A stretch of DNA of 64,000 nt from Conoideocrella luteorostrata. Its lineage: Eukaryota; Ascomycota; Sordariomycetes; Hypocreales; Clavicipitaceae. This document shows, in pieces, positions 1 through 64,000 of the stretch. The number at the start of each line of letters is the position of its first letter. The first letter of the stretch is position 1. The DNA lies in NCBI GenBank assembly GCA_032433595.1, contig JASWJB010000076.1, forward strand, positions 1-64,000. The letters are read 5' to 3'. The notes beneath the pieces were generated by a model. That model ran no database searches. It was not told the origin of the DNA and saw only the letters and a program-made list of their open reading frames with translations. The position numbers and the translations under genes are program-made.

Positions 1-180
1 ATAAAATATATAATATATATAAAATATAAAAAAAAAGTGTAATAATTATATAGCTTAATTAACTATTTAGGTAATAGATTTTATTAATAATAAGCTTTAA
101 TTGCATATATAGTAGGCGTTTAAATTAAAAGGGTCAATTGGACAATGTGGACGAAATGGCTCAGTTAAACTGTCCCCCGC
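1..180. mobile_element. Partial MITE-like element, right terminus
   Basis: The stretch up to base 180 matches, in reverse complement, the element at 49502-49747. It ends at 156-180 in the same 25-bp terminal sequence (begins ATGGCTCAGTTAAACTG and ends CCCCCGC). The interior is AT-rich and shares the GTCAATTGGACAATGTGG block and a TTATTAATAATAAGCTTTAA-like block with the complete copy. Its left terminus lies outside the window. No coding capacity is visible, which fits a non-autonomous DNA element. The two copies are in opposite orientation and about 49 kb apart. Confidence 0.7.
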
Positions 181-855
181 ATGAGGGGCTACCTCCCATC
201 CCCCGCAAGTAGCCTCAAGGGACATGCTCAATTTTGATAGGCTACCGAAGTCACTCAAAGTTCCGGGAAAACAGGAGCAAAAGCGGGGAAGGTAGGCTCA
301 ACTATAATATCCACTAAGCCTCTCGGGAGTCTAGGGGATCCCCGGTTACGAGCAGCAGTAATGTGTCCGAGACGTTGTCGTCGCTGTCTCCCCAATTATG
401 GACCCGACCCTTCGCACGCGTCTTCACGATATTGGGATGAATCGTTCCTACGACATGCAAGAACAAATGTCGCGGCAGAGAGCAGTCTCCCGGACTTGCG
501 TCTGATTGCAGGGTCGTCATGAGAAGGACTGCCCAAAGACCCACCTATTGTGCTTGCAACACCGTAGCTAACTAACCACCGGCCCTTTTCGTCGCCGAGT
601 CTTTCTGTTGGGTCAAGCCTTGGTTGGTGCAAGGCGTTCCACAAAATTCAACGTGAGTGATGACTGTAACAGCAAGAGTGCACGAGCAATGAGTTTTTTT
701 TTTCTCTTGCATGCCGTCTTTTGTGACAATATCTACCACAGCCGTAAAGATCTATTACATACCCCTTTGCCTGCGTAACTGGTCTTGCGCAGTGTCGACA
801 CGGAAGAGAAAAGCCCATCGCAGCCACTCGCAACGTCGGCGCCAGACCCGCAAGC
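181..855. other. Intergenic stretch, no gene seen
   Basis: This is the sequence between the MITE end and the first ABC transporter. Open frames here are short, overlap on both strands and match nothing I recognise. It presumably holds the promoter of the gene starting at 856, but I see no clear TATA box. Confidence 0.4.
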
Positions 856-3800
856 ATGGTGGTCTCCGCAATTGCAAATCGTTACGGTTACGACTTCCTC
901 CCCGAAGATTGGCCAAGCATTATTTGCTCAGGAGTCCATGCTATTCTAGCTTGTCATGCGTTGGTGACGCTTTGCACCAAAAGCGCCGCTGCTGTCGAAC
1001 CACGCATCTCTGGTCAGCGTAGACTTGCGGTGTCGGCGGTCTCGAAAAGCAGATATCATAGGTCAACTAGTCTATCCCTTGTGGTTTCCTCCATCGGAGC
1101 TGCGATTGCTGTCGCAGGACCAGGGTTTACTGTCGACTATGGAACATTTTGCATGGGAAAGGAGAACCGAGCATCGGTGTCTGCCTGGTGGCCACAAGTA
1201 AGCCACCCCAACGAAGATTGTTTGGGCCTTGACTGCTGACTTGGCTTTGCGAGGTGGTGAATTGGAGCCTTCAATTGTGCTACGTTGTGTCCAGCATGAT
1301 AGGTACAGACAAGTACGCGACATCCTTTCGAGTAGCGGTATACGGGGCTGCCTCCAGCATGTTGTTGATTGCGCAACAAGCGACTTTATTTCTGTCACAA
1401 TGTCATCAGCAGAGCCTGGGAGAATATGGAGCGATGCGAAAAGTCGCAGGACTTCTTTTACAAACCATTGGCTTTCTTCTGCACCCTCAGCACCCGGATA
1501 CGTCCGCCTCGGGGAAACCAACTGCACGAATCTCAACCGCTCACTTGCTTGACCTGTTGACATTCTCATGGGAAAGCAAGAGGCTTCACGAGTTGCGAGA
1601 TGCCTCGGCAAGCGAAAATGAACTACCGCTGCTCCCTAGTCATCTTCGGACAGGTCGTTTAATGGATCAGTTACCCGATTACCAATCTGATCGGAAGCTT
1701 TGGACCTGGCTTCTCCAGGCCTTCTATCCGCAACTCCTGCAACAATGGGTCCTTGTCGCCATGAAAGCTGTTGCGCAATTTGTGCCACAATATGCGCTGT
1801 TTTACTTGCTGCAAGCATTGGAGGAGAAGCCGGCGGATCGAAACGTTACTATTTATAGCGTCTTCTACGGTCTCAGTCTCATCATGGAAGTTTGGACCCG
1901 GGAGTTGGTGCAGTGGTTTACAATGTCCCAATTCCAAATCCCTTTGCAAGCCGTGTTAAGCTCTCTGGTATACCGAAAAACTTTAAAGTTACCGAACTTC
2001 AGCCAGGGTCAGCCCGAAAACAGGAACTCTGAACAGCACTCTCGCCAAGATTCATCGAGTTTGACAAAGTCTATTGACAATCATTTACAGCTCGATACGT
2101 AAGTATTGTCCCGATAACCATCAACTTCGATACCTGGCTAACAGTGCGCAACCAGTGGCAAAATTTCGGCCTTCTGCGGCCAGAACATACTGGTCCCCCA
2201 GTCCGTTATTAAGTTGCTGTTCACCGTGATAACCCTGGCAAAGCTAGTCGGATGGCAAACGATAACATTCAGCATCATCTGTACAATCGCGACGACGGCC
2301 CTCAACTTCAAAATCTCCGCAACCTACTCAAAATTCTACTATGACTTGATGAGGTATCGAGACCAAAGGTCCAACTTGCTATCGGAAGCACTGCAAGGGA
2401 TCCGGGATATACGTCTTGGAGTATTTGAATCCCAGTGGGAGAAGAGACTCCTGGATATTCGGCAGGGGGAGATGGACCAGATGCGGCGAAGCTCAGTCAC
2501 TATGTGTATGGTCGTCATCTTGGCCAATATCGGTCCTCTAATTCTGGGTATTACACCTATTGCCTTGTATTCCTATCGAAGTGGGAGATTGACAGCCTCA
2601 ATTGCTTTTACATACGTGGGATCATTACAAAAGCTTCAAGCTGACCTTGCTGTCTTGCCATTAACATGGTCATATCTCTTGGAGTGTTGGGCGAGTTGTG
2701 AAAGACTGGAAGCTTTTCTGAAGCTGCCAGAGAAACAAAACACGATTTTACACGCCGAATCCGTCTTTTTTAAAGACGCGACGGTTTCATGGCCATCCAA
2801 ACATCTTGGGGGAGCTGGGTCGTCAACATTTTCCCTCAACAATCTGTCTTTGCATTTTCCTCGCGGTGAACTGTCAATAATAGCAGGCGGCACGGGATCA
2901 GGCAAGAACCTCGTATTAAATGCAATTTTAGGGGAAGTAGATATATTGTCCGGCTCTATCCATGCACCATGTAGCACCGGTCAGGCCACTATCGTGCCCA
3001 CATCATCTACGATTGCTGTTGTCTCCCAGCCGACATGGCTAGAACGAACGTCGCTCAAGGAAAACATTTTATTTGGCTGCTCTTATGATTCGGCGAGGTA
3101 TTTTCACGTTATAAAAGCTTGTGCGCTTGAAGAAGACATCCGAAACTTACCGAATGCCGATAGAACTGATGTCGGCCCTGCGGGAACGTCATTAAGCGGA
3201 GGGCAACGCTGGAGAGTGTGTTTAGCTAGAGCACTGTATTCCAAAGCCGGCACTATCTTGACGGGAGATATTATGTCAGCTATCGACTCATCGGTTCGAA
3301 AACATATTCTAGAACAAGCATTGCTTGGCGAACTTGCACGGGGAAGAACACTGATCATGGCCACTCATCACGTTGCCATGTGCCAACCATTTGCGAGTTT
3401 TGTCGTGCATCTTCAATCAGGGCGGATACTACGCACGGAAACAAAGAAACTGGGAATAAGCACGACACCAGTAGCACAAGCCGGCCTAGCCCTTCCGAGC
3501 GTTGAGACTCAAAGTGACTCTGAGAAAGATTCGTCCCGGGATCAACCAGCCGCGAGCGACACAACCGCGCACGGACAGAAATCGACACTCACCGGTTTCA
3601 CAGAATATGTGCGCGAAGGCGGCTTATTCAGTTGGTCATACACAATTATCATCATTCTCTTGTCCGAGGCCACGACACACAGCGGGGCGTGGTGGCTGAA
3701 GCATTGGACCGATGGCCTTGCAATCGACAACGCACATGACCCAGCTGCGCTTGTCGATGACAAAACTCGGAAATCCCATGGTTCAGTCACATACTATATC

Positions 3801-5427
3801 GGAATATATATTTTAGTATCAATCGCAAGTGCCTTGATGCTCGGATTCAAGTCTTTCGCTCTATATAATGTCAGTCACAGGGCGTCTCAAAACATCTTTC
3901 GCGGTATGATTCGCTCGATCTTGCGCGCACCTCTGCATTGGATTGAAACGTACCCTCGCGGCGAGATTCTCAAACGTTTCACTTCAGACTTGCTCGTTAT
4001 CGATATGAGAATAGCGAGCACTCTTGGTGCCGAAATTGAACTCGCAGCCAGACTCATATTCGTCATCGTAACTGGGTAAGCAAGCAATCCCATGCAGAAG
4101 ATGGAGCTGGCGGTGGATCCCCGCATCGACAAAGCTGACGTGGAATAGAATGACTATATCACCATACACTTGTGTCTGTGCCGTTGGGCTACTGGTAGCG
4201 TATTGGCGAGTCTCGCAGCGTTGCATGCCAATTGCACAACGGCTACAACAGCTCAATTCCACTCAATTGTCCCCGATTTATAGCAAGCTTCATTCCACCT
4301 TGACTTCAAACGGTCTGCTTGTCATTAGAGCATTTGGAAGGTCAGCAGACTATGTTCTTCATATGGATGCTCTAATTGATGATTCGTCCAAAGCAGCTTG
4401 GTACGACTGCCTCTGCTCGAGATGGATGGAACTGCGCATAAGCATCCTAGGCGTTGTTTTCGAAGCAATCATTGCACTTGGAGCTGCTTCAGGTCGCATT
4501 AATTCCGGATCCGCGGGCTTTGCACTGATAGTGTCTAGACAGTTTTCCGGATCAATGAGCATGCTTATTAAAAAAGTAGTTGTGGTTCAGAACAATGTTA
4601 ATGCTGCGAATCGAATAGCAGAATATAACGAGCTGCCATCCGAGTTTGGAGCTGGCCACGACGCCCCCGACAACTGGCCACATGCAGGCAAAATTGAGGT
4701 TGAAAACTTCTCGACTGGGTATCCAAATCTACCTCCAGCGCTGAAGAACATTGACTTTGTTGTAAACCCACGCCAGCGCATTGGTATTATCGGACGAACA
4801 GGCGCTGGAAAGTCCTCACTCTCACTGGCCTTGTCTCGAATCCTGGAGGGCAGACAGGGAAGAATCGTTCTCGACGGCATAGACATTTCTACATTGAGAG
4901 TGGCGCATCTTCGCCAGCGAGTCTTCATTGTTCCCCAGGATCCATTTCTTTTCAGCGGAACAGTACGAAGCAACCTCAATCTGTGTGGTGACCACTCTGA
5001 TGAAACACTCATGAAGACGTTACGGGAGTTGCGACTGGATGTTTCGCTCGACATGTCTGTGGCTACCGGCGGGTCCAATATCTCACAAGGTCAGAGACAG
5101 CTCATTTGCCTGGCAAGAGCAATAATATCCAAACCGCGAATTCTGGTGCTCGATGAAGCCACCAGCGCGGTTGACATGGCTACCGACAGCATCCTGAGGC
5201 AGATCATACGGAAAGCCTTTTCAAAATGCACAGTCATAGTCATTGCTCATCGTCTGTCAACAGTCATCGACTTTGATAAGCTTTTGGTGCTTGAGGGAGG
5301 CAGAATCGTTGAAAGTGGACGGCCCATCGATTTGTCTCTGCAAAACGGCCGGTTCAAAGAGTTGCTAGAGCACAGTGTGGATAAACTTGAGCTGCTCATG
5401 CGCTTGGAGACAAAAACGCACGACTGA
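856..5427 (+). CDS. ABC-C (MRP-type) multidrug transporter, four exons
   Basis: This is a full-length ABC exporter of the MRP/ABCC family, expected in the plasma or vacuolar membrane and exporting conjugates or toxic metabolites. Exons that splice in frame are 856-1197, 1254-2098, 2156-4075 and 4149-5427, giving 1461 aa; all introns are GT..AG and 56-73 bp. The order is N-terminal membrane segments, TMD1, NBD1, TMD2, NBD2. NBD2 is canonical: Walker A GRTGAGKS, signature ISQGQRQ, Walker B LVLDEATSAVD, H-loop AHRLSTV. NBD1 is eroded: its Walker A ends GSGKN instead of GKS/T, and the Walker B region reads ILTGDIMSAID, with Gly where the usual Asp stands, while the signature LSGGQR is kept. Asymmetric NBDs are normal in ABCC proteins, but these changes go further. 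The start at 856 is the first Met in frame with the TMD; an upstream exon cannot be excluded. The substrate is unknown. Confidence 0.88.
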
Positions 5428-5630
5428 TCAAAGTATTTAGCTTTCTGCGACATCTGACGGCCGACATATCGTCGAGATGTTGACGGCAGACCAAGCTACC
5501 TACGGAGAAGTTGCGAGGTCAGGAGCAGTCTTTTTTTCTGTACATCATGGCTACACTAGACAACTGTAGCCTTATATGTCTAGTGTATCTTGTTCTATGC
5601 ATGTTCAAGAAAGCCGGGTTGCTAAAAGGA

Positions 5631-6958
5631 TTAATAAGTCGATGCAGCAACTGCGGAGCAGTTTTTACCTACCTCCTCTTCTCGTAAAGATCGCTCGTGG
5701 TCTAAAGTATTGGAGCTTTCGTCGTGATTTTTTTTCTCAACGTTGCCGTACATCTCGTGAAATAACCGCTCAGTCCTATCGAATATATCGTCATCCTTGA
5801 AGCCACGGGCCGAAAAAGCACGACGGAAGAGTTGGCGTAGGTAAGCGTAATCGGGCCGATCATTGAATCCCAGTGATCGAGTATAGTTGATATATGTCGC
5901 AAATTCATCAGAGAGTCCCTCGTAAAGTTTAGTCGCTGGCAATCTTAACTTTTTCTGTTCGATATAGCCGTCTCTCCTCTTCTGCAGCTGCTTTGAGACC
6001 TTGCCGTGGCAATGAACAACGAGCAAAGTACAGTAACGCATATCCCAGCGACTCCGAGCCATCACGCCGAGACTATTCCACACAATTGTTAGTCTGCAGA
6101 GGTTACCAGGTGTAGTGAGCACGCACCCCGTCCGTTGTCGCTGCCCAGGCTAGTATACCGAGCAGTACCGCCAAGACGGCCCTGTAATGCGTGGCGCTTC
6201 TCGGAAATGCGAAATTTTGTGGCCGACTTGAAGTCAATAATACATATTGTTGCCCTTGAGTCACGGTTCCCATGATGAAATTATCCGGCTCAATATCGCC
6301 ATGCAGGAGCCCTTTATCGTGAACATATTGAATTCGAGACATAGCCTGGTCGGCTATGAGTAGGACGGTCTTGATCGAGAACCGTCAGCCACAGTAGTTG
6401 AAAAGATCCTCAAGGGATGGACCGAGAATGTCATGGACCAAAGCATAACAGTCGCATTCTTTTCCGTACAATCGGACTCGCAGTATCCCAGTGCCTCCGG
6501 AGAGCACTTTATATGTTTCCACCTCAGCTTCGGGCAGGTCAGGTCCATCGTATACTGGCATGAGCTTTATAGGAACCTCCTCTCGCAACTCCTTATCGGT
6601 ATCTGGCCAGATTAGCTAGCTAATATGCGGCAGTCAAGATGCAACACACCTACTGTTGGAATATCGCCGCTAAGCACACAACAAGAGCACGGATATCGTC
6701 ACGTGGTCACCTTTCGGCCACCCTATTTATACGGGTATCGTAGGCATCATAGCTTGACTTATTCTTCTTCTTAGATAGACCCGACTATTAATGAATATAT
6801 TGTATTTGAAGCCGATGATCATGATCATTGCACAACCCTGTGCAACCCACACCTACCGACATAGACGAGACCGAAACCACCTTCGCCAAGGTTATAGTCG
6901 ATGCGGTATCTCTCATTAACGAAAATGTCCAATCGGAATCGTCAGTTTGACAAAGGGC
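5631..6958 (-). pseudogene. Casein kinase 1-like protein kinase, decayed
   Basis: On the minus strand the order of a CK1 kinase is recognisable: glycine-rich loop (YRIDYNLGEGGFGLVYVG, about 6893-6945), PIKL lysine segment, hinge, catalytic loop [31 protein letters not shown], and the C-lobe EFATYINYTRSLGFNDRPDY. It is broken in several ways. A TGA lies in frame after FNYCG near 6387. A frameshift separates the HGDIEPDN segment from IIDFKSATKFR near 6240. Another occurs at an A-run near 5950 before KLYEGLSDEF. The catalytic loop has HGD for HRD and Glu for the usual Lys, and DFG reads DFK, so even a repaired product would probably be inactive. The first intron, beginning GTAGGT, contains a solo LTR (6654-6851). 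This is a dead or dying kinase copy. Confidence 0.8.
6654..6851 (+). mobile_element. Solo LTR (TGTTGGAAT...AACCCACA family), TSD CCTAC
   Basis: The 198-bp sequence starts TGTTGGAA and ends GTGCAACCCACA. It is flanked by a perfect 5-bp duplication, CCTAC, at 6649-6653 and 6852-6856. Relatives occur at 31911, 32655 and 43997. The TG..CA ends, 5-bp target duplication and internal TATTTATA box are typical of an LTR retrotransposon remnant left by LTR-LTR recombination. It lies inside the first intron of the CK1-like pseudogene, and the duplicated target overlaps the intron's 5' splice site. Confidence 0.85.
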
Positions 6959-6959
6959 G

Positions 6960-9937
6960 GTTTTCTTTAGAAGGAGGGGAACTCATACCTTCATTTTGCG
7001 TTGGCAGCGAAGTCGCCAGTTGGGAACGCAGACGCTGAGAGATTGGACCAGGGATGTGGCGCCCCAGCGAACCAAGACCGAGCGCTTTTAGAGTACATCC
7101 TCCAACAAATTGCCGACACTGATGTCGAAAACGGCGATGGTGGAGGCAAGAACGCCCTCTCCCGCCGGCGCAGCATCCCTAGACCGTGCAAGAGTCACCA
7201 AATTTGAGCCAAGAGTCGGCGGCTTTATGCACTGACGGCCCATCGAGGAGCTTTGTGTCGAGTTCCCCTTCAACTTTCGCTCATGAAGACACAAGTGAAG
7301 CGCTCTAAGCAAGTTTTGAGTTCTTCCGCCACTCCAAATGCAAAGCCCGTCTACCAAACGTCGATCGCGGTGCGGACGAACTGGTGGGTCGCCCACCCCT
7401 ACTCGGCCATCAGCCCCGTTGGGAGGAGACATCCAGACACTAGGGGAAAGTGTAATTCTAGAATCTACGGAGTAGAGGAGTAGAGGGTGAAGAAGTTACG
7501 ACTGGATTAGAGGACCGGACAATGGACATGATAGATGGTGTACAATGCTATTTTTGGCTGAGCCCTACGTCTGGACGAGTGTTAAGGACCCGTAGCTACC
7601 AAAGTAGCTATCCAGGGAAGCAGAAAAAGATACGCAATCACGGGTTATTTGCTGAAGCTCAGATCACGCCGCTGCGAGTAAATGCGGCGGTATGTATCAA
7701 TTATAAACTTCTCGGTCACTACTTCTTTCTGCTGTAGCGTATCCTATGGCTCGTCTCCACGCCCCAGGCCGCCGGTGCGCCATGTCCCTATGTACGTCGC
7801 CATGCATCGTATCAGGGGAACGCGTGCACATGGAGGAGCTCCCCTGGCTTTCGCGAGCCTCCAGGCCAATTGCCTAGCTATTCATCGCTAGTTAATGCAT
7901 CGCTGAGCCCTCTATAAAACACCAACCCGCTCCAGTCATGTCATAACCCTTCGTGACTCGCCTCTCTGTCTAATTAGCCATGGTCTGCGCGCGTTTGTCG
8001 AAGGTACCAGTGCGAATAATTAAATATTCGCCACTCAGCGTGCTACTTAATAGAGAGGTAATCTGTGTGTACCGGGTAGACCTTTCTTATTCTTAGTATA
8101 ACACGTCGCGGGGTATGAGCGTAAAAAGAGCATGTGTAAGTTTGTTCATAACCTAATCAACCAGTCGCTGCTGGAGTTACTCCTCCGCGCTCAGTATGAT
8201 AGGCTTTGCTTAAGCTGCGTAGCAGCAGCTGTCAATCGGCCCAGTTCGCCTGCCGCCACCTCCTCTACTGGAATACTGCTGCGGAATACTCCGTACTTCG
8301 TATTGAGACCAGAACTGGTTACTCCGTCCCCGCAAAGGAAGCCAAGCCAAGCCAGGTAAGTTGCGGCTTTTTTGAATCGCACTAAATCCGGCTCGATGCG
8401 ATGCACTCAAGATCAAGTAAAGCGAATCGGGCCGCCGCCCCCATCGCCTAATCAGGGATCGGCATGGGGGCTTCTCTCTGCCGCACAGAGAGCTGAATCC
8501 GCAATGTGCCGCTACTTCAGCACAGCGCGTGTTGACCAGAGCCGATGGGAACCACGGTTACCCGCATCCATGGCATGATGGAATGCCGCGGATGGCATAA
8601 ACGAGCTCTCATCTACACGAGAAGAGATAATTACAAGAGTATGATTAGGAGTGCGGTTCCAAGACATATTTTTTTTAAATTCCACCAATACTGCGACAGG
8701 GTCGGCGCGCGTTGCGAGCTCCGGGGCGTAAGAACTCGTCTGGTGTGTCCGCCCTCACTAGGGCGTACCTGTGTAAATGTATTAACAACAGACACGGAAC
8801 ATGCACTGACAAACTGTGGGTAGAATGTGCCATCGCACCGCGAGATGCGTATTTCACTACACCACAAAACAGCTCCAGGCAACTACTGTGGGGACAATTA
8901 ACCGCTCGACCACTAGAGCAAAAGTGTAGGCTTACTGAGCTTCTTCCAGTAGCTGCAATTAGGTCTCACATTCCACGCAAGCAACCACGACACACCACTT
9001 AAATTTGGTGGCTCGGCATAAAATCGCCAAAACCGGCTCCAAGTCCCGTTAGCAGAAAAATGCACTCCGTATCGCACGTTGCCACGCCACATTGTGCCAC
9101 CACCACACGACGCGTTGCCGCGATTAACAAATAAAGTCACAGCGGACAGCACTTTCAGTCTCGTCAGCACTCGATAGTAACTGGAGTGCTGTCGCGGCCA
9201 AAATTATTGGTCACCAATACCGTCTGTAGTATTTATCAGCACGGGCTATCTTTGCGGCGCATGTGGCTTGTACCCTCGAGATGCCCACAAAGTAGAATGA
9301 CACGATAAGGAGACTCCGGGGAACAAGATCAAAAGGTCGCAAAGGAGGATTTTGAGAGAAACGCATGGAAGGACTTTCTTACTCCAAACTGGTATTTCCT
9401 CCTCCGAGGAAAAAGATGAGCGAAATTGGGCAGCAACGGGCGACAAACAGGTCGCACAGGTATTTATGAAACACATCCTAAGCGGTCTGCAAGCTAAGCG
9501 AGACGTCATTTGAGGGTGCTTATCCACCTTAAGCGAGGAGATTTACTACGCGCGTATTTATTCAAAAGGTGCGATTAGTTGACTTAAGGGATAGGGCACG
9601 GGCAGCGAAGCAACAAAGACGTCAACAAACAGCATGCGGGAGATCCCTTATATCCCTCCATACAAGTGTGGGACCATTCAATCTCGATTGAGAGACTGGG
9701 AAGGGCTGGGACGACAAGTTTGTATCAGCGAGCATACATACGAGATCACACTTTAGCTGGCATACACTTCGGATCTTACCATCTAAAAGAGGCGTCACAA
9801 GACGCTGAAAACTCAAGACGCCAATGCTATTGGAACAGTGCACCTTGTTTATTTTTTTTTTCTTTTTGGTCGTATCTTATTCCTTCGGTGGATTGTCAAG
9901 CTGGTATAATTTTGCGGCTACCTCCTCGCGATGAGCC
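6960..9937. other. Long intergenic region, no gene seen
   Basis: About 3 kb between the kinase pseudogene and the second ABC transporter. Open frames are short and unconvincing on both strands. The 9-mer TACGGAGTA/TACTCCGTA occurs at 7466 and 8287. I see no transposon termini or RNA gene here. Confidence 0.4.
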
Positions 9938-12900
9938 TCATCTTTCTACGATGGAGATAATCTGCCCGTTGCCTATCTCTATAACCATGTCCGAACTCTG
10001 GATAGCCTCCGGTCGGTGAGAAACAGTAATAGTTGTGCAGTCGCCAAAGGCTTCATCCATGATGTCCTGCATGAGATGCGCGGTTTCGCTGTCGACTGCG
10101 CTCGTGGCTTCATCCACTAATAGGATCTTGCTCTCCGTCTCTGCCTTGTGCAGAATTGCCCGGGCAATGCTTAACAACTGTCTCTGCCCATGGGAAAATC
10201 CCATCTCGGAAAATGGTTCTTCCAGCCCACCACGTGCAATAATATAAGTCAAAAGTCCGATTCTCTCGAGTACCTCCTTCAACATCGCGTCGTAAACCTC
10301 AGCACCAACCTGAGTAGAAACTGTCGGGAGTAAGTTTTGTCGAACAGTTCCGGGCAACTCCACAAGATCTTGCGAAATAGTCGTTATCAGATGTCTCAGA
10401 TCTTGCCTTGGAATATCCATCAAGTCAACGTTGTCAATCAAGATCATCCCAGTATAATCAAGGAAGTTCAGCAGTGTCAATAGGAGGGAACTCTTGCCAC
10501 TATGTGCCGCGTGTGTCAGATTACCAATCCAGATATCCAATCATTAAATTTTGACTTTTACCAGCTCACCTTCCAGTGCGACCGACTATTGACACTTTCT
10601 GGCCTGGTCTGATGTTTAAGTTGACCCCATTAAGGGCAACCTTTGGCGAAGAGCTGCCCGAGGTGCTATGATGAATCTTCATTAACACGCGTTAAGCGCA
10701 GCAGTTGTTAGGAAAGACTCGTCTTACTTGTAAACAGCCACGACATTTGCCATTTGTATGGATCCCTGCTTGAGACAACCGGGGGGCAGATGGGCACCAT
10801 CGCGGTCTTGCTCAGTTGGGGTGTTCTTAGTGAAAGATTGGATGCGAAAGATGGCACCGAGAGATGTCTCCAGCGAAATCCAGTCTTCAATCAGTCCAGT
10901 AAGTACGGCTCCAAAGTTGACGAGGTTAAGCAATGCAAGACCCATGGCATTTTGAGAAGTGGCTCCATCTGTGCACAAGGCAGTTGATACCAGGGCGGTA
11001 GCAACGCCAAGCACTGCTAGTTCGACCACAAGCGTCAGCCATCTCTGTATGCAAAACATGTAGTAAAATGGAGTCTGCGAATAGTCCAGTAATTGAAAAC
11101 CTTGAGACAAGTACTTTGTGTCCCAGCCAAAGCTTCTAATATGCAGTAGCCCAGCACCTAGTTCTGCAAATTGTGAGTATAGCGGCGTCTTCGCCTCCAA
11201 GTCAAGTAATCGAATTTGACGTGACGTTCGGAGGTAGAAGTATTGTATTACATAGAGAAAAGCGAAGATAAAGGGGATGATAGGCGCCACATAGGCAGCA
11301 ATGGATGTGATGATGCCGATGTCAGTGAGGGTCAAGAAGCAATCTGACGTATGAAGTCAGCCTGAAATCGTTTTACCTCACATAACAGCGCCAATAATGG
11401 ATGAGAGGAGAGGCATACAATATATGAAAAGATAAAACCCGAGGGGTAGTTCTTGACTGACTAGGGTCATGTCCTGACTAAACCTACAATGAGAAGAATA
11501 AATTAATGGAATGCGCAATCAAAAGGGGGAGCAGATAAAACTCACAAATTCAGAAGGACACCAGCCCTCGTTGAAGAAAGAAATGACAGGGAGGATCTGT
11601 TTGAGATTAGACGAGGCACATACTATTGCGAATTGACCTATCAGGAAGGACTTCTCATACTCCATGACAGTATCGAGTAATTTGCGATGTAGATTTTCCG
11701 AGGAATTGGGGACGACCCGAAGGTAATAAAAACTGCCAGGCGCTTAGTAGATATGCCATGAGAATCTCAACGTTCGCAAGCCTTACCCCAGGGTTATAGC
11801 ACTGACAATGCAGTTGGAGATACCAAACAACACGTATCCAATCAGGTACAGCTTATCCTTTGGCGCGTGATCCAGCCAAATGCGGACGAATATATCTAAT
11901 TTTTCCGGAGTGTCAGCCCCAATTTCGGTGAAATACGCACAATTAGACTAACCGGGCATTCTCTCTGTTACTGAAGCCATCAGCATGGTGCAGAGCCACG
12001 TCAACCAACTCCATAGACCAATTGATTGAAGATAAAAGGAGTATAGCTTTGCATCTCCCCGTTGACGTGAAGAAAGGAAGGATGGTGTTGGATCATCGCT
12101 CTCCTGCACTGCTTCGAAGTCCGCCCGTTCTTTCGACTCATCGACTCTCTGCTCCATCAATGCATGGAGCTGAGCATCGCCGTACATAACCCCTGTTGTA
12201 TTCAAGGAGGACTTCACAGAGCCGTCATCCTCGATCATGATAATTCGATCCGCTGTCTTGACAAATTCAACTATGCGGAATTCTTAGTCCCCGAATGGCA
12301 GATGAACCGTTAACAGACGCATACCTGAATGAGTAGTCATAATCACTGTACTGCCTAATCGCTTGAGCAAACCATTCGGAGTGAAGAGGCGATAGAATAT
12401 GGCATTCGCCGTGTTGTTATCCAAGGAACTAAAAACGTTATCGAGAACTAGCAGCGTGGACCTTGAGTAGATCGCTCGAGCAAGCGCCTATTTATGTTTT
12501 AATTTTACACGAATCGAGGGGAGGTGCTTTTTTTACAGTGAAATCTTGGGACTTACGACTCTTTGCCTCTGTCCGCCACTGAGATTAACTCCACCATTGC
12601 CAGCAGTCGTCTGGTCGCCATCCGGTAGCTGGCGAAGGTCCTCCTTTAAAAGACATGCGTCAAGCAGAGTCTCGTACCAGTCCCTATCAAACTTGTGGTC
12701 CATAACAATGTTCTCACGGATAGAAATATCTTTTAACCAAGGACTCTGATCACAGTAAGCAATCTGGCGCTGCTCGACATAAATAAGTCCGGAAGTATGG
12801 GGAGCTTCGCCTAATATAGCTTTGAGCAATATTGATTTACCGGATCCGGTTCGACCCAACACGACTGCAATTTCGGAGCGTAGGACGGAGAGATTCACAT

Positions 12901-15149
12901 CCTTGAGCAGAGGTTCTTTCCCCGCTGTTGGAGCTATAAATGCATTGACGAAAATAATTGGTGGTTGCGGCAACTGCAGCTCAATTGACGGTTTGTTGTT
13001 GATCGGAGTGACCGAAGACCGCGAGGTATCCTTTTCATCGTATCCGTTATTGCGCAAAAACAAGTCGCTGATCGTTTCACGTCCATCGTGTCGCTCCTCA
13101 AGGAGAAGATATTCCTGGATTCGACGAAAGCAGCTTAATATTGACGTAAACAAAGGGTATGAGTTCATTATACGACGTAACGGCAGCTCTGTCAGCGCAA
13201 TGAAAGCCAGGGTCGTAAAGGTATCGGCTGCAGTCAATCCATTTTTGAACTTGGTCCAAAAGAGTGCAGCAGTGATGATGAGAATTGGCGCAAGCGTGCC
13301 ACTCAAAATTGCTGGCGAGAAGGTTAGCCGATGCTACTTTTGCGGAGAGACAAAGAACCAATGGAGATGACGGACAAACTGATTTCATCATTACCCAGAT
13401 CACCCTAAAGCTTTTCGATTGTGTCATCTCAGTTTCTCGTAGCTCTTGGACTCTTTCGCCTACTATATTCTTAAGTCCTGTCATCCTGATACTCTTGATC
13501 TGCGAAAGAACACTTGAAGTAATCGCTACTCGCCTCTCAATCTGCTTGTTCCACGATGATCGTGCTGGCATCATGGCTTTGCCGAAGAGATAAGCGCTAA
13601 CCGTGGTGACTAATTAAAGATGAGTAAAGGAGGACAACGGCCTAGAGACAGGGGAATAAAAATGGAGGTGTGAGCATACGAAGAGCTGGAATGACGATAA
13701 GAAACGTTGCCGGGCCTACTTCCGTGGATATAAAGTATGCTCCGAGGCCAAATTCGATCACACTGGCCCAGATATCATGGAACTTAGGTAGACCAATCGC
13801 CAAACCCTCAACATCTGTGCTCATTAATGTGATAGCGGCTCCGTTCCTCGCATCAAGCTGATTTAGGACAAAATTCTTCTTGAGAATTTGAGAGATCAAA
13901 ATTCCACGAAGGCGGGTGATTAAACGATAGTTCATGTGAGTGTAGCTGGCAGTGGTCATCTACGATGTATGTAAGCATTCAGTTGCCACAAGATACGATT
14001 TGTTCTTACCGCTTTTCCAAGATAGACCAGCATAGTAGCGCCAATTAGACCATTTCGAACGCTAATTGACGGATTTTCCTCTCCTAGAAACCGAACGATG
14101 CGCTGCAGCAAGAAGGGCTGGCTGAAGGTAAAGCCGATATTGAGTAGCCGTGGGAGCACGACGGCAAAGAATGGCCAAAATAATGTCAAAAAGGACGCCC
14201 TAAGTAAACAGTAAGGGGATTGTTTACCTAGGGTGATAATCATAGTTAGTGCCGGGAGTTTAACCTCAATCATCCTTTTTCACCCGTGTGAGGGCAAGAA
14301 AGGAATGGCAGCCGAGTCTCACTTACGCCTTTGCCAGATGGGCTCGAATCTTGTAGTGAGTTGTTCGGAGCTAAATTCACTTCCCAGACTGCCGAGATGG
14401 TCCACCTTTAGAATATTCCGAAAGCCGAGGAGAAATGTGGAATTCAGCCAAATAAACAGAGAACGGTTCCAAAACCCGCTGGCACTTTCTTTGCTCAGAG
14501 ACTCTTTCAGCTTAGGGTTTCTGATGTGCTCTTTCTTCGGGATCTCTTCCAGCAATACAAGGACAAGCTTAATCACAGCGGTGGCAGCGGATAAGCCGCC
14601 ATGAACTCTGAGACCAGGTCGCAATAGGTATGATCGTGATTTGACAATATCAAATAGCAATGTCAGCCCGAGGTATAGGCTGATCAAAGATGATGATCGG
14701 AGGGAGTGACGATGCTCCAAATTAATGACTGCCACAATACACATAGCTCCAACACAAGACAAGGACGTGGCGGCTAGGGAAGCAGCAGATGGATCGACAG
14801 GCAAAGTCGCGCATGTGACGAGACTTGCAATCTCGGTGCCAAGAAGTCCTCCGGTAGCGGCCTGCGAAGCGTGTTCAACCGCGTAAATAACCTCGTCTCA
14901 TCGGCGGGGAAGAAAAGGAAGAAATAAACTTACCAATTTTGCCCATAGCAGAGCGCTGCCCGTGACGTATATGGGCGATCTGAAGTAATAAAATAGGTAG
15001 AAAGGTGATGCAATAATGAGCAAGCCAGATGGGATAATAGTGAAGATAGCATGCTCAAACAACAGAGTAAAGTCAAATTGAGGCCAGAGCTGTGGTCCGA
15101 ACTCATCGTCCCCAACGGCTCCAATCGCTCTCATGACCAGATTGGACAT
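9938..15149 (-). CDS. ABC-C (MRP-type) multidrug transporter, 15 exons
   Basis: A complete ABCC exporter on the minus strand. Exons (5' to 3') are 15149-14934, 14861-14327, 14227-14010, 13959-13680, 13609-13376, 13311-12557, 12487-12325, 12270-11953, 11895-11787, 11732-11661, 11596-11546, 11483-11419, 11343-10728, 10665-10570 and 10499-9938. They join in frame to 1429 aa. The N-terminus (DEFGPQLWPQFDFTLLFEHA) is typical of fungal ABCC proteins. NBD1 has GRTGSGKS, NLSGGQRQR and a Walker B VLDNVFSSLD, with Asn after the Walker Asp. NBD2 has GRTGSGKSS, FSHGQRQLL, LLVDEATSAVD and an intact H-loop His (VSHRPEAI). The 13375 donor (GTCCGT) is unusual and is the weakest junction. The intron pattern is shared with the transporter at the right edge of the window, so the two are paralogues. 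No neighbour reveals the substrate. Confidence 0.88.
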
Positions 15150-15947
15150 GATGACAAGTGCAACGCTCTGGTCGTCATATCATTTGATTGCGCAGGTTGG
15201 AGGCTTTGAGTTATGTACCAAGATCAAGCGGCTCCCTGGCGGCGGTGATGGCGGTTGGTGTGGGGGTGCATTAATTCTCTTAATTCTCCGGCTAGGCTGC
15301 GGAAAGGGCTTGTATGTGGTTGGCTCCACGCAGGCCAAGCCGCTCGCCGCCCAGCTATTTTAGGCAGGTCCTATGAGCCGTGTCTGGGGCGGCCTGGGAC
15401 CTGTTGGCTCAAAGCACCCCGGACGGAAGATGGCCGAGATAAGGGCAAACATCTTCCGTCCGGGGGCAATGGAAGATCTGCACTGGAGCACGTATTGAGT
15501 ACAGAGTACAAGTCATGGATGTTGGCACGGTAGCACTGCTGGGCTTTTGGTAGGTTGGGTTGGACTGGTGATTGGGAGTCTGGAGAGCCGAAGCCCATGC
15601 GGACTGCCACGAAATATCCTCGTTTTGTTAGAGCTATACTCATTGTCCTCCCATAACGTCTACTCGCCTACACTATGCCCTCAATGGCGCAAGACCAGTT
15701 GTCATGGAAGGAAACAGATACGCTCAATTGTCGTCTTGTTACTGTAAAAAAGCCACTGCGTTACCACATTCTGACGCTGGTCTAACTCTTGAATCGTGCT
15801 TAACAATGCTGTGTAACTCTCCGCGCGCACAAGATACAATCCACAGACGCCATTTCCTAGCTCAATCCCCTGGCCCATAAACAATGTTTCCTTCCTCAAT
15901 TGAAGCGTGTCTGCGGCCAAGCATGCCGCAAACAGTGCAGGTTTGTG
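15150..15947. other. Intergenic stretch, no gene seen
   Basis: Upstream region of the minus-strand ABC transporter and downstream of a possible small secreted-protein gene. A minus-strand open frame at 15702-15920 lies just beyond the stop of the 15948-16200 gene and could be an extra exon of it, but I found no convincing splice pair. Confidence 0.35.
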
Positions 15948-16200
15948 CTAGCCCTCCGCCGACAGTCCCGTGAGGTCTCCAACACCGTCGTGCTTCTGTC
16001 TTGTGCTGAGAGGGAACTTCAATGAAGCCGGGTCACGCCTCCATTGCTGAGATAGAGCAGTATCGGAGACTATGAATTGGGTGGTTAGCAGAAAGGAGGA
16101 GGCGGAACTGGTCAAGATGAGCCTCACCGGGGTGTGACAACACGAATGATGCACTTAGCAGGATGGATGTCACCAATCTGAAGACATTGGGGAGCAGCAT
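15948..16200 (-). CDS. Possible small secreted protein, two exons
   Basis: An ATG at 16200 begins a hydrophobic leader (MLLPNVFRLVTSILLSASFV) followed by a plausible signal-peptidase region. Splicing 16200-16128 to 16069-15948 (donor GTGAGG, acceptor CATAG, 58-bp intron) gives 64 aa. The mature part is hydrophilic and has no cysteines or recognisable domain. I do not recognise the family. It lies about 0.8 kb upstream of the ABC transporter, in the same orientation. It could equally be a chance open frame with a hydrophobic start; transcript evidence would decide. Confidence 0.35.
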
Positions 16201-19098
16201 TGTGTTGTCCTAGCGTTGCAATTTATCAGAAGCAAAGTCCAATATGAAGGTTTGACTACAAATCGAGGGGAAACAGCTCATGCGTCGCGACGTGGGAGAA
16301 TGGGGAGTATTATAGTTACGGCTGCCACCAAGATCGGACCTTTCTTTTCCACATCCTTTCCCACTATTCCGTACAATTTCCCGCCCCGCCGTCGCCGTCC
16401 GGACCTAGGCTCGAGGCGACGCGCATTTCCGGCCCTCATGCAATGGTTCTTTCCGACCCCGACTGAGCGTCGTTTTACTCTATCCCTGACCTATATTTCA
16501 GTGACCAACCCCGCCCGTCACGAAAAATGGCGCAGCCAGAGACGTCTTTGCATGTTCAGTTGTGACCCTTGCAGGGCGATTCGAAGACAAGAACAAAGTA
16601 CGGAGTACCCAGGTGCCAGTTCGCCGAAGACAACCCTAGACCTATCAACAGTCCCCAGTCAGATACTTGACTTTCGGCTGGCCCGCCGCCCATCGAACAA
16701 CTACCAACACTGTGGGTCCTTAGTTGAGTGGGTTCAACGGGGGTAGTTGTGATAACAAAAAGTCCACCGACATACACTAATGCTGCCGCGCCGTGGCTCT
16801 TTTGTCGCGATTCCAGCAAAGTGGATTGAGTTATTTATTGTACTGCATGTCGCCGATTCTGGCCCACCAAGCCTCCCGCGTGTACAGGGTCACCGCTTGC
16901 GACCCCGATTCTAGTCCGTCGCGGGGGAAAGTGCAAGCGGGGTAAACAGAACGGCGACCGTTTTAAAGGGAACGGGACAGAACTTCACTAAATGTCGTTG
17001 TACTGAGTTTCTACTTGTAGGACAATGAGGTGAATGGAAGAATCGAAGCGAGGCTCCGCAGGTTAGGCTGGCGGGATCACCGCCAATTATTTCTATGTGT
17101 GTTTGCCAGAGCGGGTTGCATTCACAGCAGCAATGCCCTCTCGTGAATGGCCACAAGATGATTCATTCGAAGAAATAAAATAAAATATAAAGAAAATCGC
17201 CGACATAAAGTTCTCTCTCACAAAAAGTGCGTGGAGAAAGAGGATCAGTCCTACATCGCCAAAGCTCACGCCATGCTTGTTCAGGCTCCCAGAGTCGGCG
17301 GTGCCCGGTATTCGGTTGTGGAGTTGAACTCGTGCCGAAAGTTGTCCTTCTCTCGGACTTCGACATGCTCCGTATCAGTGTTTCTGGGCTGTTAGTCGAA
17401 CGTCAAAGCAGGATAAAGAATGGCGACATGGATTAGCTTGGGGGCGGAAATGGGGAGATGGGCCGTTCACAGTACGGGGACGCTTCTTTGGAACACTCTA
17501 GTCGTGAACGAGTTTGCTATTGTGGAAGAGTGCTCTCAGGACGAGTATCGTCGTGCAAACGAGAGTAAGAGAAGTCAACAGACGCCGCCGCTTTCGCATG
17601 TTCAAGGGTTCAAATGACATTTTGACCCTCACCTGCCGCCCCCCTTTCCCGTCTCTAGTTGTTCTTGGAGTGTTCCAAAGCTGCTACATTATCGTCCGTA
17701 GCCGAGAACACTCCAACAAGAAGAGGCCTGCTTTTTGTCCCTTTATGGATCTTATTACGTTTTTAATGCACTCACATGCCTCTATTATTTTGGCAGACAT
17801 GTTGCTTGTACCGCGTGTAGCCGACGGTCTTGTGCCTTGAGAACATTCGCTCTGCCACCACAGACATTAGGGGAATGCAGAATACTTCAATATTTATATC
17901 TCTGAGGGGGGGGGGGAGAATTTTCTCGCTGGTTCAGTTTAACCTACTACTATTAGGCCACTAGGTGCCTAACTTGGTTTGCGAGTCCCGCCAAGTCAAG
18001 TCAAATCCTACAAGTAGAAAGCTTCAAATCATTTACAAATATAAAGCGGTCAAATCTATCTGTCACCCAGCCCGTTTATGCCGTACACTCTCCGTCTTCA
18101 GCAATTCTTAGTTTACAGGATGCCTCTGCGAGAATGAAAAAAGGAGGTACGGTATGGTTTGATGAGTGCGAGAACCACGCTATTGCTAAGCTATTATACA
18201 CACGCAAAGAAATTTAAGTAATACACTACCATATCCAGCTACCCTATGTCAAGTGTTACAATATACAACAATTACTGCGCATTAGAGCAGGTTCTCTTTG
18301 TTTTAACACCTTAAGATAGTCTGTCATACGACTCGGAAAAGTAATAAGAGCTTTAGGAGCAAATTCTACAGGGTAACCTTTTAGCTCAAAAAACCAACGT
18401 GAAGTCCCCAAATATTTAATGAAATTTACATAGAGCTCCTCGTTATCCATGCGAGTGATTCTAACGGCCGCCACTGTCTCTCGTTAACCTTATTTACTGG
18501 CACAGCTTCTATCTTCCCAGCTCTGCACGGGTTACCTGCGCCTGTGTGGGCGGCCTGCATTGCCGTCGAATTCGGCACTTCAAGGTTGAAAGTCAGGCCA
18601 ATGTCTTTGTTGCAATCTTGGGCTGACGAATAAGTCTAGACGTAGTATATCCAGGATGCGCCATATTCCAAGGTTGGCGACGGTTCTGTATGGACCGCAC
18701 AGTTGGACAATTTTAGCCGCTGCACATGACATAGCCATAAGAAGCAGCCATCTTTTCCATGAATATTTTTGGAGAATACAATCCAAGTCCGAACGAAATC
18801 ATTCCCGTCCCCAAGGCTCAATGGACCTGGCCAGCAGTAAAGCCACTCTTGCATGTCTCAGTTGTATGCATCTGAGCTAGATGGACTTCATTGAGGCAGC
18901 AATAGCCGCGAACCGGGTTTCCCTTAGAGCGGGACACTAGAAACGTCTGGATCTTTCCCTCGCCGTGACGTCTTCTGAGATCTTTCGCTTTGGAAATCGC
19001 AGCGGATGGGTAGCTCTCTTAGGCTCTGGGTCACCCAAGGCTCCTCGTACGTTTCTCGACGTCTTGTCTCTTTGCTATCATCAATCTATTACGTTATT
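16201..19098. other. Intergenic region, no gene seen
   Basis: About 2.9 kb with only short overlapping open frames. A minus-strand frame at 18256-18474 (72 aa) matches no family I know; a short block in it resembles sequence near 37790. The 9-mer TACGGAGTA occurs at 16599 and a run of ten or more G at about 17907. Probably decayed repeat sequence. Confidence 0.35.
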
Positions 19099-19248
19099 GA
19101 GGCCGGAGCAACTGCACAGTGGAAAGATGGTAGGAATACGTAGATTTGAATTGAAGATGATGTTGACGATGATCGATACCTTCCAAATTGAAGTGGAATT
19201 CCTTCCTTTTTATCCCTAGAGTCTGACTTTACTGATCTGGCGAATTCC
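19099..19248. repeat. Dispersed repeat shared with 43859-43987
   Basis: The block begins GAGGCCGGAGCAACTGCACA and runs through TACCTTCCAAATTGAAG to GAATTCCTTCC. It aligns with 43859-43987, which has the same order of motifs with substitutions and small gaps. Shorter pieces (GATGATGATTGAAGATGAATTCC-like) recur near 47560. The pattern suggests remnants of one LTR or MITE family, but I could not find termini or a target duplication. Confidence 0.5.
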
Positions 19249-19914
19249 ACGGTATCTTACAATTGACAGGGTCATCCGTAGCCCCTAGCTGATAGCCTCA
19301 TGCCGTTATAGCGGAATTTGCCTCCGTAACCTTAGCTATCTACGGCACTAGCCTTCCTGGCCGGAACTATTCGTATCTCAGCACAATCTCGTCAATTTCG
19401 TTGACTCATGGTGGTTCTTTCTCACCGTCGGACCAAGGAAAAACAGCACTTTTGAAGCGCCATGAAGACTAGAAAGTCCATGATCAGGACGCGGAGTAAT
19501 CTCTGCACGCCAGCCAATCTATCTTATTACCTAAATTATATCAGCCATCTTCAAGCTATCCTTGAGTTTTTAAACCTCGAACGCAAAGTAGCACGTCAAG
19601 TTAGAATGCAGGAGGACGTGAAGTCGTAGTGATTGTTGAAGTACAACCTTCCAGGTGGTCCTTCAGTGCTCTCAAGTGCTCATAGTCAAACGATGGGACA
19701 TCATCAAGGACTTGGAGTAAGAGAGCGTCCTCTCTACGACAGACATAAGTCTAGTGACTACATTGTGCGTATGGCACAATATAAATATAAGCCACATAAA
19801 TTTACCAGTCCATTAAAGTTATAGCTCTCTTGCGCTTTAGCCCGCGGAAAAGTAATGTAGTTATCAGAAGCAACCACTTTAACTCCAAAAGAGTTAAGCT
19901 AAGCTCACTGTAAA
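19249..19914. other. Intergenic region downstream of the NLR
   Basis: No gene is recognisable. It contains the 3' flank of the minus-strand NLR gene; no clear terminator or RNA gene is seen. Confidence 0.35.
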
Positions 19915-22900
19915 TTAGGCCCTAAAACTAACAGCGTCTTCCAGTTCGGCTGCTCCTTTAGACAAGAGTAATAGTTCGACCTCCTGGTGCTCATTCTCGA
20001 CTGCCAGCCGCAGTGGCGTCTGACATGAAATATTCTTTGCATCAATCTTAGCACCATATTCCAGCAGTAACTTAACATCGGCTATATGCCCGTTTTCGGC
20101 AGCCGACGACAGCGGCGTTTGACCAGAGTCATCCCCGGCCTCGATATTAGCCTGCCTGTCGAGTAATAGCTGCACTACACTCGCATGCCCCCTATCAGCA
20201 GCCCACGACAGTGGCGTTCGACCAGAGTTATCCTTGGCCTCGATATTAGCCTGCCTATCGAGTAACAGCCGCACTACACTCTCGTGTTTTCCTTCGGCAG
20301 CCCAAAGTAGCGGTGTAAAACTGCATCTGCTATCCTTCGCCTCCATATCAGCGTCACTCTCGATTAGCTTTTTGATAATAGCACAATGGCCATAGTGCGA
20401 TGCCAACATGAGATCTGTAACATTGCCAACTCGATAAAAACGGGTAGTTTTCCAATAAATCCTAGACCATACCCTGTAGCTCCTCGAACTTGTATTACAT
20501 ATTCTTAGAGTAAGAGGTATTATTGAATTATCGTCACCGATGCGCGCTTCGCGAAAGTGATCGCCCCAAGCTTTAGCTGAGTAATCTAAAAAGGCGCGGG
20601 AGTCGGTGCAACCGGAATCTGCACTCACAGCTGTAGGCAGATCATCGTCAGAAAGGCTTTCCCGACGAGAATTATTGGGTTCGGGTTCCCAGCTTGCGCA
20701 TACAAGATGGCTGGCTTCAAAATTATAGCAGTTCAGATAAATCACGCAGGCGTCCGCAAGCACATCATGTGCTTGGCTATCAGTAATAGAATGGCGCCAG
20801 CAGAGTTTTGATGGACCGGTCGCAGGTGGTTTGGCAAGAAGAAACTCGCGAACCGTTTGGTGTAGAAAATAAACTTTGCCCCTGTATATTGAGACCATTA
20901 ATCCACAGGATGATCTAAGACGCTTTTGAAAGTGCCTTTCGTCTTCCAAGTCGACATCATAAATAGACTCTGCCGTATCCTCTATACTCATAGCGATGTT
21001 CATTTCCGAGAGTGTCAGTGGTCTTCTCGCTGCCAAGATAATGCGTAAAGCTTTCCAGGCCATCAGATTTTGTGACTTGCCCAGAATTTGCTCATATGCC
21101 TCTTCAACAGTCTCAGGGAGTGCGGAAAGAGTGGATTCTATTCCCTTTTGCGTTTTTTTGAAACTTTCCTTCTCTAGGTAGTCAAACACAAGGCACACCC
21201 ACAGATAAGTGCGGTGAGGGATATCTTGTAGTTTTTTCTTCAAGCAGTTCTTAATTTTGCGGGGAAGACGTTGTTGGTTTGCGAGTTGCCCGACACGGTG
21301 TGTAATCACGTAATTTACCTCACGACTAATAGCGTCCGATTCTTCCTCTCCGGGAATGTGGATATTTTGAAACTTGCTGTCACGAAACTGGGATATAATT
21401 GTATCGTACGGCCGACTTGTTAGGAGGTACTTCAACTTGCCATGGTCGCTGCGAAATTGGTTCTTTAAATTGCGTAGCAGATCCTTAAAGTCCGGCTCAG
21501 CACATTCGTCTAAGGCGTCGAGTATTAAGATCACAGGCCCAGCCAGAGGATCTTTTACTGCATCTATAAGAATGGTCCAGAGCGATTGTGTCGAGTTAAT
21601 TAGCTTGTCCCCATCCTGTAGGAAATGCGACAGAGCATAGTCAATCAAGGGAGGTTTCTGAGAGAAGAGCTGGTGGAGTAGAGCACAAAGCGCATAGCAG
21701 ATCTTATTCTGGTCTTGTTCCTTGAAGAAAAAGTAGCAGATAGTTGAAGATTGTGGCAGACCCTCGTCAATCAGGTACCTGGCTAATACCGACTTGCCGC
21801 AGCCAGGATCTGCCGAGACCAGCAAGGGCCCTGAGTCCCGGTTAAGCCACTCGTGGAAATTTTCATGGCTAAGAAACCATTGGCATGTCCCTTCCACTCG
21901 GCCCTCCACGCGATTCTTATACCACTCATAGGTGGTGTCCTCTTTACTCCCGGTGAGACGGAACAATTGATGACACTGGCTCTGCTTATCTGACCATTCC
22001 CTCTTTTCTGCGTCTTTCTGGAGCTCAAGCTGTTTTTGTGAGACTCTTAGTTGCACTTCCTGGAGTTCTTGGAGGCCTGTGGTAATATTAGTGGCGTGGG
22101 CTTATACACGCTAATATTCTTAGGCTCTTTAAAGACTCACCTCTGAAAATATCACTGATACTCTTCTTGGTCTTGACACGGGTTTTAGGAACTTGGCATA
22201 GAAGATCTTTAGCATATGCAGCTGCCACAATTGCTGCATAGCCCTGCCACTCCTTGTTCTTGTGCGAGTCTGAGTAGTCACATATACCACGAATTACTAA
22301 GCATGGAAATTGGCTCATTAATCCAGCTGCTTCCATTTCGAAACAGAGGATGTCTTTCTCAGCTATAAGCTTATCCCGGATTGTAGCATCCTTAATCACC
22401 TGGTTCCCTGATGCAATTAAGCCATAATGAATGGTTGGGTTGTCCTCATGTCTTTCCCGCTGACGTCGCGATACTAATGTCGCCGGATCATTTCCGCAGC
22501 ACATAGCGCAGTTTGCCTCCTTATCCAGATGGACGACGTGAGATTGATATAACCGATCGGTCCCAGGGTCCGGTCGTCTGAATTCCCGTAATCTTTGGTT
22601 TCGCTCAAGAATGCTGTTAATGGTCTGATCAAATTTATGGCCATACATCTTATATTCAGACTTAAGGTCGTTCACTGCAGTTCGCAGAAATAATGGCGGT
22701 TGATCGAGATAGCCTGTGGCGTGGAAGGTTTTTTCTTGCATTGTCTTGCCAAAATCGTATTGGAAGACGCCACCGTGGCCACTTCCATGCTCACTAATCA
22801 CCAGATCGCCAAGGCGTATGTCGTGCTCCTGACTTGGTGCGCCGCCGCCAACGCCAACCATGAGGCCGAATCGAACGTTAGAGAAGCTGCGTATGAGGTC

Positions 22901-23419
22901 TTTAGCAACGCTTGCAGCGGCGGCTAAACCATACTCGCCCGCTGGTAAAACAGCGATGACAACGTCATGTTCCCCAACACTTCCTAGGGTATAGTTATTG
23001 TAGTCGTTCTTGGGCACATCACCAGGGCCTTCATGCTCTTCGTCCAGGAGGGCTCGAGCAGCGACATGCTCGGTACTTATCGCGCAAATCCAACCCACTG
23101 TATAAGCTGTTGGTGGCAGCTTTCGCTTTGGAGTTGGTGCTTTGCTCTGGTCTTGGCTCGAGGTTGCACGTGACGCGTTATGATTTCCATCTCCCGAAAA
23201 TTTGGCGGCAGGTTCTGAGATGATGTTGTGCTCGTCCTTCGATAGCTCCGCAGCGCTGGGATCTCGGCCACGTGGATGACGTTTGGCGTCCAAGGTCCAT
23301 TTCAGCCAGACGATATAAGCTGGTATAATGAGGAGCAGGCAGACCATAATGTTCCGCGCTAGTCTGTCTGACGAGGCAAAATCCGCCGAGAGGATCCCGG
23401 AGAGTGCGTCTAGAGACAT
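19915..23419 (-). CDS. Fungal NLR: membrane helix, PNP-like domain, NACHT, ankyrin repeats
   Basis: Two exons, 23419-22141 and 22076-19915, join through a clean 64-bp intron (GTGAGT..CCACAG) to give 1146 aa. Residues about 23-40 form a hydrophobic helix (MVCLLLIIPAYIVWLKW). Residues about 105-410 are a nucleoside phosphorylase-like (PNP_UDP) domain with VGWICAISTE, MVGVGGG and FEMEAAG motifs, common as the N-terminal domain of fungal NOD-like receptors. NACHT follows with P-loop ADPGCGKS (about 516-522) and Walker B LILDALDE. About five ankyrin repeats form the C-terminus (from about 985), two of them nearly identical in DNA. Such proteins are thought to sense non-self and trigger incompatibility or cell death; the role here is inferred from the family. 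I took the Met at 23419 because the open frame further upstream has no ATG. The N-terminal membrane anchor is unusual. Confidence 0.88.
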
Positions 23420-24180
23420 TGTGACGCAGGCGCTCGGGCACAAGTGCACCGTCGTCGGCGTTTTAATTGCGAGCCGAGCCGCGCCGCGCCCGCTTTCGAC
23501 TTGATGTGGTAGGCCGAATGGGGGATAATGAGGAGTTGGCACAGCTGAATGGTAGTTGACGAGGGATGAAATGCCTGGCGGAACTTGACCACGAAAGATT
23601 AGGTAAAAATTGTGCTTCCGTATATCTACCCTGGACAGCAATATTAGTCAGGTGAGGCAGCCTGATTCCTTTCCGGCCTTGATGCAGGCGCTGCTGGGTC
23701 ACTCGCTCAGCCATTTATATCGTCCGACGAATGATAACGACGTGCGCCCCACGGCAGCACGCATTAAATATGGTTTCGCGGCGCTACCCCTCCGAAATGG
23801 CTGTACATCACTGAGGACGCACATTACGGAATACGTCTTTATATTCTGCTGCTTGGCGCTCTCAGTGATATGGGCGGGCTCAAACAACCTATACTGCTGT
23901 CTGGTATTATCTGGGGCGGCCACAAAAGCGCAAAAATAGACGCGTGCTAGTTCATAACTGCCCCAGGCGGGCCGCACAATTGCAGCTTGACAATTGCAAT
24001 GGTTTAAGCCCCGCAGCTTGTCGCTGCTGCTCAATCAGCAACGAGATTTCCGCATTGTACTCCGTAGCTACAGTGTCTCTCATAGGCAGGAGCTCCCCGT
24101 TTGGCAATCAATGCGGGGCAAACATAGGATTAATCTACATGCCACCCCGTAGTAACTTCAAACCTCGCATCTCGTGGTCA
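23420..24180. other. Upstream region of the NLR gene
   Basis: The region presumably contains the NLR promoter. Short overlapping frames on both strands match nothing. The 9-mer TACTCCGTA occurs at 24058. Confidence 0.35.
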
Positions 24181-24250
24181 CGGGCACCGGGGCCACCATC
24201 GCTCGTCGCAGCGGTACTCCGTAGATCATTTTACGATCCAGTCACGGGAT
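24181..24250. repeat. Dispersed repeat shared with 37373-37440
   Basis: The sequence CACCGGGGCCACCAT, then GCTCGTCGCAGCGGTA and GATCATTTT, recurs at 37373-37440 with few differences. The copy here differs by an insertion that includes the 9-mer TACTCCGTA (24215-24223): GCGGTA-CTCCGTA-GATC here versus GCGGTA-GATC there. That gap suggests a short footprint inserted into one copy. Confidence 0.55.
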
Positions 24251-24529
24251 GAGCCGCCTGTTTGCTTGGTATGCGAACCCATGAGAGAACCACTGTGGCT
24301 GTTTAGATTGAGACTGCGGGGAAAGAATAGCTGTTCAAAATTTATTTTTGTGCGGTGCCTTGTATGCTCTTGATTACCTGCATTCTGATCGGCATGTTAT
24401 TTACACAGGTAACTCGGGCCTCGGATGGCACTTTCTGCGCTAAAGCTCAACTAATCGTGCTTCTTTCTAGATCTCAATATGGCCAAGACTCTGTTATCGC
24501 TAGCCTTAGCCGACTGCGTCTCGCTAAGG

Positions 24530-24790
24530 AGCGTGTAAGGAGCCAAGCAGTGTGTAAGTGGTGGTAAGTGGAGGTAAGTGGTGGGCTGCAAAAGTTGAAA
24601 GTGTGCGTGCAAAGGTGCAAGTGTGCTGTCCTGCAAAAAGTGAGCGTGCAAAGACAAGGAGCGTGCAAGTGGGCTGCAAGTGGGCTGCAAAAAGTTGAAA
24701 GCGAGCGTGCAAGCCGTGCAAGGGACTGCCCTCGAAAAGTGAACGTGCCCCCAAATAGTCGGAGCGTGCTGAACCGGCCGCCGCTGAACC
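24530..24790. repeat. Degenerate minisatellite of TGCAAGTG/CTGCAAAAGTTGAAAG units
   Basis: Units such as GTGCAAGTGGGCTGCAA and AAAGTTGAAAGTGTGCG repeat irregularly over about 260 bp, with GGTAAGTGGAGGTAAGTGG at one end. It abuts the end of the FHA fragment and is translated as low-complexity sequence on the minus strand. This looks like repeat expansion or an insertion that ended the old coding frame. Confidence 0.6.
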
Positions 24791-24794
24791 GTTC

Positions 24795-25164
24795 CATGTC
24801 TTGACAGGTTCCTGAGCAGAATCGCTTTCGTTCGTGGATTAAAAGTAATCGCGAACTGCTTCCTACTGAAGCCCTTGGTGCCAGGGGGGCTCAAAAAAAC
24901 GTCACAGCTCTCTGGGTTAGTGCCAAAAACAAAAAAACCGGTCGAATAATCGCGAGGGAAGTGATCAGCTGTGAAGCGTAGAGCGTCATCTTCTGTGGCA
25001 TCAGGGAGAAGGGGACTCGTGCGGCGCGGGACGAGGCGAGCTTTGAACAGAAGCTGCTCGGACGGCGCGGAATCATCGCTCAAGTTGCTTCCCCAAGTCT
25101 TGCTGGCGTGCTCTTGTCGGAAGCGACAGTATAGAAGTGAATTAAAAGGGGAAATAATATGCAT
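24795..25164 (-). pseudogene. FHA-domain protein, 5' fragment
   Basis: From an ATG at 25164 the minus strand encodes about 123 residues. They include FKARLVPR, a variable stretch, then GFFVFGTNPESCDVFL, GFSRKQFAITFN and ILLRNLSRHGT, the glycine/arginine/serine pattern of a forkhead-associated (phosphothreonine-binding) domain. In fungi such domains are often fused to a protein kinase. The frame then runs straight into the TGCAAG minisatellite, so no kinase part is present. I read it as a truncated copy. The first 30 codons lie in a roughly 100-bp segment that is also present inverted at 28205-28330. Confidence 0.55.
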
Positions 25165-25195
25165 GTAAATTGATGAATATTGACGATGACGATTG
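25093..25195. repeat. Inverted-repeat arm, partner at 28205-28330
   Basis: The segment reading GTCGGAAGCGACAGTATAGA, then GTGAATT and ATGTAAATTGATGAATATTG, is present in reverse complement at about 28205-28330 with scattered substitutions. The arms bracket about 3 kb of non-coding AT-rich DNA. It could be an eroded inverted duplication or the ends of a decayed element. Confidence 0.6.
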
Positions 25196-25199
25196 ATGA

Positions 25200-28100
25200 T
25201 CTGATTCCTTCTTCCAATTCCTGTCCATAACCTTCCGTTTATGCTTGCTCTCCTCTGGCACCTCTTCCTCTTATCGTCAGCCTCACCGAGGCTACGGCCT
25301 TCCCTAGTCTTCGGCGTCTCCTAGCGTTCTATCCAGCATCTCTTTGGCGGGCTTTTCGGCGGGCTTGGTCACGCCGTCTTATGGTGCAGTTGCGCATGCA
25401 TCGGCATCTGCATCTGCATCTGCATCTGACCTGCATCTGGATCCGGCGGCATTGGAAGGGATTCCTCTTCTTCCTGCTCGGCATCATCTGCGCCGGCAAA
25501 GTCTAAGCTGAGCGTGCTTTAGCATTTAAGGTTATCGCGAGAGCCTTGCATCTACTCCACGCACGTTTATATCTAGCTTTCTTTACTCCGTACGGAGCGG
25601 ACGACTAGCGTTTCGGAGAAAAAGCGGCAAGTTCAAGTGGACGCGCCACAGAGCACGCCCCCCACCAACACGCCCCAACTTCACGCTAAAACGCCCCATC
25701 TTTACGCCAAACCAGGAACAGTCATTGTTAACTAGCTCATGGTAAAACGCATCTTTTACGCCAAAACGGGAACAGTGACGCCATAGTTAATTAGCTCATG
25801 TTAACAAAGCAGAGACGTCAGTGTTTGCTGCCGGAAACACAAGCTTGATTCCAGGCCTAACCATTCCATCCAACTATCCCAGGCTGGTGCCGGATCTGCC
25901 TGCCGTTAAGGTCTGCCTGCCTGCCTGCCTGCCTTAGGCGCTTGCCCTAAGCTAAACAACACATATCCTCGCACGGAGCACCGCCCAACCAACGTTGTGG
26001 CAGCGCGACACCTCAGACACACATTGGCCTTTAAGGTCAGGAGGGTGGGATAATGTGCGCAAATTCTTATCTTGCTTGGAGAATTGGTCATGCGGACTTA
26101 CTTTTGCCATTGTCCCCCGCGTTGTGGCGTATACATCTGCCTAGCTTGCTACCGACCCTTGGATGCACAATGCCTGAATGCCCTGGATGCCTTATATGTG
26201 CGCGCGAGGCTCCCGTTACAATGAGGCTCCGCTAGGCATAGCCTTGTTGCTTGTCTGAGGGCAACATATGATGGTTTAAGCCGAGAGTCTTCTTTCCACT
26301 AGGGAGCCTGCTTACATATTTCCTCGAAAATGTGTAGCTTGCCCTGGCAAAGATATATGAGCCTAAATGCTTTCAAAGATGGCAATGGCATGTGTAATCT
26401 GGGCTAAAGATATTAGCAACTTTCAACTATCCCACGGGATGCCCAGCAAGTACACGTACTACACCCAAGAGCTAATTATATTGTAAATACTATCAGCAGT
26501 CATAGGCACAGAGCACAAGTGGGGCTTGGATTATTTTTTCTCTCGCTGCAAAGCAACTCATAGGCGAAAGCTATGGACAAGATTCTGTGAAGGAGGAGAC
26601 CAATGGAATTTTTTCTACTGGGACTGGTAAACAACTCGGGTCATCGGGCTCACGCAGATATGTGGGTATCAGTTCAGAGTTTGTTTGAGATAGAGAGCTT
26701 TTTCTTAAACATGACGGCTCCGAGACCCGCTCAACCTTGTATGGTTAACTGAAAGCTTAACTGTCTCAAAGCATATTTTGACAGTGCATTGTCATGCCGA
26801 TACCTCAAGCGGCTAAACGTAGTATATGCTTCATACATAGCATACTACTTGCTGACTTTATCTACCAGAATGCTATATTCAGCACTTGAAGTTAGTATTG
26901 ACTAGCCTAAGCTATTCTCATAGAGCATGTAATATGTAAAGTAGTTTAATAATAATAACCTTAACAGTATTTTGTCGACCCAAAACGCACAACCGAAACT
27001 CAGAGTCTGACCCACTGAATAAAACTTTCAGGGAAAACTTCGTGAATTCTTGACTGCGTGTCTGTGGATGTTCTGTAAAGGGCAAAATCCCACTACTGTA
27101 TAGCTCTATCATTCGTTCTGACCAAATTAGTTAAGTCCATAACTCATGTGAATTCAATCCCGTCGCCCGAGAGGATCCATTCCGCCCATACAGTATATGT
27201 AATAATTATTAAATTTATCTTCTGGAAGGTTATATTTACTCTTTTATAATTATATTCATTAAGTGAGTAATCTCTTGTAAGGCGAAGTAGCCCAGGGTTG
27301 CTGTCCCCTGTGTGCATGCGTGCGGCAAGCCTTATAAGCAAGTGTAAGGTGCAGTACAAGCAGTTCCTTGTACTGGTGAATTTTTTGACCATTGGTGCAA
27401 TGGGCACACCGTACATCTCTGCTATTTATATTACTCTATCATATTATTATGAACTGATTATAATATTAAGTACAGTATTAACTTATACCTTAAGTTATAG
27501 GGAACTTATTAAAGCTAAAAATACTACATAAAATAGCTATTCCTTGTTGCATAGAAAATATTAACGTACGCCTTAAGTGGTGTAATAATACTATAACACC
27601 GTGTAGCAAAATTTAAACCATATTAATTAATTTACTTTCTTTCTAAAAGCAGCTAGTTTAGAAGAATAGCCTTACAACTCTGCAAACAACCGCTAGTTGT
27701 AATATCTACACACTCACAAAAGATTAAAAAGGGGAGAAGAGCTCTCTCCACGTTTAAGACCGTTGTTAATTTATGTTCCCTTGTTTTAGGCTCTGCGAGG
27801 CCTTGGCTTTTCTCAGCAACTTCACCAGTAGCGCTAATACACGCGAGCAAGACTTGAGACTGAAACAGCTATTAGTATAGATCTAAGAAGAAATAATAAC
27901 TAATGCATACGATAAGGGTCCGATGAAGAGATGAGCACTTACTCTAAGCGGCCTTAGAGTCGCTTGGAAAGTAGTTATGCTTGTGATTTAACTGTCTTAT
28001 AATTATTTAACTATAAATAACCAAAAAAAAAAAATGTTTCAATTATGGCTGTCGGATAAGAGAGGTTATTTAAAGTTAACTGGAAACCGGAGGAATTTGG

Positions 28101-28204
28101 TCAGGACCTTGATGAGGTCAAGAATATGAGGAATGCGAGATATCAGAAGTAGGAAGGAAAGCAGGCATAAAAAACAAGTATTTGGACGGGAGTTGGAAGG
28201 GCAA
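25200..28204. other. Non-coding repeat-rich region
   Basis: No gene is recognisable. Visible structures are a GCATCT hexamer run near 25400, two tandem ~60-bp units at about 25690-25800 (TTTACGCCAAAAC..GGAACAGT..TTAACTAGCTCATG), a CTGC run at 25910-25930, and a strongly AT-rich block from about 26900 to 28050. A TACTCCGTA 9-mer lies at 25584. The AT-rich block may be RIP-affected repeat DNA. Confidence 0.5.
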
Positions 28205-28330
28205 TCAGTTCCATAAAAATCATCATCGTCAATATTCATCAATTTACATGCTTGTTATTTTTCCCTTCCAATTCACTTCCATACTATCGCTTCCGACAGT
28301 AGCAGAAACACCCTGGAAAAATGGGGCAAG
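28205..28330. repeat. Inverted-repeat arm, partner at 25093-25195
   Basis: This is the reverse-complement partner of the 25.1-kb segment: CATCGTCAATATTCATCAAT, then TTTACATGC, AATTCACTTCCATAC and CGCTTCCGACAGTA. Sequence outside the arms does not match. Confidence 0.6.
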
Positions 28331-29073
28331 GCATGACGGCAGACCGTCCCAATGCTGGTACCACTTCATGTGCTAGCTTCATATAAAAGCCCACCACGTA
28401 GGACGTGTGAAGTTGAGCAGTCATAATTGTCCGAGATTGTCCATGAGGGTTGCTGTATTATGAAGAGTTGCTGTGGCGTACATGTAACTGTCGCAGTCGA
28501 GTCGCAATTGAGCGCAGCCAAAGAGCATTGAGAACTCCTGTAATTGTGACGGTAAGAAGTTAACTCGTCAATGCAGACTTCATGGGAGACCCCGCAGCAA
28601 AGAGTCATGTCTCGCACAGTTACTGCGTTCAAGGGTCTGATTGGATGATACGGATAGGCATAGATAAATTGATGATGATGCCTTCTAAAGAAAGCCCTCG
28701 CCCCGCCTCTTCGGAGGAGAAAGGGTGGCGTGCTCCACCTGGCGGTGTGCGCTGTTTGCGTGATCTACGCGTGCGCGCCATGCAGCATCATGACTAGGTC
28801 GTCGAGAGACGAAGTAAACTGGCCCGCCGGGCATGATTTGACGTTATCAGCCGAAAATCCTCAAATTAAGGGGACACTATTGGGGTACCATTGATGAAGG
28901 GTGTATCTTGTTGTGAGAATGTTTATGCTTTCTGTTTGCACACCCTCCATGGAGTGACGTGGAATATGCTCAGATAAAAAATTACATATCACCTTGTCCC
29001 ATTTTATAATGCGTAAATAGCTGTATGTATTAAACACCGGGGTTTTTGAAATTAGGCTGCTTTAAGGGCATTT

Positions 29074-29080
29074 TATATAA
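29074..29080 (+). promoter_or_regulatory. Putative TATA box
   Basis: TATATAA about 149 bp upstream of the ATG at 29223, followed by a CT-rich stretch, is a plausible core promoter for the secreted-protein gene. It is seen by eye only. Confidence 0.35.
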
Positions 29081-29222
29081 AGCAGACCGGCTGCCACATT
29101 GATCTTGTTTTTCACACATCGCAAAGTCCTCTTAACCCTTCTCCATTTCCAGCGCAGTTTTATTGCTCTATTAACCTCTCGAGATTATTTCAACCCAACT
29201 ACTACGCAATATTTGCTTCAAA

Positions 29223-30176
29223 ATGAAACATCATTATGTCTCATCATTGATGTTTGCCGCGCTGGCCGTGGCAGCTTCGTCCCCTGGCAAAACAGAGCAC
29301 CAGCAACCTCAGAGGGGAGGTCATCCAAGGCTCAATAGCAAATCAGACCACGGAACAGTGGGCTCTGATGTCGCAGACCTCCTGCGGTCAGACAGCCATA
29401 ACGTTGGGAAAGAGGGCCCTAGGAGGAATGACGTGGAGGTAGACTCATCAAAGGAATCACAAGTACCTGGGCATCTTGCATATGTCCCCTGGGACATTGA
29501 AAATGTTCCAGAATCTGGTCTAAAGGACATAATATTCCCCATGTCTATGAGGGACTCTATTCACCAAGAAGGGTGGTATTTTGCACAGGATTTTTTCTTT
29601 GGAGGGACGCCAGGTGCTCTTGCATACATCGGCCTCCAGCCGCGTCGGGATAATACATCTGGCCCTGTTATTCATGCGGCATTCTCAAGTTTTGCGAAAG
29701 GAACAAAGGCAAACGATCCGAACTGTAAGGATGGTGCTGATGGTGGACCGGGTGTCAGCTGCGCCGTTGACATAATTGGCGACTATACGCACCTTCATGA
29801 TTTGAAAGTCAACAATACAGGAGGTACAACATGGAGTGGGACTCTTATTGACACCTTAACAAAGCATGAAACTCATATCGGATCGTGGACTTTGCCAGCA
29901 CACAACACGGGTTTGAAAGGACCTTGGGTGGGGTTTGTTGAATGGTGGCCATTTAACAATCCTGGAGGAAAAGATCCAGCGTGCCATCAGTTGAACAAGA
30001 CTTCAGTATTATTTGGGATACCTAGAACTTCATCATCGGGCGCAGGTCCCGGAAATTTAGGCGACGCATATGAGGTTTCTAAATGTAAAGGGAAGCAGAA
30101 CTTTCATAGTCGGCGTGTAGGAGATTCTGTTGAAGTCACTGTAGGGTTCAACAAACTGGCTTTGGAGGGTCACTAG
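29223..30176 (+). CDS. Secreted protein, DUF3472-like
   Basis: An intronless 317-aa protein. A signal peptide (MKHHYVSSLMFAALAVAASS) is followed by a hydrophilic stretch and then a globular domain from about residue 85. Motifs include GWYFAQDFFF, AYIGLQPR, HAAFSSF, GADGGPGVSCA, IGSWTLP and GFVEWWPFN. These resemble a fungal family of extracellular proteins that I associate with DUF3472, whose activity is not established. Cysteines in the C-terminal half (NCKDG, VSCAV, ACHQL, SKCKG) could form disulfides. The gene is intact while the genes on both sides are broken, which suggests it is under selection or recently arrived. Family naming is moderate; extracellular location is well supported. Confidence 0.72.
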   Translation: MKHHYVSSLMFAALAVAASSPGKTEHQQPQRGGHPRLNSKSDHGTVGSDVADLLRSDSHNVGKEGPRRNDVEVDSSKESQVPGHLAYVPWDIENVPESGLKDIIFPMSMRDSIHQEGWYFAQDFFFGGTPGALAYIGLQPRRDNTSGPVIHAAFSSFAKGTKANDPNCKDGADGGPGVSCAVDIIGDYTHLHDLKVNNTGGTTWSGTLIDTLTKHETHIGSWTLPAHNTGLKGPWVGFVEWWPFNNPGGKDPACHQLNKTSVLFGIPRTSSSGAGPGNLGDAYEVSKCKGKQNFHSRRVGDSVEVTVGFNKLALEGH

Positions 30177-30349
30177 ATTTCTCCGGCGGTTCCTCCTCAG
30201 CATAAAGAAATTGTAGCTGGAGATGTTTGCAAAATCCACAATCATAAGTTGTCCAATAGAGGATTTGCCTAACGGAATGAGTAGTTGTGCACCCCGTACA
30301 GTATGCTAATCTAGAGTTTCTCAAATTGTATTCACCCCAACCTTACGAG

Positions 30350-30677
30350 TTTCTACGACCAGTCTCTACACCGAGGCAATAGCTCTTGCCAAAAGTGGTG
30401 AAAATAGCTTTCGAATCATCGTGGGGACCAAGAGTAACCAGTGTAATGAGGATGGCAAAGAATCCCAAAACGTGGAACATTCAAATAAATCCTTCAGACT
30501 TTGGTATCACATAGTGTAGAACACTAGAGTATGGCAATATTGTGACAGATTTCCTACCTTGAGTACAGCCTTTTTGCCTAAGCGAGCCAGTTGTTCATTG
30601 TCTCTAAGGTCTGAGATCTCACACATCAAGGGCTCATGATTAGCTTTAGCCGCCATGGTCATATCTTGGAGTTGCAT
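30350..30677 (-). pseudogene. Amino acid/GABA permease-like (APC) remnant
   Basis: The minus-strand ATG at 30677 begins MQLQDMTMAAKANHEP, then EISDLRDNEQLARLGKKAVL, the cytosolic N-terminus typical of fungal GABA/amino-acid permeases, ending at a GTAGGA donor. Downstream (about 30470-30370) only an internal piece, FGFFAILITLVTLGPHDDSK, remains. Most transmembrane segments are missing, so the gene has lost its middle. Confidence 0.55.
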
Positions 30678-31910
30678 GCCGCTCTTATTCTGGATCCTGC
30701 TAGAGTTATACAAAAGATATGGAAACAAAAAGGAAGAAGCATGAGTATAAATGAGAGATGATGCGAGGCTGGTGAGGTGAACCGATTGGCTGCGTAGGTT
30801 ATAGGGCAACAAACCAAATACGCCGTGGCAAAACATCAAACGTGAGAGAGGCAAATACAAGGAAGGGGAGCGATTTGGAACGAAAAAAACAACGGGCGAC
30901 ACTAAATTGCCGCGTCGGACGCACATTTTGTTGCTCAAAGGTATCAGTCCAACACCATCCGCCCCCCTCTGCGGGCGTGAACTCTTGAGCATGGGTACTG
31001 ATGGCCAGATTGAAAGTCAAACCAGCAACTCACTTCTCAAGTGCAGATAAAAGGACCAAGTTAATCACAGGCAGGGATTTCTGAGCACACAGATTATGAA
31101 CGCCGAGGACCATGGTCAGGTAAGCACTGCATTGCATTATCTCTTGCGGCGGGCTGACTGCTGGCGCCTGCATTTCGCGAGGGCCAGCAGAACGTTGGCA
31201 TTGCATGTACGTAAGCGTACGCAACCGGCAGAGCCTTAGGAGCAGGAAACCTGAAAGATGTAAAATTCAGATGTATCACAGACTGTTTGCAAATTTCACT
31301 TGGCGTGGTATATATAACAAAAATCAGCAGCACATCCGCGTCGGAGAATCTGCTGTGTCGCTTGAGAATCTTGCGATCAGCCTTGATGAACAAGGACCCC
31401 ACTAAGCCTGTATTGCTTGTTTTATTCCTATCTTTGGCTACTTTATTGATGGATCAATATGATTTACTATTCTTACAAGTATTCAGCCTCCGGAAACCAT
31501 TGAGCTTGTTAAGTATGTGCAAGATGTCCGGCTCATTAGAGTGCTAGTGCACTTTCGTCTTGTCTCTCCACATCTATGTCTCTCTCCACACTCTCTGTTG
31601 GGTCAGCTCAGTCCGGCCGGGGTGTCTTTGCCTTTTTCTAAAGCATATGTCGATCCGCTTATCACCGTGGCGGCGCGTAGAATTCTCATATCGTCCTTGC
31701 TTGGTCTGTTTAACGAGCTGATACTTAGTTGATGAGTTAGGAGTATCTTTTCTAAAGGTTTATTGACCGAAGTCGCGCCGTCTTGTAAAGAATTTAGTGC
31801 CAGTCTCTTTGCCATTGTAATTAGCATTATCTCCTCTGATGGGGAACGTGCCTTCAGTCCGCATCTGTCCAGACTCTAAGCTGTCGAGGAATGGTTTCAG
31901 ATATGGGATC
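30678..31910. other. Degraded sequence between two pseudogenes
   Basis: No complete gene. A minus-strand frame at 31030-31224 (IMQCSAYLTMVLGVHN) might be a further decayed exon of the rhodopsin-domain gene, but the match is too weak to claim. Confidence 0.3.
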
Positions 31911-32085
31911 TGTTGGAATCCTGCCGCCAAGCACACCAAGGAGCATGGAGCGAGTCACGTGGTCACCTTTTGGCCTACCTATTTATACGACGATATCGGG
32001 CTTCGTATCTTGACTTGTTTTCTTACTCTTAGATACACACAGACTTATACAATATATTGCATTTTGAAGCATTTGATCTAGATCA
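31911..32085 (+). mobile_element. Truncated solo LTR (TGTTGGAAT family)
   Basis: The sequence begins TGTTGGAATCCTGCCGCCAA and follows the family through CACGTGGTCACC, TATTTATACGA and GCATTTGATCTAGATCA. The last ~24 bp (GCACAACCCTGTGCAACCCACA in the others) are missing, so no target duplication can be defined. It has the same orientation as the copy at 32655. Confidence 0.75.
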
Positions 32086-32240
32086 CCTGCAAAGCATCAG
32101 ATTGTGATGACAGCAAGGGTCTGTACAATTTGTGCAGTTATAGTCATGCGCCACCTGTCAAATATCGGATCTTTTAAGTTCAAATCTCTGTTTAGAGAGT
32201 AGACATGGCTGATTACTGCTGGGGACATGCTATCATTTGA

Positions 32241-33321
32241 TTAGCATATGTGCAGTCTGTGCGTAGTCAAAGCGGCATTGTAAACGTACAGGATTCGATT
32301 TCCGTAGACTGCAATAAGTAGGAGCCATCGCGAACGCAGTGTACGAATCCGACTGGTGAATATGGTCATGAAGCTGACTCCTGCAGCTTCGATAATCAGA
32401 TCTGTGGCCGAGAAATATGTCCAAAAGGTAACCTGACATAGTGTTAGAATTTTTCTGTTAAGCGCGAGTGACATGGCCACCATACGCGATCAATGCATCT
32501 ATTTTTGATATATATCCATGGTGTTGGCAAATGACATTCGAACAATGCCACGATAAGTCCCAAAAATGCCCATAAGGTGATAAAAACACCGACAACAATG
32601 AGCAATTGTCGGTTTTCTCTTTGAGCTAACCTCTCTATTGACTGGAGGTAGGAGTGTTGGAATCCTGCCGCCAAGCACACAATAAGAGCACGAAGCGAGT
32701 CACGTGGTCACCTTTCCACCACCCTATTTATACGAGCATCTTGAGCCTCGTATCTTGACTTGTTTTTCCCCTCTTAAATAGACAGAGATTATTATCAATA
32801 TATTGTATTTGAATCCAATGATATAGATCATTGCACAACCCTGTGCAACCCACAACGAGAGTTTTGCAAGGCAGAGAGTGCAGATAAAAAGAACATTGGC
32901 CGCGTACTTAACCTGCATTGTTGCGCATCCACTGGTAAGCTTTGGTAGACACAAAACAGTATTATCGACGAACCTTCGCCGTGTTAGAGATCTGCACTTC
33001 ATTCAGGGTATCAAGATGTTTGCTTAAACCGTTTGCGACACAAGACAATAACTGCTGTACTTTGCCCGACTGCGAAGAGCTGCAGATATCATGTCAGCAA
33101 AATGACGTCGATTCACTTCTGACAATGCATTAACGGAGCGTTGCCCTTACCGCTGCTATTGACGCTAGATGGTCTTCTGGGTTTACGTTGCCGGCTCTAG
33201 AGAATTTCGTTGCTACGCGCACGATGACTACCAGAATGACTATTGCGAGGAAATTTGAGGTCAAAAGTTGTATGAGTGGTGACTTGTTCCATGATGTGAC
33301 GACTTCATGAGGAGGATCCAT
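32241..33321 (-). pseudogene. Rhodopsin-domain membrane protein split by a solo LTR
   Basis: A fungal rhodopsin-like integral membrane protein (the domain of Pth11-type putative GPCRs) can be followed on the minus strand. ATG at 33321 (MDPPHEVVTS) leads to TM1 (NFLAIVILVVIVRVATKF). An intron begins GTAAGG at 33149. Then come NGLSKHLDTL, KYAANVLFICTLCLAKLS, RQLLIVVGVFITLWAFLGL and FECHLPTPW; after an intron (GTATGG..GTCAG), VTFWTYFSATDLIIEAAG and RSRWLLLIAVYGNRIL. A 200-bp solo LTR (32655-32854) sits in the exon directly after CLAKLS; removing it with one target copy restores the frame, so the insertion is what broke the gene. The distal C-terminus is not recognisable. Confidence 0.72.
32655..32854 (+). 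mobile_element. Solo LTR (TGTTGGAAT family), near-perfect TSD
   Basis: 200 bp from TGTTGGAATCC to GCAACCCACA. Flanks are AGGAG (32650-32654) and ACGAG (32855-32859), a 5-bp target duplication with one mismatch, implying an insertion old enough to have diverged. It interrupts an exon of the rhodopsin-domain gene. Confidence 0.85.
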
Positions 33322-34215
33322 GATGAGATTGAGAACGACGACTTTTGGCACAGCTTTCTTTGATGTCTGTTTGACGGCAGAGCGGGACTGAGGCGAAAGG
33401 GTATGTTTGGGTATGGAGGAGGAAGCATGCCTTGATCATGCTGCCTGGACTTAAACATAGTGCGTGCTGCTCGAGTTGAAATTTTGATGACTGCGTGCCC
33501 AAGCAGGAGACACCTCGGTTGCTTTGGTCTCGCATGGCTGGCTGGCTTGCGTATTCCATCTGGTGCGCCGACACTTTGTAAACCGCGGTACCTGTAAGAC
33601 ACATAACAAAGGTAATAATAATAGTGAGGCAATAGTAAGATAAAGCCTTTGCCTACCGCGTGTGCATCAAATCGATGCAGAAAATGGACCCCATCTTGGC
33701 TGGCTCTCGGTCATGATGAGCGATTATTGACAGGAGGGAGTGGAGGGGGGGGAGGGCTGCATTCGTGGACAGCTGCACGGAGCAACTGCTGGCACTTATG
33801 CACCTGGTATGCTGACCAGATGATGGATTAATAATTTAGTAAGTTTTCAATCGCAAAGTAGCAAGGTGGCAAGGGTTGGGGGCGGCAGGGACGTAAGAGT
33901 GAGTAGCATCTGGGTTGCAAGGCATTGTCTGCGGTTGTGTGCATTGAAGTTGCGCGCTCTTGCCTGCTTGTTTGTTTTTTTTTGCCCACCATCTGCTCTC
34001 TGCTTGTGCTCTCTGCCCTGTGCTCTCTGCCCTGTGCTCTCCACCCTCTTTCCTTCTCTCCAATACTCCCTTTACCACGCCTTTTTGACAAGGTTTGATT
34101 TGTGAAACTTCGTCTTTACTGTCATTATTTGATCACCCGTTGCTACCCCTACTGGTCTGCATCTATCAGTGCCGTTCTTCAACGCATTTTGTTTCCTATA
34201 CATTCGCTGTCAACC
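33322..34215. other. Intergenic region, no gene seen
   Basis: Flank of two pseudogenes. It contains CT-rich stretches (repeated CTCTGCCCTGTG near 34010-34040) that may be the old promoter and leader of the glutamine-synthetase-like gene. Confidence 0.35.
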
Positions 34216-35682
34216 ATGGCGCTTTCCTCAGACTTGTGCACAGCGCAGGACTTCTTGGACGAGCACCCCGAATTTGAAGTCATCATAACTCAATGGGTGG
34301 ATGTATGCGGCGTTTTGCGCAGCCGTATGACATCCTCTCAGAGTTTCCTCGATGTAGTGCGCTCTGGCAGGGGTTTCAATCAGAGCGTGCTCGATATGCT
34401 GACCACTACAACTGCCGCTCTCCATCCCGACCCCTTTGCACACTTTTGCGATCCAAGGGGGCACATCGTTCCAGATGTTTCTACGTTACGTGTCGCCGCA
34501 CATGATGCTTCCGGTATTGGCAACACGGCCATTGTAATGGGCGAGACTGACTTGTATGATATGGATCCACGAACCAACCTACGCCGGCTGGTCAGGCAGG
34601 CAGAGAAACAGCACAATATTCAATTCCTAGTAGGATTCGAGCTTGAATTCTGTTTTTTTCAAAAGGATTCCACTACGCCGCTTGTCGCAGCCGGGCCTGG
34701 CCTAAGCGGCCTTGGCATGTCGTCTGTTACGAATCGATCAACTCTTTGGCCGGTTCTGAATGAGATCGTTGTTGCACTAGCTGAGGCTGACATTCGCCTA
34801 GAGCAAGTGATCAAGGAGTACGGCAGGTCACAGTGGGAAATAGCCCTGCCGCCGCTGCCACCTGTTTAGTCAGTAGACACATATGTTTATGCAACAGAGG
34901 TTATCAAAAACATTGCCCATAAGCAAGGCTTTACGGCAACATTCTACCCAACGCCATCGGCCGACGACGTAGATTCACAAAAGTCAGGGCAGCATATCCA
35001 CGTGTCTGCGACCAAGGGGGGCAATAACGGTGGCAACTGGAACCCTGATGAGCTTATGGCCGGCATGTTAAGCCATCTTCCAGGCTTAACTGCAATTGGG
35101 CTTCCACAAGTCGATTCATACCCACGTGTGGGAGCAGGAAAGCTATGCACTGGTGGCTGGGTGGGATGGGGCGACCATCACCGCGATATGCCCATACGTC
35201 GCATATTCAAAAACCACTGGGAGATACGTGTTATTGACGGCACGTCTAACCCGTATGCTGTTGTCTCTGCGATCATCGCCACCGCACTGGACCGAAAACC
35301 CCTTACCATTGGTAACGCTACGAGTATGTTGGCCTCCTCCATCTCTAATAACCACATCCCATCCATCGTACGCTACCGGGTTTTCTGCTCCACAGCTCCG
35401 GATTCGCGGAACCGGTAAGGAAACACCACTAATGATGTTTTTACTGTAGATTTTAACCCTTCCATCTCCGAGGAGGAACGGAAGCATCTTGGCATAACCC
35501 ATGCTTTACCAAACACTTTGGAAGCTGCTATTGATGAGTTTGAGGCAGACCGAGTGTGGGCTGAGGCTGCCCTCGGGAGAGAATATTTGCGCTGGTTCCT
35601 GACCCTCAAGCGTGCCGAGATGGAAGCCGTGGCAAAATTGGATACCACTGAAAGGAGAAAGCTCATGATTACTCATTTTTAG
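34216..35682 (+). pseudogene. Glutamine synthetase-like (FluG/GS-type) gene with in-frame stops
   Basis: From ATG 34216 one frame encodes a GS-fold enzyme: beta-Grasp-like N-terminus (TQWVDVCGVLRSRM), GFELEFCFF, EYGRSQWEIALPP, then after a stop GQHIHVS, HWEIRVIDGTSNPYAV and a C-terminal helix (LPNTLEAAIDEFEAD, LTLKRAEME). Known relatives ligate glutamate to ammonia or amines, such as FluG C-termini and gamma-glutamylamide synthetases. The frame is cut by TAG at 34867 and TAA at 35416, both in the same frame as the flanking homology. A plausible intron is 35312-35395 (GTAACG..CACAG). The ATP and glutamate-binding motifs look otherwise kept, so inactivation seems recent. Readthrough or a sequencing error cannot be excluded for either stop alone; both together favour a pseudogene. 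Confidence 0.75.
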
Positions 35683-36262
35683 AGACTTGCAGAAGGGGTA
35701 CTGTGAGTCTATCTATTGACTCGTAACAAAGAGGAAGGAACAGTTGTAGCAGTAGAAGCCGTAACTTCCTCCCGCTGATCTTGGTCCTATGGCAATCGCA
35801 TTGAGTCGTGGCGAAATGTAGCATGCAAATAGAAAATAGCAAGCCATGTCCAAGAGATGGTGATGGTCGGCCGTGGCGGCGGTCTCACGTCCCACTAACT
35901 ATGCACTCAGGTTTCGTTCTCTTGCGGAGCGAGTTAGCTTACGCGTTAGACCCAATCAATCTTCTCGTACCTGTGCTTGTCAGTGGGAGGGAGGGGTTAG
36001 GGGGGAGTGGGGTGTAAATTCCATTCAGTACTGGGGGGCTTGTGTGGATTGGATATAACCAACCATCAAACCCGACCATGAGAAACCGTTACAGCCACGC
36101 CAGGAAGCCAGGGAGGAGATAAACCAACACTTTGAGGGGTAAATCCTGGTCTATAACAACTGGGATGCATATAAACGAATCATCTCAGCAAGTTGCCTTT
36201 CGTCGTCCCGCTTCACCCAGTCTTGCGCTACATTTTTGTTTGCTCGCCAATACTAGCCCACA
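35683..36262. other. Intergenic region, probable promoter of the hydrolase
   Basis: No gene is seen. A CATATAAACG motif at about 36169-36178 lies roughly 90 bp upstream of the hydrolase ATG and could be its TATA element. Confidence 0.35.
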
Positions 36263-37237
36263 ATGCTCGTCAAACTTGATGCCATCAAATATGCTCTGGA
36301 TGGGCCCATCAACAGTAGCGGCGGCCCAGAGCACATTGAGCAGGCCCTGAGAGGCACCAGTGTTGCAGCCGCCAACTACAGCTTTGCGTCCGACGATGGC
36401 ACCCAAATTGTCTACCATGTCTGCGGCAGCGGGCCTGTGTTGATTGTGGCGACGGCGCCCGGCTGGGGAGTAGGCATCAATTACCTTCCCAATGCTCTCA
36501 AGCCTCTGGTTGACAGTGGCAAGTTTACGTTGCTTGCGATACAGCCGCGAGGGAGCTTGCCCTCAGAGCGCCCAGCAGACGACAGCAGGATGAGCTCCAA
36601 GCACATGGCAGCGGATATCGACGTGCTACGTCGGCACCTTGGCCACGCTGCCATCAATGTCCTGGGCCACTCCAACGGCGCGGCCATTGCCCTGGCATAC
36701 GCCGAGATGTTCCCTTCCCACTGCGCAAAAGCCCTCCTCATTGAAACGCAGGTCATTGGCTTCAGAGGGCCCGGCATTGGGCCTGAGCTGGAGAAGCGCA
36801 AAGAAGACCCCCGCTACGCCGAGGCCGTCAAAGCCTTCATGGAGGACATGAGAAAAACGTTCACAACGGATGAAGAGATCACCAAACACATTCAGCGCAT
36901 CATAACCTTGTACTTCTTTGATCCGGAATCGGGTGTTGCTGAATTTGCTCGGAACACCGGACCACTCAACGTACAGCTGTGGGCTAGTACAAGACAGGAC
37001 GAGGCCGATGAAATGCCAGAATCGAACTTGTTCGACAACCTCGACGCCGTTACGGCCGACACGCTCCTCATCTCAGGCTCTGATGATTTCATATGCACTG
37101 TGGCGGCGAGCAGAGCTGCTCAGAAGGGCATTGGCTCAAGGGCCAAGCATGTTGTGTATCAAGATTGCGGCCATATGCCCTGGATAGAGAGTGAAGAGGC
37201 GTTCTTTAGAGATGTGAAAGAATTTTTGCTGCAGTGA
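36263..37237 (+). CDS. Alpha/beta hydrolase
   Basis: An intronless 324-aa protein with the alpha/beta-hydrolase fold. The oxyanion-side strand is VLIVATAPGWG. The nucleophile elbow is GHSNG (Ser137), the acid is in SGSDDF (Asp274 or 275), and the catalytic His is in DCGHMPWIE (His304). A cap region lies at about residues 165-235. The fold includes esterases, epoxide hydrolases and haloperoxidase-like enzymes; the sequence does not fix the substrate. There is no signal peptide, so it is probably cytosolic. All catalytic residues are present and the frame is clean, unlike the neighbouring pseudogenes. Confidence 0.87.
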   Translation: MLVKLDAIKYALDGPINSSGGPEHIEQALRGTSVAAANYSFASDDGTQIVYHVCGSGPVLIVATAPGWGVGINYLPNALKPLVDSGKFTLLAIQPRGSLPSERPADDSRMSSKHMAADIDVLRRHLGHAAINVLGHSNGAAIALAYAEMFPSHCAKALLIETQVIGFRGPGIGPELEKRKEDPRYAEAVKAFMEDMRKTFTTDEEITKHIQRIITLYFFDPESGVAEFARNTGPLNVQLWASTRQDEADEMPESNLFDNLDAVTADTLLISGSDDFICTVAASRAAQKGIGSRAKHVVYQDCGHMPWIESEEAFFRDVKEFLLQ

Positions 37238-37862
37238 GAGAACTTTCCAAAGAGTTGGATGTTGGTTAGAGACTGGTGTATTCTGATTTGACATAACTTG
37301 TAAAGTCTCATTCTGATGAGTAGATTAGGGTAATATATAGGAGCATTCAATAAGAGCTGAGGAAGCATGACACTTCACCGGGGCTACCATTTGCTCGTCG
37401 CAGCGGTAGATCATTTTGCTATTCAGTCACCGGGAAGGCTATTGACAAAGACACCATCTGTCTCTGCCACAGCGACTTCGGTGATCTTCAGGAAAGCTTT
37501 CTTTGATACATGGCTCCCAAGCTTTGCAGATTTTGAACCGCCACAGAGGGGAGATGTTGGAGAGTCACTCCTGTATCTTATTCAGCTTAACCATTGCCAT
37601 GCACCCGAAATGCCACTCGGAGCAGGTTGGGCATACCGTGCCGACATGGAATTTCGGGGTTATGGTTAGTTTGACAACTGTCAGATGTCTGGCGCATTGT
37701 TTTTAAAAAATTATCATAGTCATGAGATCTGCTCGCGGGCCGTGAGCTGCTCCTCGGTCGGCCTCAGTGTCACAGGTTTTAATATACAATAATTGCTGCG
37801 CAATTAGAGCATGTTCTTTTTGTGTTGACACTCAGCATGCCTGGATACGGCAGAATACCGCG
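37238..37862. other. Intergenic region with a dispersed repeat
   Basis: Contains the 37373-37440 copy of the repeat also seen at 24181-24250. No gene is recognisable. Confidence 0.4.
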
Positions 37863-38269
37863 CTGCACATCATATTGCCGAGATGCTTGCGTTAATTGGC
37901 CCGGTACCTGAGCTCTTGGTACAATGGCAAAGAGATGCAGCACAGGCGTTCGAAGCCGCACGTACCGAATGCCGAAGAAAATACGTATGAAAAATGCCTC
38001 AGACTACTTTGGCGGTCCTTTATTTGATGATCATAATGAGTAAGTGCGACCGTTGGGAGTTGGACGGCTGATAATTGATGATGCAAGGTGAATTCTTGCA
38101 TAACTCACTCATCCCGTTCCACCGTAAACTGAGAGAATAAGTGCCAGATTATATCGAGTAAGAAGACTTTGAGCACTTCCTGGGGTTTTTGAAACGCATG
38201 TTGTGTTGGCTTTTTGGGGAGAGGGCAACGGCCAGAGAATTGGAAGCAGACCCGTGGCTGCATTCTTGA
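37863..38269 (+). pseudogene. SRPK-like protein kinase C-terminal remnant
   Basis: Fragments in order match the C-lobe of SR-protein kinases: HHIAEMLALIGPVPELL (about 37875-37925), then YFGGPLFDDHN (about 38000-38038), LIPFHRKLRE (about 38111-38140), and finally EDFEHFLGFLKRMLCW followed by ATARELEADPWLHS, ending at TGA 38267-38269. They lie in different frames; a GTAAGT intron may join two of them, and stops separate the others. No N-lobe or active site is present nearby. Confidence 0.55.
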
Positions 38270-39959
38270 ACCTGACAATCGACTTGGTTGATCAGCAATT
38301 GCAGCGTATCATCAGCATGTGTGGCCTAAATAAAAGGCCACAAAAAAGTACGATACGTCCGTAGAGTAGCAGGCTTTGAGGCCATCCTGTTGCATAGCTC
38401 CGTGGACGGACCAAATGCTGTCGTGTACGAAGTATTTGGCAGCAGATTAGCAACCCCAGCCGTAGTCTTGTCAGGATGTGTAGCCGCGCTACAATGAAAT
38501 ATACCCTCGGAAGGCCCCCATATCATTACCTCGACATTCCCCCGGCGTCTGCAGCATAGAGACGTCGTATCGCATCAAAACTTGCGGCCGCTTGGATACC
38601 GATGTCGATCCTACTGGTCTACCAGAACTCGCGCTTTTCTCGGACAAGGCAGCGGAGCAGCCCAGGATAACCCCTTGGAGATGCTGCGAATGGCGTGCAC
38701 AGCAACCGAGATAAGTGCGCAGGTAATGGAGCTGGGTTTCCCCTTGAAAGGTCAATTTCTGACAAGAATTGGTCACCTCCAGCAGGCGCAGGCGGCGTTT
38801 AGCATGAGAGAACAATTAACGACGCCGAGACGAAGTGGTTGCTGGAACGTACAGGCCAAACGACCCGTGGTGGAGCCCGAGCTTCGCCGTAAACATGGCG
38901 TCTGCACGGAGTACCTGCGGGGTAGGAACTAGCAGCCTGCTGTCATGATGATTTGGTCAGGCTCGCCTCCAACAACCACAATACACGGGCATACTGCTGC
39001 AGATTCGGTCTCTCTAGTTCCTCTTCAAGATAATTCCTAGTAGCTAGCTGTATATTATAGGAACACTTTGCCCCGCGAAGCAGCTTATGGTTCATCATCT
39101 CTTCCTGGCAGGTCAGCAATGTCATACGCCGCTGTGCAGCGCCATGATCCGCTGTCATGGCTGATGGTGCGCTTGACCACAACGGCGCCGACTCTGGGTG
39201 TCAACAAACACCGATCGTGACGACTGCTGACTTGTCATTCGAAAGCCTCACAGCCGCGCGCTGCCATGCTTGTGGCATGTTTTGTGCTGGACTTTGCGCG
39301 TCCATTTTGCGTTCAAGTCACTGACTGCCTCTCTCTCCCTTCAACCACGCATTTGGCCACCACAACCATGATCGCCCCATCTCCCGGAGCAGCTCGACCA
39401 GTGCGCATCCATTATACACATTGTTCACTTGAACGACTTGGACGTTCTGGAATCGAGCCTTGCTTACATCGGATCCGTGTTTATGACTCTGACGTGGGTC
39501 TGCATGACGCATACTGCTCGCCTCCTGAGTTCACTACCTTGCGTCCTTCCTTTCACCGTTGCTTCAGAAATGACCGCGAGGCGTACGTACCAAGCAAAGG
39601 GGCGTCTTCCGGGATGGTTCGCCCCATGATGTGGACCTTTGAGGTAGTAATTGATGATGCGGTGTTTGGAGCAATCAATCCTAGAGGTAGCATCACACTG
39701 ATCCGTCTGGCTCCCCACAATCACTCGCAATGGTCGGCTCTTTGTCACGTCCCCGGGCACGAGAACTTCTTTTTGTCCTTTGACGACAAGCCCCGCGTGG
39801 TCATCCAGACTGCCAGCAGACTTTGCCCACCCTGACGTGGGATTCTCTTAGTCATCCTAGAGGCTCCTTTCCGCCTACAGGCTGGCTTAGCCTGCACGTA
39901 CCGTAAACGATCGCCAAGCATTGGCCCCAAGGGGAACCCGGCGAGAGCACACTGCGACG
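38270..39959. other. Intergenic region, no supported gene
   Basis: Plus-strand open frames at 38582-38932 and 39266-39835 exist. They lack recognisable motifs and have equal-length competitors on the other strand, so I do not call them. Confidence 0.35.
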
Positions 39960-40870
39960 TATAGTGGGTTTGTATTATAAGGCTTATATATTTTCCTCTA
40001 AAAGCTAGCTTCGTAGTAGTAGGTAGATCTTAGTTTATTACTCCCTAGCCAGAGGATAATGGTATTACTGATAAGAGTAGATAGTAGTAAATTCGTTATG
40101 AGTTATATTAAATATACTTACAAGCATAAACATAGATTATATTATGTATTACTACTACTAACTATTACTATTTAGCATGCTATAACTATTTATCCAGCCG
40201 CTCTACTAGCGCCGTAGCGTAACTTACACGCCGCGCTACACACACTACTACATGCTAATACAAACCCGTCTATGCTGCCACACAGTATAAATCCGCAATT
40301 ACTAGATTACTCTAATATAGTAATTACCGCTAACTACTGTTGTTTATTATGCTATAACTGCTTATCCTGAGGCTCTACTGGCGCTGTAGCGCAACTTACA
40401 CGCTGTGCTACACACTGCTATTTGCGAATACAAGCCGCTCTACGCCGCCACACAATATACATCCGCACGTACTGGACTACTGTAATATAGTATTGCTAGT
40501 TAGTATCCTCTAGTGTAGTATAACCAGTGTTAATATATTTTTACTATGAGATAAGTGTTTAAGATACGAAAAACATCTCATATCTATACACGCTACTAAG
40601 TAGTCGTAGGAGGTTTTAAGCCAAGCCACGATTCGTCGGATATCGAAAGAAGTCCCAGTGGATTTGGAAGAACGTTACGTATATTTAGAATTATTTTATC
40701 TATTTATTCTTGCTGTATTCTACTGTATTTAATTTCCTTATTTCTCCAGTCCTTATTAACGTAATAATAGATAGTAGTATAGTATTATAGCTAAGCAGGA
40801 AGCCAAGGAAACCAACACTACAGTACAGATATTAGCTTATCTTCGAAGAATTAAAGATGGATGTACAAAA
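39960..40870. repeat. AT/TA-rich block with ~175-bp direct repeats, RIP-like
   Basis: The block is rich in TA and low in G. Two direct copies lie at about 40168-40320 and 40345-40497: ATGCTATAACT..TTATCC..GGCTCTACT..GCG, then GTAGCG..AACTTACACG, CTACACAC, AATATAGTA. Differences between copies are largely C/T and G/A transitions, as expected after repeat-induced point mutation. No coding capacity remains. Confidence 0.6.
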
Positions 40871-41433
40871 GCATAAGCATTAGCAGCCATGCAAAGTGTT
40901 GTCGCCACATACTGTACACAACAGACTAGTTTTGTCTCGTGCCCAGAGGAGAATCAGAGTGTAAGTGCCAATAACGCTCGTTTGACTATTCAGGGCTGGT
41001 TTGGACATAAACAGAACAGCGTGACGCCTCCTCTTAATCACGTCAGATTTTTTTCGTTTCAACAGCTCCCATCACCATACGTTGCTCATTAGTCTGGTGG
41101 GTGCAAATGCCACAAGACGTAGTGACACAAGAAATACGAGCTCTATATAAAGGTTGAAAAGCGGCCACTGGCTGCACCGGTCTCTGTGTGACAAGCAGCC
41201 TCTGACTACACCATTTTTGTGCGACATCATAGCACACTTCAGCCATCTCTCGCTCTGCCTAACTGTCGGTGAAGCCTGCCCAGCTACTATTTCTCCGGGT
41301 TAGCTTTCATGTACTTGAGTCCTTGGAGGCAAGAAGTTTAATCTCGTTCACCAACATCATCGAAGTGGTCAGGCTTTGGCAGCAACATAACGTCGTTAAC
41401 TAAGAATCAGGGTAACTTCCAAAGCCATTTGCT
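40871..41433. other. Upstream region of the HET gene
   Basis: No gene is recognised; likely the promoter and leader of the HET gene. A TATATAAAGG motif at about 41143-41152 is a weak TATA candidate roughly 290 bp upstream. Confidence 0.3.
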
Positions 41434-43380
41434 ATGGATCGATACCAATATCGTCCGCTCGCGTCCCAATCTCGGGAGATAAGGCTCATCACGCTAGGCC
41501 CTGGTGGTTTGCCGGATGATTTGCACATCGAGCTACGCCATGAGACCCTTTCAACTAACAAACCGCCACCATATGATTCGTTGTCATATGCCTGGGGCAC
41601 AGAAAAAGAACTGGTGCAGATACAAAATGGCCCTTCTTCCACAAAATCACTCGTCATCCCTCAGAATCTCGCTACAGCCTTGAAATATGTGCGATATGAA
41701 GACCGGCCGAGGGTTCTATGGATTGATGCTATTTGCATTGACCAAAGCAACACCCAGGAACGGAGCCAACAGGTAGCAATAATGGGGGACATCTATGGGA
41801 TGGCCCGCCAAGTTGTTGTCTGGATTGGCACCGAAAGTGACGACAGCACGTTCGCTTTGGAATTATTGGAGCATATTGGATCAAAAGTAGAAGTGGACTG
41901 GTCGACAATCACTATGAGACCCGCCGCGACTGATGCGAGCGAACCAGAATGGGCTGATAAAAATCAACGTCTTCCGTACCAGGAAAGAGATCTCGTTGCA
42001 TTGAACTCTCTCTTTCACCGGACGTGGTTCGAAAGACTCTGGACACGACAAGAAGTTCGCTTGGCAAATACTGACGCCATTGTCATGTGCGGTACCAAAA
42101 TGATGAGTTGGAAGGCACTTCGCAACTCTATATTTGCCATCCGACTGAAACCTGGGAAGGTATTTCCTTCAGAGAAGACGACCGAACAATTTTACGACCG
42201 TATTGAATTGATATATGCAATAATTGACGAAAGGCCAAGGCCTCTTCAGTCTATGCTAGCCCGAGCACGGATTGCGGAATGTAGCGATCCCAGAGATAGA
42301 GTATACGCATTGCTCAATATGCTCCATCCGAATGAAAAGGCACTTGGGATTGTCCCGGATCACTCTAAGACGACCGAAGAACTTTATCAGCACGTAGTCC
42401 TCAGGCATATCGAGCAGTATAAGAGTTTGCATATTCTGTCAGCTTGCCAACTTGGATCGAGAAATATGCCAAGTTGGGTTCCAGATTGGTCCACCCGGAG
42501 CGTCCTTGATCCCTTCTGGTATTGTGGTGAAGGTGATAAGCTACTTGATCGCTCTGATGCATCGTATCTGGGAGCAGGGGTTCTCCAAGCATCGGGATTG
42601 TCTGTAGCGACCATCAATGAAGTTCGAGACTTGAACTTTCCCCAACAGCTTCTTCATGTTGCGGAGCATATAATAAAACTTTTACCCGATAACATCATCG
42701 ACGGAAAATACAGGCACGAGAACGGTGAAAGACTCTTGGAAGCTTACTGCCGAATTTTCTGCTGCAATGAGTTCGGAGAGAAATGGTCACCTACTAGATC
42801 GTATACCCCAGACACCCAGAAAAGCATGGAATTTTTTGCTTCTATGATAAATATGGATAAGGCCACCATGGAAACTACGGTGGAGTTGGATGCGGCCGGG
42901 ATATATCTCAGTTATGTTTATGGGAACTGCCGAGGCAGATGTCTCTTTTCAACCAAAGAAGGCTACGTTGGACTGGCACCAAAATCAGCAAAGCCTGGTG
43001 ATGAAGTTTGTTTTCTCTTCGGTCGCGATTCGCCGATGGTACTCCGTCTCGTTAAAGAGAAATCTGGACTAAAGCATCAAGTCGTAGGGGAATGTTATGC
43101 TCATGGTCTTATGGCGGGTGAAGCTGTTCTTGGAGATCTGCCTAACGACATGGTGCAAGTCTTCCAGAAAGATGAGGCATCCAGGCAAAATGCACCAGCT
43201 TACCTGAATAGGCAAACCGGGTTAATCCAAAGAGAAGACCCACGGCTGGAATCATTCCCGACGTACTTGGCGGATAGTAGCTACGTCGAGGAACTCTCAG
43301 TGGAGGAACTACTCGAGAAGCTTAGACTAAACGTCCCTGGAAAACCTACGATCGATGTTAAGAAGTTTTATCTTATATGA
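41434..43380 (+). CDS. HET-domain (heterokaryon incompatibility) protein
   Basis: An intronless 648-aa protein. Residues about 46-200 carry the HET signature: PPYDSLSYAWG, IPQNLATALKYVR, LWIDAICIDQSN, ERSQQVAIMGDIYGMARQVVVWIG, and later FHRTWFERLWTRQEV. The C-terminal half (ARIAECSDPRDRVYALL, MPSWVPDWS) is the conserved extension of this family. HET domains are TIR-like effectors that can cause regulated cell death when incompatible strains fuse; the role here is inferred from family. Most fungal genomes carry dozens of such genes, so a specific allorecognition role is not shown. No partner gene such as an STAND protein is adjacent; the nearest NLR lies 18 kb away. Confidence 0.9.
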   Translation: MDRYQYRPLASQSREIRLITLGPGGLPDDLHIELRHETLSTNKPPPYDSLSYAWGTEKELVQIQNGPSSTKSLVIPQNLATALKYVRYEDRPRVLWIDAICIDQSNTQERSQQVAIMGDIYGMARQVVVWIGTESDDSTFALELLEHIGSKVEVDWSTITMRPAATDASEPEWADKNQRLPYQERDLVALNSLFHRTWFERLWTRQEVRLANTDAIVMCGTKMMSWKALRNSIFAIRLKPGKVFPSEKTTEQFYDRIELIYAIIDERPRPLQSMLARARIAECSDPRDRVYALLNMLHPNEKALGIVPDHSKTTEELYQHVVLRHIEQYKSLHILSACQLGSRNMPSWVPDWSTRSVLDPFWYCGEGDKLLDRSDASYLGAGVLQASGLSVATINEVRDLNFPQQLLHVAEHIIKLLPDNIIDGKYRHENGERLLEAYCRIFCCNEFGEKWSPTRSYTPDTQKSMEFFASMINMDKATMETTVELDAAGIYLSYVYGNCRGRCLFSTKEGYVGLAPKSAKPGDEVCFLFGRDSPMVLRLVKEKSGLKHQVVGECYAHGLMAGEAVLGDLPNDMVQVFQKDEASRQNAPAYLNRQTGLIQREDPRLESFPTYLADSSYVEELSVEELLEKLRLNVPGKPTIDVKKFYLI

Positions 43381-43996
43381 TATCGATGTTTGTAAAGTCC
43401 GGTCGTGGATAACGGCGATGGACTATGTCACAAGAATAGGGATCTCGTGAGACAACGTCTCCGACAATGACTGATCCGATGGCCAACTCCTAGCCAGAAT
43501 CATCTATAAGAAGAAGCCTAATTCCTCGTCAATTAGATAGAATACAATGATAATTCGGCTAAATCAGACGACTGCAGCTTTTTATTTGTGACAAATGACA
43601 CCTTAGCAGGGGCGCGTGGCATTCTTCGACAGACAACGCATTGCATGAGAAGAACTTGAAAGATGCAGCACAGTATAACTGCAGCAAGCTGTACTCCGTA
43701 CAACGAGCGACTTCCGCACTCTCCAGCTTTTCGGGGTCAGTTTGCATGGCGCGATTGGGTGGATAAATGTGGCTTGGAATGGTTACGTCAATAGTTCTGG
43801 CGATAGTGGCAGGCTTCGTTGTAGTAACCGATGTGGAGGACATCTTGTCACGTTTATCGAGGCCAGAGCAATTACACAGTAGAAACTTGGTAGGAATGGA
43901 TAGAATTTGATTGAATTGATGATGCCTTCCAAGTTGACAGGGAATTCCTTCCTTTCATACCTGAATTCAACTAATCCGTCAGATTCCTTCGGATTC
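43381..43996. other. Intergenic region with dispersed repeat 43859-43987
   Basis: Contains the second copy of the GAGGCCAGAGCA repeat (43859-43987; partner at 19099). A minus-strand open frame at 43559-43843 starts with ATG but matches no family and overlaps the repeat edge; I leave it uncalled. The 9-mer TACTCCGTA is at 43692. Confidence 0.4.
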
Positions 43997-44571
43997 TGTT
44001 GGAATCTTGCCGCCAAGCACACAACAAGAGGGGTCACGTGGTCACCTTTCGGCCACCCTATTTATACGAGCATCGTAGGCATCGTATTTTGACTTGTTTT
44101 TTGTCACAGGAAACATTCCACACAACCAACACACGATGCACTCAACATCACCGAAAACGCGCAATGCGACCGGAATTATTCAACATCGTCGGAAGCATTC
44201 AAATTCAACAGAATCGTACGACCGGAAGCATTCAATATCGTCAAAATTGAACGATGCCGAGGAATGCGCCCCGCACAAGGAATTTAACATCACCGGAAAC
44301 GGACGATATCGCCGGAAACCTACGATATCGTCAGAATCAATGGAATAGAATAAATGCACGAAAAGAGGGATATCGTAGAGATAAATAGCAGCCGAATTCC
44401 CGTCAATTAGATAGAAATCAAGGACATTTTTCCACTGCCCTAGAGACCGACTTCCATAGCTGCTCACTTGTGACATTTTTCCCCTCTTAGATAGACCCGA
44501 CTTATTGAATATATTGTATTTTGATGCATTTGATCTAGATCAACTTGCACAGCACCCCTGTGCAACCCACA
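43997..44571 (+). mobile_element. Solo LTR (TGTTGGAAT family) carrying a nested insertion, TSD GATTC
   Basis: The LTR begins TGTTGGAATCTTGCC at 43997 and ends GCAACCCACA at 44571, flanked by a perfect 5-bp duplication, GATTC (43992-43996 and 44572-44576). Relative to the other copies it is interrupted after GACTTGTTTTT by 374 bp (44102-44475), after which TTTTTCCCCTCTTAGATAG resumes. Confidence 0.85.
44102..44475. mobile_element. Small nested element with TGTCACA termini
   Basis: The insertion starts TGTCACAGG and ends CTTGTGACA, imperfect 9-bp terminal inverted repeats (8 of 9 match). Runs of five T on both sides are consistent with a short target duplication. The interior has short repeated motifs (GGAAGCATTCAA, CGATATCG, GATATCGTC) and no coding capacity. 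The uninterrupted LTR copies at 6654 and 32655 fix its boundaries. It is a MITE-like element; the superfamily is unknown. Confidence 0.7.
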
Positions 44572-44885
44572 GATTCCACGATGCCCTGCACGCTGAACAC
44601 CTCCTGCAGCAGTTGCAACCATTGCGTTGTAAGAACATGTATGGATGCGAGCTTCTAAAGCGATACAATATCTCTAAGGACACTAGAGGCATGTTGTGAA
44701 TTTCTTCCAACTTTACAGATAGAACAATGAACCTTTAAAGAAGTAATCATTTGTCTCCACCCAATGCGCCATTTCTGTCGCGGCACAACCTCAAAATCCT
44801 TCAACATGTAGCTTGCGGACTCGGTGATCGTCGGTTCGTTCTACCTCAGTAATCCACAAGTTTTCCCCTTCGCAGTTGGGCCAGT

Positions 44886-45325
44886 GCTGTTGCTGGTCGT
44901 GTGTTACACACTACATGTGATGTGGGTGTGCGCTCTGGGTCGACAATGTATCTGAATTGGTAGAAAGTCGGCGACTGGACTGTTGATATATATGCACATC
45001 TTTGTGACAGTCTAAGTCGTAGTAATGCATTGATCACCCCACGCGCTGGGAAAAGAACCTCCTCCGCCAAGCTTAGCCCAGATCCGTACGGAGTACCATA
45101 CAGTGTATTTGGTCGGCGCCGTTGCTGGTCGTGTGTCAGACGCTAGCATATGTGGGTTGTGGATGTGCGTTTTGTGTCGACAATGTACCTGAATTGGTAG
45201 AAAGTCGGCGACTGGACTGTTGACATATATGTATATCTTTGTGATAGTCTAAGTCGTAGTAATGCATTGATCACCCCACGCGCTGGTAGGAGAACCCCCG
45301 CTAGGCTGAGCCCAGTTCTGTATCG
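44886..45325. repeat. Tandem direct repeat, two ~205-bp copies
   Basis: Copies at about 44886-45092 and 45117-45325 share GTTGCTGGTCGTGTGT, TGTCGACAATGTA.CTGAAT, GGTAGAAAGTCGGCGACTGG, AGTCTAAGTCGTAGTAATGC and ATTGATCACCCCACGCGCTG. They differ mainly by transitions. The period is about 231 bp. No coding function is evident; the copies could be a tandem duplication or the two ends of a collapsed element. Confidence 0.75.
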
Positions 45326-45814
45326 TAAAGTGTATTCTGGAGGCAAGTAGAATAATTGGCTGCCACAAACGTATGGTCACTCTTACGTGATCTTCTATGT
45401 TTGTGCCCCGTGCCTTGCCCTAGATTACGTCGGTTATGTTAGCCAAGGTAGCTGTGGTATTGCTTGACAGAGACCTGGTGACACTTACGAATAACCCGCG
45501 CGGGGCTTTTGGTCTTCCGGTGGCTCCTGGTTACTCGACCCTGGTTCTTTTTGAGGACAGTGACCTGCCCTATCCTCACTCCTTTGGCTGGTGACGATGT
45601 CACACATTTTTTCGCTCGCATCCAAAAACGGCACCGGAATCATTGTTTGGAAATCGTATGGCCGAGAGCATATGGGATGTGAGCGAATGAGACGAGATCT
45701 AATCCACCCACAAAGAGGAGGAAAATGGTTATATTTATACTTAGGACGAGAGGCCCTGTGGGCTTTTGCCACATCTCATCTGATGACTAGAGCACTGAAC
45801 AAGTCAAAACGCTG

Positions 45815-46095
45815 AATCGGTGGCCGAGCACCGGTGATATCGTGAGAGCACTGAACAATCCTCAGAACGACTGTTCAGTGGCGAGAGCACTGGTAACATC
45901 GTGAGAGCACTCATTCAGTCACTCAGAACGCTAGCTCGGTAGTCGGAGCGCTATTCACTCAACCCCCAGACCGACTGTTCAGTGGCGAGAACACTGGTGA
46001 CATCGTGAGAGCACTTATTCACCGGTGGTCGGAGCGCTATTCACTCAACCTCCAGAACGTTATTTCAGTGACCGGAGCACTCATTCAGTAATCTT
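45815..46095. repeat. Minisatellite of GAGAGCACTG..TCAGTGGC units
   Basis: Interleaved units repeat four to five times: ATCGTGAGAGCACT, ACTGTTCAGTGGCGAGA.CAC, GTCGGAGCGCTATTCACTCA and ACCCCCAGA. The composite period is about 100 bp with internal ~25-bp subunits. Confidence 0.7.
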
Positions 46096-46376
46096 ATTAA
46101 GATGGGACCTGTGGTATGATAAAACCGTATCCGCGTCACCACGGCGGGAAGGGTAGGTCATCTCGACATTTGCCCAGAATTCCATTGACATAGTTGCCTC
46201 TAATAGTGTGTAGTGTACTCCGTAAGTCTAACCAACATACTCCGTATAGCTTTCACAGTTAATACCACGAGTGATAGTAATAAGTAGTGGGGCATTCTCC
46301 ACCAACATCAAAACCGCTGCACTGACTTCGTTGCCTAAGGTCGAAGTTTTCCCACATTATTTCTTTGTTGACCGTG

Positions 46377-46440
46377 AGGCCCACCTCTCGTGCCGGGACC
46401 GATAGACACCACTGTTATGTCTGTTACGAGAGGTGGGCCT
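46377..46440. repeat. Perfect 15-bp inverted repeat (hairpin)
   Basis: AGGCCCACCTCTCGT (46377-46391) and its exact reverse complement (46426-46440) are separated by 34 bp. The arms are GC-rich, so the stem would be stable as RNA or cruciform DNA. It could be a tiny MITE, a transcription terminator-like structure or a recombination relic. Confidence 0.7.
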
Positions 46441-46934
46441 TGCGCAGAAATCGAGCAGAAAGTTGACGTCCTTAATTACATTACATGTTTGTTGCGCCTA
46501 CGTGCCATGTAGCGAGAATGCAAGCTATGATAGAGAGTTGTAGGGAAACACTGGCGTCTCGGGACTTATTTAACGGATCTGGTACGGGGTCTAATGCGTG
46601 TTACAGCTGGAATCGTCAGATGTGTGGGTGGATTAGTCATGCATGGAAGCGGGACCTACGCAGCCAGAATTAACACAACAACAATTAAGTGGTAGCAGTT
46701 ATTAGGGATTCCTTCATGTGCCCTCTAATGCACCCGACCTAGCTCCTGTGTCAAGAACCACCAAATCGACCCAAACAGTCACCCACGATCTCTACGACCC
46801 CCTACGATTTCTTTCCCTCCTGCCGCTACAGAACGCTCGTTCGGTTGAAGACGTCTCTACACCGGCAGCTGCGTCCTTTCTAGAGCCGCTACTAAACGGT
46901 GGGATTTCACAGGCGCTGTGCGTTTTCTAGCATT

Positions 46935-47345
46935 TTGTTCCGTCATCGAATTCGATAGCTAGCGCGAGCATCTTAGCCGGCAGTTTCTATGCGAATTAAT
47001 CCGACAATCGAATTCGATAGCTGGCGCGAGCATTCTAGCCGGCAGCTTCCTTGCCAATTGACCCGACCGTCTTCAAATTGAATAGCTGGCTTCCTAGCTA
47101 GCAGTATCCTTTCAATTCGACCCGACCGCCATCGAATTCGACAGCCATCGCGAGCTACCTAGCCCAAATCCCAGTGCTAGCAAGCCCAACACGCGACCAA
47201 TTCCTTCAGCGGCCAGTCAGTTATCCTAGCTGCCGCGAAGGCCGCCGCTCTCAGATTCAACGGCCTGCCCGATATCCCAGCCCATTCCCCGGCCAATACC
47301 TTCGGCGGCCGGACCGATATCCTAGCTACAAACGAATTCAGTAGC
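46935..47345. repeat. Minisatellite, ~60-65-bp GAATTCGATAGC units
   Basis: Units with TCGAATTCGATAGCT, GGCGCGAGCAT, CTAGCCGGCAG, then CCAATTGACCCGACCG recur about four times and then decay into shorter CCTAGC/GGCCGG motifs. No coding capacity is evident. Confidence 0.7.
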
Positions 47346-48120
47346 CTGACTGACTTCCTAGTCTAATGCCCGGATAACGGTTTTCCCCTTTTTTGATTCT
47401 CTTTGTATCACTGGGACGGTGATTTCTCTTGTGCGTTGCTGGCACATTTTACGGTCGGAATCGTCAGATGCATGGGTGAATTTCAGGCACATAAGAGGGA
47501 CTAACAAGTTTTGCGTCCAACTACTCCGTACAAGGGCGTCCAATTTTGATGATGCCGCTAATGATGATGATTGAAGATGAATTCCTCCTGCGACAGATCC
47601 TTTCAAATCCCCTCATTTATACCCACCCCGGCACCCCTAGTGCTTATTCCCTCTTCCCTTGGTCATCTTGTCCAGACATCCGTCCGGACACCTGTCCAGT
47701 CCAATAATAAGACACCTTTCCTGTTACGTGTACCTTGACAATAACAGCAATTAACATACCATTACTCTTGCAAATTCCAGCACGTAGCACCAATCAGACA
47801 ATTAATCTGATAAATCCGGCCAGTATTGTATGAGGCAATACGGCTTTGGCATAGCTACTAGTACTACTCAAATAGGCTGAGGAGAATATACATAATGCCC
47901 CAGCGAGGAGAAGCAGTTATAGAGGCCGGAGGCTGGTTACCCTCAACCGTAATAAGGCAGAATGGTCTTGGTCGACCCCACTAGCTCGACGCTAACAGAA
48001 GCCAATCCTAAGCCCAGGCTAATAGTAAGCACCAGCCAAGAAATGTATAATTATCCAGGCTTTCTCTCTCAATGTATGCCGTGTGGGCGGGGCTCCTTTG
48101 TTCTTGCATAGTCCAGCACA
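47346..48120. other. Intergenic region upstream of the EXPERA gene
   Basis: No gene is seen. It contains a GATGATGATTGAAGATGAATTCC fragment near 47560, similar to the dispersed repeats at 19.1 and 43.9 kb, and the 9-mer TACTCCGTA at 47522. Confidence 0.4.
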
Positions 48121-48770
48121 ATGGCACATCCAAAACCTCGTCGCGACTATTTCTATCTTTTTATCGTGGTCATGCATTTGACTGCTATGCTAGGTGCGTT
48201 CGATTGAAGGCGAGATTAGCCGCTTGAGATTCTACTCCCAAGCATGGCGAAAAGGACATTTCAGCGCAAGACAAAGAAATACCGTGCACACATATACCCA
48301 ACTGGGCCGTTCCATGCTCATTGTATGCCGCAGGTGTCGATTTCGTACCATTCTACCCGACATTTCTCCTAGACAGTCCCTGGAGTCCTTTCCGGCTCGT
48401 CGTCGCGTACCGTCAATGGTATATCAACACAATGTCCGACCCGTACTACCATATCGAAACACCCGGGCACTTCTTCGATTTCCTAGTTTATGTTGAATTG
48501 GTAATGCAATTCCCGTTGGCTCTGTATCTCGCTTACGCACTGTTTGCGAGAACCCCCTCTGGAACCTGTGAACTTGCCGCGGTGCTCTACGGAGCAGTAA
48601 CCGGCTTGTGCACGGCCATAGTTTGTAATGACATGTGGTACCTGGGTCCGGAGGTAATAAGCTATGATGCTAAGCGGACGCTCTTTTACGGCGCATATTT
48701 ACCATATGCCGTTATTCGTATGTTTCTTAATGACCTCCCGGGCACATTGCGTAGGACAATGACTAATTGA
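48121..48770 (+). CDS. EXPERA/TMEM97-like membrane protein
   Basis: Exons 48121-48193 and 48334-48770 (140-bp intron, GTGCGT..CGCAG) give 169 aa. Four hydrophobic segments are visible: DYFYLFIVVMHLTAMLGVDF, FFDFLVYVELVMQFPLALYLAYALF, ELAAVLYGAVTGLCTAIVC and FYGAYLPYAVIRMFL. The pattern matches the EXPERA fold (emopamil-binding protein, TM6SF2, TMEM97/sigma-2 receptor): VDFVPFYP after TM1, a YVELVMQFP helix start and a short C-terminal basic tail. EXPERA proteins are ER sterol isomerases or ligand-binding regulators; similar small proteins also occur in fungal secondary-metabolite clusters. Its link to the downstream RiPP-like genes is positional only. I see no catalytic assignment from sequence. 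Confidence 0.65.
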
Positions 48771-49501
48771 GGATGCAGCTACATTGATGAGTCTCGACAT
48801 GTGTAGGCGCCTATTGTCCAGACTCCAAATTTTACCGAAATCGAAGATGCTATAATCGTACTAGACACTACGGAGTAGTAGCTAGTGCAATCTCAATGGC
48901 ACACTGCCCGCGGCGATGCGAAGAGGGATCGTCGCGCTCAATGGATTTAAGTTGAGTTTTAGTTAGTACTCTAAGCTTGTTGCGAGCCGGCTTCTTCGAG
49001 TGGAATGCTGGATCCGACATGTGAGTAGTCGGAATTGACTAGCACAAAGGTATTTTTGAGTTGCACGCACGCACGTGAAGCTTTTCACAGTAATAGGCAG
49101 TGGTTAATGTACGATTGTCGTCGCGTTTTTTTTTTATTCTCTCACAAGTTGCATTCTCGCTTTATGGGTAGAATCCGGTCACGTCAGTAATCTCTGATGG
49201 TCATCCTGGGGTTGAGCGTCATTACAGTTCGACCACAGGACGAGAACTCCGTTACAGCGGAGGCTATGCCACACCTCCTCCAGGGCCATTCTCCAGTCCC
49301 ACCATTTTTTGTTGTGAACATTACCATTATGTCGACTGGTAGGAATTAACACCATGCATGTGTTGCGCTGAGTATCCAAGTCACTATTCTGTACGGAGTA
49401 GGTTGGCGTCTGTCTTCATTCTCAGATAGCCGTCCGATGTACGGAATACTCCGTTCATTGAATCGCCATGTGGTACCTGGAAGGCTCTAAGGGGAGGGCA
49501 T
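48771..49501. other. Intergenic region, no gene seen
   Basis: Short frames only. The 9-mer TACGGAGTA occurs at 48869 and 49392, and a related TACGGAATACTCCG at about 49440. Confidence 0.35.
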
Positions 49502-49747
49502 GCGGGGGACAGTTTAACTGAGCCATTTCGTCCACATTGTCCAATTGACCCTTTCAATTCGAACGCCCACCACGGATGCAATTAAAGCTTGTTATTAATA
49601 AAATTTATTAAATAAATAGCTACCTAAGCTATATAATAGTTAATGCATTTTTTTTTTTGGTTTCATTTTATCGTGTTTTTGGTCGCTGAGGCATTATCTC
49701 TTGCGGAGCTAATGCCACCTTCATGGCTCAGTTAAACTGTCCCCCGC
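49502..49747. mobile_element. Complete MITE-like element with perfect 25-bp terminal inverted repeats
   Basis: The left end at 49502-49526 (GCGGGGGACAGTTTAACTGA...) is repeated exactly in reverse complement at 49723-49747, giving a 246-bp element. The interior is AT-rich with TTATTAATAAAATTTATTAA and has no open frame. Much of it matches the partial copy at 1-180 in the opposite orientation. No target duplication is clear. Confidence 0.85.
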
Positions 49748-50967
49748 TTAGGGGAGACAGGGGGGGGGGACGACATGCACTACTGCAAGGGCCGATCCGG
49801 TGCGTTGCAACCCACTTTGCGGTATGGAGTTTTTTGAGTCTCTGGTGGTTGGTGGTGTGGATGGTCTAGTGGCTCGGTGGCGTTGGACGCACCAATGCCA
49901 ACAAAGAAACCTTGCTGTTGTTGAACATCAAAGCCGTATAACAGGCCAATCAAGACGAAGGCTTGACTGAACATTTGGCGCACATGATGGGGCCTGTTCA
50001 ATTTACGATCCTAATGTGCTGTTTGGACGACCAACTGTCTGGGCTGTAGGGTAAGGATAAGACAGCAGTATGAATATGTATGGGTTTAGCTGGAGCTCGT
50101 ACTCGCGTCAGTAGTACACGCCAGATACAGCCCGAGACATCGACCCGTCGCTGCTCCCGCGAGCCTGGATGCTGCCCCAGCCATCTCACACCCTGATCCG
50201 GCCTCCCGTGTGCGGCGATTGGCTAGTTGGCTAGACTGGACAAGAAGGCATGTTTCTTGACCGTGAGCCTTACCAACAGCATATTTCGGCAGGATGGAGC
50301 CATGCGTGCGAGGTTGCAGAATTCGACTCCGCCATAGGCACAGCCGCAACGTTTCAGCACCAGAACGCGTGAAATTTCGCCCATGCAGAGATAGGATCAC
50401 GGCCCCCCTCCAGCCGTTCGGCGCGCTGGGCTGAGCGGATTCAATGGCGCATACGAAGCGGAAGGTCTGCATGAACTTGGAAAGGCCACAGACGGCATTT
50501 CACAGACAAGTCCAAACGCACCAAAAAAAGTATGGGCAGACAGCGTAGAGCAGTGGAGCAGTAAATGCCAGCTGTTAGCTGTCAGCCCCAGCAATGGTGT
50601 TGCATTTTGCCTTGGGGGCGGGCTGACTCGACTTGGGACACAAGCTGGGCGTTTCTCGCAGGTTGGCTGCGAGTGGCCACCTGGCCCCCAGGCGGGAAGA
50701 GGGCCGAACAAGGGCCAATCAAGTGAGCGTGCGTATGCAGGATCCAGCTGTTCTAGGGTTGAGAATGTTTCACTCCCCTTCAGGCAAATTGTAAGCATCG
50801 AGAGTGGCTTGCGATGGGAGATGAATCTTATAAGGGCGGCAGCGTACGTCACCGTTTCTTTGATCCGATGCAGCGCAAATCGTTGCCCATATATCACCAG
50901 TCTCAATAGCCCTTTCTTCTCTGCGCAAAGACCTGATCCTGTCCAGGACGCCACCGGAACGTACAGC
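49748..50967. other. Intergenic region upstream of the CSC1-like gene
   Basis: Two long minus-strand frames (50086-50472 and 50397-50969) have no recognisable domains and no good start context, so I do not call them. A poly-G run (nine or more) lies at about 49761-49769. Confidence 0.35.
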
Positions 50968-53900
50968 ATGAGGTCGAGGTCTCATGTGAGCTATTCGACG
51001 CAGGTGGGACTTCTGGGGTCGCGCTAATAATACGATAGGTTGTCGATTTGGGTAGTAGCAACGACACTAGAGAGGGACCGGCTAGGCATTCGTCTAGCGA
51101 AGAGACAGCCTCTATTTCCTCCTTGCTGGCTAATAATCCCTATGGCCCTATCCTCCTAGCCGCTGGCCCCACGACCGTCTACATGATGGTGTCTTTAATC
51201 TTGTTCGCACTTCTCCGTCGAAGAATACCAAGAGTATATTCACCAAGGAGAATGTCAGGTATTCTGCTTGCAAGGTATATCCTCCAACACTCCCGTTCTG
51301 GGAAAAAAAAAAACACAACCACATAGCCTAACCCAGTGCAGAGCGCGGAATCCAACACTACCAGCTGGCTGGATTACTTGGATCAAACCTTTGCTCAAAA
51401 CTCCAAGCTCTTGTGTGCTTGCGGATTCCTCGCTGGATGGCTTTCTCTTTCTTCGTTATCTGAAAGTTCTGTGCATCATCTGCCTCGCCGGAATCTTCTT
51501 GGTGTGGCCGGTCCTTCTTCCCATCCACATGACGGGTCCTTCTTTACCGCGCCGTGATGCTCTAACGATTCAGGGACTGGACAGCTCGATCAAACTGTAT
51601 GCCCACGTCGCCATACTCTGGGTGTACACGGGTGAGTTATAAATCTCCATCGGGACAGCCTGTCTGATTGACATACAGGCTTTATCTTGTTCATGTTGTG
51701 GCGAGAAAGCCTCTACTACATAAACATAAGGAATGCCTATCTCATATCCTCTCAATACATCAAACACAAGTCATCTAAAACTATCCTCATTACCCCTGTT
51801 CCAACCCCTGATCTGGATGAAGGATTGTTGCGGAAGCTGTTTGGAGATTCCGTTGTTAGATGTTGGATACCGTGGACCGTAACACGGCTGAAAAGGCTTG
51901 TAAGAGAAAGAGAAAAGACGGCACAAAGATTGGCGGAAGCCGAAATGACGCTCACCAAAACCGTCAATGGGCCACGAACAGCCTCTCTACAAATCAGCAT
52001 GCCACGTTGGGGCCGGATGACGAGGCAAGAAAGTCCCAAAGTGCAAGGCGTCAAAGAAGGGCGTATGCGAGAAAAGAGTCGCCAGCCACCAAGGCTTACC
52101 CCGACTCAATCTGACGTTCGAATTAGCCATAGCATGGTAGCGGTATCAAGCGACGGGACGCATAACAGTGCTCACGATCACGGCTCGGATTTTGAGAATG
52201 TACAGACATCCCCGGAATCACAGAATATGCCAGCTACTTCGAGGCCGGAACACCCTCGTGTGGGCGGAGTTTGCCGCAGCGTTGACACGATCAAGTGGGC
52301 TCGATCGCATCTGAGGCTTCTCAACGAACAAATTGATGCATTGCGCCAACAACATCATGACGACCAAGGGAAGAAGATCAATGCGGTTTTCATCGAGTTC
52401 GACTCTTATGCCAGTGCACAAGCAGCTTACCAAACATCTATCCAGTACCCTCCGTTCCAATTGTCTGAGCGAGTGATTGGAGTACGGCCTGGTGAGGTTG
52501 TCTGGGGTTCTCTCGGAATTAAATGGTGGCAGCGACTCGTACGACAGTTTCTCGTTCTGATTGTCATCTCCGCATGCGTCATTCTCTGGTGGTTCCCAGC
52601 TACCATAGCAGACGCAATGACAACGCCGTCAACTGTCAAGCACTACATGCCCAGTGTCGCACGACTTCCTCCGATAGCCACGAACATCATATCTGGTTTG
52701 GGACGGTCGCTCCTTATGGTCGTATTGCTGGAGATTATCCCTATTTTCATGAGAGCGTGTGCCAAGTTCTCGGGGGCACCAACCCTCTCCGCCATCGAGA
52801 TGCATGTCCAAAGTAGATACTTTGTCTTCCAAATCCTGCAAGTCTTCCTGGGCCCAATACTAGGGCTGAACATCTACCACGCGGCGGGCTACGAATCCAT
52901 CCTGCTATATTTGTTGCCCAACGCGTCCAGTTATTACATGACGTTCATACTCGTCCGGTGCCTTTCAACTGGCGCTTGGGAACTGACACAGTTGTGGCGG
53001 CTTTTCCGACACAAAAGTAGAGCAACGCGAGCTGGAACCCAGCAAACTGTTTATAGGAGGTTGCACGATCTCAATGTTGTCCACTGGGGCAATGTTTACC
53101 CCGCCATTGCAAACATCGGAGTAATCGGTCAGTGCTTGGAAATACCTCTTTTCACACGCTCAAGACCCATATTGACTGACGACGTGAAGCTATTAGCTAC
53201 TGCTGCATTGCACCCCTCATCCTCGCATTCGCGGTGACGGGGCTCGGCTTCCTACATTTCGTTTACAAATATAACCTGATTTACGTGTACGACTCTAATA
53301 CCCTGGATACACGTGGGCTATTCTACCCTCGAGCCCTGAGGCACATTATAATAGGGCCGTACTTGGCGCAGTTCTATTTTATTTGCCGATTTGTCATGGT
53401 CCGTGCATGGGGCCAATTAGCTCTCACGGGTTTGCTGTCCCTCTTTACGGTATTTCTGCACAACTCGGTCAGAAGCACTATGAATCCTTTTGATGGTCTT
53501 TTTAGGACGCCAGGTCACGATGTCGAGCGTGCATCAACCCAGCAGAATGAACCCGAAAGAGATGAGCACCCCCACCATGAAGTCGGCCGCCGCCATCGGT
53601 TTTCCGCAACGGAACACCTGAGTAACGTGGTTCCTAAATATGTCCCACGCGATGCCACACCGGTGATCGCAAACGAAGCCTGTCTAAGCCGCCGCGACCA
53701 GCGGCAAAAGACACATCGTATATGTGGGAAATGGCCCCGGTCACTAACTCTCGAGAATCCCCAGTCCCTGCATCACATAGTTTCCCACGTATCTGCAGAT
53801 ATTAAGTTCCCTACTCAGTACGAACATCAGCGCTACTTGCCTCCAGAGGTCTGGCTTCCTGAACCAAAGTTATGGATTCCCCGGGACGAGACTCTCATGA

Positions 53901-54052
53901 TGAGTCAAGGTCTTGCAGTTACAGAAGCGATGCTCCCAACATCGGACAATGGAATCTGGTTCGAAGAAAACGGTCGAGTGGAACTCGATTTAGAGCTTGC
54001 TCCGTTTAAGGATGACCTTCTCCTTTATCATCACTTGCGTCTTATTTTGTAG
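50968..54052 (+). CDS. CSC1/OSCA/TMEM63-family (DUF221) putative mechanosensitive channel
   Basis: Five exons join in frame to 950 aa: 50968-50985, 51039-51274, 51342-51631, 51679-53131 and 53197-54052. The architecture is that of fungal CSC1-like/RSN1 proteins: TM0 (PILLAAGPTTVYMMVSLILFALL), a late-exocytosis N-terminal block (RYLKVLCIICLAGIFLVWPV), a long cytosolic loop (about residues 200-440, coiled and Ser-rich; SYASAQAAYQ, VIWG-like VVWGSLGIKWW), then the multi-helix 7TM core (GLGRSLLMVVLLEIIPIFM, APLILAFAVTGLGFLHFVYK). Family members are osmo- or mechanosensitive cation channels or lipid scramblases in plasma or internal membranes. The tiny first exon is a best guess; an ATG at 50821 is in the same frame. 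Nearness to the UstYa genes may be chance. Confidence 0.82.
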
Positions 54053-54687
54053 CATCATCAACTCAGGGACAGTACAAGGGCCAGTCCCGAAAACATACTG
54101 TGTGGGCGGAAAGGAGCCTCTGGGTAGCCGGAATCAATTCACATGAGGTTTTAGGCTTAGCCGGCGGATTGGTCAGATCAAATGGTCCAGCTATAAGTAA
54201 GAGTCCCATCCCACACGTACTACAAGATTCCATGACGGCAAATTCAGCAACCGTAACCCGCATACGGGATTAGACTTCCTTGACACCAGATCCCGTGTGA
54301 CCGAAAGCCGACATTCTTCGTACGATCACGAGAGCTTTGGGATTTGCCACGATACTCTGCTCGACCCAGCAGCCAGAAATCTTGTCGTGCATCGGAGGCC
54401 CTTGCACGGTGGTGATAGCGCCTCCCCCGGATGATTGGAAGAGCCACCTTCCTCCCTCATTGTATAAAGACTCGTGGTCCCGCCTACACATTGCCTACCT
54501 TCGTTATATATATATATATATATTGGGATTTACATTACTCTGTTTGGCCCACATTTTTAAAATCTTTTATGAAAGCATCGGGACGCGATCGGTTGGCATA
54601 GATAGATAGATGTATTAGTTGGCAACTCTTCTATCATGCCCAATATATCCCTAGAGCTATAAGCCGTCAATCGATCTATGCACGAAT
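54053..54687. other. Intergenic region between the channel and peptide genes
   Basis: 3' flanks of two convergent genes. A (TA)n run lies at about 54506-54522. No gene is recognised. Confidence 0.4.
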
Positions 54688-54785
54688 TTATGTACAGCCC
54701 CAGCAGAGTCCATCGGTGTGCTGCCCATTGTGCTTGATCCAGTTGCAGCAGTTCCTCTTGACCTTGTAGCTCTCGGCCTCCTCAG
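54688..54785 (-). pseudogene. Third, out-of-frame core repeat of the peptide precursor
   Basis: Directly downstream of the precursor's stop, on the same strand, a third repeat unit is present in a different reading frame: SYKVKRNCCNWIKHNGQHTD followed by GLCWGCT and a stop. It keeps the KVKR site and the C-N-W-I-K core but has Cys for Tyr and KH for KR. A short indel between units 2 and 3 puts it out of frame, so it is not made from the upstream ATG unless an unseen splice or frameshift joins it. Confidence 0.6.
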
Positions 54786-55027
54786 ATACAACCATCAGTG
54801 TCCTGCCCGTTGCGCTTAATCCAGTTGTAGCATTGTCTCTTGACCTTGTAGCCCTCGCCAGCTCCGTCCTCGGGAAGTGCGCAGACACCGTTGGTGTGAT
54901 TCTCGTTGCGCTTAATCCAGTTGTAGCATTGTCTGGTTACGAGCAGCCCATCGCTGGCCACGATGGGGGTCGAGGGGGCTGCGATGGCGCCGATAGCAAG
55001 TAGGGCGATGATGTTGAGGAGTTGCAT
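54782..55027 (-). CDS. Putative RiPP precursor: signal peptide plus two CYNWI core repeats
   Basis: The ATG at 55027 encodes 81 aa. Residues 1-16 are a signal peptide (MQLLNIIALLAIGAIA), then a short leader (APSTPIVASDGLLVTR). Two near-identical repeats follow: QCYNWIKRN at 33-41 and 65-73. The second is preceded by YKVKR (60-64), and both cores are followed by KR. The dibasic sites are Kex2-type, so kexin would be expected to release a short peptide containing C-Y-N-W-I, with the acidic spacer (residues 41-60) discarded. This layout (secretory signal, repeated cores, KR sites) is that of ustiloxin, asperipin and epichloecyclin precursors, and UstYa-like genes lie next door. The core is not one I know. 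Alternatives are a small secreted effector or a mating pheromone; the core does not resemble hypocrealean alpha-pheromones. The stop at 54782 is set by an indel before a third repeat. Confidence 0.72.
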   Translation of the reverse strand: MQLLNIIALLAIGAIAAPSTPIVASDGLLVTRQCYNWIKRNENHTNGVCALPEDGAGEGYKVKRQCYNWIKRNGQDTDGCI

Positions 55028-55606
55028 GGTGTTTAAGTGAAGAAGGATGGTTTTTTATGGGTGGGAAATAAAAGCAATGTTTAAATGCGGGAGAAGTGCT
55101 TGAGTGACGTGCTTCGAGTGACAGATCTGGCTGTTTCGTCTTATATATTATAACATGAACCAGGATAGAGACAGCGATTTCTCAACAACGTTCTTACATG
55201 CACCAAAGAAAATTTCTTACCGGGAAGCGCCGTCTTGCTGCGTCACGCCCAGACTACGTCACGCCCAGAATAGACGGCACGCTTAGAAGTAGCGACACTC
55301 CTACAGATGGCCGACACGATGCGGACAACCCGTTCAGGAAAAGTCCGGCGCGATCAACGCCGACGGCACGCCTGAAATAGACGCCGAAAGCATCCAGCGA
55401 CACGCGGAAGTTGACAAATGGACAGTTGGTTCTTCTGTTCAGCGTGTCGCGCTCTTTCTTGGCTCCAAATTCGTCCGCAATGGCCAGCATCTCTCTGTGA
55501 AACGTTCCTGACAAGTCGCGTCATTTCTACAGACCGGTTCACAATAGTAAATCATTCAAGACGTTATTCATTTCTATATTAAATGTAATCGGAAGATAAA
55601 GGTCTA
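55028..55606. other. Upstream region of the precursor gene
   Basis: Promoter region of the minus-strand precursor and 3' flank of the UstYa-like gene. Two open frames on opposite strands (55198-55380 and 55254-55514) overlap and lack domains. Short repeats of CGTCACGCCCAGA occur at 55240-55270. Confidence 0.4.
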
Positions 55607-56719
55607 TTAATCGTACTTTTCAGGATTCTTGAGCTCCACATTCTTATGGTTCCCGCCAGCATGGAATCCCTTGACCTGTCTACCCTCCGCCCAGGAATAT
55701 ATAGCTTCAAAATTACGGCACTGGTGCTCCGTGGAATGGTGCGCAATAAGACCATGGATCTCTGGCACATATTCGAATGTGATGGGAGTAACATCACCGT
55801 GGCACATGATTGACTGGCGGAGATAGTCGATGCAGTGATCTGTATCAGAAAACGTTGATCAGTAAGCCGCTGAGCGCGTGGGTACGAAGCAGGAGTAGAC
55901 CAGTCATTACCTGTGTGGTTTCTTCGCTGGGGAAAATCATCCAGCACCCCGTTGCCCGCAATTGTGTCGTCTAGCTGCCAGAACTGATCGCGGATCCATT
56001 TCTGTTGTCTGTTAGTGACTTGAAAACCACGTTGCAGGCGAAATGGTCTCACCAAGCAGTGAAACTGGTGGAACATTTCTAATTCGACCATGTAGGAGCC
56101 TGCAGGACCGTTTGTAGTGCGTGCTGATCCGTTGGTAAGTTTAGCATTTTCCTCACCGAAGATGTTAACGACGCCAACTGCGTTGAGGGTGAATGCGCCG
56201 GTTAGTCAGTCTGCGTAAATACCCGTTCGTCAACAATTTCACTCACCGCCGAGCAGGCGATTCCATGCGGCGTCATTATGTTCATTGGGGCGGCCTTCGT
56301 AGATTGTGTTCGTGTCGTGCCGTGGATCATGGAACCCAGCTCGCTCAAAACGCTTGTACTCGTACTTGATCGGAATATCGTTGAAAATGTCTGCAGAGGG
56401 ACGGCCTATGGTAAGCATGGGCGCAGTCTCAACGGAGATGCTCGGGACATAATTTACTTTCTGTGCCAAATCTGCAACTTGTATAACCGGCATGTCTCCA
56501 GTATTCTATCAAGAAGAAAAGATAGGAAACGGCAAAAATGGATATTGGAATTATCCACCATTGCCAGGTCGTGCAGCGGCGAGAGCTCCTCTTGGGAACA
56601 CGCTGTCTGCGGTCTTTTTCGTGAGACGACAGCAGACGCTCGCAGTCAGAACAGTCTTCCTCCGAAGACTCTTCATTTTGGGTGTCGACAGATGCCCTAA
56701 GCTGCCATCTCATAAACAT
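55607..56719 (-). CDS. UstYa-like (DUF3328) oxidase, copy A
   Basis: Five exons join in frame to 289 aa: 56719-56458, 56405-56247, 56177-56053, 56001-55911 and 55839-55607. An acidic cytosolic N-terminus is followed by one membrane helix (about 54-73, WWIIPISIFAVSYLFFLIEYW) and a lumenal domain. The two family motifs are present: HQFHC (177-181) and HCIDYLRQSIMC (214-225). In ustiloxin, phomopsin, cyclochlorotine and asperipin pathways such proteins carry out oxidative cyclisation or related tailoring of the peptide, with the His/Cys motifs presumed to bind metal. Its start is 344 bp from the divergent copy B, so the two probably share a promoter. It is on the same strand as the precursor and 0.6 kb upstream of it. 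Confidence 0.88.
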
Positions 56720-57064
56720 GTTGGCGTCTTGCGATGGTACGGTGGTGTCTGCAGAAGAAGACGCTACACCTAGATGCTAGAATTAATACGTAAACTTCAA
56801 AGAACTAATGAAACGATGTAAAAATCTCAAGGAAAAAACGGAATAAATTGTGTGGTCCAATCTGTTTCCTGTTTGTTGGGACGAAGAGGTCGGCGTCACG
56901 CTGACGCTCCCGCCTCGTTCAGCGTACCGCGCGACAACGATCCAGGCCAATACGTGCGTGGCAAACCTGGACCTAACGCCAACAAAAGAATTTTCCGTAA
57001 GTGGTTCTCGGTATAATTCTGATCTTGGTTCTATTCTATAAAATTTACAGCACATATTCAAATC
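56720..57064. promoter_or_regulatory. Divergent promoter between UstYa-like copies A and B
   Basis: 345 bp separate the two start codons on opposite strands. No TATA box or known binding site stands out. A shared bidirectional promoter would couple expression of the two genes. Confidence 0.45.
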
Positions 57065-58026
57065 ATGCGTTGGCTACAATTCAACAAGATGCGATACTCG
57101 TGGCTCAATGACAAGGCAGGCCACGACTTTGCCAGAGACGCCCGCGGAGTTGAAAACGGTGATGACAATTCTGAAGGCCAAATTGACTACAACAATCACA
57201 GCGACTCGAAACAGTCGCTGTATGTGTCTCTGGCTCTCAATGGCAGCCTAGTGCTACTCGTGGCGATTCTGTGGTGGCGGGATCTGCGTCTTCACTCGAG
57301 GCATACCGATCTACTGCCTACTCCGGTTCCCGAATGTAATTTTTTTTTTGTTCAGTTACAGGAAGCTGCAGCGTCGTCAAGCTAACTTTTGAGGTTAGTT
57401 CCCACGGAAATTAGAACTTTCCAACTGGATCCCTTATTTCTGTCGCTGCCGTCCGAAGAGAGCAACACTGCATGGGAGTCGCTACCAGGTCGTAAGTCTT
57501 TTGTGTCGTGCTTGTTTCAACCGTGAATGTTTGAAGTCAACTAACAGGCCATGACTCTTAGCCAACGGTATGGGCTTCATTAACATCGACCCCAAGTTAA
57601 ACCTCAAGCTACCCGACAAGAAGGCTGGCCTGTCCGTCTTCCATCAGCTACATTGCCTTGTGAGTCCCTTCGCCGCGTAGCTATCAGTGTACCTGCGCGT
57701 ATCATGGCACCCCTCTAATTTTGTCCCTTCAGGGAGCGCTGCGCAACTTTATGTGGGAGCTCATGTACGACCGCGTTGACCGCGAAGCTCTACTAGCAAC
57801 TTGGCCAGCCAATGTCTCGTCCCCAACATACGACCAGGCAATAAACGGAATGTGGCATTATGCCCATTGCTTTGACTACTTGAGGCAGGGGATTCAATGC
57901 TCGGGCGATACTTCGCTTGAGTTTGTGCACGGCGGGACAGGAAAGGCCGTTGTAGATGGGCTGGCGTATCCGCATGTATGCAAGAACTGGGATGCACTGT
58001 GGACATACGCCAAGTTGCATGGCTAG
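57065..58026 (+). CDS. UstYa-like (DUF3328) oxidase, copy B
   Basis: Four exons join in frame to 251 aa: 57065-57335, 57399-57491, 57562-57659 and 57733-58026. A hydrophilic N-terminus precedes one membrane helix (about 51-70, LYVSLALNGSLVLLVAILWW). The lumenal domain has HQLHC (149-153) and HCFDYLRQGIQC (199-210), and ends VCKNWDALWTYAKLHG, typical of UstYa proteins. Copies A and B have different exon structures and low similarity outside the motifs, so they are not a recent duplication; ustiloxin-type clusters commonly carry two dissimilar copies. The likely site of action is the ER or Golgi lumen on the secreted precursor. Confidence 0.9.
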
Positions 58027-58144
58027 AGCAAGGCTGATGATTGTTGGTATTTGTAAGAAGCTATAACTGTACCTGTCGCTGAATTTGCCTCGAGGCACGC
58101 GAGCTAAAGCTCGAGTCCGTAACAATACATTATAATCGCCGCCC
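58027..58144. other. 3' flank of UstYa-like copy B
   Basis: Short non-coding stretch ending at the GTTGCTGTTC repeat. No terminator is recognised. Confidence 0.3.
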
Positions 58145-58400
58145 TTCATTGTTGCTGTTCGTTGTTGCTATGTATTGTTGCTATTTGTTGTTACTACTTG
58201 TTGTTGCTATTTATTATTGCTGTTCATTGCTGCTGTTCATTGTTGCTGTTCATTGTTGCTGTTCATTGTTGCTGTTCATGTTGCTGTTTGTTTTGCTGTT
58301 TGTTGTGCTGTTTGTTGTGCTGTTTGTTGTGTTCATGTTGCTGTTCATGTTGCTGTTTGTTGTGCTGTTTGTTGTGTTCATTATTGTCGATCATTTTTGC
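58145..58400. repeat. GTTGCTGTTCATT-type short tandem repeats
   Basis: Units of GTTGCT, GTTCATT and GTTTGTTGTGCT repeat over about 250 bp. Three frames stay open (Leu/Val/Cys-rich runs) only because the repeat lacks stop codons; these are not genes. Confidence 0.85.
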
Positions 58401-58856
58401 CGTTCGTTGCTGTTCAACATCTACTGCCGTAACTGACATTGTCGGTTAATGTTCTCCAGCAGAGTACAGCCGGCATCCAATGTGTCCGTATACTCCGCAA
58501 CTGATAAAGCATCACCTTTGGTGGTATGCGAGGCCTTCAGCCAGGAAAAAGTGCGGCGCGACACGCTCAATTGGAGAAGTGCAATAATTTGTCTGCCATC
58601 CAAGTGCTGAAAAAGAAGAGACGGCCCCATTCATTCATTGTAGACGAACCCCCCCTCACCTCTCATACACTGGTCTGATTGCCGCTCCATCGTGTTGTGA
58701 AGTCACAGCGTGCCGCTCGGCGTGCCGCCCGGCTGAGCACCGCACTTCTTTCCCATAGCTGTTGATAAATTTCCCTAATAAATTCAAAATGCAACGAGAA
58801 ATTGTAAACCCAACGTTAATCAATCACACGTGCTTCACAGAAGCACATCCTCAAAA
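58401..58856. other. Upstream region of UstYa-like copy C
   Basis: No gene is seen. The sequence before the ATG at 58857 is CA/A-rich (CATCCTCAAAAATG), a good fungal start context. Confidence 0.35.
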
Positions 58857-59603
58857 ATGAGCTTGCCAAACTCTACGTCAGGTAGCCGCTACGTGTCCAT
58901 CTCAAACGACGACGACGACGGCGACGACATCCACGACAAGCCGTTTCTTGCATCAGAAAAGCATCCTGCCGAACGCGATCCTTTCTACCCACGAACTAGA
59001 AGACCATACTCCTTTACAATGATGCAACTCCTCGCCCTTATCTTGACCTCTGCCATTATCGGCCTAACTCTCGGCCTGACATCCTATCTCATCAACACAA
59101 CGACCACACCCAGTGTCTCTGAGCCCGTGCGAGTCAAAACTATGGTCAAGCCTTGCGGCACTACGTCCGCCGAAGCTCGAAAACGCGGATGCCACTTCGA
59201 CCCCATCTCCTTCTGCTGGCTGCCTACGGCATGCTACGACAAGCAGCTGACCAGGGACTTTGACGTTGGCTTAGAGTGGTACCTGGACGCCAACCGCACG
59301 CAACCCGTCAGCCACGAGCAGATCATGACGGGAGAGTACACAGGTCTGTACGTCAACTGGGAGTACCATGTTTCGCACTGCACGGCCATGTGGAAGAAGA
59401 TGCACCGCGCGATTATGAGCGGCCTGGGCAACGCGGCAATCGATTCGTACATTGGGATGTATGCGCACACGGCGCACTGCGAGAAGATGCTTTTGAAGGG
59501 CAGGAATATTGCAGGGGATGTCATCAACACACGAATCAGAGTGAAGTTTCCAGATTGCGGCATGGACTATACCTCAAGGCGGAGGGAGCAGTTGCACGGT
59601 TAA
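58857..59603 (+). CDS. UstYa-like protein, copy C (divergent, two HxxHC motifs)
   Basis: An intronless 248-aa protein. An acidic cytosolic N-terminus precedes one membrane helix (about 56-79, MQLLALILTSAIIGLTLGLTS). The lumenal part has a Cys-rich segment (PCGTTSAEARKRGCHFD, CWLPTACYD) and then HVSHC (171-175) and HTAHC (204-208). This matches the divergent branch of the UstYa/DUF3328 superfamily in which the second HC motif is also HxxHC. The real start is the ATG at 58857; the frame upstream has no ATG. The protein probably works in the secretory pathway with copies A and B, possibly on the same peptide. It is convergent with the ABC transporter, 140 bp away. Confidence 0.75.
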   Translation: MSLPNSTSGSRYVSISNDDDDGDDIHDKPFLASEKHPAERDPFYPRTRRPYSFTMMQLLALILTSAIIGLTLGLTSYLINTTTTPSVSEPVRVKTMVKPCGTTSAEARKRGCHFDPISFCWLPTACYDKQLTRDFDVGLEWYLDANRTQPVSHEQIMTGEYTGLYVNWEYHVSHCTAMWKKMHRAIMSGLGNAAIDSYIGMYAHTAHCEKMLLKGRNIAGDVINTRIRVKFPDCGMDYTSRRREQLHG

Positions 59604-59618
59604 GCCGGTATGGAACCG

Positions 59619-59646
59619 GGGGGACCGGGGGGGGGGGGGGGGGGGG
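59619..59646. repeat. Poly-G tract
   Basis: An uninterrupted run of 20 G (59627-59646), preceded by CGGGGGGACC, lies just after copy C's stop. It could form a G-quadruplex in the 3' region between two convergent genes. The exact length may be unreliable in assemblies. Confidence 0.7.
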
Positions 59647-59743
59647 TTAGTTAGGCAGCCAGCATAAATAGTGTAATACATTAAAGGTTGAAACGGAAGC
59701 TATTTGATGTTGACGTTGCCAGCAGTGGACGACGGAATGAAAA

Positions 59744-62700
59744 TCACAGTGATGTAGTCTCTGGTGGCGGGGCTGCACCCTGGTGATTACCTGCGGCGTA
59801 TAACTCGGCAAACTGGCTACGCTTTGCTAGTAATTTGGCTGGTTCATCATATTCCAAGAGGGATCCCTCTGCGATAACAGCTACTCTGTCAAAAGAATGA
59901 ATATGGCTCAGGTGATGCATAATGGAAAGCACTGTGCATCCCTTAAAGTCAGTGTTGATAATGTCGTGAGCAGTCTTCTCGGTGTTCGCGTCGACGCTGC
60001 TAGTTGTTAGCATCCTTTTGGGAAATGTCCGACTTTTTTGACTGCTTACTTGCTCATGGCTTCATCCAAGAATAAAACTTTGCTCTTGCGAACAAGAGCA
60101 CGAGCCAGGCAGAAGAGCTGCTTCTGTCCCGCTGACCATTCTTTGTCGTCCATGACCGCTTCTAGTCCACCCTTTTCTTGGACCACAGACCATAGCTCAA
60201 CACGCTCGAGTGCTTTGATGATAACATCGTCAGAGCTAGTGGAAAATGGATCCAGGTTAAGCCGAATGGTGCCAGGAAACAGGAATGCATCTTGGGACAC
60301 AACGTTGATTCGCTGACGAAGCTGAGCTGGGTCAAGGGCGGAAACATCTACTCCATCAATGGTGATTGCCCCGTCTGGCTTGGTGTCAATCATTTGAAGT
60401 ATACTCAGAATGATAGAGCTCTTTCCGCCTCCTGTGCGCCCGCAGATAGCGACATGCTGGCCTGGTTCGACGGACAGCGATATACTGTTCAGGGCAGGCT
60501 CCGTGTCGGCGCTGGAAGGATTGTCCGTCAGCAAAGCCATGCAAGGAGTTGTAGCGACTAATGGCTTACCCGTAAGAAGCTGTCAAGTTCTCTATCTCCA
60601 ATTTGCCAGCCTCGGGCCACCGCGGTGAAATATCTACGACACTTGTCTCGGCCACTTCCGACTCGGTGTCTGCAATATACCTCTTCACTCTCGCCGCGGC
60701 GCCAATACTAGTTTCTAGATGGGTCCATGATTTAATCAATCGGACGAGCACCTCACTCAAGCCGATCACCATGACTAAACCAACACCAACGCTTCCGGCA
60801 GAGAATTGATCGGCTAGGGTAATGGTGATTGTGACAAGCGCCGCTGCTAGCACAGCAGTCATGAGCTCCAAGACAAACCCAAGACAGTACTGAATGCAGC
60901 TGAGCATGTATTCTGGCCTTTGGGAGGCGTCAATGAGACGCTGGCATCGCTCTTGGTACTGTCGCTCCCAACCAAAGGCGCGGATAGTGACAAGCCCCTC
61001 TGAAACCGCAGTGAATGACGTATACAACGGCGCTTTGGCTTCGATGCTGAGGTGTCTGAGCTGGCGGGATGTTTGCAGGTAAAACCTCTGGAGGAAGAAG
61101 AGCGCAATTCCCATGAAGGGGATGGCGATTCCAAGATATTTCGAAAAGATAGCAATGATGATGACCTTGGCAGCGCAAGTAAATACGGCTAGTAAGTGTT
61201 TTGAGTCAGAATATTCCAGCATATTTTACAAGTGTGGAGCTTACTAGAAGAGTAATTGATCATTGTAGACGGCAGTTCCATGTCTATCAGCTCCATGTCC
61301 TGGCCGAATCTATTGCAAATAAATGAGTATTCATTCACCGATAAACTTACGGAGTTCCACTTACCGATTCAAGATTTCTCCGCTGTCAGTGGCAGAGAAG
61401 AACCGCAGGGGCGCTCTGCAACACATGCATAATTAGCAACGTAGATAGTCGCGTGACTAGGACACATACCGCATCGTAGTCTCCAGTAAATCAGCATGGA
61501 GCTTAATTGCCGACTTTGAGATGATGGAGATGAGGGCCGTCCTGGCCACTGTTAACACTGTAGTCTAGCTGTCCTTCATTTCAGCCGTCTACTTACCAAG
61601 CAGCCAAGCAAGCACCTGCTGTTGCAAGAAAACCAAGCGCAGCGTAGACGCCCAAATACATGCCAACTTTATCATTTGGTTGTTTCTCATTGGCCTCAGA
61701 CCACCATTTAATCCAAATCGCTACCGCAGTGGTTAGTTGATATGCTGCGAGACGGAACATGGGAATGACTAACAAGAAAACTCGGTGGTGACAGTCCAAA
61801 TTAACATGAAAAGGACGTTGATGCCGATCAACAAGCAACCAGCGGCGGAGAAATAGTACTTGTAAACAGTGATATCTCCATTCTTGCGTCGCAAGTCTTC
61901 AAGCTCCTTGCCAGAGTTCATCGGGGCGTCTTCAAGCTCGTCTGGTATGCCTACCATATGCGAGGCAGTAAATTTGTCCGCTGTAAACTCTGGTGTTTCT
62001 CGGGTCACAAATTTTGATGGTTTGCTGTCACCGGGCAGTCCGAGAGAGCCAATGTATCCACTGCTCTTGGAAAGCTCAGGATACGATCCAGACTCAGATA
62101 TCTGACCGTGTTGGATCACGGCAATGTTGTCGGCAAGGGAAATGAAGGCCACTTTGTACGGAGTAGTTTGTTAGCATTTTAGAGCAGGAAACCTGCACAC
62201 ATTTAAAGAAGACTCACGGTTATTGGAAACCAAAATAACGGTTTGCCGGTCCTGTCGTAAAAGGCCGTTGGTCCCAAGGAGCCGCTCTCTAACTGCTGAC
62301 GAAGTGTGCGCATCCAGGCTGCTGAATACATCGTCAAGAAGGATCGTTTTGTGCCGAGAATACACGGCTCGAGCCAGGGCCTAGTCATGCCGTTCATATT
62401 AGCGTCTAACAGCGACCGACGCTTTATCTCGACACATCTACTTACAATACGATGCTTCTGGCCGCCGCTAAGTTTTGCGCCGCCGCCACCAATATTGGTC
62501 CTGTCTCCCTTCCCAGCTTGAGCAAGGTCATCCTCAAGCCCACAGGCCCATATTACCTTGTTGTACCATTTGACATCGTATTCAGAGACGCCCAGGATGC
62601 TCTCTCGGATCGTGCCGTTTTCAAGCCAAGGTTTTTGGCCACAATACGCAACAGTACCGCCGATTGGACTACACTGAGACGCTGTTGATGCAGCCATTTC

Positions 62701-64000
62701 ACCAAGTAAGGCAGTTAATAATGCCGACTTGCCGCTGGCTGTTGGGCCGGTAATGACGTTTATGGTGCCGCTCAAGACGGGCAGATGAGCATTCGTGAGA
62801 ACGTTGGTACCTTTATCTTTCCACGCAAAGCTCACACCACCAAGATAGTCCCTAAAATCTACAGAACCGTCCTTTTCACGGAAATTGCCAGCTCCCTTCT
62901 CGGGGTCCGAGGCTTGGTCGTCGTCAGTGGCTGAGCACTCGGCCTGAGCAGAATCAGAGTCGACAGACGGCTTCTCAGCCTGCGCTGCCGTGTCTGCGTA
63001 GTTACAGTACTCTTGGATGCGTCCAAAACATCCCGTTGTTTGCAAAAAGTTTGGCAGGGTTTGGATAAAGGAAATGACAGGGTTGACGAGCAGGCCGATG
63101 AGTGCGACAGCGGTGAACGCCTGCGCCGTAAGAAGAGTGCCTTCTTTCCAATAGAGAGAAACAATAACGTAGACAGCAAATGTAACGACGGGAGCAAGGT
63201 TGATTGGGGTTAATGCTGCAAACACGGTAATTAGTTACTGGCCTTGAAGAAAGACATGCACCAAAGAGGTCTTACACAGTAGGATGGTAGCAACAATAAT
63301 TTTGCGGAACCCTTCCGATGTCTGAATCTCATCGAGACGAATTGCGGAAATAATGTCGGACAGCACCGTTGGAAGGCCGAGAAGCTTGACGCTCTTCATG
63401 TCTCCAAGCACAGCGGTTGTGACGCGAAGTCGTTCTTGGACTTTCTCAACCCATAGTCGCTGCGACGTGCCGGCAGATGCAGACACTTTGGATGTAATGG
63501 CAACAAAGACTAAAAAAGCGAAAAATGACTATTAGCTATCACGGCTGAGAATTGCTTGGGAATTAGACAGCTTCATACTCAGAACCAGCGCAATGGGAGC
63601 AAGGCATGCGAGGGATAATTGGCGCTCGAGAAGCCAAGCAGCCACGGCAACATCCAACAGGGAGCCCCAGAGCTCATTGAACATCTGCATTCCGCTGACA
63701 ATACGTTCAACGTCGGTGCCCATGAGCGTCACGCCAGTGATGTCTCCCATGTCGACGGGTCGGGTGTTGACGTTGTGTTGAAACACGAGGGCAATGAGGC
63801 TACCTCGAAGTCTCAAAGAGAAGCGAAGATTCTGGTATTTGTACGCGGAATTGGACATCTGCGTGTTTCATAAAGTCAGTCGCACGATATTCTACGGCGA
63901 CAATGTGCAATTTAATATAGCCACTTACGGCCATGCCTAGATACACGAGAACCCAGGCACCAATAAGACCACGCCCATAGTCAGCGTCGCGCTCGCTAGC
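59744..64000 (-). CDS. ABC-C (MRP-type) transporter, 5' end outside window
   Basis: Thirteen exons are visible: 59744-59996, 60050-60511, 60570-61188, 61245-61309, 61365-61415, 61470-61541, 61597-61720, 61774-62151, 62218-62380, 62446-63215, 63276-63509, 63579-63858 and 63929-64000. They join in frame to 1180 C-terminal residues; TMD0 and part of TMD1 are beyond base 64000. NBD1 has GPTASGKS, KLSGGQKHR and LLDDVFSSLD. NBD2 has GRTGGGKSS, the variant signature WSAGQKQ, Walker B VLFLDEAMSNVD and H-loop MHHLSHI. Sizes of several internal exons (280, 234, 163, 72, 51, 65) equal those of the transporter at 9938-15149, showing common descent. Position beside the UstYa-like genes suggests it may export the peptide product or protect the producer; that is inference. 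Confidence 0.88.

Follow-up and report, generated by a model that had tools for sequence, protein, structure and literature searches.

Does the right-hand end of the window (the whole 64,000-nucleotide stretch of Conoideocrella luteorostrata DNA analysed here) encode a RiPP pathway of the UstYa type, and if so, which part of its small precursor is carried into the product? The initial annotation had proposed an uncharacterised cluster of this kind, a proposal strengthened by a two-core precursor homologue in Metarhizium acridum and by a similar gene set at other loci of the same genome. On the grounds of the precursor and its UstYa genes, the M. acridum linkage and the recurrence at paralogous loci, it is highly probable that a compact UstYa-type RiPP cluster without a tyrosinase best explains the locus, including its processing, modification, export and regulation. 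The features are collected in Table 1.

Table 1. Features of the locus, in window coordinates.
Feature	Position	Strand	Details
Third repeat, degenerate (KVKR-NCCNWIKHN..C)	54691..54780	-	other frame, past the stop of the precursor ORF
Precursor ORF, 81 aa	54782..55027	-	start 55027, end 54782
Precursor-gene promoter block (GCGCGACACGCTSAAYWGRAGAA)	55430..55452	-	common to gene 3
UstYa1, 289 aa	55607..56719	-	five exons, PF11807 3.4e-47, HQFHC/HTDHC
Divergent promoter region, UstYa1/UstYa2	56720..57064	.	345 bases between start codons
UstYa2, 251 aa	57065..58026	+	four exons, PF11807 3.1e-26, HQLHC/HYAHC
Gene 3 promoter block	58556..58578	+	common to precursor gene
Gene 3, UstYa-like, 248 aa	58857..59603	+	single exon, HVSHC/HTAHC
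ABC-C type exporter, several ORFs/exons	59744..64000	-	ABC_tran 1e-25, ABC_membrane 9.7e-12

The precursor ORF begins with a signal-type N-terminus (MQLLNIIALLAIGAIAAP) followed by a pro region, and classes as a secreted precursor by a hydropathy and cleavage-motif screen only, not by SignalP. Two QCYNWI-KR-tail units follow, with a spacer between them that ends in KVKR, and an identical 31-nt block is present in both at a spacing of 96 nt. The initial description of repeated, KR-bounded CYNWI cores in a secretory peptide holds for the ORF, its N-terminus and the two units, but only core copy 2 has KR on both sides, copy 1 being preceded by TR. The third repeat is described here simply as a relic or out-of-frame copy. 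An exact degenerate-pattern search for CYNWIKR in the 46.4-Mb genome returned the precursor's own two copies and no others, and an M. acridum protein shows 71% identity to the ORF over 99% of its length; the ORF is therefore more than a chance reading frame. The view that the core matches no known product also stood up, as CYNWIKR was not found in print in the literature searched and the matches listed for CYNWI were off-topic by title and abstract. The definition of a Kex2-processed repeat protein (KEP; Umemura 2020), given in PMC7329392 as three or more tandem repeats, each 8 aa or longer, between Kex2 sites, does not extend to an ORF with two repeats, which counts against the favoured explanation; a core family with one or two copies is very probably new.

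A homologue with repeated cores near a UstYa-type gene in a related species had been set beforehand as a test, and M. acridum supplies it: by their locus tags, the two-core precursor J3459_017415 lies near the gene 3 homologue J3459_017418 (longest contig 334,199 for both). A single-core precursor homologue (P0005) and a gene-3 homologue (P0034) likewise have one longest contig, of 10,203 bases, and are probably linked in their source; the two-core and single-core precursors of this one family have the core block in common.

All three UstYa-like genes singled out initially carry two HxxHC motifs in the arrangement HxxHC(x)nHxxHC. Position 55607, given initially for one of them, is the 3' end of UstYa1, whose start lies at 56719. 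The exons of UstYa1 (56719-56458, 56405-56247, 56177-56053, 56001-55911 and 55839-55607, with four GT-AG introns) and of UstYa2 (57065-57335, 57399-57491, 57562-57659 and 57733-58026) yield, once spliced, nearly full-length PF11807 matches. Their start codons on opposite strands bear out the suggested divergent promoter, and about 580 bases lie between the precursor start codon and the UstYa1 stop codon. The exporter, read as reaching the window edge, is confirmed by its ABC_tran and ABC_membrane matches, and its ORFs run beyond that edge to about contig position 64.7 kb, with a Zn2Cys6 regulator beside it past the edge. Among the 16 tyrosinase matches (PF00264) listed in the genome none lies on this contig (C76), and no S41 peptidase match was found on it; both absences were counted against the favoured explanation.

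Gene 3 is the more distant member of the trio. Its score against PF11807 is 11.7 bits, below the curated cut-off of 25, and none of the 54 aligned members of its family matches PF11807 at E 0.01; P0098, outside the 54, does so through a second domain, its gene-3-type and PF11807 domains being joined in one gene model. A comparison of the gene-3 profile with UstYa sequences of this genome by hhalign, which took in 8 of 60 PF11807 matches, gave a weak match (E 0.0096, probability 4%). The sub-threshold score and this weak match speak against the favoured explanation. Both HxxHC motifs are present in 92 of 99 family entries, the query counted, and the family is distributed over many Pezizomycotina. 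The AlphaFold2 model (mean pLDDT 80.6, with a low-confidence N-terminus) contains a helix at residues 55-81, read by eye as a putative TM helix, and a helical domain with the HxxHC motifs on helices 168-187 and 202-214, and as such presents the UstYa architecture of one TM helix, a helical domain and two motifs. A further tie between gene 3 and the precursor gene is the promoter block common to both, which occurs at two places in the genome; its local alignment score, the best of three promoter pairs compared, was matched by 11 of 300 shuffles, and the block counts as moderate evidence.

Elsewhere in this genome, six of the seven other gene-3-type loci have a PF11807 match no more than 1.7 kb away (for loci within 10 kb of such a match, binomial P is 5e-11). 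Precursor-like sequences are present at four of these six (C54, C532, C612 and C363), one of them in broken frames. At C532 a core NNQAGWG and a dibasic site precede ENSVDGT, a similar tail that has no Cys; the C54 precursor has the Cys-free ending GWSII-KR-DTESTDAI. Judged by eye, KR plus an acidic tail looks like a layout common to the paralogous precursors. These were found by several screens picked one after another, which also returned matches other than precursors. Signal-type screen B had no match in 70 kb of control sequence; repeat screen A missed the window precursor and had one chance match in the control. The miss by screen A and the serial screening were both counted against the favoured explanation. 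The genome also has a locus of the ustiloxin type (C54, 22-26 kb), in which EDYFIG repeats stand alongside matches to tyrosinase and one to UstYa.

The processing, chemistry, export and regulation that we infer for the cluster would proceed as follows. The precursor would enter the ER by its signal peptide. In the Golgi, Kex2 protease would act on KVKR and on TR, the weaker site, and would probably also cut the KR behind each CYNWI, thereby freeing [Q/N]CYNWI cores. The tail after KR (N..[T][D/N]G..C) could serve in recognition as a follower; alternatively, its Cys could tie it to the core as a short partner chain. UstYa1, UstYa2 and gene 3, presumed to span the membrane once and to bind copper at HxxHC(x)nHxxHC, would oxidise the core, most probably closing a macrocycle at the side chain of Tyr or Trp, and the product would be exported by the ABC-C protein under control of the cluster genes by the adjoining Zn2Cys6 regulator.

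Judging from the sequence, CYNWI is the likely though not certain core, because the tail after KR, Cys included, is conserved too. CYNWIKR and the tail Cys are kept in all seven in-frame copies, which makes Kex2 cutting at the inner KR less than certain and is odd for a tail that is discarded, a point counted against the favoured explanation. Four of the five precursors end exactly at that Cys, the window precursor being one residue longer. The site upstream of the core varies among copies (KR, TR, SR, AR) and the inner KR is constant; the out-of-frame third copy has KH at the inner site, also an adverse observation, and keeps the tail. All of this would suit a longer, disulfide-closed Cys-to-Cys peptide, [Q/N]CYNWIKR-x(7-13)-C, with the inner KR uncut, on which the UstYa enzymes act or which they only decorate. 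Such a product, which concerns the core boundary and is compatible with a UstYa-type RiPP cluster, is a serious prospect but on balance doubtful, given that KR is a strong Kex2 site and that the tails at C532 and C54, alike by eye, follow their KR or dibasic site without a Cys.

Two other explanations concern the cluster itself. That it is a decaying relic, its out-of-frame third repeat marking loss of function, draws on this degenerate copy and on the comparable broken repeat at C363, but seems unlikely with UstYa1, UstYa2 and gene 3 intact from start to stop and the M. acridum precursor, also with two cores, stopping where this one does. The small ORF might instead encode a signalling peptide, a pheromone or an effector that is secreted without modification, the UstYa genes serving another substrate; about 78% of Kex2-type repeat precursors in one survey are without UstYa neighbours and 22% have them (PMC7329392). 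We consider this very unlikely, since pheromone-type precursors almost never adjoin UstYa genes in the same survey, the precursor is linked to gene 3 in M. acridum, judging by locus tags, and probably in another source, and the promoter block lends its moderate weight.

A UstYa-type RiPP cluster being preferred, the CYNWI locus may, at somewhat less than even confidence, stand for an overlooked low-copy branch of these pathways. Its precursors would combine one or two cores containing Trp with a Kex2 site and a short, acidic follower. They would be modified by UstYa enzymes and by a second HxxHC oxidase family, that of gene 3, which falls below the Pfam cut-off and would mark these clusters across Pezizomycotina; the Cys/Tyr/Trp cross-linked product would lack a known counterpart. 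Precursors of this type can escape repeat-based genome surveys, their copies lying below the three-repeat threshold of one survey (PMC7329392), and gene 3 could serve as a marker for repeat-independent searches. When RiPP clusters of lichens were surveyed in a 2025 study, no repeated cores were found; a precursor with just one core, or one encoded elsewhere than in the cluster, was suggested as the explanation (PMC12048977). CYNWI also gives this Metarhizium-like fungus, apparently of an insect-pathogen lineage, a core chemistry that is new and can be put to the test.

Among known systems, the dikaritins ustiloxin and phomopsin have the same signal peptide, Kex2-flanked cores and PF11807 (DUF3328) genes near the precursor, but their core is YxI, in contrast to CYNWI (YxxI), and here the ORF has two cores and the contig no tyrosinase match. 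Asperipin-2a shares a UstYa-type cyclase and differs in its core, FYYTGY. In the survey of PMC7329392, a tyrosinase requirement is named only for ustiloxins and phomopsins, asperipin-2a not being among them, and asperipin-2a has one UstYa gene as against three UstYa-like genes here; its cluster also has a reductase gene, as implied in PMC12048977. The epichloecyclins (GigA) likewise derive from a repeat precursor processed by Kex2, and a review reports a Tyr-Ile linkage in them; they differ in that the repeats of their multicore precursor are imperfect and their products are cyclic nonapeptides (PMC9233826). Finally, although CctR acts on a non-ribosomal peptide and gene 3 lies below the PF11807 cut-off, this DUF3328 hydroxylase, described as a binuclear copper enzyme, has the same single TM helix, HxxHC(x)nHxxHC motifs and helical lumenal domain as the gene 3 model (PMC12435403).

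The candidate cluster lies on contig C76 (147,361 bases, with the window at 1-64000) of a 46.4-Mb genome. The secretory peptide with repeated, KR-bounded CYNWI that the initial annotation had claimed is borne out by the precursor ORF (see the table), whose two units have a 31-nt block in common, identical in both and repeated at a distance of 96 nt, and are followed by the tails NENHTNGVC and NGQDTDGC(I), the spacer between them ending in KVKR. A third, degenerate repeat copy is found 3' of the stop in a different frame and, since the Metarhizium acridum homologue likewise stops after two units, the two-unit ORF is taken to be the functional one. To its left, the cluster is bordered by a calcium-dependent channel gene (51687-54052, plus strand; RSN1_7TM, PHM7_cyt and PHM7_ext), a kind named CSC1/OSCA, and a HET-domain (heterokaryon incompatibility) gene occupies 41434-43380 of the same strand.

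The enzyme class and gene layout of the cluster are clear, and the adjacent UstYa-like proteins of the initial annotation hold up: UstYa1 matches PF11807 (the UstYa family, DUF3328) at 3.4e-47 over nearly the whole profile and UstYa2 at 3.1e-26, and the product of gene 3, which has no Pfam match above cut-off, carries two HxxHC motifs separated by 33 residues. Two such motifs are present in 92 of the 99 entries of the gene 3 search, query counted (one in six, none in one), and in 75 of the 92 they stand 32 or 33 residues apart. The AlphaFold2 model of gene 3 (mean pLDDT 80.6, N-terminus low-confidence) comprises a helical domain with each motif on its own helix, and a helix at 55-81 that is read as a transmembrane helix. 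This predicted layout is that described for CctR, a copper enzyme reported to be dimeric and binuclear (PMC12435403). Profile comparison of gene 3 with eight UstYa sequences of its own genome gave a weak match (E 0.0096, probability 4%) in which both motifs were aligned. In the Penicilliopsis zonata homologue P0098, a gene-3-type and a PF11807 domain occur within one gene model, either because the genes are truly fused or because two neighbours were merged in the annotation. The 345 bases between UstYa1 and UstYa2 form their common divergent promoter region; a TTGCTG-type low-complexity stretch (about 58140-58430) follows UstYa2, and a long G run (about 59620-59648) lies 3' of gene 3.

Features of the cluster and of precursor-like sequences elsewhere in the genome
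Feature	Contig or stretch	Position	Strand	Description
Precursor ORF	C76	55027-54782	minus	81 aa; signal-type N-terminus, pro region, two QCYNWI-KR units
UstYa1	C76	56719-55607	minus	289 aa, five exons, four GT-AG introns of 51-71 nt
UstYa2	C76	57065-58026	plus	251 aa, four exons
Gene 3	C76	58857-59603	plus	248 aa, one exon
Zn2Cys6 regulator	C76	65.3-67.5 kb
Precursor-like, C532	L051 (G000:C532:7001-17000)	from 2816	minus	nine NNQAGWG repeats, signal-bearing ORF; UstYa and gene-3-type locus
Precursor-like, C54	L046 (G000:C54:110001-120000)	from 6985	minus	single core, ends GWSII-KR-DTESTDAI
Precursor-like, C612	L050	from 3118	minus	about ten HQSYLKE(R) repeats, repeated VEPDRHQSYLKER units
Precursor-like, C363	L052	about 4210-4073	minus	AEYPVTWPN repeats, frames broken; UstYa and gene-3-type genes adjoin
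Ustiloxin-type precursor	L026 (C54 near 25.8 kb)	from 2816	minus	EDYFIG repeats, repeated VEDYFIGADKRDKT

The promoters of the precursor and gene 3 have in common the block GCGCGACACGCTSAAYWGRAGAA, in the same orientation relative to each gene, and with up to two mismatches it occurs genome-wide only there. The local alignment score of these promoters was equalled in 11 of 300 shuffles; for the other two pairs tested, the score was reached in 73 and 68 of 300. The common block suggests, with moderate confidence, that the two genes are co-regulated. As for processing, chemistry, export and regulation, we infer that the signal peptide would be removed from the precursor before Kex2 cutting, that UstYa-type membrane enzymes would oxidise the core in a copper-dependent manner, that the ABC-C protein would export the product and that the Zn2Cys6 regulator may control the cluster genes.

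The database search proposed for the precursor by the initial annotation covered 5.8 billion proteins and yielded, in the related species M. acridum, a two-unit homologue (P0002, J3459_017415; 71% identical), its tag near that of the best gene 3 homologue (J3459_017418, 81%). A contig of 334,199 bases is recorded for both, and the intervening 017416 and 017417 fit, by tag order, as UstYa1 and UstYa2 candidates. Three single-core proteins are regarded as further precursor homologues because of a common CYNWIKR block, a signal-type start and a C-terminal Cys: P0003 and P0005, whose E-values when each first appeared in a search were 0.09 and 0.06, and P0004, whose 3.5e-8 is not independent, because the query already contained its close look-alike P0003. 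P0005 and the gene-3 homologue P0034, for both of which the longest contig has 10,203 bases, probably sit together on a single contig, which would be another instance of linkage; no equivalent agreement with a gene-3 homologue was seen for P0003 or P0004.

Across the genome itself, 60 PF11807 matches at E 0.01 form 29 loci after merging within 10 kb. Gene 3 has seven further matches, six of them at most 1.7 kb from a PF11807 match (C54, C300, C341, C612, C532 and C363) and one on C1, a contig with no PF11807 match anywhere; as only 1.4% of the genome is 10 kb or less from a PF11807 match, such proximity for at least six of seven has a binomial probability of 5e-11. Both HxxHC motifs are kept in three of the four other gene-3-type loci aligned, the exception being C612, whose protein is without intact motifs. 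Precursor-like sequences at four of the seven other loci were found via several screens picked successively, none fixed beforehand. In a 70-kb control (window 1-54000, L002 from 64001, and L003) the signal-type screen gave nothing and the repeat screen, which missed the window precursor, one chance hit. On C532 a dibasic site follows every repeat except the last, the C54 ORF has a gene-3-type gene on one side and several UstYa matches in a row on the other, and the C612 precursor has an apparent intron 3' of the signal peptide, with UstYa matches and the gene-3-type protein alongside. A UstYa match also adjoins the ustiloxin-type precursor on C54, with tyrosinase matches at 21.9-22.5 kb; because this locus has them nearby, the tyrosinase search is able to detect one, and none of the 16 genome tyrosinase matches listed is on C76.

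The main uncertainty concerns the core boundary. The core probably ends at the KR after CYNWI, since Kex2 cuts strongly at KR and since the paralogous precursors of C532 and C54 combine a Trp-containing core and a dibasic site with an acidic tail without Cys, a likeness of tails judged by eye. The product may also run past KR to the tail Cys, which is kept in all seven in-frame copies and is the exact protein end in four of five precursors; the out-of-frame copy, with KH instead of KR, points the same way.

The initial annotation recognised no product with this core, which agrees with the main texts of the literature searched: CYNWIKR does not occur there (an unlabelled supplementary-table entry is possible), and CYNWI appears in three papers, all off-topic judged by title and abstract. 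UstYa genes beside Kex2-processed precursors are an already known type, and a survey of 1461 strains that set a minimum of three repeats counted 7878 such precursors, with DUF3328 genes near 22% of them (PMC7329392); the window precursor and its single-core homologues fall short of that number. Metarhizium robertsii is one of the fungi for which a second survey lists ustiloxin-type precursors (PMC6339444). Other studies describe fungal-RiPP-like clusters in the M. brunneum genome, one matching phomopsin at 14% (PMC11457142), and UstYa clusters without repeated cores in lichens, for which a single core was raised as one explanation (PMC12048977). Since the type is known, the repeats are below the survey criterion and CYNWIKR was not found in the literature searched, the CYNWI cluster is regarded as a variation on the established UstYa/Kex2 type.
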